DNA of 35,825 bases. Source: a virus. Below, one piece after another: positions 1 through 35,825 of the stretch. Made by a program: the position numbers and the translations under genes. The notes beneath the pieces are model-generated. The model did not search any database. It was not told the origin of the DNA and saw only the letters and a program-made list of their open reading frames with translations. Every line of letters begins with the position of its first letter. The first letter of the stretch is position 1. The stretch is from positions 1 to 35,825 of the IMG/VR virus record IMGVR_UViG_3300050033_000122. One strand, given 5' to 3'.

Positions 1-134
1 TAGTAGGTGGTGGCATTGTGCGCTGATATCTCCCATGCGATCACTTCCACACGGGCGTAGCGCGCGTTGAGTGGCACGACGCTAGTATCCGAGTCACTAG
101 TCCAGATTGAGACGGTGTTGCCGTATGCGTAGGC
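1..134. repeat. Terminal redundancy, left copy
   Basis: These bases recur at 35692-35825. The first 126 positions are identical; position 127 is G here and A at 35818; the last seven agree again. The overlap marks the ends of one circular assembly, giving a unit of about 35,691 bp. The tail hub reading frame is preserved across the join, which supports it. Confidence 0.95.
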
Positions 135-2063
135 CGACGTTACTGCTGAAATGTATGCGTTGGCCGCTGTGTAGTACCGGATCGTCCGATTGACCTGGAC
201 GCCCGCGGAGCCGACCCCGGGGATGCCTAGCGCCGCCTCAATTATTTCGAGCGTCAGTTGTTCACCCGGAGAAACAGGAAAGGCGTCGGTTGTGAGGCAG
301 ACGTTGTCGGTCGATACGGTCCCTACCGTCGCGAACTTGCACTCGACGTAGTGACCGCCCGGCCATGCCGCGTCGGCCACGACAGTAGCCGTTGCGGCGC
401 CGCTTGACCGCCATACCGTCCAGAAGGGCAGCTTCGACGTATGGCCCGCGGCATCGTCCCGGCTAGTGCCCATCGGCAATACGCCAGCGGTAGCGACCGC
501 GAACATGCTGTTGTAGATGCCGGAGGCGATAAAGTCCGACCAGGACCCCGCGAAGCCCGCCGATGTCAGGACCGTGTTCCCTGCCGCGTCTTTGAGAGTG
601 ATACCAGACGAGCTAATGGTGACCGTGCCACCTACGTTGACGACGTTGGCGACGATGGCGGTAGCGGCGATGGCGGCAGCCTCGAAGGAGCCCGCGTACA
701 GGTGCGAGCCGTCTGAGTCCACAACCCAGCTCGTGCCGTTCGAGATGTAGAGCATTCGATCCGTCGTCAGGACCAGTCGGTAGCCGGACGGAAACGCGGC
801 GTCCGGCATCGTCGGCAGGCTGTTGACGATGGGAATACCAACGAGGCGATTCGCGAAGTCGAGCGCGACCTGATTCGCGAGGCCCGCGTCAACCTGCGCC
901 TGGACGGGGACCGCCTTGTTCGCGATCTTCGCCATGGTGCCGCCGAGTGTCGCCGGGCGGTCACCGAACGCCACATCGAAGCTCACGTAGCTGTCGGCCA
1001 TAGTCGCGCCAGCCTGGATGAGGCGCGTGGTGACCGAGACAATCGCGAACGGCGCAGCGGCCAGGCCATCGTCCGCGCTGGTGATGTTGATCGACATCCC
1101 GCCGCGGAGTCCGGGCTGGTAACAAGTGAACGAGCCCGGGTACTTCTTGGAGTTGGCCGCGATGAACGCCGCGCCGTAGGAATTGAGCGTGGCCTGGACC
1201 GTGATCCGGTCGTCACGCTGAAACGCCTCGCGCCGGCCGTTATCGCCACAGGCCGCTGCAGTCGCGGCTATCGAAGCCGGGTCGGTGTACCACGTCGGCA
1301 CGGCGTCTCCGCCCTCACCGGGGATGTAGAGCACGGCGTTCTTGAGGTCGATCGAGTCTTCGGGCAGCGACAGCCCGTCACAGAAGAAAGTCGTCACGTT
1401 GTCCGCGGAGTTGACAGAGACAGCGAACGGCGCGAGCTCCGACTCGGTCAGGAAGTAATGCAGGTGCTTGGAGTAATCGACGTACCAACTGGCGCCCGTC
1501 AGAGAGCAGAGCGCGTCCATGAATTCGGCGAGGGTATTGCCGAGATACGTCGCTGTCGAGGTAACGGTCGTCGCAAGGACCTGACATTCGGTGCCGATGA
1601 TGACGCCCTTCGTGCCGTGCGCCGCAAACGCCGCGGTGATGATCTGCTTATCGGTTAGCCCGGTGAGCGTCGGTTCGCTGTCGATCACATCCATGCCCGG
1701 GAGCACGGTGTAGTCCTGGCACTCGACATCGACCACGCGCCATCCCGGAGTGCTGGGGACCGGGGTCACGGTCTTGACCAGGCCCGCGTAATAGGTCGCC
1801 GCCAGCGCCACATTGCGGAAGCTGACCGGGTTCTCGGCGACGATTGAGAAGCTGCCGGTCGCGCCTTCCGCCCTGAAGCTCATGGTCCCGCATTGCCGAT
1901 AGGCGGTGTTCGTCACCGTCGGCTCGCCCGTCACGTGCATACCGCTCAGGAGATCGACGCCGTTGACATCGATCCGGAAAGGGTTTTCCAGGAGCAGGAC
2001 GCCCGAGCCATCTTCGAGCAGATAGCCGCCGGTGCCCGACTCAAGGAGGAGGCGATCAGACAT
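1..2063 (-). CDS. Tail hub / baseplate-like protein (3' end off the left edge)
   Basis: An open frame starts at ATG 2063, one base after the stop of the preceding gene, and runs off the left edge without a stop. Joined to 35388-35691 across the circular junction it would encode 788 residues. The N-terminus holds repeated LLLE-type motifs (about residues 5-25) often seen at the start of phage structural proteins. The next 200 or so residues resemble siphovirus tail hub proteins: a VNGVDL strand, a VDVECQDYT strand, then TGASWYVDYSKHLHYF near residue 200. The C-terminal half is rich in small residues and probably extends into fibre-like structure. As the last tail gene after the tape measure and fibre-like gene, it should form the tail tip and contact the host. 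The assignment rests on pattern memory, not a search. Confidence 0.75.
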   Translation of the reverse strand, partial: MSDRLLLESGTGGYLLEDGSGVLLLENPFRIDVNGVDLLSGMHVTGEPTVTNTAYRQCGTMSFRAEGATGSFSIVAENPVSFRNVALAATYYAGLVKTVTPVPSTPGWRVVDVECQDYTVLPGMDVIDSEPTLTGLTDKQIITAAFAAHGTKGVIIGTECQVLATTVTSTATYLGNTLAEFMDALCSLTGASWYVDYSKHLHYFLTESELAPFAVSVNSADNVTTFFCDGLSLPEDSIDLKNAVLYIPGEGGDAVPTWYTDPASIAATAAACGDNGRREAFQRDDRITVQATLNSYGAAFIAANSKKYPGSFTCYQPGLRGGMSINITSADDGLAAAPFAIVSVTTRLIQAGATMADSYVSFDVAFGDRPATLGGTMAKIANKAVPVQAQVDAGLANQVALDFANRLVGIPIVNSLPTMPDAAFPSGYRLVLTTDRMLYISNGTSWVVDSDGSHLYAGSFEAAAIAATAIVANVVNVGGTVTISSSGITLKDAAGNTVLTSAGFAGSWSDFIASGIYNSMFAVATAGVLPMGTSRDDAAGHTSKLPFWTVWRSSGAATATVVADAAWPGGHYVECKFATVGTVSTDNVCLTTDAFPVSPGEQLTLEIIEAALGIPGVGSAGVQVNRTIRYYTAANAYISAVTSAYAYGNTVSIWTSDSDTSVVPLNARYARVEVIAWEISAHNATTY

Positions 2064-2690
2064 CTACGTGTAGATCGGGCGGTATTCGAGCATCGGGAAG
2101 ACGGTGATGGGGCCAGCCGATGCATTGCGCGTCAGGCCGATCGACACCGCCTTGGCGCCAGCCGGAAGCACGAGCGGCGACCAGGTGCCGAATTGCGGGA
2201 CCACGATAAATGAGCTCCGCGCCGTGCCCAAGGTCGATAGCCCGCCGACTGCTCCGCCTCCGCTTGGGGCTATGACGTAGAACGGAATATCCCAACACAT
2301 CGGGTTGTTGTTGGCGGACGAGTCGTTTGCAATGATGCGGTCGGCGTAAAGCAGGATGCCTTCGTCCGGCAGGGCGCAGCCAAAGGCATCGCCCAGCGAT
2401 GCTGCAAACGTGCTGGACGTCGCGGCTGTGGGTGGGACGGTGAGATATCGCAGGAGGCCGAGCCAGCGCGTCCCGTCGTAGTAGACCGTCTCGCCGTTGT
2501 AGAAGAACGGCCGGTTGTTGCCGTAGGCGGGCTGTGTGGGGAGCGTGGAGCCAGAGGTCGCGGTGGTGATGAGGCTCTGTATCTGCGCAACCGTCAGCTT
2601 CTTGCTCGCGCCTGCCTCGTTGATGGGCAGCTCGTCTGTGCCGAGGGCCGCAGATGCAGCCGGGAGCGCGGAAATCTTTGAATCAGCCAC
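2064..2690 (-). CDS. Fibre-like virion protein
   Basis: 208 residues, ATG start at 2690, stop adjoining the start of the tail hub gene. The N-terminus (ISALPAASAALGTDELPINE, then SKKLTVAQIQ) is the short collar sequence commonly found at the start of phage fibre and appendage proteins. The remainder, with an FFYNGETVYYDGTRW stretch and a Gly/Ser-rich section, is probably beta-structured. It lies between the tape measure/LAGLIDADG genes and the hub gene, so a tail-tip or fibre role is likely. The exact role is unknown. Confidence 0.65.
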   Translation of the reverse strand: MADSKISALPAASAALGTDELPINEAGASKKLTVAQIQSLITTATSGSTLPTQPAYGNNRPFFYNGETVYYDGTRWLGLLRYLTVPPTAATSSTFAASLGDAFGCALPDEGILLYADRIIANDSSANNNPMCWDIPFYVIAPSGGGAVGGLSTLGTARSSFIVVPQFGTWSPLVLPAGAKAVSIGLTRNASAGPITVFPMLEYRPIYT

Positions 2691-2691
2691 G

Positions 2692-3093
2692 TCATGCTCC
2701 TCTCTTGAGCAGCCGCAGACGGCGAGCTGCTTCGTCTAGTGCCTGCGCAGCCCCTGGCCCGCGGCGAGTTCCCCTACCGACCGGGACATATGCCAGCGCC
2801 TCTAGGTAGATGTCCACCTGTTCTCCCTTGAGCATCAAGAAGGGGCGGATGGCCTCTAGGAACGGCCGCGATGCGTGTCCGTAGATAGACCAGCGATGTA
2901 GGTCCTGAACCGCGATTGGCCGTGTCCACATGGGTTGGGTCGTAATCGAGCCGCCCCACAACTGCCTAGCCCTGACCAGGGGTCGTAGATCAGTGTTGGT
3001 CAGCACAACGGCGTTCCGGCTCCCGTACATTCCGACTGAGCCCTCGCCATCGAAGAACCCGGCGAAGTAGGCCGTGTCATTCGTGTCAGCCAT
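2692..3093 (-). CDS. LAGLIDADG-type homing endonuclease
   Basis: 133 residues. The motif AYFAGFFDGEGSV near residues 8-20 is the single-motif LAGLIDADG signature of small dimeric homing endonucleases; the acidic residue of the DGEG turn is the usual metal ligand. Downstream segments (VVLTNTD, WGGSI, a W-IYG strand, then FLEAIRPFLMLKGEQV) follow the family fold. The family cuts long asymmetric DNA sites to spread its own gene. It sits between the tape measure (9-base gap) and the fibre-like gene, so it is a free-standing insertion within the tail module. No intron or intein boundary was seen around it. Confidence 0.85.
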   Translation of the reverse strand: MADTNDTAYFAGFFDGEGSVGMYGSRNAVVLTNTDLRPLVRARQLWGGSITTQPMWTRPIAVQDLHRWSIYGHASRPFLEAIRPFLMLKGEQVDIYLEALAYVPVGRGTRRGPGAAQALDEAARRLRLLKRGA

Positions 3094-3102
3094 GTCTACT
3101 CC

Positions 3103-5565
3103 TTAGCCGCCGACGAGGCGGAGTTCTTGCGCAATGGCTTTGGTCAGCTCGCTGCGACTGCCGACGTAGTGGGGGAAGTTGAAGATATTGGTCACGCCGC
3201 CAAGCGCGCTGTTCGGAGTGACCGCCGCACCTTGGGGCAGGTTCACGACCTCCGGGCCGCGCTCGCCGACCCAATACGAGCCGGACTGCGCGACGAATGG
3301 CGTACCAGCAGCGAAGCCCGCGTAGTCCTTCGGCAGTTGCTTCTTAGTAATGGGCGGGGTGGTGAGGCCCGTGGTAATGGTCATCCCGGACAGGATCGAA
3401 ACAGCCCAAGTCCCGTCTTTGATTGCCGCGTCAAACCCGGCCTTCAGCGCCGCCGCCGCGTTGGCGCCACCTGTGTTCATGATGCCGTTGAGGACGTCTA
3501 TCTGGGTCTGGGTTTTGGCGCCGAAGTCCTGCCAGTACAGCACGGCGTCGGGGTCTTTCGATTTCAGGCCGTCGAGGTAGTACTGACTATGCAAGAGGCC
3601 GTTGAGTTTGGCGAGCTTCTGGTCGGTGGTGCCGTAGGTGGCCTCTTCGGCGAGGAGATTGAAGTCCTTGGCCTGGAGGTCGGCCAACTCCTCGCGCGCT
3701 AGGTTGCGGGTTAGCTCGTTGTTTGAGTTCAGCCGCCTCTTTAGGTCCGCGGACTCGATCTCGCCCAGCAAGTTCTTCTTTTCGCGGGCGATCTCCATAG
3801 GCCGAAGCGTGGCATCGGCCGCGTCTGTCGCTGCCGACAGGAGGTCCGACCGGCTGGACTTGATCTTGCTGATCGTGTCGTCTATGCCCTTCTGGAGTGC
3901 CAGACCGGCCTCGAACTGCGCGGCCTGCATCGCTGTGGGGATGCCGACATAGCCGTCCTTGGCAGCCTGGGCAATAGCCGTCTTACCGGCGCCTGTGTAG
4001 AGCGCCACGAGGGCCTCGATACCGGCCTGGACGGCGTTGCCAATCTCCGGCGCATCGGCAGTGATTTGGCCTGCTACGGCCGCATCCATCTTGGCGATAG
4101 CGGATTTAAGGGTGGCCTCGTAGTCTTCCGGCTGACCATAGCCGTGCTGGAAACTCAATCTCCGGGTGGCCTCGTCCATCTCCGACCACTTGACGGCGCG
4201 TATCTCGGCCGCGTTCAGGGACTGCTCGGCGAGCTTGTTGTTCTCATTGAGGTGGTCCTGGAGACTGATGAAACCTGGCGCGAGCAGGACGAGGCCCGCG
4301 GCTACTATGCCCGCAGCAAATGCCGCCCCCGCCGCAATCCCCAAAACCCGCGCCGCAACGCTCACCTCGCCAGTCGTGGCGGCGACCGCTCCGGCGACCG
4401 CAGGCCCGCCAGCGGCGACCGCACCCGCTTCTCCAGCCACAAGCGACGCGCCAGCGGCGGTCCCCTGACCGAACATCACCCCTGCCAGTCCGCCGAGTGC
4501 GGTGGTGATAGCAACAAGGATCTTTGGCCCCAGAACGGCCGTCGCCATGAGCAGCGGGCCGAAGTTGGTCCCGATGCCTGCCAGCGCCGCGCCGAACTGG
4601 TGAAGCATGAGCGTGGCCTGATTGCCGAATGAGGAGTCCAGCGCGTCTCCGGCCTTCTGGGTGGCGCCTGTGGCCTCTGCGAGCGAGACGGACCACGCCT
4701 CAATACCACCCGAGCCCGGCTTGAGCGCGTTGGCGATCTGGACGCCCGCCTTCTCGCCGAACAGGTCCGCCGCGAGGCTCGCCCGCGTGAACGGGTCTTC
4801 GGTCGCGGAGATTTTGGCGATCAGGGTCTGAAGTTCGGCGGGGCTCTTGACCTTCTGGAGGGCGATGCTGAAAGCCTTTGTCGAGGCTTCGGCGTTCAGC
4901 CCGGATTCCGTAAACATGTTCATGAGGCCGATTGCGTCGTCAGTAGACAGTCCAGCGGCGTGCATTGCCGGCGCGAACTTGACCAGCGCGGCGATCGTTT
5001 CGTTGATCGGAACGCCGAACTTCTGATGGCTCTTGATGAGCTTGTCCATCGTGACGGCCATCTCACCCTGCGAGATGACGCCCGAGTTCACAAGCTCGTC
5101 AAAGCGGTTGACCGACTCGGCCGCCGTGCCACCGGCTACTCGTGAGAAGTCGAGGAATTGCCCGCCGAGCTTCTGCGCGGCATCGCCCGTGATCTTGAAG
5201 TGGACCTGAATGCCGGTCAGGGCGTCGCCGATCTCGGCCCATCCCTGGACGTTGGACGCAAAGAGCGCCTGAGTATTCGCGCCGAACACCTTGGCCTCTT
5301 CGCCCGCGAGCCCGGTCTGTGCGGTGAACTTCGCAACGGCGTCGTCCAGTTCTTTGGCTCCGGCGGCGGCTACACCAAAGGCCAACCCGAGGCCGGCCCC
5401 GACTGCGGAGAGGCCCGCCGTCTTGATCGACTGGCTCAGGTTGGACGACAGCCGATCGCCGACGTTCTTGCCGGACTTGTCCGCGAGCGCGAGGGCTTGC
5501 GCCTCGAAACCCGTGCCGTCGAGTTGGAGGCGAATTGCAGCAAAAACGTCGGCTAGGGCTGCCAT
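3103..5565 (-). CDS. Tail tape measure protein
   Basis: 820 residues, the longest gene lying wholly inside the window. The ATG at 5565 immediately follows the stop of the chaperone extension. The N-terminal part is Ala/Gly/Leu-rich and helical. Around residues 335-440 there are long hydrophobic stretches typical of tape measures that enter the host membrane. The C-terminal part holds a sequence with SGSYWVGERGPEVVNLPQGA, a near-universal tape measure tail signature. It sets tail length, is wrapped by the chaperones encoded just upstream, and helps DNA pass the envelope. The usual relation of about 1.5 angstrom per residue would suggest a tail near 120 nm. Confidence 0.93.
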   Translation of the reverse strand: MAALADVFAAIRLQLDGTGFEAQALALADKSGKNVGDRLSSNLSQSIKTAGLSAVGAGLGLAFGVAAAGAKELDDAVAKFTAQTGLAGEEAKVFGANTQALFASNVQGWAEIGDALTGIQVHFKITGDAAQKLGGQFLDFSRVAGGTAAESVNRFDELVNSGVISQGEMAVTMDKLIKSHQKFGVPINETIAALVKFAPAMHAAGLSTDDAIGLMNMFTESGLNAEASTKAFSIALQKVKSPAELQTLIAKISATEDPFTRASLAADLFGEKAGVQIANALKPGSGGIEAWSVSLAEATGATQKAGDALDSSFGNQATLMLHQFGAALAGIGTNFGPLLMATAVLGPKILVAITTALGGLAGVMFGQGTAAGASLVAGEAGAVAAGGPAVAGAVAATTGEVSVAARVLGIAAGAAFAAGIVAAGLVLLAPGFISLQDHLNENNKLAEQSLNAAEIRAVKWSEMDEATRRLSFQHGYGQPEDYEATLKSAIAKMDAAVAGQITADAPEIGNAVQAGIEALVALYTGAGKTAIAQAAKDGYVGIPTAMQAAQFEAGLALQKGIDDTISKIKSSRSDLLSAATDAADATLRPMEIAREKKNLLGEIESADLKRRLNSNNELTRNLAREELADLQAKDFNLLAEEATYGTTDQKLAKLNGLLHSQYYLDGLKSKDPDAVLYWQDFGAKTQTQIDVLNGIMNTGGANAAAALKAGFDAAIKDGTWAVSILSGMTITTGLTTPPITKKQLPKDYAGFAAGTPFVAQSGSYWVGERGPEVVNLPQGAAVTPNSALGGVTNIFNFPHYVGSRSELTKAIAQELRLVGG

Positions 5566-5955
5566 CTAGTTCTCCCTCACAAGGCCGAGTTTGCCGAGCT
5601 TGGCGAGTGCGGCGCGGTACTCTCCGACCGTCTGAGGCGGAACCTCCGGGAAGTACCAAGGCCGTGGGTAGGTGGGCATCTCTTTGACGGACATCTGCAC
5701 GACGGGCACAAGGGCACCGCGTAGGGCGTTGCTCGTGGCGACGTGCAACTCGATCATGCGATTGCGCTGCTCTTTCGCGAGACGCTCTTGCGCCTTCGCG
5801 TAGAAGAGGTGGACCTGCCGCTCGGTAAGCGATCCTTCAAGATCGTCGGGACCGCGGAAATGCCAGTGGGCGATGGCCCATTCGTGGAGCTCGCCTGGGC
5901 TGACGCGACGGCCGCGCGGAGAAACATCAGGCCCACTGCCATCGGGCTCGCCGCT
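5566..5955 (-). CDS. Tail assembly chaperone, -1 frameshift extension
   Basis: This frame is open from just upstream of position 5961 down to the stop at 5566 and encodes a sensible protein: SPGELHEWAIAHWHF, a helical KAQERLAKEQRNRMIEL stretch, and a C-terminal TVGEYRAALAKLGKLGL. The resemblance is to the T-part of gpG/gpGT-type chaperones. It has no good start of its own near its beginning. A -1 shift at the heptamer at 5955-5961 would fuse 111 residues of the upstream frame to 129 residues here, giving a product of about 240 residues. Placement directly before the tape measure is the canonical one. Confidence 0.82.
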   Translation of the reverse strand, partial: SGEPDGSGPDVSPRGRRVSPGELHEWAIAHWHFRGPDDLEGSLTERQVHLFYAKAQERLAKEQRNRMIELHVATSNALRGALVPVVQMSVKEMPTYPRPWYFPEVPPQTVGEYRAALAKLGKLGLVREN

Positions 5956-6287
5956 AAAGGGAAGGCCACCGTTACCAGGCCGTTATAGATCGTGTCGATC
6001 TCGCGCTCGGTGGCGTCCTCTAGGTCGCCCAGGGTATGCGCGGCGTCATAGGCCAGAACAAGATCGCGCTCGGCGTCGAGCATCGTCTGCTGGCCGTCGG
6101 GTGTGTCGGTATTCGGACCGGTCGAGACGAGGCGAGCGAAAGTCGCCTGCATCAGGGCCTTCCACTCGCGGTTCGCCCGCCACACGAGTTCGGTCACCGT
6201 CCGGGTTTGTCCGTTGATATCGAAGGGTAGGAGGCGGCTGACGACCGCCTCCTCCTTCGCCAACTCCACGGGAGTCAGGTCGGTCAT
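5754..6287 (-). CDS. Tail assembly chaperone, zero-frame product
   Basis: 177 residues from the ATG at 6287, five bases after the major tail protein stop. The N-terminal 110 residues (TPVELAKEEAVVSRLLPFDI and following helices) look like a G-type chaperone that binds the tape measure. After the slippery heptamer the zero frame becomes low-complexity, Ser/Arg-rich and unlike a folded domain, as expected if the functional fusion leaves this frame. The -1 frame overlaps this gene down to 5754. Confidence 0.8.
   Translation of the reverse strand: MTDLTPVELAKEEAVVSRLLPFDINGQTRTVTELVWRANREWKALMQATFARLVSTGPNTDTPDGQQTMLDAERDLVLAYDAAHTLGDLEDATEREIDTIYNGLVTVAFPLAASPMAVGLMFLRAAVASAQASSTNGPSPTGISAVPTILKDRLPSGRSTSSTRRRKSVSRKSSAIA
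5955..5961 (-). other. Programmed -1 ribosomal slippery heptamer (C CCT TTA)
   Basis: On the minus strand the zero-frame codons are ttC CCT TTA gcg, so the heptamer CCCTTTA fits X XXY YYZ exactly and in the correct phase. After slippage the next codon is AGC, in the frame that is open to 5566. This lies 111 codons into the chaperone gene, where such shifts are conserved in long-tailed phages. I did not define a downstream stimulatory structure. Confidence 0.85.
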
Positions 6288-6291
6288 TGGA

Positions 6292-7050
6292 TCAGCCGAT
6301 TTCGATGCTGACGGGGCACAGGGTCGGGTCGGAGCCGTTGACGTAGCCCGTCATCACGACGTGCGAGCCCGCAACGGCGGAGTCGGACATCTCGATTGAT
6401 AGCTTGCCGTCGCCCAGGGCCGACTTCACGGTCACCTTGAGGTGGCGTCCATCGACGCCGTTGCCGATGAGAATCACGTCTTGGAAGGAGGCGGTCGGAA
6501 CCCGGCCGATGCGCCAGGTCGTGATGGTGGTACCGGCGTCAACGGTTTCGAGGACCGCATCGGTGGCACGGTGGGAACGGGTGAACGGTGTGACCAGCGG
6601 GACGGAGAGCCCGGTGGTATAGCTCGGTGCGACCTGGATAACCTCAGTCTCGCCGACGATGCCGAACTTGAGGAACGCGCCGGCTGCCAGACCAGTGGCG
6701 GACACGACGAGCGCAGTGGTGGCACCCACGGCCACGGCGGCCGAGATGGTCGTAGTGAGTCCGCCGCCTTTGGTGGCTGCCGTGCCGACGACTGAGGTGG
6801 AGCCCGGCATCCGCGCGGCGAGCTTGGATGCTTGGAGCTCGTTCGTGTCGAATTCGACCGCTGCCTTGATCTTCGTAACGTACGCCGCGCCCGCGACGAG
6901 GCCGGCTGCTCCTTGGAAGTCTGGTGCATAGATGCTCGCCTCGACGTTGACCTTTGGCGCGGTTAGGGTCGCGCCGTTCTCCACACCTCCGATGGTGAGG
7001 CTGGCAGGGGCTCCGAAATATAGGGCGGTGTTGTCTACTGTCGTGGACAC
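6292..7050 (-). CDS. Major tail protein
   Basis: 252 residues starting at GTG 7050, with an AGGAG ribosome binding site eight bases upstream on the minus strand. Early residues (NTALYFGAPASLTIGGV, then a GATLTAPKV strand) and the C-terminal VVMTGYVNGSDPTLCPVSIE are beta-rich and typical of tail tube subunits. The middle section (about residues 100-165, with TTISAAVAVGATTALVVSAT and SRHRATDA-like turns) may be an inserted surface domain. It lies between the tail terminator and the tail chaperones, the expected position. Confidence 0.8.
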   Translation of the reverse strand: MSTTVDNTALYFGAPASLTIGGVENGATLTAPKVNVEASIYAPDFQGAAGLVAGAAYVTKIKAAVEFDTNELQASKLAARMPGSTSVVGTAATKGGGLTTTISAAVAVGATTALVVSATGLAAGAFLKFGIVGETEVIQVAPSYTTGLSVPLVTPFTRSHRATDAVLETVDAGTTITTWRIGRVPTASFQDVILIGNGVDGRHLKVTVKSALGDGKLSIEMSDSAVAGSHVVMTGYVNGSDPTLCPVSIEIG

Positions 7051-7066
7051 AATTGCTTCTCCTATC

Positions 7067-7075
7067 TGTTATACT
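7067..7075 (+). promoter_or_regulatory. Extended -10 promoter for the plus-strand HNH gene
   Basis: TGTTATACT is a full extended -10 element (TGn plus TATACT). Transcription would be expected to start six to seven bases later, at about 7082, which is the A of the HNH start codon. No strong -35 was seen at 17 bp; TGGACA at 7044-7049 is too far upstream (20 bp). It overlaps the untranslated leader of the divergent major tail protein gene. Confidence 0.6.
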
Positions 7076-7081
7076 TGGGGA

Positions 7082-7975
7082 ATGAACGACATGACTTCAA
7101 CCTTTGGGGACCTCCATCTGACTCGGGCAAATGGACAGAGCAGTCGCGCCCTCATAGATGCCGCCGCCGCCGGGGCGATCACGGCGCTTGAATGCACGAT
7201 GCCGACGTGCGTTTGCCCCGATGGACGCGGCTACTTTGAGAGCGTCGGCGCAGGCAGCCCGTGGGCCCCATCGGCGGATCGATGGCCGGTTCCTGGACGC
7301 GACGGCGGGGGATATGAAACCGGCAACGTGCGACTTGCTCATCGCAGATGCAACACCCTCGACGGAACCGCCATCACACAGGAACACTTGCGGACCAATG
7401 GCTACTACGGATCGCCCAAACATCGCGAGGTAGGCCGCCGAATGGGGCTTGGCCGACGTGAGGGGATGCGCGAGTGGTGGAAAACGCCCGAGGGCCAAGC
7501 GGTCCGGGCCGCCAACACGGCCAGAATGCGCGACCACAACCCGAGTCGTGAGGTGCCGCCGGACCCGACTGGTCGGCGCCTGGCCCTGTGGAGAGCAAGC
7601 CATCCCGAGGCTGCGCGGGTGGCGCAACGCGCCGCCCTGGAAAAGGCCATCCCGGCCCTGGCTGAGAGGCGCAAGGACCCTAATGTCCACGCTGCGCTCG
7701 TGGAACATGGCCGCAAACTCGGTACGGGCGCGGGGGCCGAGGCACTGCGCCGATTCCGCAATACTCCGGCAGCCCGTGAGCTGGATCGTCTCGGTGGCGA
7801 ACGTCTTGGCGCGTTCGCCAAGGCTCGCTCGGCCAGCGGGTATTTCAAGACACCGGAACAGGTCGCCATCGCCAGAGCCAAGGGCGCAATCGGCGTATGT
7901 AAACGTTGGCGCATCGGCCGCGGTAAGCCGTGCATCTGTGGTCATCACGGGACTGCCGCAATCGTTGTGGGGTAG
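7082..7975 (+). CDS. HNH homing endonuclease on the opposite strand
   Basis: 297 residues from ATG 7082. The HNH region at about residues 38-92 has CTMPTC, then WPVPGRDGGGYETGNVRLAH and RRCN, a recognised HNH arrangement. The usual DHWP is ADRWP here, so the first catalytic His appears to be Arg, which may weaken or remove cleavage. After it come several TPE/TPA helical repeats (WWKTPEGQAV, FRNTPAARE, YFKTPEQVA) like NUMOD-type DNA-binding repeats, and a C-terminal CICGHH. It interrupts the tail operon between major tail protein and tail terminator, is transcribed against it, and overlaps the tail terminator end by 31 bases. It has its own promoter and apparently no leader. Confidence 0.85.
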   Translation: MNDMTSTFGDLHLTRANGQSSRALIDAAAAGAITALECTMPTCVCPDGRGYFESVGAGSPWAPSADRWPVPGRDGGGYETGNVRLAHRRCNTLDGTAITQEHLRTNGYYGSPKHREVGRRMGLGRREGMREWWKTPEGQAVRAANTARMRDHNPSREVPPDPTGRRLALWRASHPEAARVAQRAALEKAIPALAERRKDPNVHAALVEHGRKLGTGAGAEALRRFRNTPAARELDRLGGERLGAFAKARSASGYFKTPEQVAIARAKGAIGVCKRWRIGRGKPCICGHHGTAAIVVG

Positions 7976-8412
7976 TGCACAAGCCCGTGGAATAGCGGCT
8001 GCCCGGTGCCGGTCGGGGGATACGGATCGTGGTCGGGCCATCCGCCCGCTTGGATGGTTGAGTGGTAGACGCCGACGCCCGACGGCGCCCGATGCGCGCC
8101 TTTGTCGAGGAACACGTTTTCGCAGGCGTACCAAAGCGCCTCAGCCTTGGCGTAGGTGGCGGCGTAGGCCCGAATACCCATCGTGCCGTTGCGGATGCCC
8201 ATGTGGGCTATCGGGGAGGGGTCCAGGAGGTCGCAGACCACGAACGCGATGTAGGCGCCCGCACCTCGAGCATCTCCCGGATCCGTTCCGAGCTTGCCGG
8301 CTGGCTCAATCTGCCGAACGCGGTAGAGGCCGTTGGCGTCCTGGCCGACAATCGCCCGGACCGCTGGATCGGCGGCGAGTTCGGCGGCGAAAGCGGCAAG
8401 GGCGGAGATCAT
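7945..8412 (-). CDS. Tail terminator protein
   Basis: 155 residues; the ATG at 8412 overlaps the previous stop as ATGA, which decides the start over upstream alternatives. The sequence has an ATYAKAEALWYACENVF helix and a C-terminal TGTGQPLFHGLVHYP strand, as in the small proteins that close the tail tube and join it to the head. Position after the gp10-like gene and before the major tail protein supports this. Its last 31 bases are overlapped by the opposite-strand HNH gene. Confidence 0.65.
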   Translation of the reverse strand: MISALAAFAAELAADPAVRAIVGQDANGLYRVRQIEPAGKLGTDPGDARGAGAYIAFVVCDLLDPSPIAHMGIRNGTMGIRAYAATYAKAEALWYACENVFLDKGAHRAPSGVGVYHSTIQAGGWPDHDPYPPTGTGQPLFHGLVHYPTTIAAVP

Positions 8413-8912
8413 CGGACGGCCGCCAGTCGCTTGGCGATAGCGGGGAGCACGCACTTCCCCGCGTCGGCGATGTGGCGATTGAAACTTGGCAAAAGGAAAG
8501 GCCGGGCTACTTCACGGATCGTCCCGAGTTCGGCGAAGTGCGCAATCGGCGAGTCGAACATGACGAACCCGACGATCTGATCGGCCGGGGTCTTGGCGCC
8601 CTTCGGCTTGTTACCCGCGGCCGTGCGCTCGCCGGTCCCGGAGACGAGCTTCCCCATCGCGTATACAGCGACCCTGGCGGTGTCGGCCATCATGGGCACG
8701 CCGCGCTCTGCGGCCGTCTCAGGGTCACGGGGAGCATTAGCGACGGCTTCGTCGCGGATGGTTTCAAGCAGCTCGATTACCCCGTCGGTGACGCCTGCAT
8801 AGAGGGCATCGACAGCGGCTTTGGCGTAAACGATCTTCCCTTCGCGGCGCGTAACCGTCCGGAACGCCGTCAGCGACCCCGACTCGACTTCGCCGAACGC
8901 GGACTTCGCCAT
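8409..8912 (-). CDS. HK97 gp10-like tail completion protein
   Basis: 167 residues. The ATG at 8912 shares a base with the preceding stop (TGATG), choosing this start over one at 8936. A helix with DGVIELLETIRDEAV is followed by the family pattern SPIAHFAELGTIREVARPFL and SFNRHIAD, close to the gp10 family signature of a glycine-threonine turn followed by PFL. These proteins act at the head-tail junction. It belongs to the coupled connector block 9857 to 7945. Confidence 0.8.
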   Translation of the reverse strand: MAKSAFGEVESGSLTAFRTVTRREGKIVYAKAAVDALYAGVTDGVIELLETIRDEAVANAPRDPETAAERGVPMMADTARVAVYAMGKLVSGTGERTAAGNKPKGAKTPADQIVGFVMFDSPIAHFAELGTIREVARPFLLPSFNRHIADAGKCVLPAIAKRLAAVR

Positions 8913-9274
8913 CAGCCGATCTCCGTCGCGGCGCAACGCAAGTAGATGCCAGCGCCGGAGGCGTCGCGTGCGCCTTGAAGTTCGTACAGTCGGGCGGGCA
9001 GGTCGTGGACGGCCACCTTGCAGATCGCCGGGTCGTGGCGGAGCCGGTCAGCCGGCACAACGTCCACCCCGATTGACACTCCGATTGTTACGGTGGAGAT
9101 AACCGCGCCGCCCTGCGACTGCAACGCGACTTCGTACTCGCTCTTGGTGGTTACAAAGGCGCTCACCATGGCGATGGTCGGCCACGTCAGGGTGGGCTGC
9201 CCGTATTCGTCAAGGGGGCCGGCAACGGCGCGCTCGACAGCGAGGGTGTGGATCATGCGGCTGCTAATACTCAT
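8912..9274 (-). CDS. Head closure / neck protein
   Basis: 120 residues from ATG 9274, overlapping the connector gene by 11 bases. The N-terminus MSISSRMIHTLAVER followed by GPLDEYGQPTLTW is typical of head closure (SPP1 gp16-like) proteins, and beta-rich segments follow (VTIGVSIGVDVVPADRLR). Gene order between the connector and the gp10-like protein agrees. The family assignment is from order and weak pattern only. Confidence 0.6.
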   Translation of the reverse strand: MSISSRMIHTLAVERAVAGPLDEYGQPTLTWPTIAMVSAFVTTKSEYEVALQSQGGAVISTVTIGVSIGVDVVPADRLRHDPAICKVAVHDLPARLYELQGARDASGAGIYLRCAATEIG

Positions 9275-9857
9275 CGCCGACCACGACCATTCCGCCAGCA
9301 GCGGCACTACCGAGCGACGCCAAGAGGTCGGCCCGTTCCTGGCTGTAGTTGAGGACTCCGGCTCCGCTGTACCGCTCGTCAAAGCCCTCGACCGACTGCA
9401 ACGCCAAGCCGGGCTCAGCATTGAGGTCAAGCCGCACGAGTTCGATCTGTACGCGCGAGCGGTCAGCGATCTCGTCCTGGGGCGCGTAAACCACGACGAT
9501 GCGCGAGCCCCATCGCTCGCGGGGATTGGTGCCGTGGGGCAGGCGGGTCAGGACGTAGCCCGAGGCCCGGTAGTCGGTGGCGTCCAGGACGAACGCCGTG
9601 TCGCCGACGTACTCCGTCACGCTCGTGACGGTCGCGATCGGGCGGCCGACTGAGACGCGGCGGTAACTCGTGCCCACGGCCCACGGGCCGTAGCCGCCAC
9701 CGACCGGACGGGCATCGATGTATTCGGTAACCGCTCCCGGCGCGCCGACCACTTCCACGATGGCAGCCTCGGCCGCGTCCAAGAGCGTCTGCACGGCAGC
9801 GTCCGGGATCGTGGTCGTAACGTGTTCGCGGAACTGGGCAACAGTCAGGAGCGGCAT
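9264..9857 (-). CDS. Head-tail connector (gp6-like adaptor)
   Basis: 197 residues from ATG 9857. The opening LLTVAQFREHVTTTIPDAAV and LLDAAEAAIVEVVG helices, then a long beta section (VSVGRPIATVTSVTEYVGD), match phage connector proteins that dock beneath the portal ring. It follows capsid and decoration genes and precedes the closure and completion genes, which is the conserved order. Confidence 0.72.
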   Translation of the reverse strand: MPLLTVAQFREHVTTTIPDAAVQTLLDAAEAAIVEVVGAPGAVTEYIDARPVGGGYGPWAVGTSYRRVSVGRPIATVTSVTEYVGDTAFVLDATDYRASGYVLTRLPHGTNPRERWGSRIVVVYAPQDEIADRSRVQIELVRLDLNAEPGLALQSVEGFDERYSGAGVLNYSQERADLLASLGSAAAGGMVVVGDEY

Positions 9858-9860
9858 GGT

Positions 9861-10058
9861 TCAGCGCCTCCGATTGGAAGGCTTGCGGTGGATGACGGGC
9901 GCCTTGGCTTCGGGCGCCTTGCCGTGGAGCAACGAGAGGTGCTCCGGCAGGATCGAATCCGCCCGAGCGTAGGCGAGGAAGGCGGCGCGTTCGTCGCCCT
10001 CCTCGACCAGGGCAGAGCGATCCGCCGTCCAGTAGACGTTCGGATGCTGCTCAGCCAT
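9861..10058 (-). CDS. Small protein in the head module
   Basis: 65 residues, ATG at 10058 directly after the preceding stop, ending three bases before the connector start. It is charged (DRSALVEEGDERAAFLAYARAD) with a basic C-terminus (HRKPSNRRR). Similar short acidic-then-basic proteins are often found between capsid and connector genes; I do not recognise a function. Confidence 0.6.
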   Translation of the reverse strand: MAEQHPNVYWTADRSALVEEGDERAAFLAYARADSILPEHLSLLHGKAPEAKAPVIHRKPSNRRR

Positions 10059-10060
10059 GA

Positions 10061-10600
10061 CTAGACCTGCGTTCCGATCTTCGTCCAGGTCGGCGCGATC
10101 GCCGTCCCGGTATTGACGTAGACGAGGCCAGTCGAGATGTCGGTGTACTCGCCACCGGTACCGATGTTTCCGCCAGCGCCGGAGCCGGTCGGGTCGATGC
10201 CTGGGGTTGTCTCGGTGACGGCCACAGTGGGGGCCGTGCCGGTCATGCTGTTGGATGCGAGGGTGATAGTCGGGACGGCCTTCCTTGACCCAAAGGTCAA
10301 AGTGACCGTTCCGATACCGGCCGTCATGGTTCCGACTGCGGTAGCGACGCCAGTCGCACCGACGTTCGGAAGCGCCTTAAGGGCGGCGTCGATGTTCGCG
10401 ACGAGGGTCGCGTTCGTCTCCGACCAGGGGATCTCGGCGGTCGTGTAACCGTCGTATGAGAGACGGAACGTGCCTCCGGTGGGCGTCCCGCCGACCGTCA
10501 ATGTCTGGATCTCAGCCGTACCCGCTACGGGTGCGCCCGCTCCGGAGATTTCGACTGGCTCGGCGCCTTCGATGATCAGGCCACCCGTGAGGATGGGCAT
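10061..10600 (-). CDS. Capsid decoration-like beta-sandwich protein
   Basis: 179 residues from ATG 10600, with an AAAGGAG ribosome binding site. The central part (IQTLTVGGTPTGGTF, a DGYTTAEIPW strand, ANIDAALKALPNVG helix, GIGTVTLTFG, then VAVTETTPG) is a repeated Ig-like or carbohydrate-binding-like unit found in many phage head and tail surface proteins. The C-terminal GGEYTDISTGLVYVNTGT could be a short fibre-like extension. It directly follows the major capsid gene, so a decoration role is the most likely; a head fibre is the alternative. Confidence 0.6.
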   Translation of the reverse strand: MPILTGGLIIEGAEPVEISGAGAPVAGTAEIQTLTVGGTPTGGTFRLSYDGYTTAEIPWSETNATLVANIDAALKALPNVGATGVATAVGTMTAGIGTVTLTFGSRKAVPTITLASNSMTGTAPTVAVTETTPGIDPTGSGAGGNIGTGGEYTDISTGLVYVNTGTAIAPTWTKIGTQV

Positions 10601-10618
10601 CGGTTGTCTCCTTTCACT

Positions 10619-10644
10619 GCGGGCCGGTCGTGGGGCCGGCCCGC
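10619..10644. promoter_or_regulatory. Strong hairpin between capsid and decoration genes
   Basis: Nine perfectly paired bases (GCGGGCCGG with CCGGCCCGC) enclose an eight-base loop in the gap between the major capsid stop and the next ribosome binding site. There is no U-tract in either direction, so it is not a standard terminator. It may be an attenuator or an mRNA 3'-end stabiliser that keeps capsid mRNA abundant. Confidence 0.6.
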
Positions 10645-10664
10645 GCTTAGTGGGTTAGCTCAGA

Positions 10665-11915
10665 TCAAAGGCCAGTAATTGAGCAGAAAGCGGTGGGACG
10701 GAAGACGACCAGGGCCAGGCGCTCGCCGACGAGGATCGTCCGCTGGCGCTTGACGAACTGATCGTTGACCCAACCGATTTGGAGGGTCACATCGGAGCGC
10801 CGGAAGATCTGCGCGCCGGCCCGGAAGGAGCCGACAAGTCCGGTGTGCTCCAGCATCTGAGTCGTCTGCACGGCCTGGATGCCCCAGATCCGCTCAGGCC
10901 CCGCCTCCTGCGGCGAGCCCCAGATGTAGAGACCCTCCGCGGTGCGCAGCAGGCGGATGTTCTGCCAGTCGTTCGGATGGAAGACGCCCGCGGTGGGCTC
11001 AAAGAACGAGTTGACGCGGACCTTGGTCATGCCCTTGTAAACCGCGTCAGGCGTCGGATCGGCGCCCTTGGCCTGCGTCTGCAAGCCAACCACGTTGAGG
11101 ATGCCGCGGAGGTTCGGCGCTGCGCCGTCGCCGCGCAGAAGCTGGAGGTTCTCGCGGAGAGTCAGGAAAGCCCGGAGGCGGGTGTCGATGTAGCTCTCGA
11201 CCATCGGCACGTCGTCTAGCGACTCGTCCGTGACCGGGAGGCTGGTATCGACCGAGCGGACCGCGCTGGACTTCTCAGTGAGGGCCAGGGCGGACTCGGC
11301 TGCGGCTGCGCCTTCGGCGCGTTCGGCCGCGGCATTGGTGGTTGTGGTCTCTTCCATGTACGGGATGGCGTTCTGAGACGTTCGGCCTTCGGGCATCAAC
11401 GCCGCAATCGAGACAGTCTCGAATCCGGGGGTGATGACATCGGGCAGCCGGATCGCCTGAGGCGCCCAGCCGGTTGCGGAGTCGAACAGGGCCTTGACGC
11501 CGCGAGCCGCGACGCTCTTGCCGTAGGTCTTCTCCAGGTCGATGGTGAGGGTCGGGCCTTCGGCCATGCCGGGCTTCCAGCCCTTGTAGGCTTCGGACTC
11601 AACGAACAGTTCGCCGAGGCTCTTGGTGGCGGGGCGATCTTCGCGGCCGTCAGTGGGATCGGCCTGACGGGTCTTGCCGCGAGACGAAACGCTCTTGAGC
11701 GCGTCGCCGTTCGACGTGGCCCAACCCTCGACCTCGAGGGCCTCTTCGTACGCCTTGGCGGCCGTCGTGATCGCCGCGTTGCGATCACGGGCGTTGACGA
11801 CTTCTTCGGCCGACATGTCTAGGCTGCCGTCTTCCTTGCGGCCCTTGGTGAAGAGCGCGTCCTGATCGACGCGGAGCTTGCGGAGGTCGTCTCCGAGTTG
11901 CTGTGCGGAAGGCAT
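10665..11915 (-). CDS. HK97-type major capsid protein
   Basis: 416 residues from ATG 11915, chosen because AAAGGA lies at the right distance upstream and the frame further upstream is a shadow of the protease gene. The first 100 residues form a charged, probably coiled scaffolding (delta) region (QLGDDLRKLRVDQDALF). The folded part starts around LGELFVESEAYKGW and includes PEGRTSQNAIPYMEETT, the DVPMVESYIDTRLRAFLTL spine-like helix and HPNDWQNIRLLRTAEGLYIW, all standard for HK97-fold capsid proteins. The N-terminal arm is probably removed by the protease encoded upstream. Confidence 0.93.
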   Translation of the reverse strand: MPSAQQLGDDLRKLRVDQDALFTKGRKEDGSLDMSAEEVVNARDRNAAITTAAKAYEEALEVEGWATSNGDALKSVSSRGKTRQADPTDGREDRPATKSLGELFVESEAYKGWKPGMAEGPTLTIDLEKTYGKSVAARGVKALFDSATGWAPQAIRLPDVITPGFETVSIAALMPEGRTSQNAIPYMEETTTTNAAAERAEGAAAAESALALTEKSSAVRSVDTSLPVTDESLDDVPMVESYIDTRLRAFLTLRENLQLLRGDGAAPNLRGILNVVGLQTQAKGADPTPDAVYKGMTKVRVNSFFEPTAGVFHPNDWQNIRLLRTAEGLYIWGSPQEAGPERIWGIQAVQTTQMLEHTGLVGSFRAGAQIFRRSDVTLQIGWVNDQFVKRQRTILVGERLALVVFRPTAFCSITGL

Positions 11916-11928
11916 GGGGATGTCCTTT

Positions 11929-12978
11929 CTATCGGGGGAGGGAGGTTGCGAGGTATTCCCACTCGGCGAGCACGGCATCTGCGAGAGCCTTGCCCGTTGC
12001 GGGATCGGCGGCTGCGAGCAGCGCCCGCATGTCGGCGTGAGTCGAGACCATCGCGTCCATTGCCGATCCCATTGAGTCCATTGCGGTCCCGATCGAGTCA
12101 ACGTGGGTAGCGAGGCGGTCACGGTTCGCGCCGCTGAGTGCGCGGCCGGCCTTCGCACGCATCGAGGCCAACGCTTGCGTGCGTTCCACGAACGCCTTGA
12201 GCGAGTCCGTCAGGCGGGCACTCTCGTCGGCGTATGTCAGCCCGTCAGGCAGGCTGTCGTCGCGGATGGCGGCCCACTCGTCTAGCGCCTTGAGGGCGGC
12301 GGCAAGCGGGTCAGGGATTGTGATTGAGGCGGCGGCGTAGTGATCGAACAGGTCCGAAGACTTGACCGCGTAGACCACGGCGAGGGGGTTAGCGGGGGTG
12401 GGAGTGAGGCTGATCTCGACCCAGGGCCAGCGCGTGATCTCACCGTTCTTGGTCGCTTGAACGAGGTGCGGCATGGCTCCCGACGAGAACGACAGCGCGC
12501 CCTTATCCACGAGTTGCCCAATGGCCTCGCGGTAGTGGCTGCGCTTGTCGAGTTCGGCCTTGATCCACCAGCCCTCGTCGCGTTGCTCCAGCGACACCTG
12601 CCGGCCCACGACTTCGGTCTTTGTGGCGGCGTTGAGGCCGTGGCCGTAGAGCGCCGGCCGGCCGGTATCACCGAACCAGGGGAGGCATAGGTCAGTGGCA
12701 GGCGTGAACCGCTCGCCGTCGAAGTCTTTACCGGCCAGCGGCCCGCCGAACGGGATCGCGAGGCCTTCGATCAGGTTCGGGGCGTCCTTGACGAAATGCA
12801 CCGACTTCGTTGGGAAGGGGTGCGTATGGTGCGCGCCGTCCGCGTGCATCGCGTCGTGCTTCTTGACCATGTCGGGCATCGCCATATCCGTCATTGGCCC
12901 GGCGGCGTGTCCGTTGGGTTCCGGCGCGGCCATGTGCTTGTGCATCCCGGCAGCGTCCGAGGGCATGTCGATCATCAT
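11929..12978 (-). CDS. Prohead protease (S78-like) with extensions
   Basis: 349 residues; the start overlaps the portal stop as ATGA. After a Met/His-rich N-terminus (about residues 1-55) comes the protease core: LIEGLAIPFGGP, a YGHGL segment with a candidate catalytic His, and GALSFSSGAMPHLV followed by WPWVEISLTPTPANPLA, the usual Ser-containing and strand motifs. The C-terminal 120 residues are helical and may act as a scaffold, as in fused protease-scaffold proteins. It should process the capsid protein delta domain. Confidence 0.85.
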   Translation of the reverse strand: MMIDMPSDAAGMHKHMAAPEPNGHAAGPMTDMAMPDMVKKHDAMHADGAHHTHPFPTKSVHFVKDAPNLIEGLAIPFGGPLAGKDFDGERFTPATDLCLPWFGDTGRPALYGHGLNAATKTEVVGRQVSLEQRDEGWWIKAELDKRSHYREAIGQLVDKGALSFSSGAMPHLVQATKNGEITRWPWVEISLTPTPANPLAVVYAVKSSDLFDHYAAASITIPDPLAAALKALDEWAAIRDDSLPDGLTYADESARLTDSLKAFVERTQALASMRAKAGRALSGANRDRLATHVDSIGTAMDSMGSAMDAMVSTHADMRALLAAADPATGKALADAVLAEWEYLATSLPR

Positions 12979-14237
12979 TGCTGACTCTCCTTGCCCATTC
13001 CGGGCTCTGTTTGGACCGAACCGGGCAGCAAATCAGGCGTCACGGGTGCCACGTTCACGGGCAGAACGATGTCGTCAAGCCCTTCGATCGGGTTCAGGCT
13101 TTCGTGGGCGCGGATCTCGTTGCGAGTCATCCACGGCGCGTCGCCCGCAGCGAGGCGGTAGGCCTGGAACTGCTTGAGCGTGTCGAGCTGGAGTAGAGCG
13201 GCGCGGACGAATTCGGCGCGGAGTTCGGGGTAGCCCGAGAACAACTGCAGCTTGAATTCCTGCTCAAAACGGTTGAGCCAGTTATCCACGTTGAACCGCA
13301 GGAAGCCCATCGATTGCTCAGCGATGCCGGTGCCCCAGGAAGTCGAGCCGGACACGTCGCCCACCATGTGCGGCGGGGCTCCGAACCAGCGGGAGAGTTC
13401 GCCGACCTGGAATTGCTTGGTCTGGATGTATTGCGCGTCTTCGTTGCTCATGCCGAGCGTCGAAAACTTCATGTCGTCTTCGAGCACGATGGTCTTGCCG
13501 GAGTTGGCAGAGCCACGCAGACGATCCATCTGCACCGCGAGCCGCTCTTGGACAGCCGCCGGGAGGGTCTTCGGGTGTTGCAGGACCACAGAAGGCCGGG
13601 CGTTGTTGCGGAAGAAGTTGGAGCCGTAGGAGTGCGCGGCCTGATAGAGCCCGATGTCCTCGCGCATGAGCCGGATGACGGAGTAGCCGAGGAACCCGTC
13701 ATAGCCCAAGCCGGGGATGTGGAGCACCTCTCGGGGCGTCAGCCGGACGTTCGATCCGTCAGGATTGCGGTAGTCGTATATCCGCTGGCCGTTGATAACA
13801 CGCGGCACCATCCGATGCGGCGGCAGGAGCTTGAGTCCGAGCAACCCCAGGAACGGATCGCGAATGATCTCGGAGTAGCTGTTGCCCCACAGCAGCAGGT
13901 GGCTCATGGCCGTCTCGCGCCAGATGAATGAGGTCATCCGTTGATTGGGATCGGGCATCGGAGCATCGTGCAGCAAGTCGTATTCCGGCCGGTCGTACGC
14001 CCGCTCAGTCGTCACCAGGCCGCAGTCATCCTTGACGCGTCGGTACGTGACCAGCGGCAGACCGGCCACGGTTCCGCCCAGCAGGGAGACGCACCTGAAG
14101 ATGACGCTAATCGCCATCGCGGAATCCCAGGTGACATGCTCGCCCGAAGACGAGCGGCCGATGTAGCCGGCGGGCGGCGAGGCCCAACCCGGAACGAAGT
14201 CATCGAATGACGCCTTGAGCCCGCGCAGCTTGCCCAT
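12975..14237 (-). CDS. HK97-type portal protein
   Basis: 420 residues from ATG 14237, which shares a base with the previous stop (TAATG) and has GGAGGG about nine bases upstream. Typical portal segments include AMAISVIFRCVSLLGGTVAG, LWGNSYSEIIRD, LLPPHRMVPRV, EVLHIPGLGYDGFLGYS, and RWFGAPPHMVGD followed by EQSMGFLRFNVDNWLNRFEQ. It forms the dodecameric ring through which terminase packages DNA. The C-terminus overlaps the protease start by four bases. Confidence 0.94.
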   Translation of the reverse strand: MGKLRGLKASFDDFVPGWASPPAGYIGRSSSGEHVTWDSAMAISVIFRCVSLLGGTVAGLPLVTYRRVKDDCGLVTTERAYDRPEYDLLHDAPMPDPNQRMTSFIWRETAMSHLLLWGNSYSEIIRDPFLGLLGLKLLPPHRMVPRVINGQRIYDYRNPDGSNVRLTPREVLHIPGLGYDGFLGYSVIRLMREDIGLYQAAHSYGSNFFRNNARPSVVLQHPKTLPAAVQERLAVQMDRLRGSANSGKTIVLEDDMKFSTLGMSNEDAQYIQTKQFQVGELSRWFGAPPHMVGDVSGSTSWGTGIAEQSMGFLRFNVDNWLNRFEQEFKLQLFSGYPELRAEFVRAALLQLDTLKQFQAYRLAAGDAPWMTRNEIRAHESLNPIEGLDDIVLPVNVAPVTPDLLPGSVQTEPGMGKESQQ

Positions 14238-14428
14238 TAGGCGGCCCTCCATGCAACGAACATGAGCAGCACGCCGACTGCGAGTAAGGCGGCCGGGACG
14301 AAGACGAGGGCGACACCGACAGTCGCGGCCGCGGCCCCTAGAACGAAGGCGATTTCGGGAAGCCCGATGCCAGTAAGCCGCCACTTGGAATGAGGCATGT
14401 TCGGCTCGGTCTCGCGGAAGATGGCCAC
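14237..14428 (-). CDS. Small membrane protein between terminase and portal
   Basis: 63 residues, ATG one base after the large terminase stop. Two hydrophobic segments (LPEIAFVLGAAAATVGVALV and PAALLAVGVLLMFVAW) predict a two-span membrane protein. Its translation is coupled to terminase and portal. A function cannot be read from sequence; a membrane protein at this place in a packaging operon is unusual. Confidence 0.7.
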   Translation of the reverse strand: MAIFRETEPNMPHSKWRLTGIGLPEIAFVLGAAAATVGVALVFVPAALLAVGVLLMFVAWRAA

Positions 14429-15946
14429 CTAAACCTCCACCAAGCCGCGGTCTTCGCGTTCGTAGGAGGACACTTCCACCGGGGCTTCGCGCAGAGCCCG
14501 GTCCACGGCGAGGGATAGTGCGATCGCGGCGTCGATCCGACCCCGCGACTTGCCCTTGGCGAGGGTGAATCCGGCGCTGTTGAACCGTGGTACCGCGGCT
14601 AGGATCTGGCTGGTGAACGCCTCGTCGCCGTCGTGCGTAAGATGCCCGGTGCGGATGACGGTGTACAGATCGCCAATGACCGAGGTCATGCGTTCGAGGG
14701 ACTGAGGGATCTCAACGACCGGCAGCCCCTCGTCAAGCAGCATCTTGGCCGGCACGTCGAAGAACCGCGGGTCGAAGCTGATCGCCCGAACCTCGTATCG
14801 GTCTGCGAGTTCCCGTAGGTACTGCATGACATTGGTCACGTCGACCGGCTCATCCAGCGTCGGAACCCACAACTTGCAGACTGCGTGGAACCGCCCGGCC
14901 GGGTGGCCCTCTTCGTCAGGTCGCCGCTGTATGGCGACGACAGCCGTGCTGTCACGCTTCAGCCCAACGTCGAGGCCGATCCACGTCGGGCCGCCCTCAA
15001 CGAAGTCCCACGGCGAGACGAGCGCCTCCCATGCTGCCCGACCATCAGCGCCGAGCCAGGCATCGATGCCCTCGGGCCATTGGCCCAGACGGAAAAGCCG
15101 GAAGTGCGCCTCCGGCGCGAGGCCGAGGTCCGTCTCAAGCGCCGACACCCGGAGGAATCCAGCTCGTAGTGCGGGGTTGGCGATACGCCAGGCTTCCCGG
15201 TCGCTGATCGCGCAACCTTCCGGTGCGGCGTACTCGCGAAACACGAAGCCGGGCAGCGGGTTGCCTTCGAGCACCAACTTACGCAACTGCCAGAGGGCAT
15301 TTGTCCGATCGAATCCGGGCGTGCCCACGCCAACGATCAGCGAACGCTCGCGCTTGCCTGACGCCATGCGGAGTGAGTCCCAAGACTCCATAGGCTGGAA
15401 GCCGATCTCGTCAAAGAGCCCGAGAGACGGGTCGAGTCCTTGCAAGCCGTCGGGATCGTTGGCGATCGGGAAGAGTTCGCCGCCATTGAACGGAACCAAT
15501 ACGCGCGGCGTGGCGATGCCGGTGTATATCAGCGACCGGCGTAACAGTTCCGGTTCGGCCTTGATCATCGCCACGGCGACGCCGTAGCAGGAGCGGATGG
15601 CCTGGCCGACGGTAGTCGCCACAATCGGCACCTGCGGTGAGCCAGTCTCGTCATCATCGAAGGTCGCCCAGACACTGAGGGCTCCACCCTCCGTACTCTT
15701 ACCGTTGCCGCGGGGTGTGGACTTGACGGCCGAGTCGACACCGGGGGCGAGGATCTCCTCGAACCACTCCTTCTGGAACTTGCCGAGCTTGATCGGCTGG
15801 CCGTGGCCCTTGCCTTTGGGCGAGCGGCAGTAGGTCTGAATGAACTTGATAGCCCGGCCGTGGCGGGACATACGACGCCACGCCTTCCAGGGTCCGGGGC
15901 TGGTATCGGCGACGCGCTTGGAGGCGTTGCCGCGCGGGTCAGCCAT
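14429..15946 (-). CDS. terL: Terminase large subunit
   Basis: 505 residues. The ATPase part has a Walker A at about residues 76-85 (STPRGNGKST) and Walker B at 175-180 (LGLFDE). The C-terminal RNase H-like nuclease carries acidic residues at D326 (WIGLDVGLKRDST), D392 (ISFDPRFFD) and D472 (RGRIDAAIALS). It is the motor that packages and cuts concatemers. ATG 15946 overlaps the upstream HNH gene by eight bases. The arrangement HNH then large terminase is typical of cos-type HK97-like phages. No small terminase was recognised nearby. Confidence 0.95.
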   Translation of the reverse strand: MADPRGNASKRVADTSPGPWKAWRRMSRHGRAIKFIQTYCRSPKGKGHGQPIKLGKFQKEWFEEILAPGVDSAVKSTPRGNGKSTEGGALSVWATFDDDETGSPQVPIVATTVGQAIRSCYGVAVAMIKAEPELLRRSLIYTGIATPRVLVPFNGGELFPIANDPDGLQGLDPSLGLFDEIGFQPMESWDSLRMASGKRERSLIVGVGTPGFDRTNALWQLRKLVLEGNPLPGFVFREYAAPEGCAISDREAWRIANPALRAGFLRVSALETDLGLAPEAHFRLFRLGQWPEGIDAWLGADGRAAWEALVSPWDFVEGGPTWIGLDVGLKRDSTAVVAIQRRPDEEGHPAGRFHAVCKLWVPTLDEPVDVTNVMQYLRELADRYEVRAISFDPRFFDVPAKMLLDEGLPVVEIPQSLERMTSVIGDLYTVIRTGHLTHDGDEAFTSQILAAVPRFNSAGFTLAKGKSRGRIDAAIALSLAVDRALREAPVEVSSYEREDRGLVEV

Positions 15947-16523
15947 GCTTCACCAGCCGCATATCTATGCATCGGGAGGAGGCACGGCACGAGAAACCGC
16001 GAGCCGCTAGGAACCACGCTGCGGAGACGATCTCCCGGCATTTGAGCGTGAACACTTGCCAATGGCGCAATGCGAAGCCGACACCCCACACGCCCGCCCT
16101 GGGGCTTCCTGGTCCGTCTGGGTAGGTGGAAGGTGCGTTATAGGTGTGGAAATCGGCGCGTGGGTCAATTAGGAGCCCCGTTCTGCCTAGTTTCGACCCC
16201 CCATCCCCGTCTATGCGGTATGACTGCATACCGCGATGCTTCGCTTGCTCGTTGCAAGTAGGGCACGCGGCCATCCAGCCAGCAGTCGGGTCGCCGTCTA
16301 TCCGGTGCGCTGCTACCCATGTATCGCCCTGCTTGAGTAGATGCCCGCAGTAGCCACATGGAGTAGGTAGCGTGGCTGCCAGTCTCTGGCGTGCTTGCTG
16401 GTGTGGGATTCCATAGCCACGCTCGCCTGTTGTTTGCTGGTGCTTGACGCACCTGCCCCGCCCACGTGGGGTAGCGAAGCCTGGGCAGCGAGGGGACGAG
16501 CAAGCGATAGGCACGTTTGCCAT
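15939..16523 (-). CDS. HNH endonuclease next to terminase
   Basis: 194 residues from ATG 16523, which shares a base with the preceding stop; a GTG three bases upstream is the alternative. The N-terminal CSSPRCPGFATPRGRGRC is a zinc-type pair, and the HNH core follows with CGYCG, WVAAHRIDGDPTAG and ACPTCNEQAK. HNH proteins beside terminase (HK97 gp74 type) assist cos cleavage and are part of the packaging machine rather than selfish. The C-terminal 80 residues are not recognised. Confidence 0.8.
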   Translation of the reverse strand: MANVPIACSSPRCPGFATPRGRGRCVKHQQTTGERGYGIPHQQARQRLAATLPTPCGYCGHLLKQGDTWVAAHRIDGDPTAGWMAACPTCNEQAKHRGMQSYRIDGDGGSKLGRTGLLIDPRADFHTYNAPSTYPDGPGSPRAGVWGVGFALRHWQVFTLKCREIVSAAWFLAARGFSCRASSRCIDMRLVKHG

Positions 16524-16729
16524 CACTGCGCCTCTACCGTTAGGTCGCCCGGCGTTACAGTCAGGCGCCCGCCAGCCTGCCAACGTCCACCGTCGATCTG
16601 GAAGTCGTAACGGATGCCCGATGCGATTAGGGCAACCATCCGTGGCGTAAGGGGCAGGCGGAACGCCACTCTCAGGAGCGACCATCGCCAGCGTGGACGT
16701 AGGCGGGCGCGTACTGGAATGGTACTCAC
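16523..16729 (-). CDS. Small unknown protein upstream of terminase HNH
   Basis: 68 residues from GTG 16729, which overlaps the previous stop as GTGA and decides the start. It is basic at the N-terminus (RARLRPRWRWSLLR) and ends in beta-like repeats (GGRWQAGGRLTVTPGDLTVE). It is unrelated to small terminases as far as I can see, although it is where one might expect it. Confidence 0.55.
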   Translation of the reverse strand: MSTIPVRARLRPRWRWSLLRVAFRLPLTPRMVALIASGIRYDFQIDGGRWQAGGRLTVTPGDLTVEAQ

Positions 16730-16959
16730 GACGCACACCCAACGGCACGTCGCCATGCTGGGGTGCAATCCACGCACGCTGTCTGCGCTCTGTCCGCGTC
16801 TGGTAGGCCGCTATTCAGGCGGGACCATTCGCGCCAGTCGTCGGCATCCATGCAAGGGGGTTTGCCCGCGAGACTGCGCGGGTGCAGGACCGGCATAGAT
16901 ACAGTTGGCCGCCTATTGGCAGTCAATGTCTCGCGAGTGGCGGAGCCGGTCAGCAGCAT
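16726..16959 (-). CDS. Small Cys-motif protein (copy 1)
   Basis: Up to 77 residues from ATG 16959; starts at 16896 or 16851 are possible. The conserved part PPCMDADDWREWSR then ACVDCTPAWRR resembles the protein at 19723-19986 (PLCFDADELAAWDG then PCADCPIAWQR). Three cysteines in a C-x(n)-CxxC pattern suggest metal binding. It follows the holin-like gene by two bases. Function unknown. Confidence 0.6.
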   Translation of the reverse strand: MLLTGSATRETLTANRRPTVSMPVLHPRSLAGKPPCMDADDWREWSRLNSGLPDADRAQTACVDCTPAWRRAVGCAS

Positions 16960-16961
16960 TA

Positions 16962-17285
16962 CTAGGCTCGCAACGAGCCGGGGGCCGCGGTGGCATCGTC
17001 AAAGATCGCCTTGGCCAAACGCGCCACAGCGAACCAAGCCAGCACGATGGCGAAGAGCGACTCGAGACTCACCGTGAGGGTGCCCGCCTGGAGCGCTGAG
17101 ACGTAGGCCGCGCCTACGATCAGGGCCGCGATCACGAACGCCGAGCGCAGTTGCCAGACGCCCGAGATGGTGCCGGGCCAGACTGTCTTGAGGAGCTGCA
17201 CGAGCCCCGTTACCAGAGCGGCGGCGGCAGTCGCACCAGCAGCCGTGAGGATGAGCGCGAGAGTCAGACCGGAATCGGTTGGCAT
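16962..17285 (-). CDS. Holin-like membrane protein
   Basis: 107 residues from ATG 17285 with an AGGAGA site in front. Three hydrophobic segments (LTLALILTAAGATAAAALVT, SAFVIAALIVGAAYVSAL, LESLFAIVLAWFAVARLAKA) and a short charged tail fit a phage holin. The gene directly follows the peptidase gene, completing a lysis pair. Other small membrane proteins upstream could also play this role. Confidence 0.65.
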   Translation of the reverse strand: MPTDSGLTLALILTAAGATAAAALVTGLVQLLKTVWPGTISGVWQLRSAFVIAALIVGAAYVSALQAGTLTVSLESLFAIVLAWFAVARLAKAIFDDATAAPGSLRA

Positions 17286-17296
17286 TGGTGTCTCCT

Positions 17297-18352
17297 TTAC
17301 GCTGTGAAGTACGCCGAAATGTCGATGACGAAGTCGGCGGTCGTGCCGTCGCCCATGACCAGGGCGAGCGTGCCGTCAGTGTTCAGGGCGGATGTGAAGC
17401 CGTTAGCCAGATCCACGCCTGAGACGAAGTCGATCGTTGACGAGGTTGGGTTGGGGGTCTGGGCAGGCCCAACAGTGGCGTTGCCCTTCGTTGCGGCGTT
17501 GGTCACGGTCAGGTTGCCGGCCACGATCGTGGCATTGGCTGGGATGCCGCCTCTTCCTGCAATCTGCACGCTGCGCGGGATGTGGGCGCTGAACTTGCCC
17601 GAGAGGCCGTTCCCTGAGCGGGTGTCCAGCAGGCGGACAGGCGAAATGGCGGTGATATTCACGGCAGTCCTCGATGTGGTGACAGGGGCGGGCGGGATGG
17701 GCGCGGGGGTTGGGATCGTATCGACGGCCTTCCACACCTCGCCGACGGCATTGAGCATCGACCAGGGCAGGTAGCAATCGCCGCCGTTGCCCCACTTGGT
17801 GCCCCAGGAGTTGCGCAGGCGCAGGCCCTTCGAGTCCCAACCGAAAGCGAGGATGGCGTGACCGCCGGCCGGATAGTCTTCGGCGGGCAGGACGCCGCCA
17901 ATGGGTGTGAACCAGGAGTGGTACCAAGTCACGCTGAGCACGACCGGACCGAAGGCCATGATTGCGGCTTGGATCTCGGCCTGGATCACTCGCACCGCGT
18001 AGTAGCTGCCGATCATGTGATTTGCTTCGTCCGGCGGGTAGCCGACTTTGAGCAGCTGGTCAAAGGCGTTGCGGGTGATGGCGCCGTTGGGGCCGCCGCC
18101 GATCCTCTTGAAGAACGTGCCTGCATCGAGCGGCCACATGCCGTCCTGGCAGAGCTTCATGGCGCCCGAGGAATAGGCCACACACTGAGGCGTCGTGCCC
18201 TGATTGAGCGGGGCGTATGTCTCGTTCGGAGCGTAGTAGACCGCCGGGATGACGATGGCCTTCTCTTGCCCGGTCAGCGCATAGAGCTGCTCGATTGGGA
18301 AGTCTCGATCATCGGGCGGAGAGGGGAGGGCGCCCAGGCCGTGGTCGGTCAC
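17297..18352 (-). CDS. Papain-like (C1-type) cysteine peptidase, probable lysin
   Basis: 351 residues from GTG 18352 (GTGA overlap). The catalytic domain has Cys57 in TTPQCVAYSSGAMK, His165 in PAGGHAILAFGWD and Asn181 in RNSWGTKWGNGG, the complete papain-fold triad. A Pro-rich linker (about 214-225) leads to a C-terminal domain (235-351) that begins SPVRLLDTRSGNGL and contains IPANATIVAGNLTV and ends in FVIDISAYFTA. This beta domain is common on secreted proteins of Actinobacteria and Chloroflexi and probably binds the cell wall. No signal peptide is seen, so release would need the holin. A virion-associated or host-defence protease is the alternative. Confidence 0.8.
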   Translation of the reverse strand: MTDHGLGALPSPPDDRDFPIEQLYALTGQEKAIVIPAVYYAPNETYAPLNQGTTPQCVAYSSGAMKLCQDGMWPLDAGTFFKRIGGGPNGAITRNAFDQLLKVGYPPDEANHMIGSYYAVRVIQAEIQAAIMAFGPVVLSVTWYHSWFTPIGGVLPAEDYPAGGHAILAFGWDSKGLRLRNSWGTKWGNGGDCYLPWSMLNAVGEVWKAVDTIPTPAPIPPAPVTTSRTAVNITAISPVRLLDTRSGNGLSGKFSAHIPRSVQIAGRGGIPANATIVAGNLTVTNAATKGNATVGPAQTPNPTSSTIDFVSGVDLANGFTSALNTDGTLALVMGDGTTADFVIDISAYFTA

Positions 18353-18777
18353 GGCAGCCGCTCCATTCGCGTCGGCTGCTCGCCCTGTTCGCTCCGAGCG
18401 ATCGCCTCTTCTTGCAGTCCCGCGATCGCTTCGTATTCCTCGATCGTGTGGTGGTCTAGGCACGGGGCCATCGCATCGGCGAGCCCATCGACGGTGTGGT
18501 GGTCGTAGTCATCAGGGATGCGATGGTCACAGTAGTCAGGCCCAAAGGTGTAGGTCTGGTCGCCTTGGCCGCCCGTGTAACTCTCGCCCCAGCCGTCCGT
18601 CTCTTTGCCGTAGTTGGCCCACGGCTTGCCCGCGAGGCCGCCGGCCGTCAGAGCCGGATCGAAGGGGACGCTCAGGGCGTCGCGCATCTCGTCGGCTTGC
18701 CGGGAGTGGTGGGCAATGACCAGCAGCCAGCCCAGCGAGGCGACGAGCCAGAGGGTGATTCCGAGCAAGAGGATCAC
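18349..18777 (-). CDS. N-terminally anchored small protein of the lysis block
   Basis: 142 residues from GTG 18777 (GTGA overlap). Residues 1-22 (ILLLGITLWLVASLGWLLVI) form one membrane segment. The rest is hydrophilic, acidic and rich in Asp, His and Tyr (PDYCDHRIPDDYDHHTVDG), ending in a charged helix. Coupled on both sides to other membrane proteins. Function unknown; a lysis regulator is possible. Confidence 0.65.
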   Translation of the reverse strand: MILLLGITLWLVASLGWLLVIAHHSRQADEMRDALSVPFDPALTAGGLAGKPWANYGKETDGWGESYTGGQGDQTYTFGPDYCDHRIPDDYDHHTVDGLADAMAPCLDHHTIEEYEAIAGLQEEAIARSEQGEQPTRMERLP

Positions 18778-19136
18778 GAGATGTCCTCATTGGCCCGAGC
18801 CACGCGACGTTGCTTGATATCGCGCACGGTGGTCATGTCGCCCACGATCCGCTCCAGTTCGTCCACCCGGAGCAGCGCGGCGGCTAGATCCGAGGCGGCC
18901 TTGACCTGCGCTTCCGCGAACCGCTCTTTGAGCTGCGCCAGTTCGTCCTCTAGCCCGTTGTTGCAGTCCTGGAGAGCCTTGACGGCCCGTTGCAGCGTGG
19001 CATTGGTCCCGACGATCTCGGCAGCCTTAGCGACGGTTTCCTGATCCTTGGAAATCTTGCGTGTGAAGGCGGCCACGGTCGCTCCAAGTAGCGCGGCGAA
19101 GGCCACAACCAGGAACGGCTGCGGGTTGTCGATCAT
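18774..19136 (-). CDS. Membrane-anchored coiled-coil protein
   Basis: 120 residues from ATG 19136 (ATGA overlap). One N-terminal membrane segment (FLVVAFAALLGATVAAF) is followed by about 80 residues of heptad-like helix (LQDCNNGLEDELAQLKERFAEAQ). The layout resembles inner-membrane spanins or antiholin-type proteins, but the host envelope is unknown, so only a lysis-related role is suggested. Confidence 0.65.
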   Translation of the reverse strand: MIDNPQPFLVVAFAALLGATVAAFTRKISKDQETVAKAAEIVGTNATLQRAVKALQDCNNGLEDELAQLKERFAEAQVKAASDLAAALLRVDELERIVGDMTTVRDIKQRRVARANEDIS

Positions 19137-19309
19137 CGAAGGTGCCTCAGTGACCATTCGAGTCCGGCCGAGACGCCAAAGAGGAAACCTACGAACGTGC
19201 CGACCAAGAGCATCGCGATGTGGAGGGGCTCGACTGCGTCGAACGTGAGCAGGACAAGTACGACAAGCGTGGCGAGGGCCAGGGCAGCCAGCGGCAGCCA
19301 GCGAGTCAT
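19133..19309 (-). CDS. Two-span small membrane protein
   Basis: 58 residues from ATG 19309 (ATGA overlap with the 48-residue gene upstream). Segments LPLAALALATLVVLVLLTF and IAMLLVGTFVGFLFGVSAGL are both membrane-spanning. It could be a second holin-type protein. It belongs to the coupled chain 19452 to 17297. Confidence 0.65.
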   Translation of the reverse strand: MTRWLPLAALALATLVVLVLLTFDAVEPLHIAMLLVGTFVGFLFGVSAGLEWSLRHLR

Positions 19310-19452
19310 GCCGCTACCCAACGAGCGCCCGACTTGACCCAAACGATGCGGGGTGGCTTCGGTCCGGGCTTGCCGGCGCCGTGGTGAGGCGTCGTGACGG
19401 ACGCATAGCCAGCGTGTGAGGCTGTCAGCTGGACGTGGGCGGCGCTACGCAT
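19306..19452 (-). CDS. 48-residue basic protein, first gene of the lysis chain
   Basis: Found by hand: ATG 19452 to TGA 19306, 48 residues, Pro/Gly/Lys-rich (GAGKPGPKPPRIVWVKSGAR). Its stop overlaps the ATG of the two-span membrane protein as ATGA, the coupling seen throughout this genome, which is the main evidence that it is real. No clear ribosome binding site. Confidence 0.5.
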   Translation of the reverse strand: MRSAAHVQLTASHAGYASVTTPHHGAGKPGPKPPRIVWVKSGARWVAA

Positions 19453-19521
19453 TGGAGCCCGGCTTGGACGACGCGCCGCCATCGGTCGAACCGAGGTCGT
19501 AAACGCGGACGGCTGACGGTT

Positions 19522-19603
19522 CCCCGAAACCGGGATTTGAACCCGGGACCTCCCGCGCCGCCAAATGGACGGGGCGGGCGCTCTGCCGCTGAGCTATTTC
19601 GGT
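19522..19603 (-). tRNA. tRNA-like gene with expanded anticodon arm
   Basis: On the minus strand: acceptor ACCGAAA pairs with TTTCGGG except for an A-G mismatch at 1:72; D-arm GCTC/GAGC with a seven-base loop; T-arm CCGGG/CCCGG with loop TTCAAAT; variable loop of five. The anticodon stem CCCGC/GCGGG encloses 17 bases (19557-19573 on the plus strand) instead of seven. An inner pairing CCGCC/GGCGG leaves a ten-base loop holding U-CCA, which would read as anticodon CCA (Trp) if used. CCA is not encoded. The identity is unresolved and the gene may be degenerate or altered in function. Confidence 0.6.
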
Positions 19604-19722
19604 AGTTCCGCCAGCGCCGGGCAGGATAGAACGCCCATTCGGCGCGTCAGCGGCCCTGCCTGTTGGGTCAGGGGGCGTGCTGTGCGGGTGGGTGGGACGC
19701 GCCATGCACCCCACGGTAGCTG
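19604..19722. other. Short non-coding gap
   Basis: No convincing gene lies between the tRNA-like gene and the second small Cys protein. A minus-strand frame running through the tRNA is a typical false translation of tRNA sequence. A late promoter could lie here but none stands out. Confidence 0.5.
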
Positions 19723-19986
19723 TCAGCGACTATCTAGCCAACCGAAACTTATGGTAAATGCGCCGACTTGGGCGCGACGCTTGACCGCTCGCGGGGTGTG
19801 ACTCGTGACCGGCCTGCCGCCGTTGTGGCGTCCGGGGCCTCGCTGTCCGGGTGGGTGAGGCGTGCCGTTACATTGTCCCGCCGCCAGCTGGTCACGCTGC
19901 CAGGCAATCGGACAGTCGGCGCAGGGCTTCGAGCCGTCCCAGGCGGCCAGTTCGTCAGCGTCAAAGCAGAGGGGCGTCCAGGTCAT
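19723..19986 (-). CDS. Small Cys-motif protein (copy 2)
   Basis: 87 residues from ATG 19986. PLCFDADELAAWDGSKPCAD then CPIAWQRDQLAAGQCNG gives the same C-x(n)-CxxC-x4-W layout as 16726-16959, with an additional Cys. The C-terminal half is basic and Pro/Gly-rich. It is the first minus-strand gene after attP. Metal binding is likely; function unknown. Confidence 0.6.
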   Translation of the reverse strand: MTWTPLCFDADELAAWDGSKPCADCPIAWQRDQLAAGQCNGTPHPPGQRGPGRHNGGRPVTSHTPRAVKRRAQVGAFTISFGWLDSR

Positions 19987-19993
19987 GCGAAAC

Positions 19994-20018
19994 CTTGGGC
20001 AACCATCGGGGCAGCCAA
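19994..20018 (+). repeat. 25-bp direct repeat, left copy (att arm)
   Basis: Starts CTTGGGCAACC and matches 20172-20196 at 22 of 25 positions. The two copies flank the tRNA fragment, as integrase or excisionase arm sites do. Confidence 0.65.
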
Positions 20019-20052
20019 AGCCCCGTCGCGGGACTCGTCAAGGCTCGCCTGG

Positions 20053-20081
20053 ATTGAGCACAATTGAGCACAACTGAGCAC
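20053..20081 (+). repeat. Three tandem copies of a TGAGCAC repeat
   Basis: ATTGAGCAC, AATTGAGCAC and AACTGAGCAC follow each other at exactly 10-bp spacing, one DNA turn, placing all three on the same face. A fourth copy lies at 20141-20150 on the other side of the tRNA fragment. Likely arm-type binding sites for integrase or its accessory protein. Confidence 0.7.
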
Positions 20082-20103
20082 GTTTCGAGGGCCGCAAAAG
20101 GGG

Positions 20104-20131
20104 ATCGGTTCGAATCCGATATGCGGTACCA
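20104..20131 (+). other. attP: attP core: tRNA 3' end with T-arm, acceptor and CCA
   Basis: T-stem ATCGG/CCGAT with loop TTCGAAT (20104-20120), acceptor strand ATGCGGT (20121-20127), then A and CCA. No D-arm or 5' half exists upstream, so this is only the 3' end of a tRNA. Phages with tyrosine integrases carry such a piece to rebuild the host tRNA on integration. The host target should be a tRNA starting ACCGCAT. It is 0.37 kb from the integrase gene. Confidence 0.85.
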
Positions 20132-20140
20132 AACTCCCTG

Positions 20141-20150
20141 AATTGAGCAC
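20141..20150 (+). repeat. Fourth TGAGCAC repeat copy
   Basis: AATTGAGCAC, identical to the copy at 20062-20071 and in the same orientation, ten bases past the CCA end of the tRNA fragment. Confidence 0.65.
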
Positions 20151-20171
20151 GAAACGGCCCGTCTGGCGGGA

Positions 20172-20196
20172 CTTGGGCAACCGTTGGGGCATCCAA
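20172..20196 (+). repeat. 25-bp direct repeat, right copy (att arm)
   Basis: Matches 19994-20018 with three mismatches. See the left copy. Confidence 0.65.
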
Positions 20197-20235
20197 GCGA
20201 CGCTAAAAGGGGTTGGGGGAGGGCTCATTGGAGGG

Positions 20236-20502
20236 CTACTCGGATGGGCCGCGGGCGACGAGAGTCAGGGCCTTCGTCGCCTCGTCGTAACTCATGCCCA
20301 GCGAGCGGATGACGATGCTCATGGCCGCCAACTGCTCGGGCGACCAGCCCGATACCCGTTCTGCCTCGTGTTCGCGGAGAACCCGCAGGAGCCAGTCCAG
20401 CAGCTTCGGCATGAGCCGCCAGATCAGCCAGATTTCAGCCACCACGAGCGGCAACAGCAGTAGGTCGAGCCAGACCGGGATACCCAGTAGCTCTTGCGTC
20501 AT
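20236..20502 (-). CDS. Membrane-anchored small protein after integrase
   Basis: 88 residues from ATG 20502 (ATGA overlap with the integrase stop). Residues 8-43 (IPVWLDLLLLPLVVAEIWLI and following) hold one or two membrane segments; the rest is a charged helical domain (SPEQLAAMSIVIRSLGMSYDEA). It is the last gene of the early operon, next to attP. Such a place often carries superinfection-exclusion or prophage-expressed proteins, but there is no direct evidence. Confidence 0.7.
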   Translation of the reverse strand: MTQELLGIPVWLDLLLLPLVVAEIWLIWRLMPKLLDWLLRVLREHEAERVSGWSPEQLAAMSIVIRSLGMSYDEATKALTLVARGPSE

Positions 20503-21704
20503 GATGTCCTCCGTAGGGCGCTATCGACCATCGCCGCAGCATCGCGGGCAGAGGCAGGCAGAACGCTCGTGTAGTCCATGCTCTGGCCGATGGTCGAATG
20601 GCCGAGCAGGTCTTGCGCCACTCGCGGGTGGACGCCGCTACCAGCCAGGATTGTCGCGAATCCGTGACGGGTGTCATGCAATCGCATCATCGGGTAGCCC
20701 GCGGCTTTGAGCACCGCCCGCACTTGGTAGCTCACGGTCGCCGGCCACATCGTGCGACCTTCCGTGTCGGCGAATACCAACCCGTTCTCGCTCCACACTT
20801 TCGCGGCTCGGCGCTCTGCGATCTGGCGGGCCTGTTGGTCCCTCAGTGCCTCGACGGCGATGGCGGGGAGGGGTTCAAGACGTGTCTTGCCGTTCTTCGG
20901 GGCGACGAGCCGGGTATTTTGCGCGGCCTCGATTTCGAGGGCACTGCGAAAGGCGGGCGGGACGTAGCGCAGCGAGTGGTTGACGCTGACGGTTGCGGCC
21001 TCGAGGTCGACATCGGTCCAGCGCAGCCCCAGCAGTTCGCCACGGCGCATCCCTGTCGATAGGGCCAGGACCGCGAAGGCCGCCAGTCTGTGACCGCCAA
21101 AGGCCGCGAGGATGGCTCTGGCATCGGCGGGTGCGATGGTGGGAGCGGTGCGCGTCACGAATCGCGGCGGGCGGACGTAGCTCGCTTCGTTGCGCTCGGC
21201 TAGGCGATCCGCGACAGCGAGTTCGAGAACCGCCCGCAGACGGCCGAGACAGTACGCCCGACTGTGCGGCTTGCCCCACAACGGCATTGCGCCGCGGATG
21301 GCGGAGCCGTCGAGGTCGGCGAGTCTGACGGCCCCGATGGTCGGCCGCAGATGGGTGTCGATCGCGCCGCGGTATCGGGTGTACGTGGTGGCCCGTACAG
21401 CTGGCGGTCGGACGGTGTCGAGGTAACGATCCATCGCGTCGCCGACGGTCATCGTGAGGGCGTCCGGGTGGAGCCGGAGGCCCAGCAGGCGGCGGGCATC
21501 ATCGCGGCGTCTTTCCGCTTCGGCCTGGGTGACGCCGAAGAACGACTTCCGCCGGCGCTTGCCCGTCGAGTCCTTGCCCAACGAGAGTGTGCAACAGTAC
21601 TGGCGCTGCCGGACGTGATCGCGGCGTAGAAACGGCACCGATCCCTCGCCGTGCCGGCGCTTTTGCTTGCGGTGTTTTCCGCTGGGGTTTGACATTGATC
21701 GCAT
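20499..21704 (-). CDS. int: Tyrosine integrase
   Basis: 401 residues from ATG 21704; ATG 21695 is an alternative. The N-terminus has the AP2-like arm-binding layout (HGEGSVPFLRRD then SLGKDSTGKRRRKSFFG), followed by a core-binding helical domain (about 85-180). Catalytic residues are Arg220 (STGMRRGEL), Lys273 (NGKTRLEPLP), His343 and Arg346 (RLHDTRHGF), His369 (LLGHSTIG) and Tyr378 (SMDYTS). It recombines attP with a host tRNA. The start lies inside the excisionase-like gene by 206 bases, and the gene is near the end of the leftward early operon. Confidence 0.95.
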   Translation of the reverse strand: MRSMSNPSGKHRKQKRRHGEGSVPFLRRDHVRQRQYCCTLSLGKDSTGKRRRKSFFGVTQAEAERRRDDARRLLGLRLHPDALTMTVGDAMDRYLDTVRPPAVRATTYTRYRGAIDTHLRPTIGAVRLADLDGSAIRGAMPLWGKPHSRAYCLGRLRAVLELAVADRLAERNEASYVRPPRFVTRTAPTIAPADARAILAAFGGHRLAAFAVLALSTGMRRGELLGLRWTDVDLEAATVSVNHSLRYVPPAFRSALEIEAAQNTRLVAPKNGKTRLEPLPAIAVEALRDQQARQIAERRAAKVWSENGLVFADTEGRTMWPATVSYQVRAVLKAAGYPMMRLHDTRHGFATILAGSGVHPRVAQDLLGHSTIGQSMDYTSVLPASARDAAAMVDSALRRTS

Positions 21705-21879
21705 CGTAGCCCTCTCCGATCAGCGTGGCGAGGTCCACCCGTCGCACCCAGTACCGTCGCCCGTCGAGCATGGACGGCAACATGCCCCCACGGCACCAAC
21801 GGGTGACGCGGGACTCCGGCCAGCCCAACTCAGTCGCACACTCGGCGACGGAGAGCAGTGGACGGAGGGCGGTGGTCAT
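21499..21879 (-). CDS. xis: Excisionase-like MerR-type HTH protein
   Basis: 126 residues from ATG 21879 (ATGA overlap). Residues 8-58 (LLSVAECATELGWPESRVTR, then a W and GRRYWVRRVDLATL) form a winged helix of the excisionase/HTH_17 type. The remaining 65 residues are basic and Pro/Ala-rich and are encoded in DNA that also encodes the integrase N-terminus in another frame. Overlap of xis and int is known in lambda, but 206 bases is long. Expected role: directing excision and bending attachment DNA. Confidence 0.7.
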   Translation of the reverse strand: MTTALRPLLSVAECATELGWPESRVTRWCRGGMLPSMLDGRRYWVRRVDLATLIGEGYDAINVKPQRKTPQAKAPARRGIGAVSTPRSRPAAPVLLHTLVGQGLDGQAPAEVVLRRHPGRSGKTPR

Positions 21880-22199
21880 GGCAACAGGCGCTCGATCCAT
21901 GCCAATGCTTGCCCTGACTCGACCTGGGCGGTCGTGACACGCAAGACCTTCCAGCCGTGGCACATCGCCTCTGCATCGCGTTCGCGGTCGTCTGTGTACG
22001 CCTTGCCGCGGTTGTGGCCGCCGTTGACGAAGACGCCGCCATCGACTTCCACGATCAGCAGGCGGGCCGGCCAGCAGAAGTCAGCCTCCCATTTCCGGGA
22101 CGGATCGAAGCGGTATTGGCGCTGCGGCATCGGTAGGGGACGATTAGAGAGCGATTGGATGCGGAGTTGGCCGAGCAGTAGATCCTCGCCGTCGCTCAC
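21876..22199 (-). CDS. DUF559/Vsr-like PD-(D/E)XK protein
   Basis: 107 residues from GTG 22199 (GTGA overlap). RPLPMPQRQYRFDPSRKWEA, D40, then LLIVEVDGGVF (E51, D53), HNRGKAYTDDRERDAEA and GWKVLRVT is the full pattern of DUF559 proteins, related to the very short patch repair fold. A nicking or repair nuclease is likely. The more usual DUF559 proteins are host or IS-linked; here it is in the phage early operon beside xis. Confidence 0.8.
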   Translation of the reverse strand: MSDGEDLLLGQLRIQSLSNRPLPMPQRQYRFDPSRKWEADFCWPARLLIVEVDGGVFVNGGHNRGKAYTDDRERDAEAMCHGWKVLRVTTAQVESGQALAWIERLLP

Positions 22200-22456
22200 C
22201 AGTCGCCCCCGTTCCGCTCGCGGCCAAAGCCAACGTCGCCGTTCACCTGGCCGCAGTTGACGCATCGGGCTTGCCAGTTCGGGCCGTAGTACGACGGCTC
22301 AACCGAGCCGGTCAGGGTCCATTCGATGTCCGAGCGGGTCCGGCAGGCGAAGCACCAGCGACCGGGCACGGTTTGGACCTTGAGTACCTTCGTGGGGCCG
22401 GACGTGCAGTACGAGCCGACACGCTGATTGCCTTCCACGATTGCGAAGCAGCTCAC
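22196..22456 (-). CDS. Small double zinc-finger protein
   Basis: 86 residues from GTG 22456 (GTGA overlap). WCFACRTRSDIEW and ARCVNCGQVNGD supply two CxxC pairs, forming a zinc ribbon; SVEPSYYGPNWQ lies between. No enzyme motif. Unknown role. Confidence 0.6.
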   Translation of the reverse strand: MSCFAIVEGNQRVGSYCTSGPTKVLKVQTVPGRWCFACRTRSDIEWTLTGSVEPSYYGPNWQARCVNCGQVNGDVGFGRERNGGDW

Positions 22457-22668
22457 GGCAGCGCCTTCTCAAGATCGTCAAGCGCGAGTTCGAGGCCGTA
22501 GGTATTGCGGTCCCGGTCGTCTAGATCGACGTACGCCTCTGCCGCTGCGACTAGGGCCACGAGTGCGGGCAGCGCCTTCCACAGTGCCACGGCGTCTGCC
22601 CATTTGACGAACATCGTTGGGCCATCACCGCCGAACCCGAAAGCGGCTCCTGTGGGGTCCGGCGTCAT
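22453..22668 (-). CDS. Small unknown protein
   Basis: 71 residues from ATG 22668 (ATGA overlap). PTMFVKWADAVALWKALPAL, then AAAEAYVDLDDRDRNTYGLE and a closing helix: an acidic helical protein. Coupled on both sides. Confidence 0.6.
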   Translation of the reverse strand: MTPDPTGAAFGFGGDGPTMFVKWADAVALWKALPALVALVAAAEAYVDLDDRDRNTYGLELALDDLEKALP

Positions 22669-22994
22669 TCCTTCGAGAAGCTGAGACAGGCGGGCAGAAG
22701 AGCAGCCCGAAGGATGATGGCGAACTCGCGGGGAGTCAGGCACCAGGTCTGTACTGCGTCAATGCCGTCGCCGGTGCCTACCCACCACAGCGCGGTAGCG
22801 ATCCGCTCCACCGTGAGCGCCGCAGTCAGGCGGTCTATCTCGCGCTCGGCCTCGTTCAGCGCCCGTCCGATGACCAGATCAGAGTCGCGGTCTACCTCGG
22901 CAGGGATGCTCATCGTCCAGCGGCGTTTGCCCGAACAGAGGGCGTGGACTTCCGCATTTGCAGCGGCTAGATGGGCGCGTAGTTCGTCGTACAC
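22665..22994 (-). CDS. Unknown helical protein
   Basis: 109 residues from GTG 22994, with AGGAGG six bases upstream, one of the strongest ribosome binding sites in the operon and a reason to prefer this codon. Residues 36-70 (SDLVIGRALNEAEREIDRLT) are helical, ending in LTPREFAIILRAALLPACLS. Unknown function. Confidence 0.6.
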   Translation of the reverse strand: MYDELRAHLAAANAEVHALCSGKRRWTMSIPAEVDRDSDLVIGRALNEAEREIDRLTAALTVERIATALWWVGTGDGIDAVQTWCLTPREFAIILRAALLPACLSFSKE

Positions 22995-22995
22995 G

Positions 22996-23385
22996 TCATG
23001 CCTCCTTGGGCTTAGAGGTGGAGGGAGCGGCGGAATGGAAAATGTCGCTGTCGGTCAAGTGGCGAGCGCCCTCGACGGGGTACGTCGTGAGGTGCCACAC
23101 GTCGCGCTCAACCTCCGGCACGCAGGGCGTCTCCTCGTGGTTGTCGCAGTAGCAGGCGTCGGTATCCTCCTCACGAACGTAGTCGCAGTCGTGATCCATC
23201 GGGCAGTCTTTGAGCCATTGCGTTGTCCGGCCGACGAGCCACATCTGGCCCGCGTTGCCGTCGTCGCTTTCGTCAAGGGCTTCCGCCGCGAACCAGACCA
23301 TTCCGGCCGCCTCAATGGGGTCAGGCGTCTTCTCGGCATCCACCCAGTAGTCGCCGTCCTCGTTCAGCCAATACGGCACTTTCAT
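22996..23385 (-). CDS. Unknown acidic protein with Cys/His cluster
   Basis: 129 residues from ATG 23385 (ATGA overlap). Very acidic (DEDGDYW, ALDESDDGN, REEDTDACYCDNHEETPC). The stretch CPMDHDCDY to CYCDNHEETPC may hold metal. Not recognised. Confidence 0.6.
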   Translation of the reverse strand: MKVPYWLNEDGDYWVDAEKTPDPIEAAGMVWFAAEALDESDDGNAGQMWLVGRTTQWLKDCPMDHDCDYVREEDTDACYCDNHEETPCVPEVERDVWHLTTYPVEGARHLTDSDIFHSAAPSTSKPKEA

Positions 23386-23948
23386 TCGGGCTCACCGGCT
23401 TTCGGGGTGGGGGACCGAGGTTTGCCACACTTGGCACAACACCAGTACTCGAATTGGCCCCCACCTGTATCGCCCAAGATGTAATCGTGGTTGCACGTCG
23501 GGGTGGAGGAGAGAGCCGCCTGTCTTGCCGCGTGGCTGATTTTCCAGCCGCGTTTCAGGGTGTGCTGACAGGTGCGGCAGCGGCGCGATCCGTCTGAGCA
23601 GAAGCCCACGTTCTCGGGCGTGAACTCATGGCCGTGGAGACAGTGCGTCTTGCGAGCATTCGCAGCCGGGATGGTGTCGCCGCGCATGATGTTCTCGCGG
23701 TTGGTCACCGGCTCTAGGTGCGCCGGGTTACAGCAGGCATGGTTGCGGCAGAGATGGTCCAGCGTTAGGCCCTCTGGAATGGGGCCGACGAGCAGTTCGT
23801 AAGCGATCCGGTGAGCGGCCCGGCGATGGATGCCGACATAGAGCCGACCGTACCCATTGCTATTCAGGTTGCCGCGCCAAGGCCAGCATCCAGCCCGTTC
23901 GTCCGTCTGTCCCACCTTCGCCCAAAATCGCTCTCTAACGGTTCTCAT
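23382..23948 (-). CDS. HNH homing endonuclease with extra zinc ribbon
   Basis: 188 residues from ATG 23948 (ATGA overlap). It shows the pattern shared by four HNH proteins here: RFWAKV, CWPWRGNLNSNGYGRL, AHRIAYELLVGPIPEGL, then DHLCRNHACCNPAHLEPVT and RENIMRG, followed by a CLHGHEF/CRTC zinc knuckle. The last 40 residues (CNHDYILGDTGGGQFEYW, then CCAKCGK) form an extra zinc ribbon not present in the other copies, possibly a separate small protein fused by the insertion. Confidence 0.9.
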   Translation of the reverse strand: MRTVRERFWAKVGQTDERAGCWPWRGNLNSNGYGRLYVGIHRRAAHRIAYELLVGPIPEGLTLDHLCRNHACCNPAHLEPVTNRENIMRGDTIPAANARKTHCLHGHEFTPENVGFCSDGSRRCRTCQHTLKRGWKISHAARQAALSSTPTCNHDYILGDTGGGQFEYWCCAKCGKPRSPTPKAGEPE

Positions 23949-24445
23949 TCGTCGCCTCTGTCTTGGCGGAGGAGGGCTCGCACGTCGCCAATGAGCGTGC
24001 AGGTCGGCGAGTGCTGCCAGCCCTCGTGGGGTGCGTCTTCGCTGATACACCAGCACGGCATACCGCCAATGGTCCGAACGGCGATGAACCCAAGGGCGGC
24101 AGAGAGTGGACGCAGCCTCTCTCGCTCCGCTTCGACCGCTTTGGCAATGAGGGCGGCATCCCTCGCCTTGGCGGCGGGGGTTAGGTTGGCGAGGAGGGCG
24201 TCGAAGGATTGCATGGCCTCTGAGAATGCCCAATCGTCGCTCTCGCAGTAGTGGAAGTGATCGTCAGCCGCCTCGGAGAACTGGCGACCCGCCTCGACTA
24301 GCGCGGCCTTCTCAGACTCGGCGGCTGTGAGGGCGGCCAGGGCACGAGCGGCGTCGCAGGGGAAGTCCTGTTGGCAGTAGCGACAAACGGGGTCCTCGTG
24401 GACGCAGGATTGGTGCCGCTCCAGGTCGGCGTGTAGGTCATTCAC
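23945..24445 (-). CDS. Paralogous zinc-finger/helical protein B
   Basis: 166 residues from GTG 24445, overlapping the previous stop by eight bases. DLHADLERH, then CRYCQQDFPCDAARALAALT and a long acidic helical region, then a C-terminal section with PCWCISEDAPHEGWQHSPTC. Its middle 64 residues are identical to those of protein A (25058-25417) because of a 192-bp DNA duplication. Cysteines near the N-terminus may bind zinc. Unknown function. Confidence 0.65.
   Translation of the reverse strand: MNDLHADLERHQSCVHEDPVCRYCQQDFPCDAARALAALTAAESEKAALVEAGRQFSEAADDHFHYCESDDWAFSEAMQSFDALLANLTPAAKARDAALIAKAVEAERERLRPLSAALGFIAVRTIGGMPCWCISEDAPHEGWQHSPTCTLIGDVRALLRQDRGDE
24170..24361. repeat. 192-bp perfect direct repeat, left copy
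   Basis: Identical base for base to 25127-25318, offset 957. It encodes the same 64 residues in proteins A and B. Flanking sequence diverges sharply at both ends, so it looks like recent duplication or gene conversion. Confidence 0.95.
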
Positions 24446-25061
24446 GGTTGGCTCCTGTGTTGGGGAACAGCCCCCGCAGCCGATCCGCTTGCCATTGACG
24501 CTCGGCGGAGGCGGCGGCGTTGGCGGAGGCGTAGTTGGCGGCGGCGGCGGCGTAGGCGGAGGCGTAGTTGGCGTTGGCGGAGGCGTAGGCGGCGGCGTCG
24601 GCGGCGGCGTAGGCGGCGTAGGCGGAGGCGTAGGCGGCGGCGTCGGCGGCGGCGTAGGCGGCGTAGGCGGCGGCGTCGGCGGCGGCGTAGGCGGCGTAGG
24701 CGGAGGCGTAGGCGGCGGCGTCGGCGGCGGCGTAGGCGGCGGCGGTCCGCGTCTCCGGGCTAGGGCACGTCACCCATGCGCGGGCGACTTCGATGGCGAG
24801 CCGGGGTCGCCTATCGTCGGGGTAGCGGGCCTCAAACTCCGGCAGAACACGCTCGGCGCAATCGGCGGCGAACGTCACGAGCAGGAACTGGTCGAGTTCG
24901 ATCTCGTAAGCCTCTGCGAGCCACAGCCACCAGTCACCACGTTCGAGCTTGGCGAAGGCCTCGGCCAGCGAGGCGATGTTGTTTTCCAGCGCCCACTGGT
25001 AGCCGGGGGAGCAGGGTTGGTGGGTGCGTAGGTCTGCGAGCCAGGTATTTGTGTCGATCAT
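24438..25061 (-). CDS. Imm_5-like protein with Ala/Tyr repeat tail
   Basis: 207 residues from ATG 25061 (ATGA overlap). Residues 15-110 (WALENNIASLAEAFAKLERG, DWWLWLAEAYEIELDQFLLV, FAADCAERVLPEFEARYPDD, RPRLAIEVARAWV) resemble putative immunity proteins of the Imm_5-like group, which also end in Ala-rich helical repeats. Residues 115-190 are almost only Ala, Tyr, Asp, Ser and Asn in units such as AAYAAADAAAYASAY. Those proteins are often predicted from toxin loci but their role in phages is not known. It sits between the two duplicated paralogs. Recognition is from memory and moderate. Confidence 0.65.
   Translation of the reverse strand: MIDTNTWLADLRTHQPCSPGYQWALENNIASLAEAFAKLERGDWWLWLAEAYEIELDQFLLVTFAADCAERVLPEFEARYPDDRRPRLAIEVARAWVTCPSPETRTAAAYAAADAAAYASAYAAYAAADAAAYAAYAAADAAAYASAYAAYAAADAAAYASANANYASAYAAAAANYASANAAASAERQWQADRLRGLFPNTGANRE
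24515..24747. repeat. GCG/TAG-type minisatellite encoding the Ala/Tyr repeat
   Basis: Repeated GGCGGCGTAGGCGGAGGCG-type units, with a larger unit of about 45 bases repeated several times. It encodes the repeat tail on the minus strand. The plus strand gives a spurious Gly/Val-rich open frame. Copy number could change by slippage in multiples of three without breaking the frame. Confidence 0.9.
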
Positions 25062-25417
25062 GACTTCCTCTCTTTGGCGGTCCGCATCGCGGCAAGGAGC
25101 ACATCGAGAACGTGATCGCGCTCCCAGGCGGCGGGGGTTAGGTTGGCGAGGAGGGCGTCGAAGGATTGCATGGCCTCTGAGAATGCCCAATCGTCGCTCT
25201 CGCAGTAGTGGAAGTGATCGTCAGCCGCCTCGGAGAACTGGCGACCCGCCTCGACTAGCGCGGCCTTCTCAGACTCGGCGGCTGTGAGGGCGGCCAGGGC
25301 ACGAGCGGCGTCGCAGGGCCAGTCGCCCCCGCAGATTGCGCATGGATGGGCGACGTAGGTGCCGCAGCCGATATCCTCGACGCGGTGCCGCTCCAGGTCG
25401 CGGTGGAGGTCATCCAC
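25058..25417 (-). CDS. Paralogous zinc-finger/helical protein A
   Basis: 119 residues from GTG 25417, overlapping the previous stop by eight bases just as protein B does. DLHRDLERH, HPCAICGGDWPCDAARAL, then the shared acidic helices (AALVEAGRQFSEAADDHFHY) and a short basic end (MRTAKERKS). Unknown function; see protein B. Confidence 0.65.
   Translation of the reverse strand: MDDLHRDLERHRVEDIGCGTYVAHPCAICGGDWPCDAARALAALTAAESEKAALVEAGRQFSEAADDHFHYCESDDWAFSEAMQSFDALLANLTPAAWERDHVLDVLLAAMRTAKERKS
25127..25318. repeat. 192-bp perfect direct repeat, right copy
   Basis: Identical to 24170-24361. See the left copy. Confidence 0.95.
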
Positions 25418-25976
25418 GGGGTTTTCCTTCCAGGGCGGCGCGTAGGTCGCAGTAGTAGGCCAGGGGCAGGCCCTCCAAGTGGTGAGCGATGGCCGCCCGC
25501 AGCCGCTCGAGCTCCACCGCCAGCGCATCGGCACGGGCCTTTTCGGTGGCGGCTTCGATGGTGAGCCCTTCGACTTGGGCCACGAGGCTGCGATAGGCCG
25601 CCAGCGAGACGATTGTTTGGGTGCCGACCAAACTGGCCTTGAAGTCCCGGACGGACTCTGCTTCGATGGCGATGATGTCCCACTCCATCGAGGGGAACGC
25701 CGCTACCAGGGTTCTGCCGCTTTGAGTCGTTGGGGTTGTCATGGTTCCCTCCTCTGCATGGGGTGGAGTGGACGGGGTCATGCGTCTTGCGCGGCATTGC
25801 GACGTTTCGCAGCATCGCCAGCCGGTGACGAATTTCGGGCCGGGGAGTTCGACGGGGCCGGCCAGCGTGTCGCCTTCGAAGCCGCAGAGGCTACAGACGC
25901 CACGGGTGCCGTAGATGGCGCGGCCTTCCACATCGAGGTCCGGCTCGGTATCGATGGATCGGGCTACGCCGCTCAT
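25410..25976 (-). CDS. Zinc-finger plus coiled-coil protein
   Basis: 188 residues from ATG 25976 (ATGA overlap). Residues 20-70 hold GVCSLCGFEGDTL and WRCCETSQCRARR, a four-Cys zinc ribbon. After a Thr/Pro linker comes WDIIAIEAESVRDFKASL and a coiled coil (EKARADALAVELERLRAAIA). Unknown role; DNA or RNA binding is possible. Confidence 0.6.
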   Translation of the reverse strand: MSGVARSIDTEPDLDVEGRAIYGTRGVCSLCGFEGDTLAGPVELPGPKFVTGWRCCETSQCRARRMTPSTPPHAEEGTMTTPTTQSGRTLVAAFPSMEWDIIAIEAESVRDFKASLVGTQTIVSLAAYRSLVAQVEGLTIEAATEKARADALAVELERLRAAIAHHLEGLPLAYYCDLRAALEGKPRG

Positions 25977-26767
25977 CGGGGTACCGGGATGGTGGCTAGG
26001 GCTTCCTGTATCGACGCGGCCTCTTGCATAACCCGTCGGGCGTCGCCCTCGACACGCCCCATGGCACGGCACATGTCGTCAGTCCCGTGTTTGACCAGGT
26101 AGACGAGGGCTCGTCCGAGAGCGGCGCCGGACGGGTAGCCGTAGAAGTTGGGCGTGTGGTTTTCGAGCGGGATGCCCGTGGCCGTCTCGAAGTCCGCAAC
26201 CCGTTCTTTCAGGGTGCTCAGGTCGCTCTGGAGAGCGCGAGTCTTGACATCGGACAGGTAGTCAACGGCCTCCTTCGCTGCCTCTGTGGCCCGTTCCCGC
26301 TCCTCGTTACGGATGGTCTGCAACGCCGTCTCGGGGGTCTGCGCTTGGCGCAAGATGCCGGCCAGAAACGCTCGGTCGATCGCCTTCGGTTCCAGCCTTT
26401 CGGCCCTCTTGACGACCTTGATTACGAAGCCATCGGCCTTCGGGCAGGCTTCCAATAGGCCCCACGGCTCCGGCAGTGTCAGCGGGTCGATCAACCCTTG
26501 CGGGGCGGCGATGGCCCAGAAGTCGCAGTACTTGGCGATCGGCTCGGCCTTGTCCGGCTTGTCGAGTTCGCGCTTCCAATCGGCGCGGCTTACCTTGACC
26601 TCGATGCCCGTGATGTCGAGCCCACGGGACGGCCACAGGCTCATTACCAGGGCGTCGGCATGGCGGCTGACGTTGTATCCGGTCCCGTTGCCGACCTGCT
26701 CCAGCAGGGCGTAGGCGTCCTTCGGGAAGTGAACGCGGAGTGCCGAGACAACCTCTCCGGAGTTCAT
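25973..26767 (-). CDS. MmcB-like PD-(D/E)XK protein
   Basis: 264 residues from ATG 26767 (ATGA overlap). The N-terminal half has RHADALVMSLWPSRGL and ITGIEVKVSRADWKREL, with D38 and E56/K58 forming the nuclease-fold core, then KYCDFWAIAAPQGLI and WGLLEACP, the pattern of MmcB-like DNA repair proteins and many phage proteins. The C-terminal half is helical (RNEERERATEAAKEAVDYLS). Likely DNA repair or processing during replication. Confidence 0.75.
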   Translation of the reverse strand: MNSGEVVSALRVHFPKDAYALLEQVGNGTGYNVSRHADALVMSLWPSRGLDITGIEVKVSRADWKRELDKPDKAEPIAKYCDFWAIAAPQGLIDPLTLPEPWGLLEACPKADGFVIKVVKRAERLEPKAIDRAFLAGILRQAQTPETALQTIRNEERERATEAAKEAVDYLSDVKTRALQSDLSTLKERVADFETATGIPLENHTPNFYGYPSGAALGRALVYLVKHGTDDMCRAMGRVEGDARRVMQEAASIQEALATIPVPR

Positions 26768-27636
26768 GCGTCACCCCGGGGTTTGGCGCCCGGCAGTCCG
26801 ATGTTGGCGACCTGGCCGCGCATGGCCTGGTATGCCGTTTCTCGGCGCTCCCGTTCCTCGGCCGTTTCCTCAGGGCGGGGTTGAAAGTGGACCGGGGCCC
26901 GCTTAGCGGCGTTTCGGTCGCGTTCGGCACCGGCCTCGTCCTTTTCGGACTTGCGAACCCAAAGGATCAACAGGCCCTTAGCCCGAGACAGGAGTTTGCC
27001 GCGGCCTTCCTTGCCCGCCTCACCGATGGCTCTGGCCGTCCACTCCTGGCCAAACTCTGCGGCCAGCTCGTCAAGGAAGCAGAGAGCGTCACGGGATGGG
27101 CTGACGTAGAACCGCTGGTAGGCGTCTAGCGCCGGTTCACATTCCAGCGATGGGGGGGCGTCAACTGGCGGGGCGGGCGGGTCTGACTGACTGACTGACT
27201 GACTGACTGACGGTATCGCCACGGTAGCCGCGTGGTTACCGCGCGGTTCTTGCGCGGTAGGTGCGCTGTTATTCGTGCTTGTTTCGGCCTTCTTGTCGTT
27301 GGCTCGCTTCCATCGGTCGCGCGTGTTTTTGCGACGTTTTTGGGCCGGCCCGAACCATCCGGTCCAGGTTTTCGCGGGGATTTGGCCCTTCTCGTCAAGC
27401 AATTCAGCGGCAACCATCGCCGCGATGGCGGCTTCGTCGTAGGGCAGGATCACAGGCCAGGCGTCGGTTATCAGGCATCGCCGGCCGGCCTTCCAGGACT
27501 CCCCAAGGATCGCCACGTAGGCCAGGAAGCCCGCCACGACATGCTCCGGGTTCTGCCTGTGGAGGCGTCGGAACTTCGGGTCGTTGACGATATCCGTGGA
27601 CACGTCCATGACCGCGAAGCCATCATCTCGGCTCAC
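26764..27636 (-). CDS. Replication initiator / DnaD-like protein
   Basis: 290 residues from GTG 27636 (GTGA overlap). The N-terminus (MDVSTDIVNDPKFRRLHRQN and following helices) resembles the winged-helix N-domain of phage replisome organisers. A basic region (KRRKNTRDRWKRANDKKAE) leads to a low-complexity linker with a tandem SVSQSVSQ, then a C-terminal helical domain (YVSPSRDALCFLDELAAEFG, ARAIGEAGKEGRG). Probably binds the replication origin and recruits host helicase. The linker DNA contains a seven-copy tetranucleotide repeat. No helicase or polymerase gene was seen, so host enzymes must be used. Confidence 0.65.
   Translation of the reverse strand: MSRDDGFAVMDVSTDIVNDPKFRRLHRQNPEHVVAGFLAYVAILGESWKAGRRCLITDAWPVILPYDEAAIAAMVAAELLDEKGQIPAKTWTGWFGPAQKRRKNTRDRWKRANDKKAETSTNNSAPTAQEPRGNHAATVAIPSVSQSVSQSDPPAPPVDAPPSLECEPALDAYQRFYVSPSRDALCFLDELAAEFGQEWTARAIGEAGKEGRGKLLSRAKGLLILWVRKSEKDEAGAERDRNAAKRAPVHFQPRPEETAEERERRETAYQAMRGQVANIGLPGAKPRGDA
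27183..27211. repeat. Tetranucleotide repeat (CTGA)7 in the replication gene
   Basis: Seven full CTGA units plus one base inside the coding sequence. Gain or loss of one unit shifts the frame and would remove the C-terminal domain of the replication protein. The repeat encodes the SVSQSVSQ linker. Confidence 0.95.
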
Positions 27637-28325
27637 GATGCTGACTCACGGCGAACACGTCGGTCGTGCTCGCAGACCCGGCATAGGTTCCAGCCCCGCG
27701 AAACACGAACGTTCTCTGGCGTCTTAGGATGCCCCTTGGGGCATAGGTTGGTGTGGGTCCCGTAGCTGTGTTGTCTGACGCCTTGGGCGACCCTTCGCGC
27801 TCGTCGAGCCTCGGCTATTACCCGAGGCTCAGGCAGCACCTCACCCGACCTGTACGTTTCTCCGCGCACGATCTTGCTGACTGAGACCTGCGAGACGTGG
27901 TACCGCTCCGCCAACTGGACCTGCGTATCGCCTGCGAAGTACTCAGTCCGGATCGCTCCGACCCTCGCGGACAGTTTTCCGTGCGGTCTATATGGCTGAG
28001 GGGGATGGACGCCTGGGCGCCAGCGACCCTTCGCCATCATGTCGTCCGCGTTCTCTTGGACAGTCCCAGCCCAGAGGTGCGCAGGGTTCACGCATGGCGG
28101 GTTATCGCAGGTGTGGCACGCAAAGAGTCCAGGCGGGATCGGTCCGAAGTGGATCAGGTAAGAGAACCGGTGGGCGCCAATGGCGGCCTGTCGGCCCTTA
28201 GTGTGCGTAGCCATCCGGCCATAGCCTTTGGCCGCCCGAGCACCGGTCCATTCCCAGCAGTCGTCGGGTCCACGCCGGTCAACCTTTGACCAGAATCTAT
28301 CTAGGAAATCGGGTTGCTGCTTCAC
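27633..28325 (-). CDS. HNH homing endonuclease with HTH
   Basis: 230 residues from GTG 28325 (GTGA overlap). FLDRFWSKVDRRGPDDCWEW, GYGRMATHTKG, AHRFSYLIHFGPIPPGLFAC and HTCDNPPCVNPAHLWAGT form the HNH core. Residues 120-160 (AIRTEYFAGDTQVQLAERYH, VSQVSVSKIVRG) are a helix-turn-helix like NUMOD/IENR domains. A CPKGH/CRVC zinc knuckle closes it. It splits the early operon before the replication gene. Confidence 0.9.
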   Translation of the reverse strand: MKQQPDFLDRFWSKVDRRGPDDCWEWTGARAAKGYGRMATHTKGRQAAIGAHRFSYLIHFGPIPPGLFACHTCDNPPCVNPAHLWAGTVQENADDMMAKGRWRPGVHPPQPYRPHGKLSARVGAIRTEYFAGDTQVQLAERYHVSQVSVSKIVRGETYRSGEVLPEPRVIAEARRARRVAQGVRQHSYGTHTNLCPKGHPKTPENVRVSRGWNLCRVCEHDRRVRRESAS

Positions 28326-28474
28326 GAGCCACTACCTCGGAACGCGACGACGCCAGCCGTTCGGGTAGTGGCCGATCGACTGGCGTCAATGCGAGATGAT
28401 ATTCGATTTGGCGCCACTACCGCACTCGTATTGTGCGCCTCGCGCGCGATCATTGTTGCGTCCGTGTGCATCAT
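28322..28474 (-). CDS. 50-residue unknown protein
   Basis: ATG 28474 overlaps the preceding stop as ATGA; the GTG of the HNH gene overlaps its stop as GTGA. Sequence is basic and Ser/Thr/Arg-rich with no recognisable fold. It may be a truncated gene interrupted by the HNH insertion. Confidence 0.5.
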   Translation of the reverse strand: MMHTDATMIAREAHNTSAVVAPNRISSRIDASRSATTRTAGVVAFRGSGS

Positions 28475-28818
28475 GCTTCCGCCCTTGCTTCGCGCTGATG
28501 TATTCGTCGCGCCACCACGCGCTGCCGCCGGCGATACCAAGCCCATTGACCCTCGCTCCAGGACTCCCACGGCATCCGTTCGGTGTCCTCAGCGCACTCG
28601 CAGCGGCGGTAGGCGTGGATCAGGGATGCCTCGGTCATCGTCGGTAGGCCAATTCGTGAGCCGTCCCAGAACCGTTCGAACGTCACGCTCCCGGGCAACT
28701 CGTCTAGGGCGACCTGGAGGCGAGCTAGATCCAGAAGGGCTACGTTTTCCGCCTCAGACCAAAGGATCGAAGGGATGTCCGCGAGTCGGGCCAGGTCGGC
28801 AGTCGTTAGGCCGCTCAT
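28471..28818 (-). CDS. Unknown protein with tryptophan-rich C-terminus
   Basis: 115 residues from ATG 28818 (ATGA overlap). Helical N-terminal part (TTADLARLADIPSILWSEAE) and a C-terminal WESWSEGQWAWYRRRQRVVA segment. Not recognised. Confidence 0.6.
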   Translation of the reverse strand: MSGLTTADLARLADIPSILWSEAENVALLDLARLQVALDELPGSVTFERFWDGSRIGLPTMTEASLIHAYRRCECAEDTERMPWESWSEGQWAWYRRRQRVVARRIHQREARAEA

Positions 28819-28988
28819 CGGGGAGCCTTCGCGTGACGCCAGTACGTTTCCTGGTTGTGGCCGTCCTCATCGTCAATCCAGACGCCCGTCCCGACTTCAA
28901 AGACGATGCCGCGACAGAGCTGGCAGATGCTCCGACCCTTGCCGTTCTGGCGGTCGACTCGACTTGGCTTGGCTGGATGTCCGCTCAT
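28815..28988 (-). CDS. 57-residue small protein with CxxC
   Basis: ATG 28988 (ATGA overlap with the annealing-protein stop). ICQLCRGIVFEVGTGVWID carries one CxxC, and a His-containing end (HNQETYWRH) could complete a zinc site. Unknown function. Confidence 0.6.
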   Translation of the reverse strand: MSGHPAKPSRVDRQNGKGRSICQLCRGIVFEVGTGVWIDDEDGHNQETYWRHAKAPR

Positions 28989-30040
28989 CGGGGCTTCCTC
29001 GGCTGTCCATCTGGACGGCAGTAGCCCTGATCGGTCTTGTGATACAAGTCCCCGGGCTCGCCCTTCCAAGGAGCGCCGTGCTTCGGACACGTATCGCCAA
29101 CGGGCTGCGGAGCGGCTTGCGGAGCCTGCTGTGGAGCCGGGCCCATGCTCCCGGAGAGTGAGTCCATCTCGTCATCGCTGATTGGTGGTGGCTCGTTGGG
29201 GTCGGCGGGATGTGGGGCGGGCGTCACAGATGCGCCGGAGATTGGCGCGGGCCGGGCAGGTGGTGGCGCGGCCGGCCGGGCGACGGGAGCGGCGGCTGGG
29301 GCGGCGGGCTTGGCCGGTGCGTCAGTGGGTACGTTGTCTTCCATGTCCTGAGTGAAGATCCCGGAGGCCGCGAAGGTGCGGAGCGTGGCGTCAACGTGGG
29401 CGCGCTTCTCGGCCATCTTCATGATCGTGTTGGCGAGGTCCCAGGGGTCGGGGTTCTCAATCTGGCCGACCTGCTGATCTACGATGGCCTTGGCGTCTTC
29501 CGCGAACTTCGCGCCACAGCCACCCTTCTTTGCGAAGCACAGCCAGCCGCCGCCGTATTCGGCCTTGCCCTTGATAATGGTCGGCTTGCTGCACTGTGGG
29601 CAGATGCGGTCGGCGTTGCGGTAGCGGTACTTGGCTTCCCATGAGTTACAGGTGCCAAAGCCGACGCCGATTACCGGACCATCGAACGATCCCAGGTGCA
29701 TGTCGCAGCGGGCGTCGTATGAGATCAGGGGAGTCGTGATGTTGTCGCCCACCACGCGAGAGCGCGTGATCTCGGCCGTCGTGTTGTATGCGAGCGTGAA
29801 CTTCTCAGCACCCGGCTTACCTAGGCTCGGCTTATCAACTCCGGGGATGTTGCCGTAGTCCACACCGTCAATGAGCAGGGCGGTCTGCATCCTCTTGATA
29901 CGTGCCTGGCCCTTGATAATCGAGGCCAGGTTTGCCTCGAATTCGGCATCGGTCAGTTCTGCAAGGGCGCGCACGCCGGTTGGCTGCGGGACCGCTAGAC
30001 CGCGTTCCACGATCTCTCCTTCGACTATCTCAGTTGTCAC
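28985..30040 (-). CDS. Putative ssDNA-binding/annealing protein with zinc site
   Basis: 351 residues from GTG 30040. Residues 50-80 carry ALLIDGVDYGNIPGVDKPSL then KPGAEK, a conserved signature in phage recombination-type proteins. Four cysteines (C147, C150, C168, C175: CPQC then WLC and GGC) form a zinc site. Residues 230-330 are a long Pro/Ala linker and DDEMDSLSGS acidic stretch, as in ssDNA-binding proteins with acidic tails; the end has a second Cys-containing segment. It is next to a Cas4/RecB-like nuclease, which suggests an exonuclease-annealing pair. This is inference from context. Confidence 0.6.
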   Translation of the reverse strand: MTTEIVEGEIVERGLAVPQPTGVRALAELTDAEFEANLASIIKGQARIKRMQTALLIDGVDYGNIPGVDKPSLGKPGAEKFTLAYNTTAEITRSRVVGDNITTPLISYDARCDMHLGSFDGPVIGVGFGTCNSWEAKYRYRNADRICPQCSKPTIIKGKAEYGGGWLCFAKKGGCGAKFAEDAKAIVDQQVGQIENPDPWDLANTIMKMAEKRAHVDATLRTFAASGIFTQDMEDNVPTDAPAKPAAPAAAPVARPAAPPPARPAPISGASVTPAPHPADPNEPPPISDDEMDSLSGSMGPAPQQAPQAAPQPVGDTCPKHGAPWKGEPGDLYHKTDQGYCRPDGQPRKPR

Positions 30041-30110
30041 CTTCGGAGTCCTCCACTCGGGCCGGTGCCATTCGGCAGCGCCCGCCGAACAAGGGGTTGA
30101 ATTCGCTCAT
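30030..30110 (-). pseudogene. Remnant 3' end of the Cas4-like nuclease gene
   Basis: A 26-residue frame from ATG 30110 (ATGA overlap with the HNH stop) to TGA 30030. It reads FNPLFGGRCRMAPARVED, matching the nuclease C-terminus YHPMFGGKCRMAPLKVED, including the last cluster Cys. The DNA is clearly homologous but diverged. The two copies lie on either side of the HNH gene, so this is what remains of the nuclease 3' end after the HNH gene and a replacement end were inserted. It might still be translated. Confidence 0.8.
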
Positions 30111-30544
30111 GCGAGCGCCGCCATCCGGCGCCGGTTCACGTCGTCGGCGTGGCATCGACGGCACGCTCTATTGCCCGCCGTAATGCGGGTGTTTTCGGCA
30201 GTCCACAGGTGCCCCCTACGACACGCCGTTTCTGTGCCGTACTTCCTCATCCACCCACGCCGAATGTTCTCGGCGTTGGTGACGGGTTCCAGGTGCGACG
30301 GGTTGACGCACCAGCGGTTGTTGCACAGGTGATCGATCTTCATACCGGTTGGGACTGCGCCGACGAATAGTTCGTATGCGACTCGATGGGCCTTCATGCC
30401 ATAGACGCGGCCGCGGATGCTGCTCGTCAATTGGCCGTAGCCCCAGCCAGATAGCGAGCCCCGCCATCGCCAGCAGCCTTGTTGGTTCGCGCCCTTCTCC
30501 ACCTTCTCGGAGAACTTGACAGTGAGCGGTCGACTACTCGGCAT
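30107..30544 (-). CDS. HNH homing endonuclease inserted at the nuclease 3' end
   Basis: 145 residues from ATG 30544, overlapping the nuclease end by 11 bases; GAGGA lies just upstream. CWRWRGSLSGWGYGQL, AHRVAYELFVGAVPTGMKI and DHLCNNRWCVNPSHLEPVT with AENIRRG form the HNH core; the zinc knuckle CRRGH/CRRC closes it. Closely related to the HNH proteins at 23382 and 33998. Confidence 0.9.
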   Translation of the reverse strand: MPSSRPLTVKFSEKVEKGANQQGCWRWRGSLSGWGYGQLTSSIRGRVYGMKAHRVAYELFVGAVPTGMKIDHLCNNRWCVNPSHLEPVTNAENIRRGWMRKYGTETACRRGHLWTAENTRITAGNRACRRCHADDVNRRRMAALA

Positions 30545-31448
30545 CGCCGTCCTCAACTTTCAGCGGGGCCATTCGACACTTGCCCCCAAACATCGGGTGG
30601 TACTCGCAGTCCAAACAGATCGAGGCGTTGACCGGCCCGGACGGGAACGAGTAGTTCTCCGGTTCCAGCCCGCGTTCGATGCGGTGTCGGTTCAACATGT
30701 CGTCAGCCTTATTCGCCCGGACGTAGGCCGATACGACCTCATACGTCCAGCGTCGGAACTCGTCATCGATGTAGGTGCAGGGGATGGGGTGCCCTACCGG
30801 GACCATCTGGCCTTTACGCGGGCCGGACTTCAACTCGCGCTCGCCAAGAGCATCGGGTCCGAACCCCTGCCAGTACTGGCCGTCGCGCACCCACACGAGG
30901 TAGCCGAATTCGGGGACCGGCTGGCCGGTGTCCTCTTCGACCATGAGCGCATATATCCCACCCTCAACCGTGCGAGCCGTTTGCTTCGGGTGCGCGGCGG
31001 TCTTCACATCGTCAACGGCGTTGCTGGCGAAGATCAGATCGGGGTGGCCGTCGACCTCGCCCCAATCGAACAGGGGCACGCGAATATGAGCCTGGGTCCG
31101 GCAGAAGGCCCAATCAAAGTGCGGCATGACCTCGGACGCGAAACGTCGGGTAGCCGTCTCGACTTCGGCTTGGTCGACCTCGATACCGTCGCGCTCTTGG
31201 ACTTCCAGTGACGCCGCGAGAGCAACGTCGAAGTCCAGTTCGATGCCGGCGCGCGCACACTTCACGAGGATTTCCACGGCCGCGTCCACGCACGAGCCGA
31301 ACGTGACTTTCGGTTTGCCAATGAACGGCATCGGGAAGTACTTGCGCTGGAACGCCTTCTGTCCGCATATCGCAAAAGTCGTCAGCGCGCTCTTACTCAG
31401 GCCCTTGCGGTTGCTCAGATCCTCGCGGACGAAAGCCGGGGCGGTCAC
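30534..31448 (-). CDS. Cas4/RecB-like PD-(D/E)XK exonuclease with probable Fe-S cluster
   Basis: 304 residues from GTG 31448 (GTGA overlap). GLSKSALTTFAICGQKAFQR carries Cys28; the nuclease core is EVDGHPDLIF (D137) and AVDDVKTAAHPKQTA (D147, K149), then VEGGIYALMVEE. Cys278, Cys281 and Cys291 (ICLDCEYHPMFGGKC) complete the one-plus-three cysteine arrangement that holds a 4Fe-4S cluster in Cas4 and AddB. It probably processes DNA ends together with the annealing protein downstream. Its last 26 residues have a second, diverged copy beyond the HNH gene. Confidence 0.85.
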   Translation of the reverse strand: MTAPAFVREDLSNRKGLSKSALTTFAICGQKAFQRKYFPMPFIGKPKVTFGSCVDAAVEILVKCARAGIELDFDVALAASLEVQERDGIEVDQAEVETATRRFASEVMPHFDWAFCRTQAHIRVPLFDWGEVDGHPDLIFASNAVDDVKTAAHPKQTARTVEGGIYALMVEEDTGQPVPEFGYLVWVRDGQYWQGFGPDALGERELKSGPRKGQMVPVGHPIPCTYIDDEFRRWTYEVVSAYVRANKADDMLNRHRIERGLEPENYSFPSGPVNASICLDCEYHPMFGGKCRMAPLKVEDGDAE

Positions 31449-31759
31449 AGCGACGCCAGCCATTCCAGGATCATGCGGTTTCGGCTCGGCGCCCAATGAT
31501 CGTGGTGGCCGTCACAGAGGCAGCAAACCCGATCCTCGGTCGTAACTCGGCGCGTGCCTACCTTGATCCCGGCGTGGTGCCTCTGGATCGGTCCTGAGCA
31601 GGGTCCGGCCTTCGGGTCGATGTCCAAGGCGCGGCAGCCGCGGCGAGAGGGGGCGGCGCGCTCGTCTCGCTCGGTAACGGCCCAATAGACCCGCTGGTCT
31701 TCGTCGGCGCTCTGCTTGACGCGCCGGACGCGGACGGTGGGGGCGGTGAGTGCAGTCAC
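31445..31759 (-). CDS. HNH-like zinc protein
   Basis: 104 residues from GTG 31759 (GTGA overlap). CRALDIDPKAGPCSGPIQRH then HAG, TTEDRVCCLCDGHHDHWAPS and RNRMILEWL resemble a compact HNH fold with paired cysteines. It lacks the N-terminal WRG-type motif of the mobile HNH proteins here, so a resident phage function (for example DNA processing) is as likely as mobility. Confidence 0.6.
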   Translation of the reverse strand: MTALTAPTVRVRRVKQSADEDQRVYWAVTERDERAAPSRRGCRALDIDPKAGPCSGPIQRHHAGIKVGTRRVTTEDRVCCLCDGHHDHWAPSRNRMILEWLASL

Positions 31760-31965
31760 TTCGTCTCCAGGAAGTAGCGCGCCATCTGGCCTGCCTCGCG
31801 GGGTCCGGTGCGGATGTCGTAGCCCAACTGTTTGAGGTTCCAAACGCGTGCAGCAGGTCGGGTGATGCCCAGCCGGTACACAACGTCATGGGCCGAGACG
31901 CCGTCCTCGCCTGCCTCGCGCAGCATCCGCAGCAGCGTGCGGACCTGGGTTGGTCGGTTGTTCAT
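31756..31965 (-). CDS. Small winged-helix DNA-binding protein
   Basis: 69 residues from ATG 31965 (ATGA overlap). QVRTLLRMLREAGEDGVSAH, DVVYRLGITRPAARVWNLKQ and LGYDIRTG with a final YFLE strand fit the helix-turn-helix of the small phage proteins that read like transcription regulators. Likely modulates early or late transcription. Confidence 0.75.
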   Translation of the reverse strand: MNNRPTQVRTLLRMLREAGEDGVSAHDVVYRLGITRPAARVWNLKQLGYDIRTGPREAGQMARYFLETK

Positions 31966-32414
31966 GCCCGCGCCCGTTCGATCGCGCGCGCGTCTGCGAT
32001 GGGGCGTTCGGCTTCGCTGTACTCGCCCGCGCACGCCTGGTCCATCCTGTCGAGTTCCTTGTACACGGCTCGGTCAAACGCTCGGCGGAAGTGAACGCCG
32101 CAATACCCCTGGCCGCCGGGCGGCATGCTCTTGGCGGGGTGCCGGCAGGGCGATGAACGCCATTCCCCACTAACCGTCCCGCGGCACTGTCCTACGGCGG
32201 GCTGGACGAGCGCCAGGACTGTCGCCTCCGCTGCGGCCTTTCGGGCGGCTCGCTCTACGGCTACTTGCTTTTGTGCCGCCGCAACGGTGTCGAGGCGGTC
32301 CAATTCCGCGAGGATCGCGGCGATGGCCTCCTGGTCACCAGCCCGGACGGGTTCCTCAAGCATCGCCGCCGTTTGGTCGCGGCTCAGATACCGCCCGAAC
32401 GTGGGCGTGCTCAT
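31962..32414 (-). CDS. Unknown protein, helical with C-terminal Cys/His motif
   Basis: 150 residues from ATG 32414 (ATGA overlap). A long helix (AIAAILAELDRLDTVAAAQK) then a Cys/His region CRGTVSGEW, SSPCRHPAKSMPPGGQGYCG with VHF, likely zinc-binding, and a final charged helix. Not recognised. Confidence 0.6.
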   Translation of the reverse strand: MSTPTFGRYLSRDQTAAMLEEPVRAGDQEAIAAILAELDRLDTVAAAQKQVAVERAARKAAAEATVLALVQPAVGQCRGTVSGEWRSSPCRHPAKSMPPGGQGYCGVHFRRAFDRAVYKELDRMDQACAGEYSEAERPIADARAIERARA

Positions 32415-32665
32415 CGCTCGGCCTCGGTCGTGATGACCACGTCCGCGGGGAGCGCGGCGTCCAAGCGGGTCTGCGCCCGGCTACCGGCTTCAATGGCGGC
32501 GCGTCGCAGGCGGTCCCAGAAGTCCACGGCCTCGGCGTCGCCGCCGGACGTGTAGATCGTCAGGTCGCCGATCTGGATAGTCTCGAACGGCTCCGGGTTA
32601 CGGGTGTTCGTGTTGACTCGTGGGCTGGCCCGTTCGTCCATGAAAACGGAAACGCTGCTGCTCAT
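32411..32665 (-). CDS. Small acidic protein
   Basis: 84 residues from ATG 32665 with a GAGGAG site nine bases upstream, the first gene after a 68-base gap. FETIQIGDLTIYTSGGDAEA then VDFWDRLRRAAIEAG: a strand-helix protein. Unknown. Confidence 0.6.
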   Translation of the reverse strand: MSSSVSVFMDERASPRVNTNTRNPEPFETIQIGDLTIYTSGGDAEAVDFWDRLRRAAIEAGSRAQTRLDAALPADVVITTEAER

Positions 32666-32690
32666 GTGCGATACTCCTCAAGGTTTGATG

Positions 32691-32735
32691 AAGGTCCCGG
32701 GCGCTGGTTTCCAGGCGAGCGTCCGGGACCTTTTT
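32691..32735 (+). terminator. Orphan rho-independent terminator (plus direction)
   Basis: GGTCCCGG pairs with CCGGGACC around an inner stem region, followed by TTTTT at 32731-32735. It is a textbook terminator for plus-strand transcripts, yet no plus-strand gene lies upstream. The T-run overlaps the stop codon of the leftward gene at 32734. In the minus direction it is a 5' hairpin before the next gene, without a U-tract. Confidence 0.75.
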
Positions 32736-32904
32736 ATGGCGTGTAGGGCTGCTGGTAGGGCGCCAGTGCCAGCAGGATCAGGACGGCGTACCCGATCAGG
32801 ACCAACGTCGCCGTCTCGGCCAGGACCGTCAGGACGCCTCTCAGGGAAAACAGGCGGGCAGGTTGGGGGGCCACGTAGCGGTGTGCCTGGCGGTAGCCGG
32901 TCAT
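32734..32904 (-). CDS. Single-span small membrane protein
   Basis: 56 residues from ATG 32904 (ATGA overlap). LAETATLVLIGYAVLILLAL is one membrane helix after a short basic N-terminus. Unknown function. Confidence 0.65.
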   Translation of the reverse strand: MTGYRQAHRYVAPQPARLFSLRGVLTVLAETATLVLIGYAVLILLALAPYQQPYTP

Positions 32905-33353
32905 GACGCGCTCTCGTTGCGGCCCGACAACAGCAGCGGCAGCCCGCCACCGGCCATGAGATCGCCGACCGTCCGCCCATCCTTGAGAACGGCGTAGGGC
33001 AGGAACTCGCGTTCGAGCGTCGTGTCGCCGCCCGTTATGAACTCCAGCTTTGCCTTGATGAGCAGGACGTGGGCACGCCAACGGCGACGCCACTCGGCCG
33101 CCACCTTGGCGTCGATGTCATAGATGCGGCTCCAGTCGCGGCCGTCCTCTTTGCACTGGCGCTTGATGTCGTCAGGGGTCGGCTTGGCGATCGCGAAGCG
33201 GAATAGCTTGCCGTCGAGTTCGAACTGGAGCGTGTCGCCTTCCGGCGCGGCGCCCCATGCCATCCGGTCGCAACCATGCTTGGTCAGGATGCCGGTGATC
33301 TCCCCGCGACTATTCTGGACGGGGACCGCGGTCCCTTCGGCGTAGCGCTTCAC
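32901..33353 (-). CDS. Conserved phage early protein of unknown function
   Basis: 150 residues from GTG 33353 (GTGA overlap), preferred over 33374. KRYAEGTAVPVQNSRGEITG, LTKHGCDRMAWG, then RFAIAKPTPDD, RRWRAHVLLIKAKLEFITGG and FLPYAVLKDGRTVGDLM form a pattern that I have seen often in phage early regions and which has no assigned function. It follows small genes near the operon start. Confidence 0.75.
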   Translation of the reverse strand: MKRYAEGTAVPVQNSRGEITGILTKHGCDRMAWGAAPEGDTLQFELDGKLFRFAIAKPTPDDIKRQCKEDGRDWSRIYDIDAKVAAEWRRRWRAHVLLIKAKLEFITGGDTTLEREFLPYAVLKDGRTVGDLMAGGGLPLLLSGRNESAS

Positions 33354-33586
33354 TGCGGGTCCTCCACGGCCCATGCCAGCGTTCCGGCCGGTCGGCGACG
33401 AAGGCGCAGACGGTACCTGCGGGTATGGAGGTACCCACGGAGCCTCGCCTTTTCCTGAATGGTGAGAGGGCTTGTGTCCACCACCATGACGGTCCGGCCA
33501 GCCAGCAGGGCTTCCTTAAGACCCGTAAGGCGGTCGCTACCCAGCCGCTCCCGTTCACCGACAATCTGGATCTCGATTTCGTTCAC
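33350..33586 (-). CDS. Small protein, strand-helix-strand
   Basis: 78 residues from GTG 33586 (GTGA overlap). EIEIQIVGERERLGSDRLTG, then VMVVDTSPLTIQEKARLRGY and a very basic RRYRLRLRRRPAG. Coupled to both neighbours; nucleic-acid binding is possible. Confidence 0.6.
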   Translation of the reverse strand: MNEIEIQIVGERERLGSDRLTGLKEALLAGRTVMVVDTSPLTIQEKARLRGYLHTRRYRLRLRRRPAGTLAWAVEDPQ

Positions 33587-33843
33587 AGCCCCACCTCGCG
33601 CCGCAGCTTGTAAAGAGCGGCCATGTGTCGATTGGGGACGTGCGCGGGAGTCGGGAGGGACGCCAGCTCCCGCGCATCGTCGGTGGCGTCCGCTGGGCAG
33701 AGCGCCTCATGAATGGGGAGCGGGTAATGGACCCAGGCGGGCTTCTCGGCGTGTTCCGGGTACGGTGGGTTCCACTCGGACTCCCGCAACGGCAGGCCGC
33801 ACAGGTCCCGCGTGTATCGCTGACGAGCTCGGCACGTTGTCAT
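33583..33843 (-). CDS. Unknown small protein
   Basis: 86 residues from ATG 33843 (ATGA overlap). Pro-rich (SEWNPPYPEHAEKPAWVHYP) with a helical C-terminus (HMAALYKLRREVGL). Unrecognised. Confidence 0.6.
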   Translation of the reverse strand: MTTCRARQRYTRDLCGLPLRESEWNPPYPEHAEKPAWVHYPLPIHEALCPADATDDARELASLPTPAHVPNRHMAALYKLRREVGL

Positions 33844-34001
33844 GCGACGGCCAGGTGAACGGCTACGTAGGCCGCCCCAGACAGCGCCAGAGCACCCGCC
33901 ACGCAGAGGGCAAGGCCAGAGGCGAGGATTAGCAGGCCCAGCGGTGTCAGAGGCAGCGTCAGCGCGAGGATCGCGCCAAGAGCCAATCCGATGCGCTTCA
34001 T
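33840..34001 (-). CDS. Two-span very small membrane protein
   Basis: 53 residues from ATG 34001 (ATGA overlap with the HNH stop), preferred over an upstream start. Almost wholly hydrophobic (IGLALGAILALTLPLTPLG, LLILASGLALCVAGALALSG). Function unknown. Confidence 0.65.
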   Translation of the reverse strand: MKRIGLALGAILALTLPLTPLGLLILASGLALCVAGALALSGAAYVAVHLAVA

Positions 34002-34648
34002 GCTGCGGCCGGCTTCCGGGTGTGGTAATAGCGCAGTGCGCGCGCGTTCCGACAAACTCGACAAGATCGGCCGGTCTTCGTGACGATGAGGTTATTTCCC
34101 TCGAACGGATGGCCGAGGCTGCATTGAGTCTTGCGGGCGTTCAGGGCGCCAGCGCCGACGCCCCGGAGGATGTTCTCGCGGCTGGTGACCGGCTCCAGGT
34201 GGGCCGGGTTGACGCAGGCGCGGTTGCGGCAGAGGTGGTCAAGGGTCAAGCCCTTCGGGATCAGCCCGTTGATCAGCCGATATGCCACCCGATGGGCATA
34301 GCCTTCACCGAATCTGTGGGCGGCCCCATAGCCGGTCGGGTACAGGCTCCCGCGCCAAAGCCAGCATGTCGCCGTCTTCTGAACCTTCGCCCAGAAACGT
34401 TCTTCTGCCCGGTGAGCCAGGAATGCGCAATGCATGGGGGCGGAATTGTGCTGGGGCTCGCCGGTTGTGAATCGTCCCCCGCAGAGGCGGCACTTCTTGC
34501 CTCGTTCGTGCGGCGATTCAACCCCCGAACGTCGGCAGGCGAACTCAACCCACTGGCGGGTGACCCCAAACGACCGGGCTGTGTCGGCTTCCCGATTGCC
34601 GTCACGGACGGACTCGATGATTGCCTGCGTTCGCGCGGATATGGTCAT
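33998..34648 (-). CDS. HNH homing endonuclease with N-terminal HTH
   Basis: 216 residues from ATG 34648 (ATGA overlap). Residues 5-45 (AIIESVRDGNREADTARSFG, VTRQWVEFACRRSG) are a DNA-binding HTH, followed by CRLCGGRF, CWLWRGSLYPTGYGAA, AHRVAYRLINGLIPKGLTL and DHLCRNRACVNPAHLEPVT, and a final CSLGH/CRVC knuckle. It lies directly after the operon's first gene. Confidence 0.9.
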   Translation of the reverse strand: MTISARTQAIIESVRDGNREADTARSFGVTRQWVEFACRRSGVESPHERGKKCRLCGGRFTTGEPQHNSAPMHCAFLAHRAEERFWAKVQKTATCWLWRGSLYPTGYGAAHRFGEGYAHRVAYRLINGLIPKGLTLDHLCRNRACVNPAHLEPVTSRENILRGVGAGALNARKTQCSLGHPFEGNNLIVTKTGRSCRVCRNARALRYYHTRKPAAA

Positions 34649-34854
34649 GCGGTTGCTTCGTCTGCTGTCTCAGAGACGGCAGAGGCCGCTTCGAGTGCTT
34701 CCCGGTAAGCCTTGACCCGGCCGGCATCAACAGCGACGGATCGCTCTAGGCCCCAGATAGCTTGCCGGGAGAGGCCCATTCGTGCGGCAAGGGAGACGAT
34801 GGTGACGTTGGCCCTGACTCGTTCAACCTTGAGGTCTGTTCCGGTGATTGGCAT
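34645..34854 (-). CDS. XRE-type regulator, Cro-like
   Basis: 69 residues from ATG 34854. LKVERVRANVTIVSLAARMG then LSRQAIWGLERSVAVDAGRV is an XRE helix-turn-helix. It is the first gene of the leftward early operon and begins at the predicted transcription start, so its mRNA would have no leader, as known for lambda cI from its maintenance promoter. Because it precedes the replication genes in the same operon, an autoregulating Cro-like role is more likely than a lysogeny repressor acting alone. Confidence 0.85.
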   Translation of the reverse strand: MPITGTDLKVERVRANVTIVSLAARMGLSRQAIWGLERSVAVDAGRVKAYREALEAASAVSETADEATA

Positions 34855-34860
34855 AGCGCC

Positions 34861-34889
34861 ATCTTCGGGCTAGTCATGACGTTTGTCAA
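34861..34889 (-). promoter_or_regulatory. Leftward early promoter
   Basis: On the minus strand, TTGACA (34889-34884) is a perfect -35, followed by 17 bases and GAAGAT (34866-34861) as a weak -10. Transcription should begin close to 34854, which is the first base of the regulator's ATG. Confidence 0.65.
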
Positions 34890-34893
34890 CTAG
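34870..34893. promoter_or_regulatory. Operator candidate over the early -35 box
   Basis: CTAGT (34870-34874) and ACTAG (34889-34893) are inverted, and TGAC (34877-34880) and GTCA (34885-34888) form an inner inverted pair, with a two-base bulge. The octamer GTCATGAC at 34873-34880 is itself a perfect palindrome. The site overlaps the -35 box, suiting binding by the XRE protein. Confidence 0.5.
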
Positions 34894-35058
34894 CTTCTGC
34901 CGTTTTGACGAATGGCACGTAATCCTCGCGTGCCGCGTTCGGGGCGCTCGTCATGCTGGCCTACATGCAACAGCAGACGGCCGCGGCACTCAGCACTCTC
35001 CCGACGTTCCGCTAGCCGTGCCTACCCGTCCCTGGCCTGAAGTACCACCCGATTGATG

Positions 35059-35086
35059 TTGCAAGCTAGGCGCGGAGGGGTAGGAT
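35059..35086 (+). promoter_or_regulatory. Weak rightward promoter candidate
   Basis: TTGCAA (35059-35064), 16 bases, TAGGAT (35081-35086). It would serve the small plus-strand gene starting at 35163. Only a moderate match to consensus. Confidence 0.35.
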
Positions 35087-35162
35087 GATTCGTGCTGGGC
35101 TTAGCAGTCACTTATGAGCCATCGTCCTAGACCCACGGGGCTCTGCTGTTTGGGGGTCCATC

Positions 35163-35438
35163 ATGGACGCGCAATGTTTCGCTCTACGACTCAATCCTGA
35201 CGGGTCCATTACCGCGCTCTGCCCTGCGCCGTCCGTCGTCGCTACTCCCGACCCAACGCAGTTAGTTGTCGCCACCCTTCCGCCCACCAGCACCAACACG
35301 ACCACGGCCGCCGGCGGGTCTGATTGGCCCGTAGCCTTGGCGCTCGGACTCGGCCTGGCGTGGATGCTCCTCGTCAGAACGAGGCGGTCATGCCGTGCTG
35401 CTGTCAACGATCAGGCCATTACTGGCGAGAGCCGTTAG
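35163..35438 (+). CDS. Small plus-strand membrane protein
   Basis: 91 residues from ATG 35163 with GGGGG about six bases upstream. A Thr/Pro-rich N-terminal part (PPTSTNTTTAAGGSD) precedes one membrane segment (WPVALALGLGLAWMLLV) and a basic stop-transfer RTRR. Its 3' end overlaps the end of the opposite-strand tail hub gene by 51 bases. It might be lysogenically expressed. Reality is uncertain. Confidence 0.5.
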   Translation: MDAQCFALRLNPDGSITALCPAPSVVATPDPTQLVVATLPPTSTNTTTAAGGSDWPVALALGLGLAWMLLVRTRRSCRAAVNDQAITGESR

Positions 35439-35825
35439 GAGAGAGGCTAGAGCGGCATTACCGCCACGACTACCTGTGACGGTCTGCCTCGTCGCGCCGC
35501 CCGCGCCATAGAACCCTACGACGGACGTAGCCCCGGCCAACTGGGTGTTGCCACCGGTAACGAGACCGCCCGTAACAGTAACGCCCCCGACGTTCAAGTA
35601 ACTGTCCAACGTGGCGTTTCCTCCCACGTGGAGGGTGCCCAGGTAGTTGCCATTCGACAACTGAAGTGGGCAGGTGACGGACGCGAGGCGGTAGTAGGTG
35701 GTGGCATTGTGCGCTGATATCTCCCATGCGATCACTTCCACACGGGCGTAGCGCGCGTTGAGTGGCACGACGCTAGTATCCGAGTCACTAGTCCAGATTG
35801 AGACGGTGTTGCCGTATACGTAGGC
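35388..35825 (-). CDS. Tail hub protein, C-terminal part (5' end off the right edge)
   Basis: The frame enters from the right edge and ends at TGA 35388. Positions 35692-35825 repeat 1-134, and frame phase matches the gene at 1-2063, so this is the end of the same 788-residue protein. The C-terminal part (ARYARVEVIAWEIS, then NYLGTLHVGGNATLDSYLNV and GGVTVTGGLVTGGNTQL) has repeated glycine-rich strands typical of trimeric fibre or collar sequence. Confidence 0.8.
   Translation of the reverse strand, partial: AYVYGNTVSIWTSDSDTSVVPLNARYARVEVIAWEISAHNATTYYRLASVTCPLQLSNGNYLGTLHVGGNATLDSYLNVGGVTVTGGLVTGGNTQLAGATSVVGFYGAGGATRQTVTGSRGGNAALASLLTALASNGLIVDSSTA
35692..35825. repeat. Terminal redundancy, right copy
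   Basis: Repeats bases 1-134 with one mismatch (A at 35818 against G at 127). See the left copy. Confidence 0.95.

Follow-up and report, generated by a model that had tools for sequence, protein, structure and literature searches.

The usual explanations for phage-encoded tRNAs are codon supply and the replacement of host tRNAs that have been cut by defence nucleases, and both of these require an anticodon. It has been found that phage tRNAs can rescue cells from tRNA-cleaving defences (PMC10264068, PMC11555353); such "defence-rescuing" tRNAs decode, have a 7-nt anticodon loop, and replace the cleaved host tRNAs. In the tRNA-dependent lysogeny of mycobacteriophages, which are temperate and use a tRNA attB, a host tRNA is disrupted at attB and a tRNA of the phage takes its place (PMC10865867). 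Non-decoding RNAs that mimic tRNA are represented in bacteria by the Y RNA YrlA, a partner of Ro60 whose own 5' and 3' ends form a basal stem (PMC8394870).

The gene analyzed here lies in IMGVR_UViG_3300050033_000122, a viral record of 35,825 nucleotides whose full length is referred to below as the window. Its product is very probably a conserved, structured, non-decoding tRNA-like RNA. Like the defence-rescuing tRNAs it is a phage-encoded tRNA fold with a possible counter-defence role, but since it cannot decode, it could act in this role only by titration. The window phage resembles the mycobacteriophages in being apparently temperate, in having a tRNA as its likely attB and in carrying a phage tRNA-like gene; unlike them, it has in its likely attP the 3' end of tRNA-Glu(CTC), by which that tRNA should be restored, and its tRNA-like gene is not a tRNA-Glu. 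The RNA shares with YrlA the mimicry of tRNA by a non-decoding molecule, but neither a basal stem formed by its ends nor an Ro60 partner was found for it. A sealed anticodon loop in a conserved phage tRNA fold serves neither of the usual roles of phage tRNAs, which suggests that it is the tRNA body that is put to use.

The tRNA-like gene and its predicted anticodon arm

The gene, which is the sole tRNA in the window, is called by ARAGORN on the minus strand at 19603-19522, the same bounds that the first-pass annotation had given, and the Rfam tRNA covariance model (RF00005), a check of the kind that the annotation had recommended, matches it with 52.5 bits (E 1.2e-8 for the window). Its parts are as follows.

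19522..19603, minus strand: tRNA-like RNA gene, 82 nt, from the acceptor to discriminator G73, CCA not encoded (ARAGORN, Rfam RF00005, and a syntenic counterpart in the related phage contig L057)
19597..19603, minus strand: 5' acceptor strand ACCGAAA, with A1 opposite G72 (sequence)
19580..19594, minus strand: D-arm GCTC-AGCGGCA-GAGC (Rfam match and arm parsing)
19552..19578, minus strand: extended anticodon arm, 27 nt, with an outer stem CCCGC/GCGGG (19578-19574 / 19556-19552) enclosing 17 nt; same length in L057
19558..19572, minus strand: predicted inner hairpin CCGTC[CATTT]GGCGG (folding; the alternative CCG-T-CC[ATTT]GG-C-GG is within 0.3 kcal/mol)
19530..19546, minus strand: T-arm CCGGG-TTCAAAT-CCCGG (Rfam match and arm parsing)
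19522..19529, minus strand: 3' acceptor strand TTTCGGG and G73 (sequence)

Read 5' to 3', the RNA is ACCGAAA TA GCTC AGCGGCA GAGC G CCCGC CCCGTCCATTTGGCGGC GCGGG AGGTC CCGGG TTCAAAT CCCGG TTTCGGG G, in which AGGTC is the V-loop. The class-I tertiary signature is present, with GG in the D-loop, TTC in the T-loop, and both the D-arm and the T-arm. The good acceptor, D- and T-arms that had been noted earlier hold up when their pairs are counted (6/7 in the acceptor, 4/4 in the D-stem, 5/5 in the T-stem), and the A-G mismatch that had been reported at 1:72 is in the sequence as A1.G72, which leaves the acceptor stem short of its full 7 bp. The other departure from an ordinary tRNA is in the anticodon loop, where 7 nt with U33 are replaced by 17 nt that are predicted to be closed.

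The first-pass annotation had described an open 17-base loop. The 5-bp stem CCCGC/GCGGG does enclose the 17 bases CCCGTCCATTTGGCGGC, but the open loop is disfavoured by about 10 kcal/mol: the full cloverleaf with the loop open has a computed energy of -27.3 kcal/mol, while the extended arm CCCGC-C-CCGTC[CATTT]GGCGG-C-GCGGG, with a C.C mismatch and the loop CATTT, reaches -37.6 kcal/mol. The variant with a bulged T and the loop ATTT, which is the window form nearest to L057, reaches -37.3 kcal/mol. In the predicted folding the 17 nt would thus form a second helix, making the whole arm one closed hairpin. The inner hairpin that had been suggested to expose CCA in a ten-base loop is not favoured, since its pairing, CCGCC/GGCGG, must break the anticodon stem (-27.0 kcal/mol). 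The window arm is marginally tighter than shuffled loops (p 0.056); a single GC-rich arm could fold in this way by luck, and the reality of the arm therefore rests on L057 and on the wider class described below.

Decoding can be evaluated by asking whether any standard anticodon loop is recoverable from the arm. ARAGORN labels the gene tRNA-Asp(GTC) by default and, in intron mode, tRNA-Arg(CCG) with a 10-nt insert, and the latter result is what would favour a tRNA that does decode, carrying either a short intron or an expanded-codon anticodon; U33 is absent before either anticodon, however, and when every single excision leaving 7 nt was tried in the window (10 nt removed) and in L057, none restored it. 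Excision across 60 loops of the class likewise gave U33 together with a purine at position 37 in 17 cases, compared to 15.0 +/- 3.2 for shuffled loops, which is not above chance. We know of no bacterial tRNA-splicing system for such inserts. The intron-containing tRNA was rejected as a candidate, given that no single excision to 7 nt yields a standard anticodon loop in either phage, and the decoding reading as a whole is very improbable. The "nonstandard decoder" of the first-pass annotation is disfavoured for the same reasons, namely an arm that is predicted closed and a U33 that excision does not recover in either phage, and the closed arm without U33 is what implies that the RNA cannot decode. 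A tmRNA is not called by ARAGORN, and the 82 nt hold no tag reading frame between tRNA-like halves.

Among the tRNAs of two Chloroflexota genomes, the host tRNA body closest to both phage RNAs is tRNA-Thr(CGU) (44/55 bases for the window RNA, counted outside the anticodon arm, and 42/55 for L057). This host tRNA (L369) has a 7-nt loop TTCGTAA, a G1-C72 pair and an encoded TCCA, and both phage RNAs are without all three. The G1-C72 pair is an identity pair of bacterial tRNA-Thr (PMC9976931); the window RNA lacks this pair and a Thr anticodon but keeps C2-G71 and G4-C69. Threonylation is unlikely because G1-C72 and the anticodon are both lost.

A counterpart in a related phage and a wider class

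Contig L057 (42.5 kb) has seven genes in common with the window, at about 39-79% identity, and it carries a tRNA-like sequence in the same gene interval, between the homologues of window 18349-18777 and of the DUF559 protein at 21876-22265. When 1 kb of each phage is aligned locally, only the tRNA-like sequence and a few preceding bases align, the flanks being unalignable. Random decay is unlikely when the RNA is kept at the same gene position while the flanking DNA fails to align, and the suggestion of a decaying gene in the first-pass annotation loses ground on this account and on that of the identical arm length. The conservation in relatives that had been proposed as a check is thereby found, in one related phage.

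The L057 RNA is TCCGAGG TA GCTC AGCGGCA GAGC G CCCGT CCGGCCTTTCGGCAAGG GCGGG AGGTC TCCGG TTCGAAT CCGGG GCTCGGG G, and outside the anticodon arm it is identical to the window RNA at 46/55 bases. The differences include two compensatory changes, at acceptor pair 6:67 (A-U in the window, G-C in L057, C-G in the host tRNA-Thr) and at T-stem pair 51:63 (G-C in the window, C-G in L057). A Watson-Crick pair at 1:72 is absent in both phages (A1.G72 in the window, T1.G72 in L057). The L057 arm also has 27 nt (5+17+5) and is predicted to be closed, at -38.1 compared to -25.0 kcal/mol for the open form, a gain of 13 kcal/mol; the inner hairpins align as CCG-T-CC-ATTT-GG-C in the window and CCG-G-CC-TTTC-GG-C in L057. 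As a comparison of two sequences, the arms are equal in length and show no clear compensatory pair inside the arm. The L057 RNA falls short of the Rfam cut-off and is mispaired (G.G) at 7:66, and a possibly coding ORF on the same strand (L057:4168-4785, minus strand) runs through it.

Other searches for relatives added no further counterpart of the gene: the DUF559 neighbour as a query returned L057 again and nothing else, five more distant Chloroflexota prophage loci contain no tRNA by ARAGORN, and the relatives found via the portal are short fragments ending before the tRNA-like site. BLAST of the tRNA-like region in phages, viral-contig searches with the integrase and with the lysin, and an exact tRNA pattern search all returned no matches.

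The arm was placed in a broader setting by means of a class pattern, which combines a D-arm and a T-arm of class I, separated by 5-16 extra nucleotides, and which covers one D-arm/T-arm type. It matches 110 viral contigs; judged from the base count, hardly any chance matches would be expected in a collection this large. In most matches the acceptor has 7 bp, the D-stem 4 bp and the T-stem 5 bp, and the two strands of the anticodon stem enclose 12-24 nt; a smaller number combine an ordinary 7-nt loop with a long variable arm. When the inner sequences of 62 distinct class arms were compared with shuffled loops, the real ones gave the tighter folds (combined p 1.6e-7), and many arms are capped by UUCG, GNRA, CUUG or GACG loops. 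The window RNA has the class-I body and the closed extended anticodon arm that define the class. In 400 Chloroflexota genomes the pattern was found 0 times, which is too little DNA for a claim of viral enrichment, and the open-access literature yielded no description of a phage tRNA-like class with a replaced anticodon arm. Seven contigs (L011, L021, L032, L037, L050, L095, L101) carry neighbouring pairs of tRNA-like sequences, both with anticodon loops that are not of 7 nt; the pair partner has a 9-nt loop beginning CGTAATG in L037 and L101, and GTAATG in L032.

Covariation between paired positions is seen in three families. Pairs changed on both sides number 7 in the family L034/L072/L096, 9 in the family L026/L028/L076/L087 and 7 in the phiC31 group; in all three families they span the whole structure, both anticodon-arm helices included, and these counts are reached by 0, at most 2/500, shuffles.

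The phiC31 group was reached by BLAST with contig L008, which leads to phiC31, phiBT1, Lilbooboo, Vash and Samora, and BLAST with contig L066 leads to AbbeyMikolon, Sebastisaurus and Euratis. In phiC31 the element (NC_001978.3:31424-31509, locus L355:1322-1407) lies unannotated between gp13 and gp14 and has a GNRA-capped extended anticodon arm. Like the window RNA, the elements of the phiC31 relatives (phiC31, phiBT1, Lilbooboo, Vash, Samora, Euratis, Sebastisaurus) have intact acceptor, D- and T-arms and an extended hairpin in place of the anticodon loop, and are structurally non-decoding; the phiC31 element differs from the window RNA in its body (34/55) and in its gene context, and no homologues of gp13-15 were found in the window. 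Five phages of the group share an identical or almost identical body, whereas their outer stem (CCGC/GCGG, CCAC/GTGG, CCCC/GGGG) and their inner stem, together with its cap (GAAA, GCAA, GTAA, TTCG), vary in step. In phiBT1 the unchanged body bears an arm that is short and different. The alignment of the group has one gap misplaced for L008. A decoding tRNA would show the reverse pattern, with a conserved anticodon loop. The Streptomyces phage AbbeyMikolon carries a "tRNA-OTHER" (41374-41462) which, like the window RNA, has a class-I body and about 22 nt replacing the 7-nt anticodon loop, but which differs from it in an encoded TCCA end, a full 7-bp acceptor and a position in a small tRNA cluster.

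There is close to an even chance that these elements form an unrecognised class, spread across several phage lineages including phiC31, in which the tRNA body is kept and a closed hairpin takes the place of the anticodon loop, the products being directed at host RNA enzymes, as decoys or as processing modules, and that the window RNA is its Chloroflexota-phage member. A sealed-arm class explains misleading annotations such as tRNA-Asp for the window gene, tRNA-Gly for the Lilbooboo counterpart and tRNA-OTHER for that of AbbeyMikolon. Since phiC31, a laboratory phage of long standing, has an unannotated element of this design, the function of the design is approachable by ordinary Streptomyces genetics.

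Possible functions of the RNA

The reading that we tentatively prefer, at somewhat less than an even chance, is that of a phage-encoded non-decoding tRNA mimic which acts through its body, most likely by occupying, as a decoy, a host protein involved in handling or attacking tRNA; among the four readings that the first-pass annotation had listed, a decoy would be the best single mechanism. The retained tRNA-Thr-like acceptor, D- and T-arms would give the RNA the elbow shape of tRNA, so that proteins recognising a tRNA by its body would see it. The second helix in place of the anticodon loop would preclude codon reading and would keep the RNA from serving anticodon-loop nucleases as a substrate in the ordinary manner, and without G1-C72 and an anticodon it would hardly be charged by ThrRS. 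The RNA would presumably be matured like a tRNA, and the mature form may titrate its target protein during infection. We infer the expression and maturation of the RNA, its target and its benefit to the phage.

The main rival to the decoy reading is that the gene is an RNA-processing or stabilising module ("tRNA punctuation"), in which RNase P at the 5' end and a 3' tRNA-end nuclease cut the phage transcript and so set mRNA ends and stability between the neighbouring genes; the body alone would matter, so that any closed hairpin would suffice as the anticodon arm. Placement is consistent with this in several phages: the element of the phiC31 relatives fills the gp13-gp14 gap on the same strand, those of L026, L038, L059, L087 and L096 lie 8-11 nt past one gene and 17-40 nt ahead of the next, one family sits between terminase and portal, and the window and L057 elements share their strand with the lysis and late genes. 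The gaps in the window are wide, however (about 180-210 nt downstream and at least 120 nt upstream), and co-orientation with both neighbours is not commoner than for ordinary isolated phage tRNAs (42/52 versus 46/53), on which ground co-directional operon placement was rejected as a hallmark of the class and was not counted in favour of a processing role. On balance a processing role is unlikely, though it retains an appreciable chance.

A decaying phage or host-derived tRNA-Thr, drifting after the loss of its anticodon loop and first pair, would account for the A1.G72 mismatch, the absence of CCA and U33, and the nearest host tRNA being tRNA-Thr(CGU), but it is improbable in view of the L057 counterpart, with its shared gene position, equal arm length and compensatory changes between unalignable flanks, and of the covarying anticodon arms in other phage families. 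The inserted arm might instead be the functional part, a protein-binding or antisense hairpin presented by a stable tRNA scaffold; the internal loop AACCCGGGA / GCAC kept by phiC31-type arms in several phages, and GACG-capped inner hairpins that recur in two families, would fit such an arm, while apical loops that vary freely among GNRA and UUCG types and differ between the window and L057, together with the swap of the whole arm on an unchanged body in phiBT1, make it more doubtful still. The least probable reading is a YrlA-like bacterial Y RNA tethering a Ro60/TROVE protein, to which the tRNA mimicry of YrlA (PMC8394870) and the encoding of a TROVE protein by one class record, L071, lend some colour: TROVE (PF05731) is absent from the window and was found in 1/31 records checked, and the ends of the window RNA form an acceptor stem rather than the basal stem of YrlA (PMC8394870). 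In L071 (record G012) the TROVE/Ro60 protein occurs together with a tRNA-like sequence whose GAGA-capped anticodon arm is very stable (-24.5 kcal/mol for the arm region), and this record is a possible link between the replaced-arm class and Y RNAs.

Genome context and host

The two ends of the window carry a 134-nt direct repeat, 99% identical (1-134 and 35692-35825), and the phage genome is therefore probably circular and complete in this record. The window encodes a portal, an HK97-type capsid protein, a terminase, a tape measure and a tyrosine integrase, and the closest annotated-phage matches of its terminase are phiC31-like Streptomyces phages, at about 28-30% identity. Three features bear on lysogeny and lysis.

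20499..21704, minus strand: tyrosine integrase (PF00589), adjoining the att site
20104..20131, plus strand: probable attP core, 28 bp identical to the 3' end of host tRNA-Glu(CTC)
17297..18463, minus strand: papain-like C1 peptidase, candidate lysin, downstream of the tRNA-like gene on the same strand

The stretch 20104-20131 is identical to the 28 bases that end the tRNA-Glu(CTC) gene in 38 genomes, all of them Chloroflexi MAGs. Since the integrase adjoins this match, it is likely to be the attP core, and the match places the host in the Chloroflexota. The tRNA-like gene was accordingly rejected as an integration remnant, the att core being the tRNA-Glu(CTC) sequence at 20104-20131 and not the tRNA-like gene. 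A tyrosine integrase is encoded in 3/31 class records checked, the window included.

Repeats occur elsewhere in the window. An array of 12- and 9-nt repeats at 24471-24786 lies inside an ORF (24438-25190, minus strand) and encodes an Ala/Asp/Tyr-rich repeat, and a 219-nt direct duplication, 95% identical, is found at 24149-24367 and 25106-25324, in neighbouring early genes. Four related ORFs resembling HNH endonucleases, all on the minus strand, lie at 23382-24233, 27633-28325, 30107-30556 and 33998-34648; their kinship was judged by eye and, for three of the ORFs, by shared DNA repeats, and they have relatives in L057 and L025.
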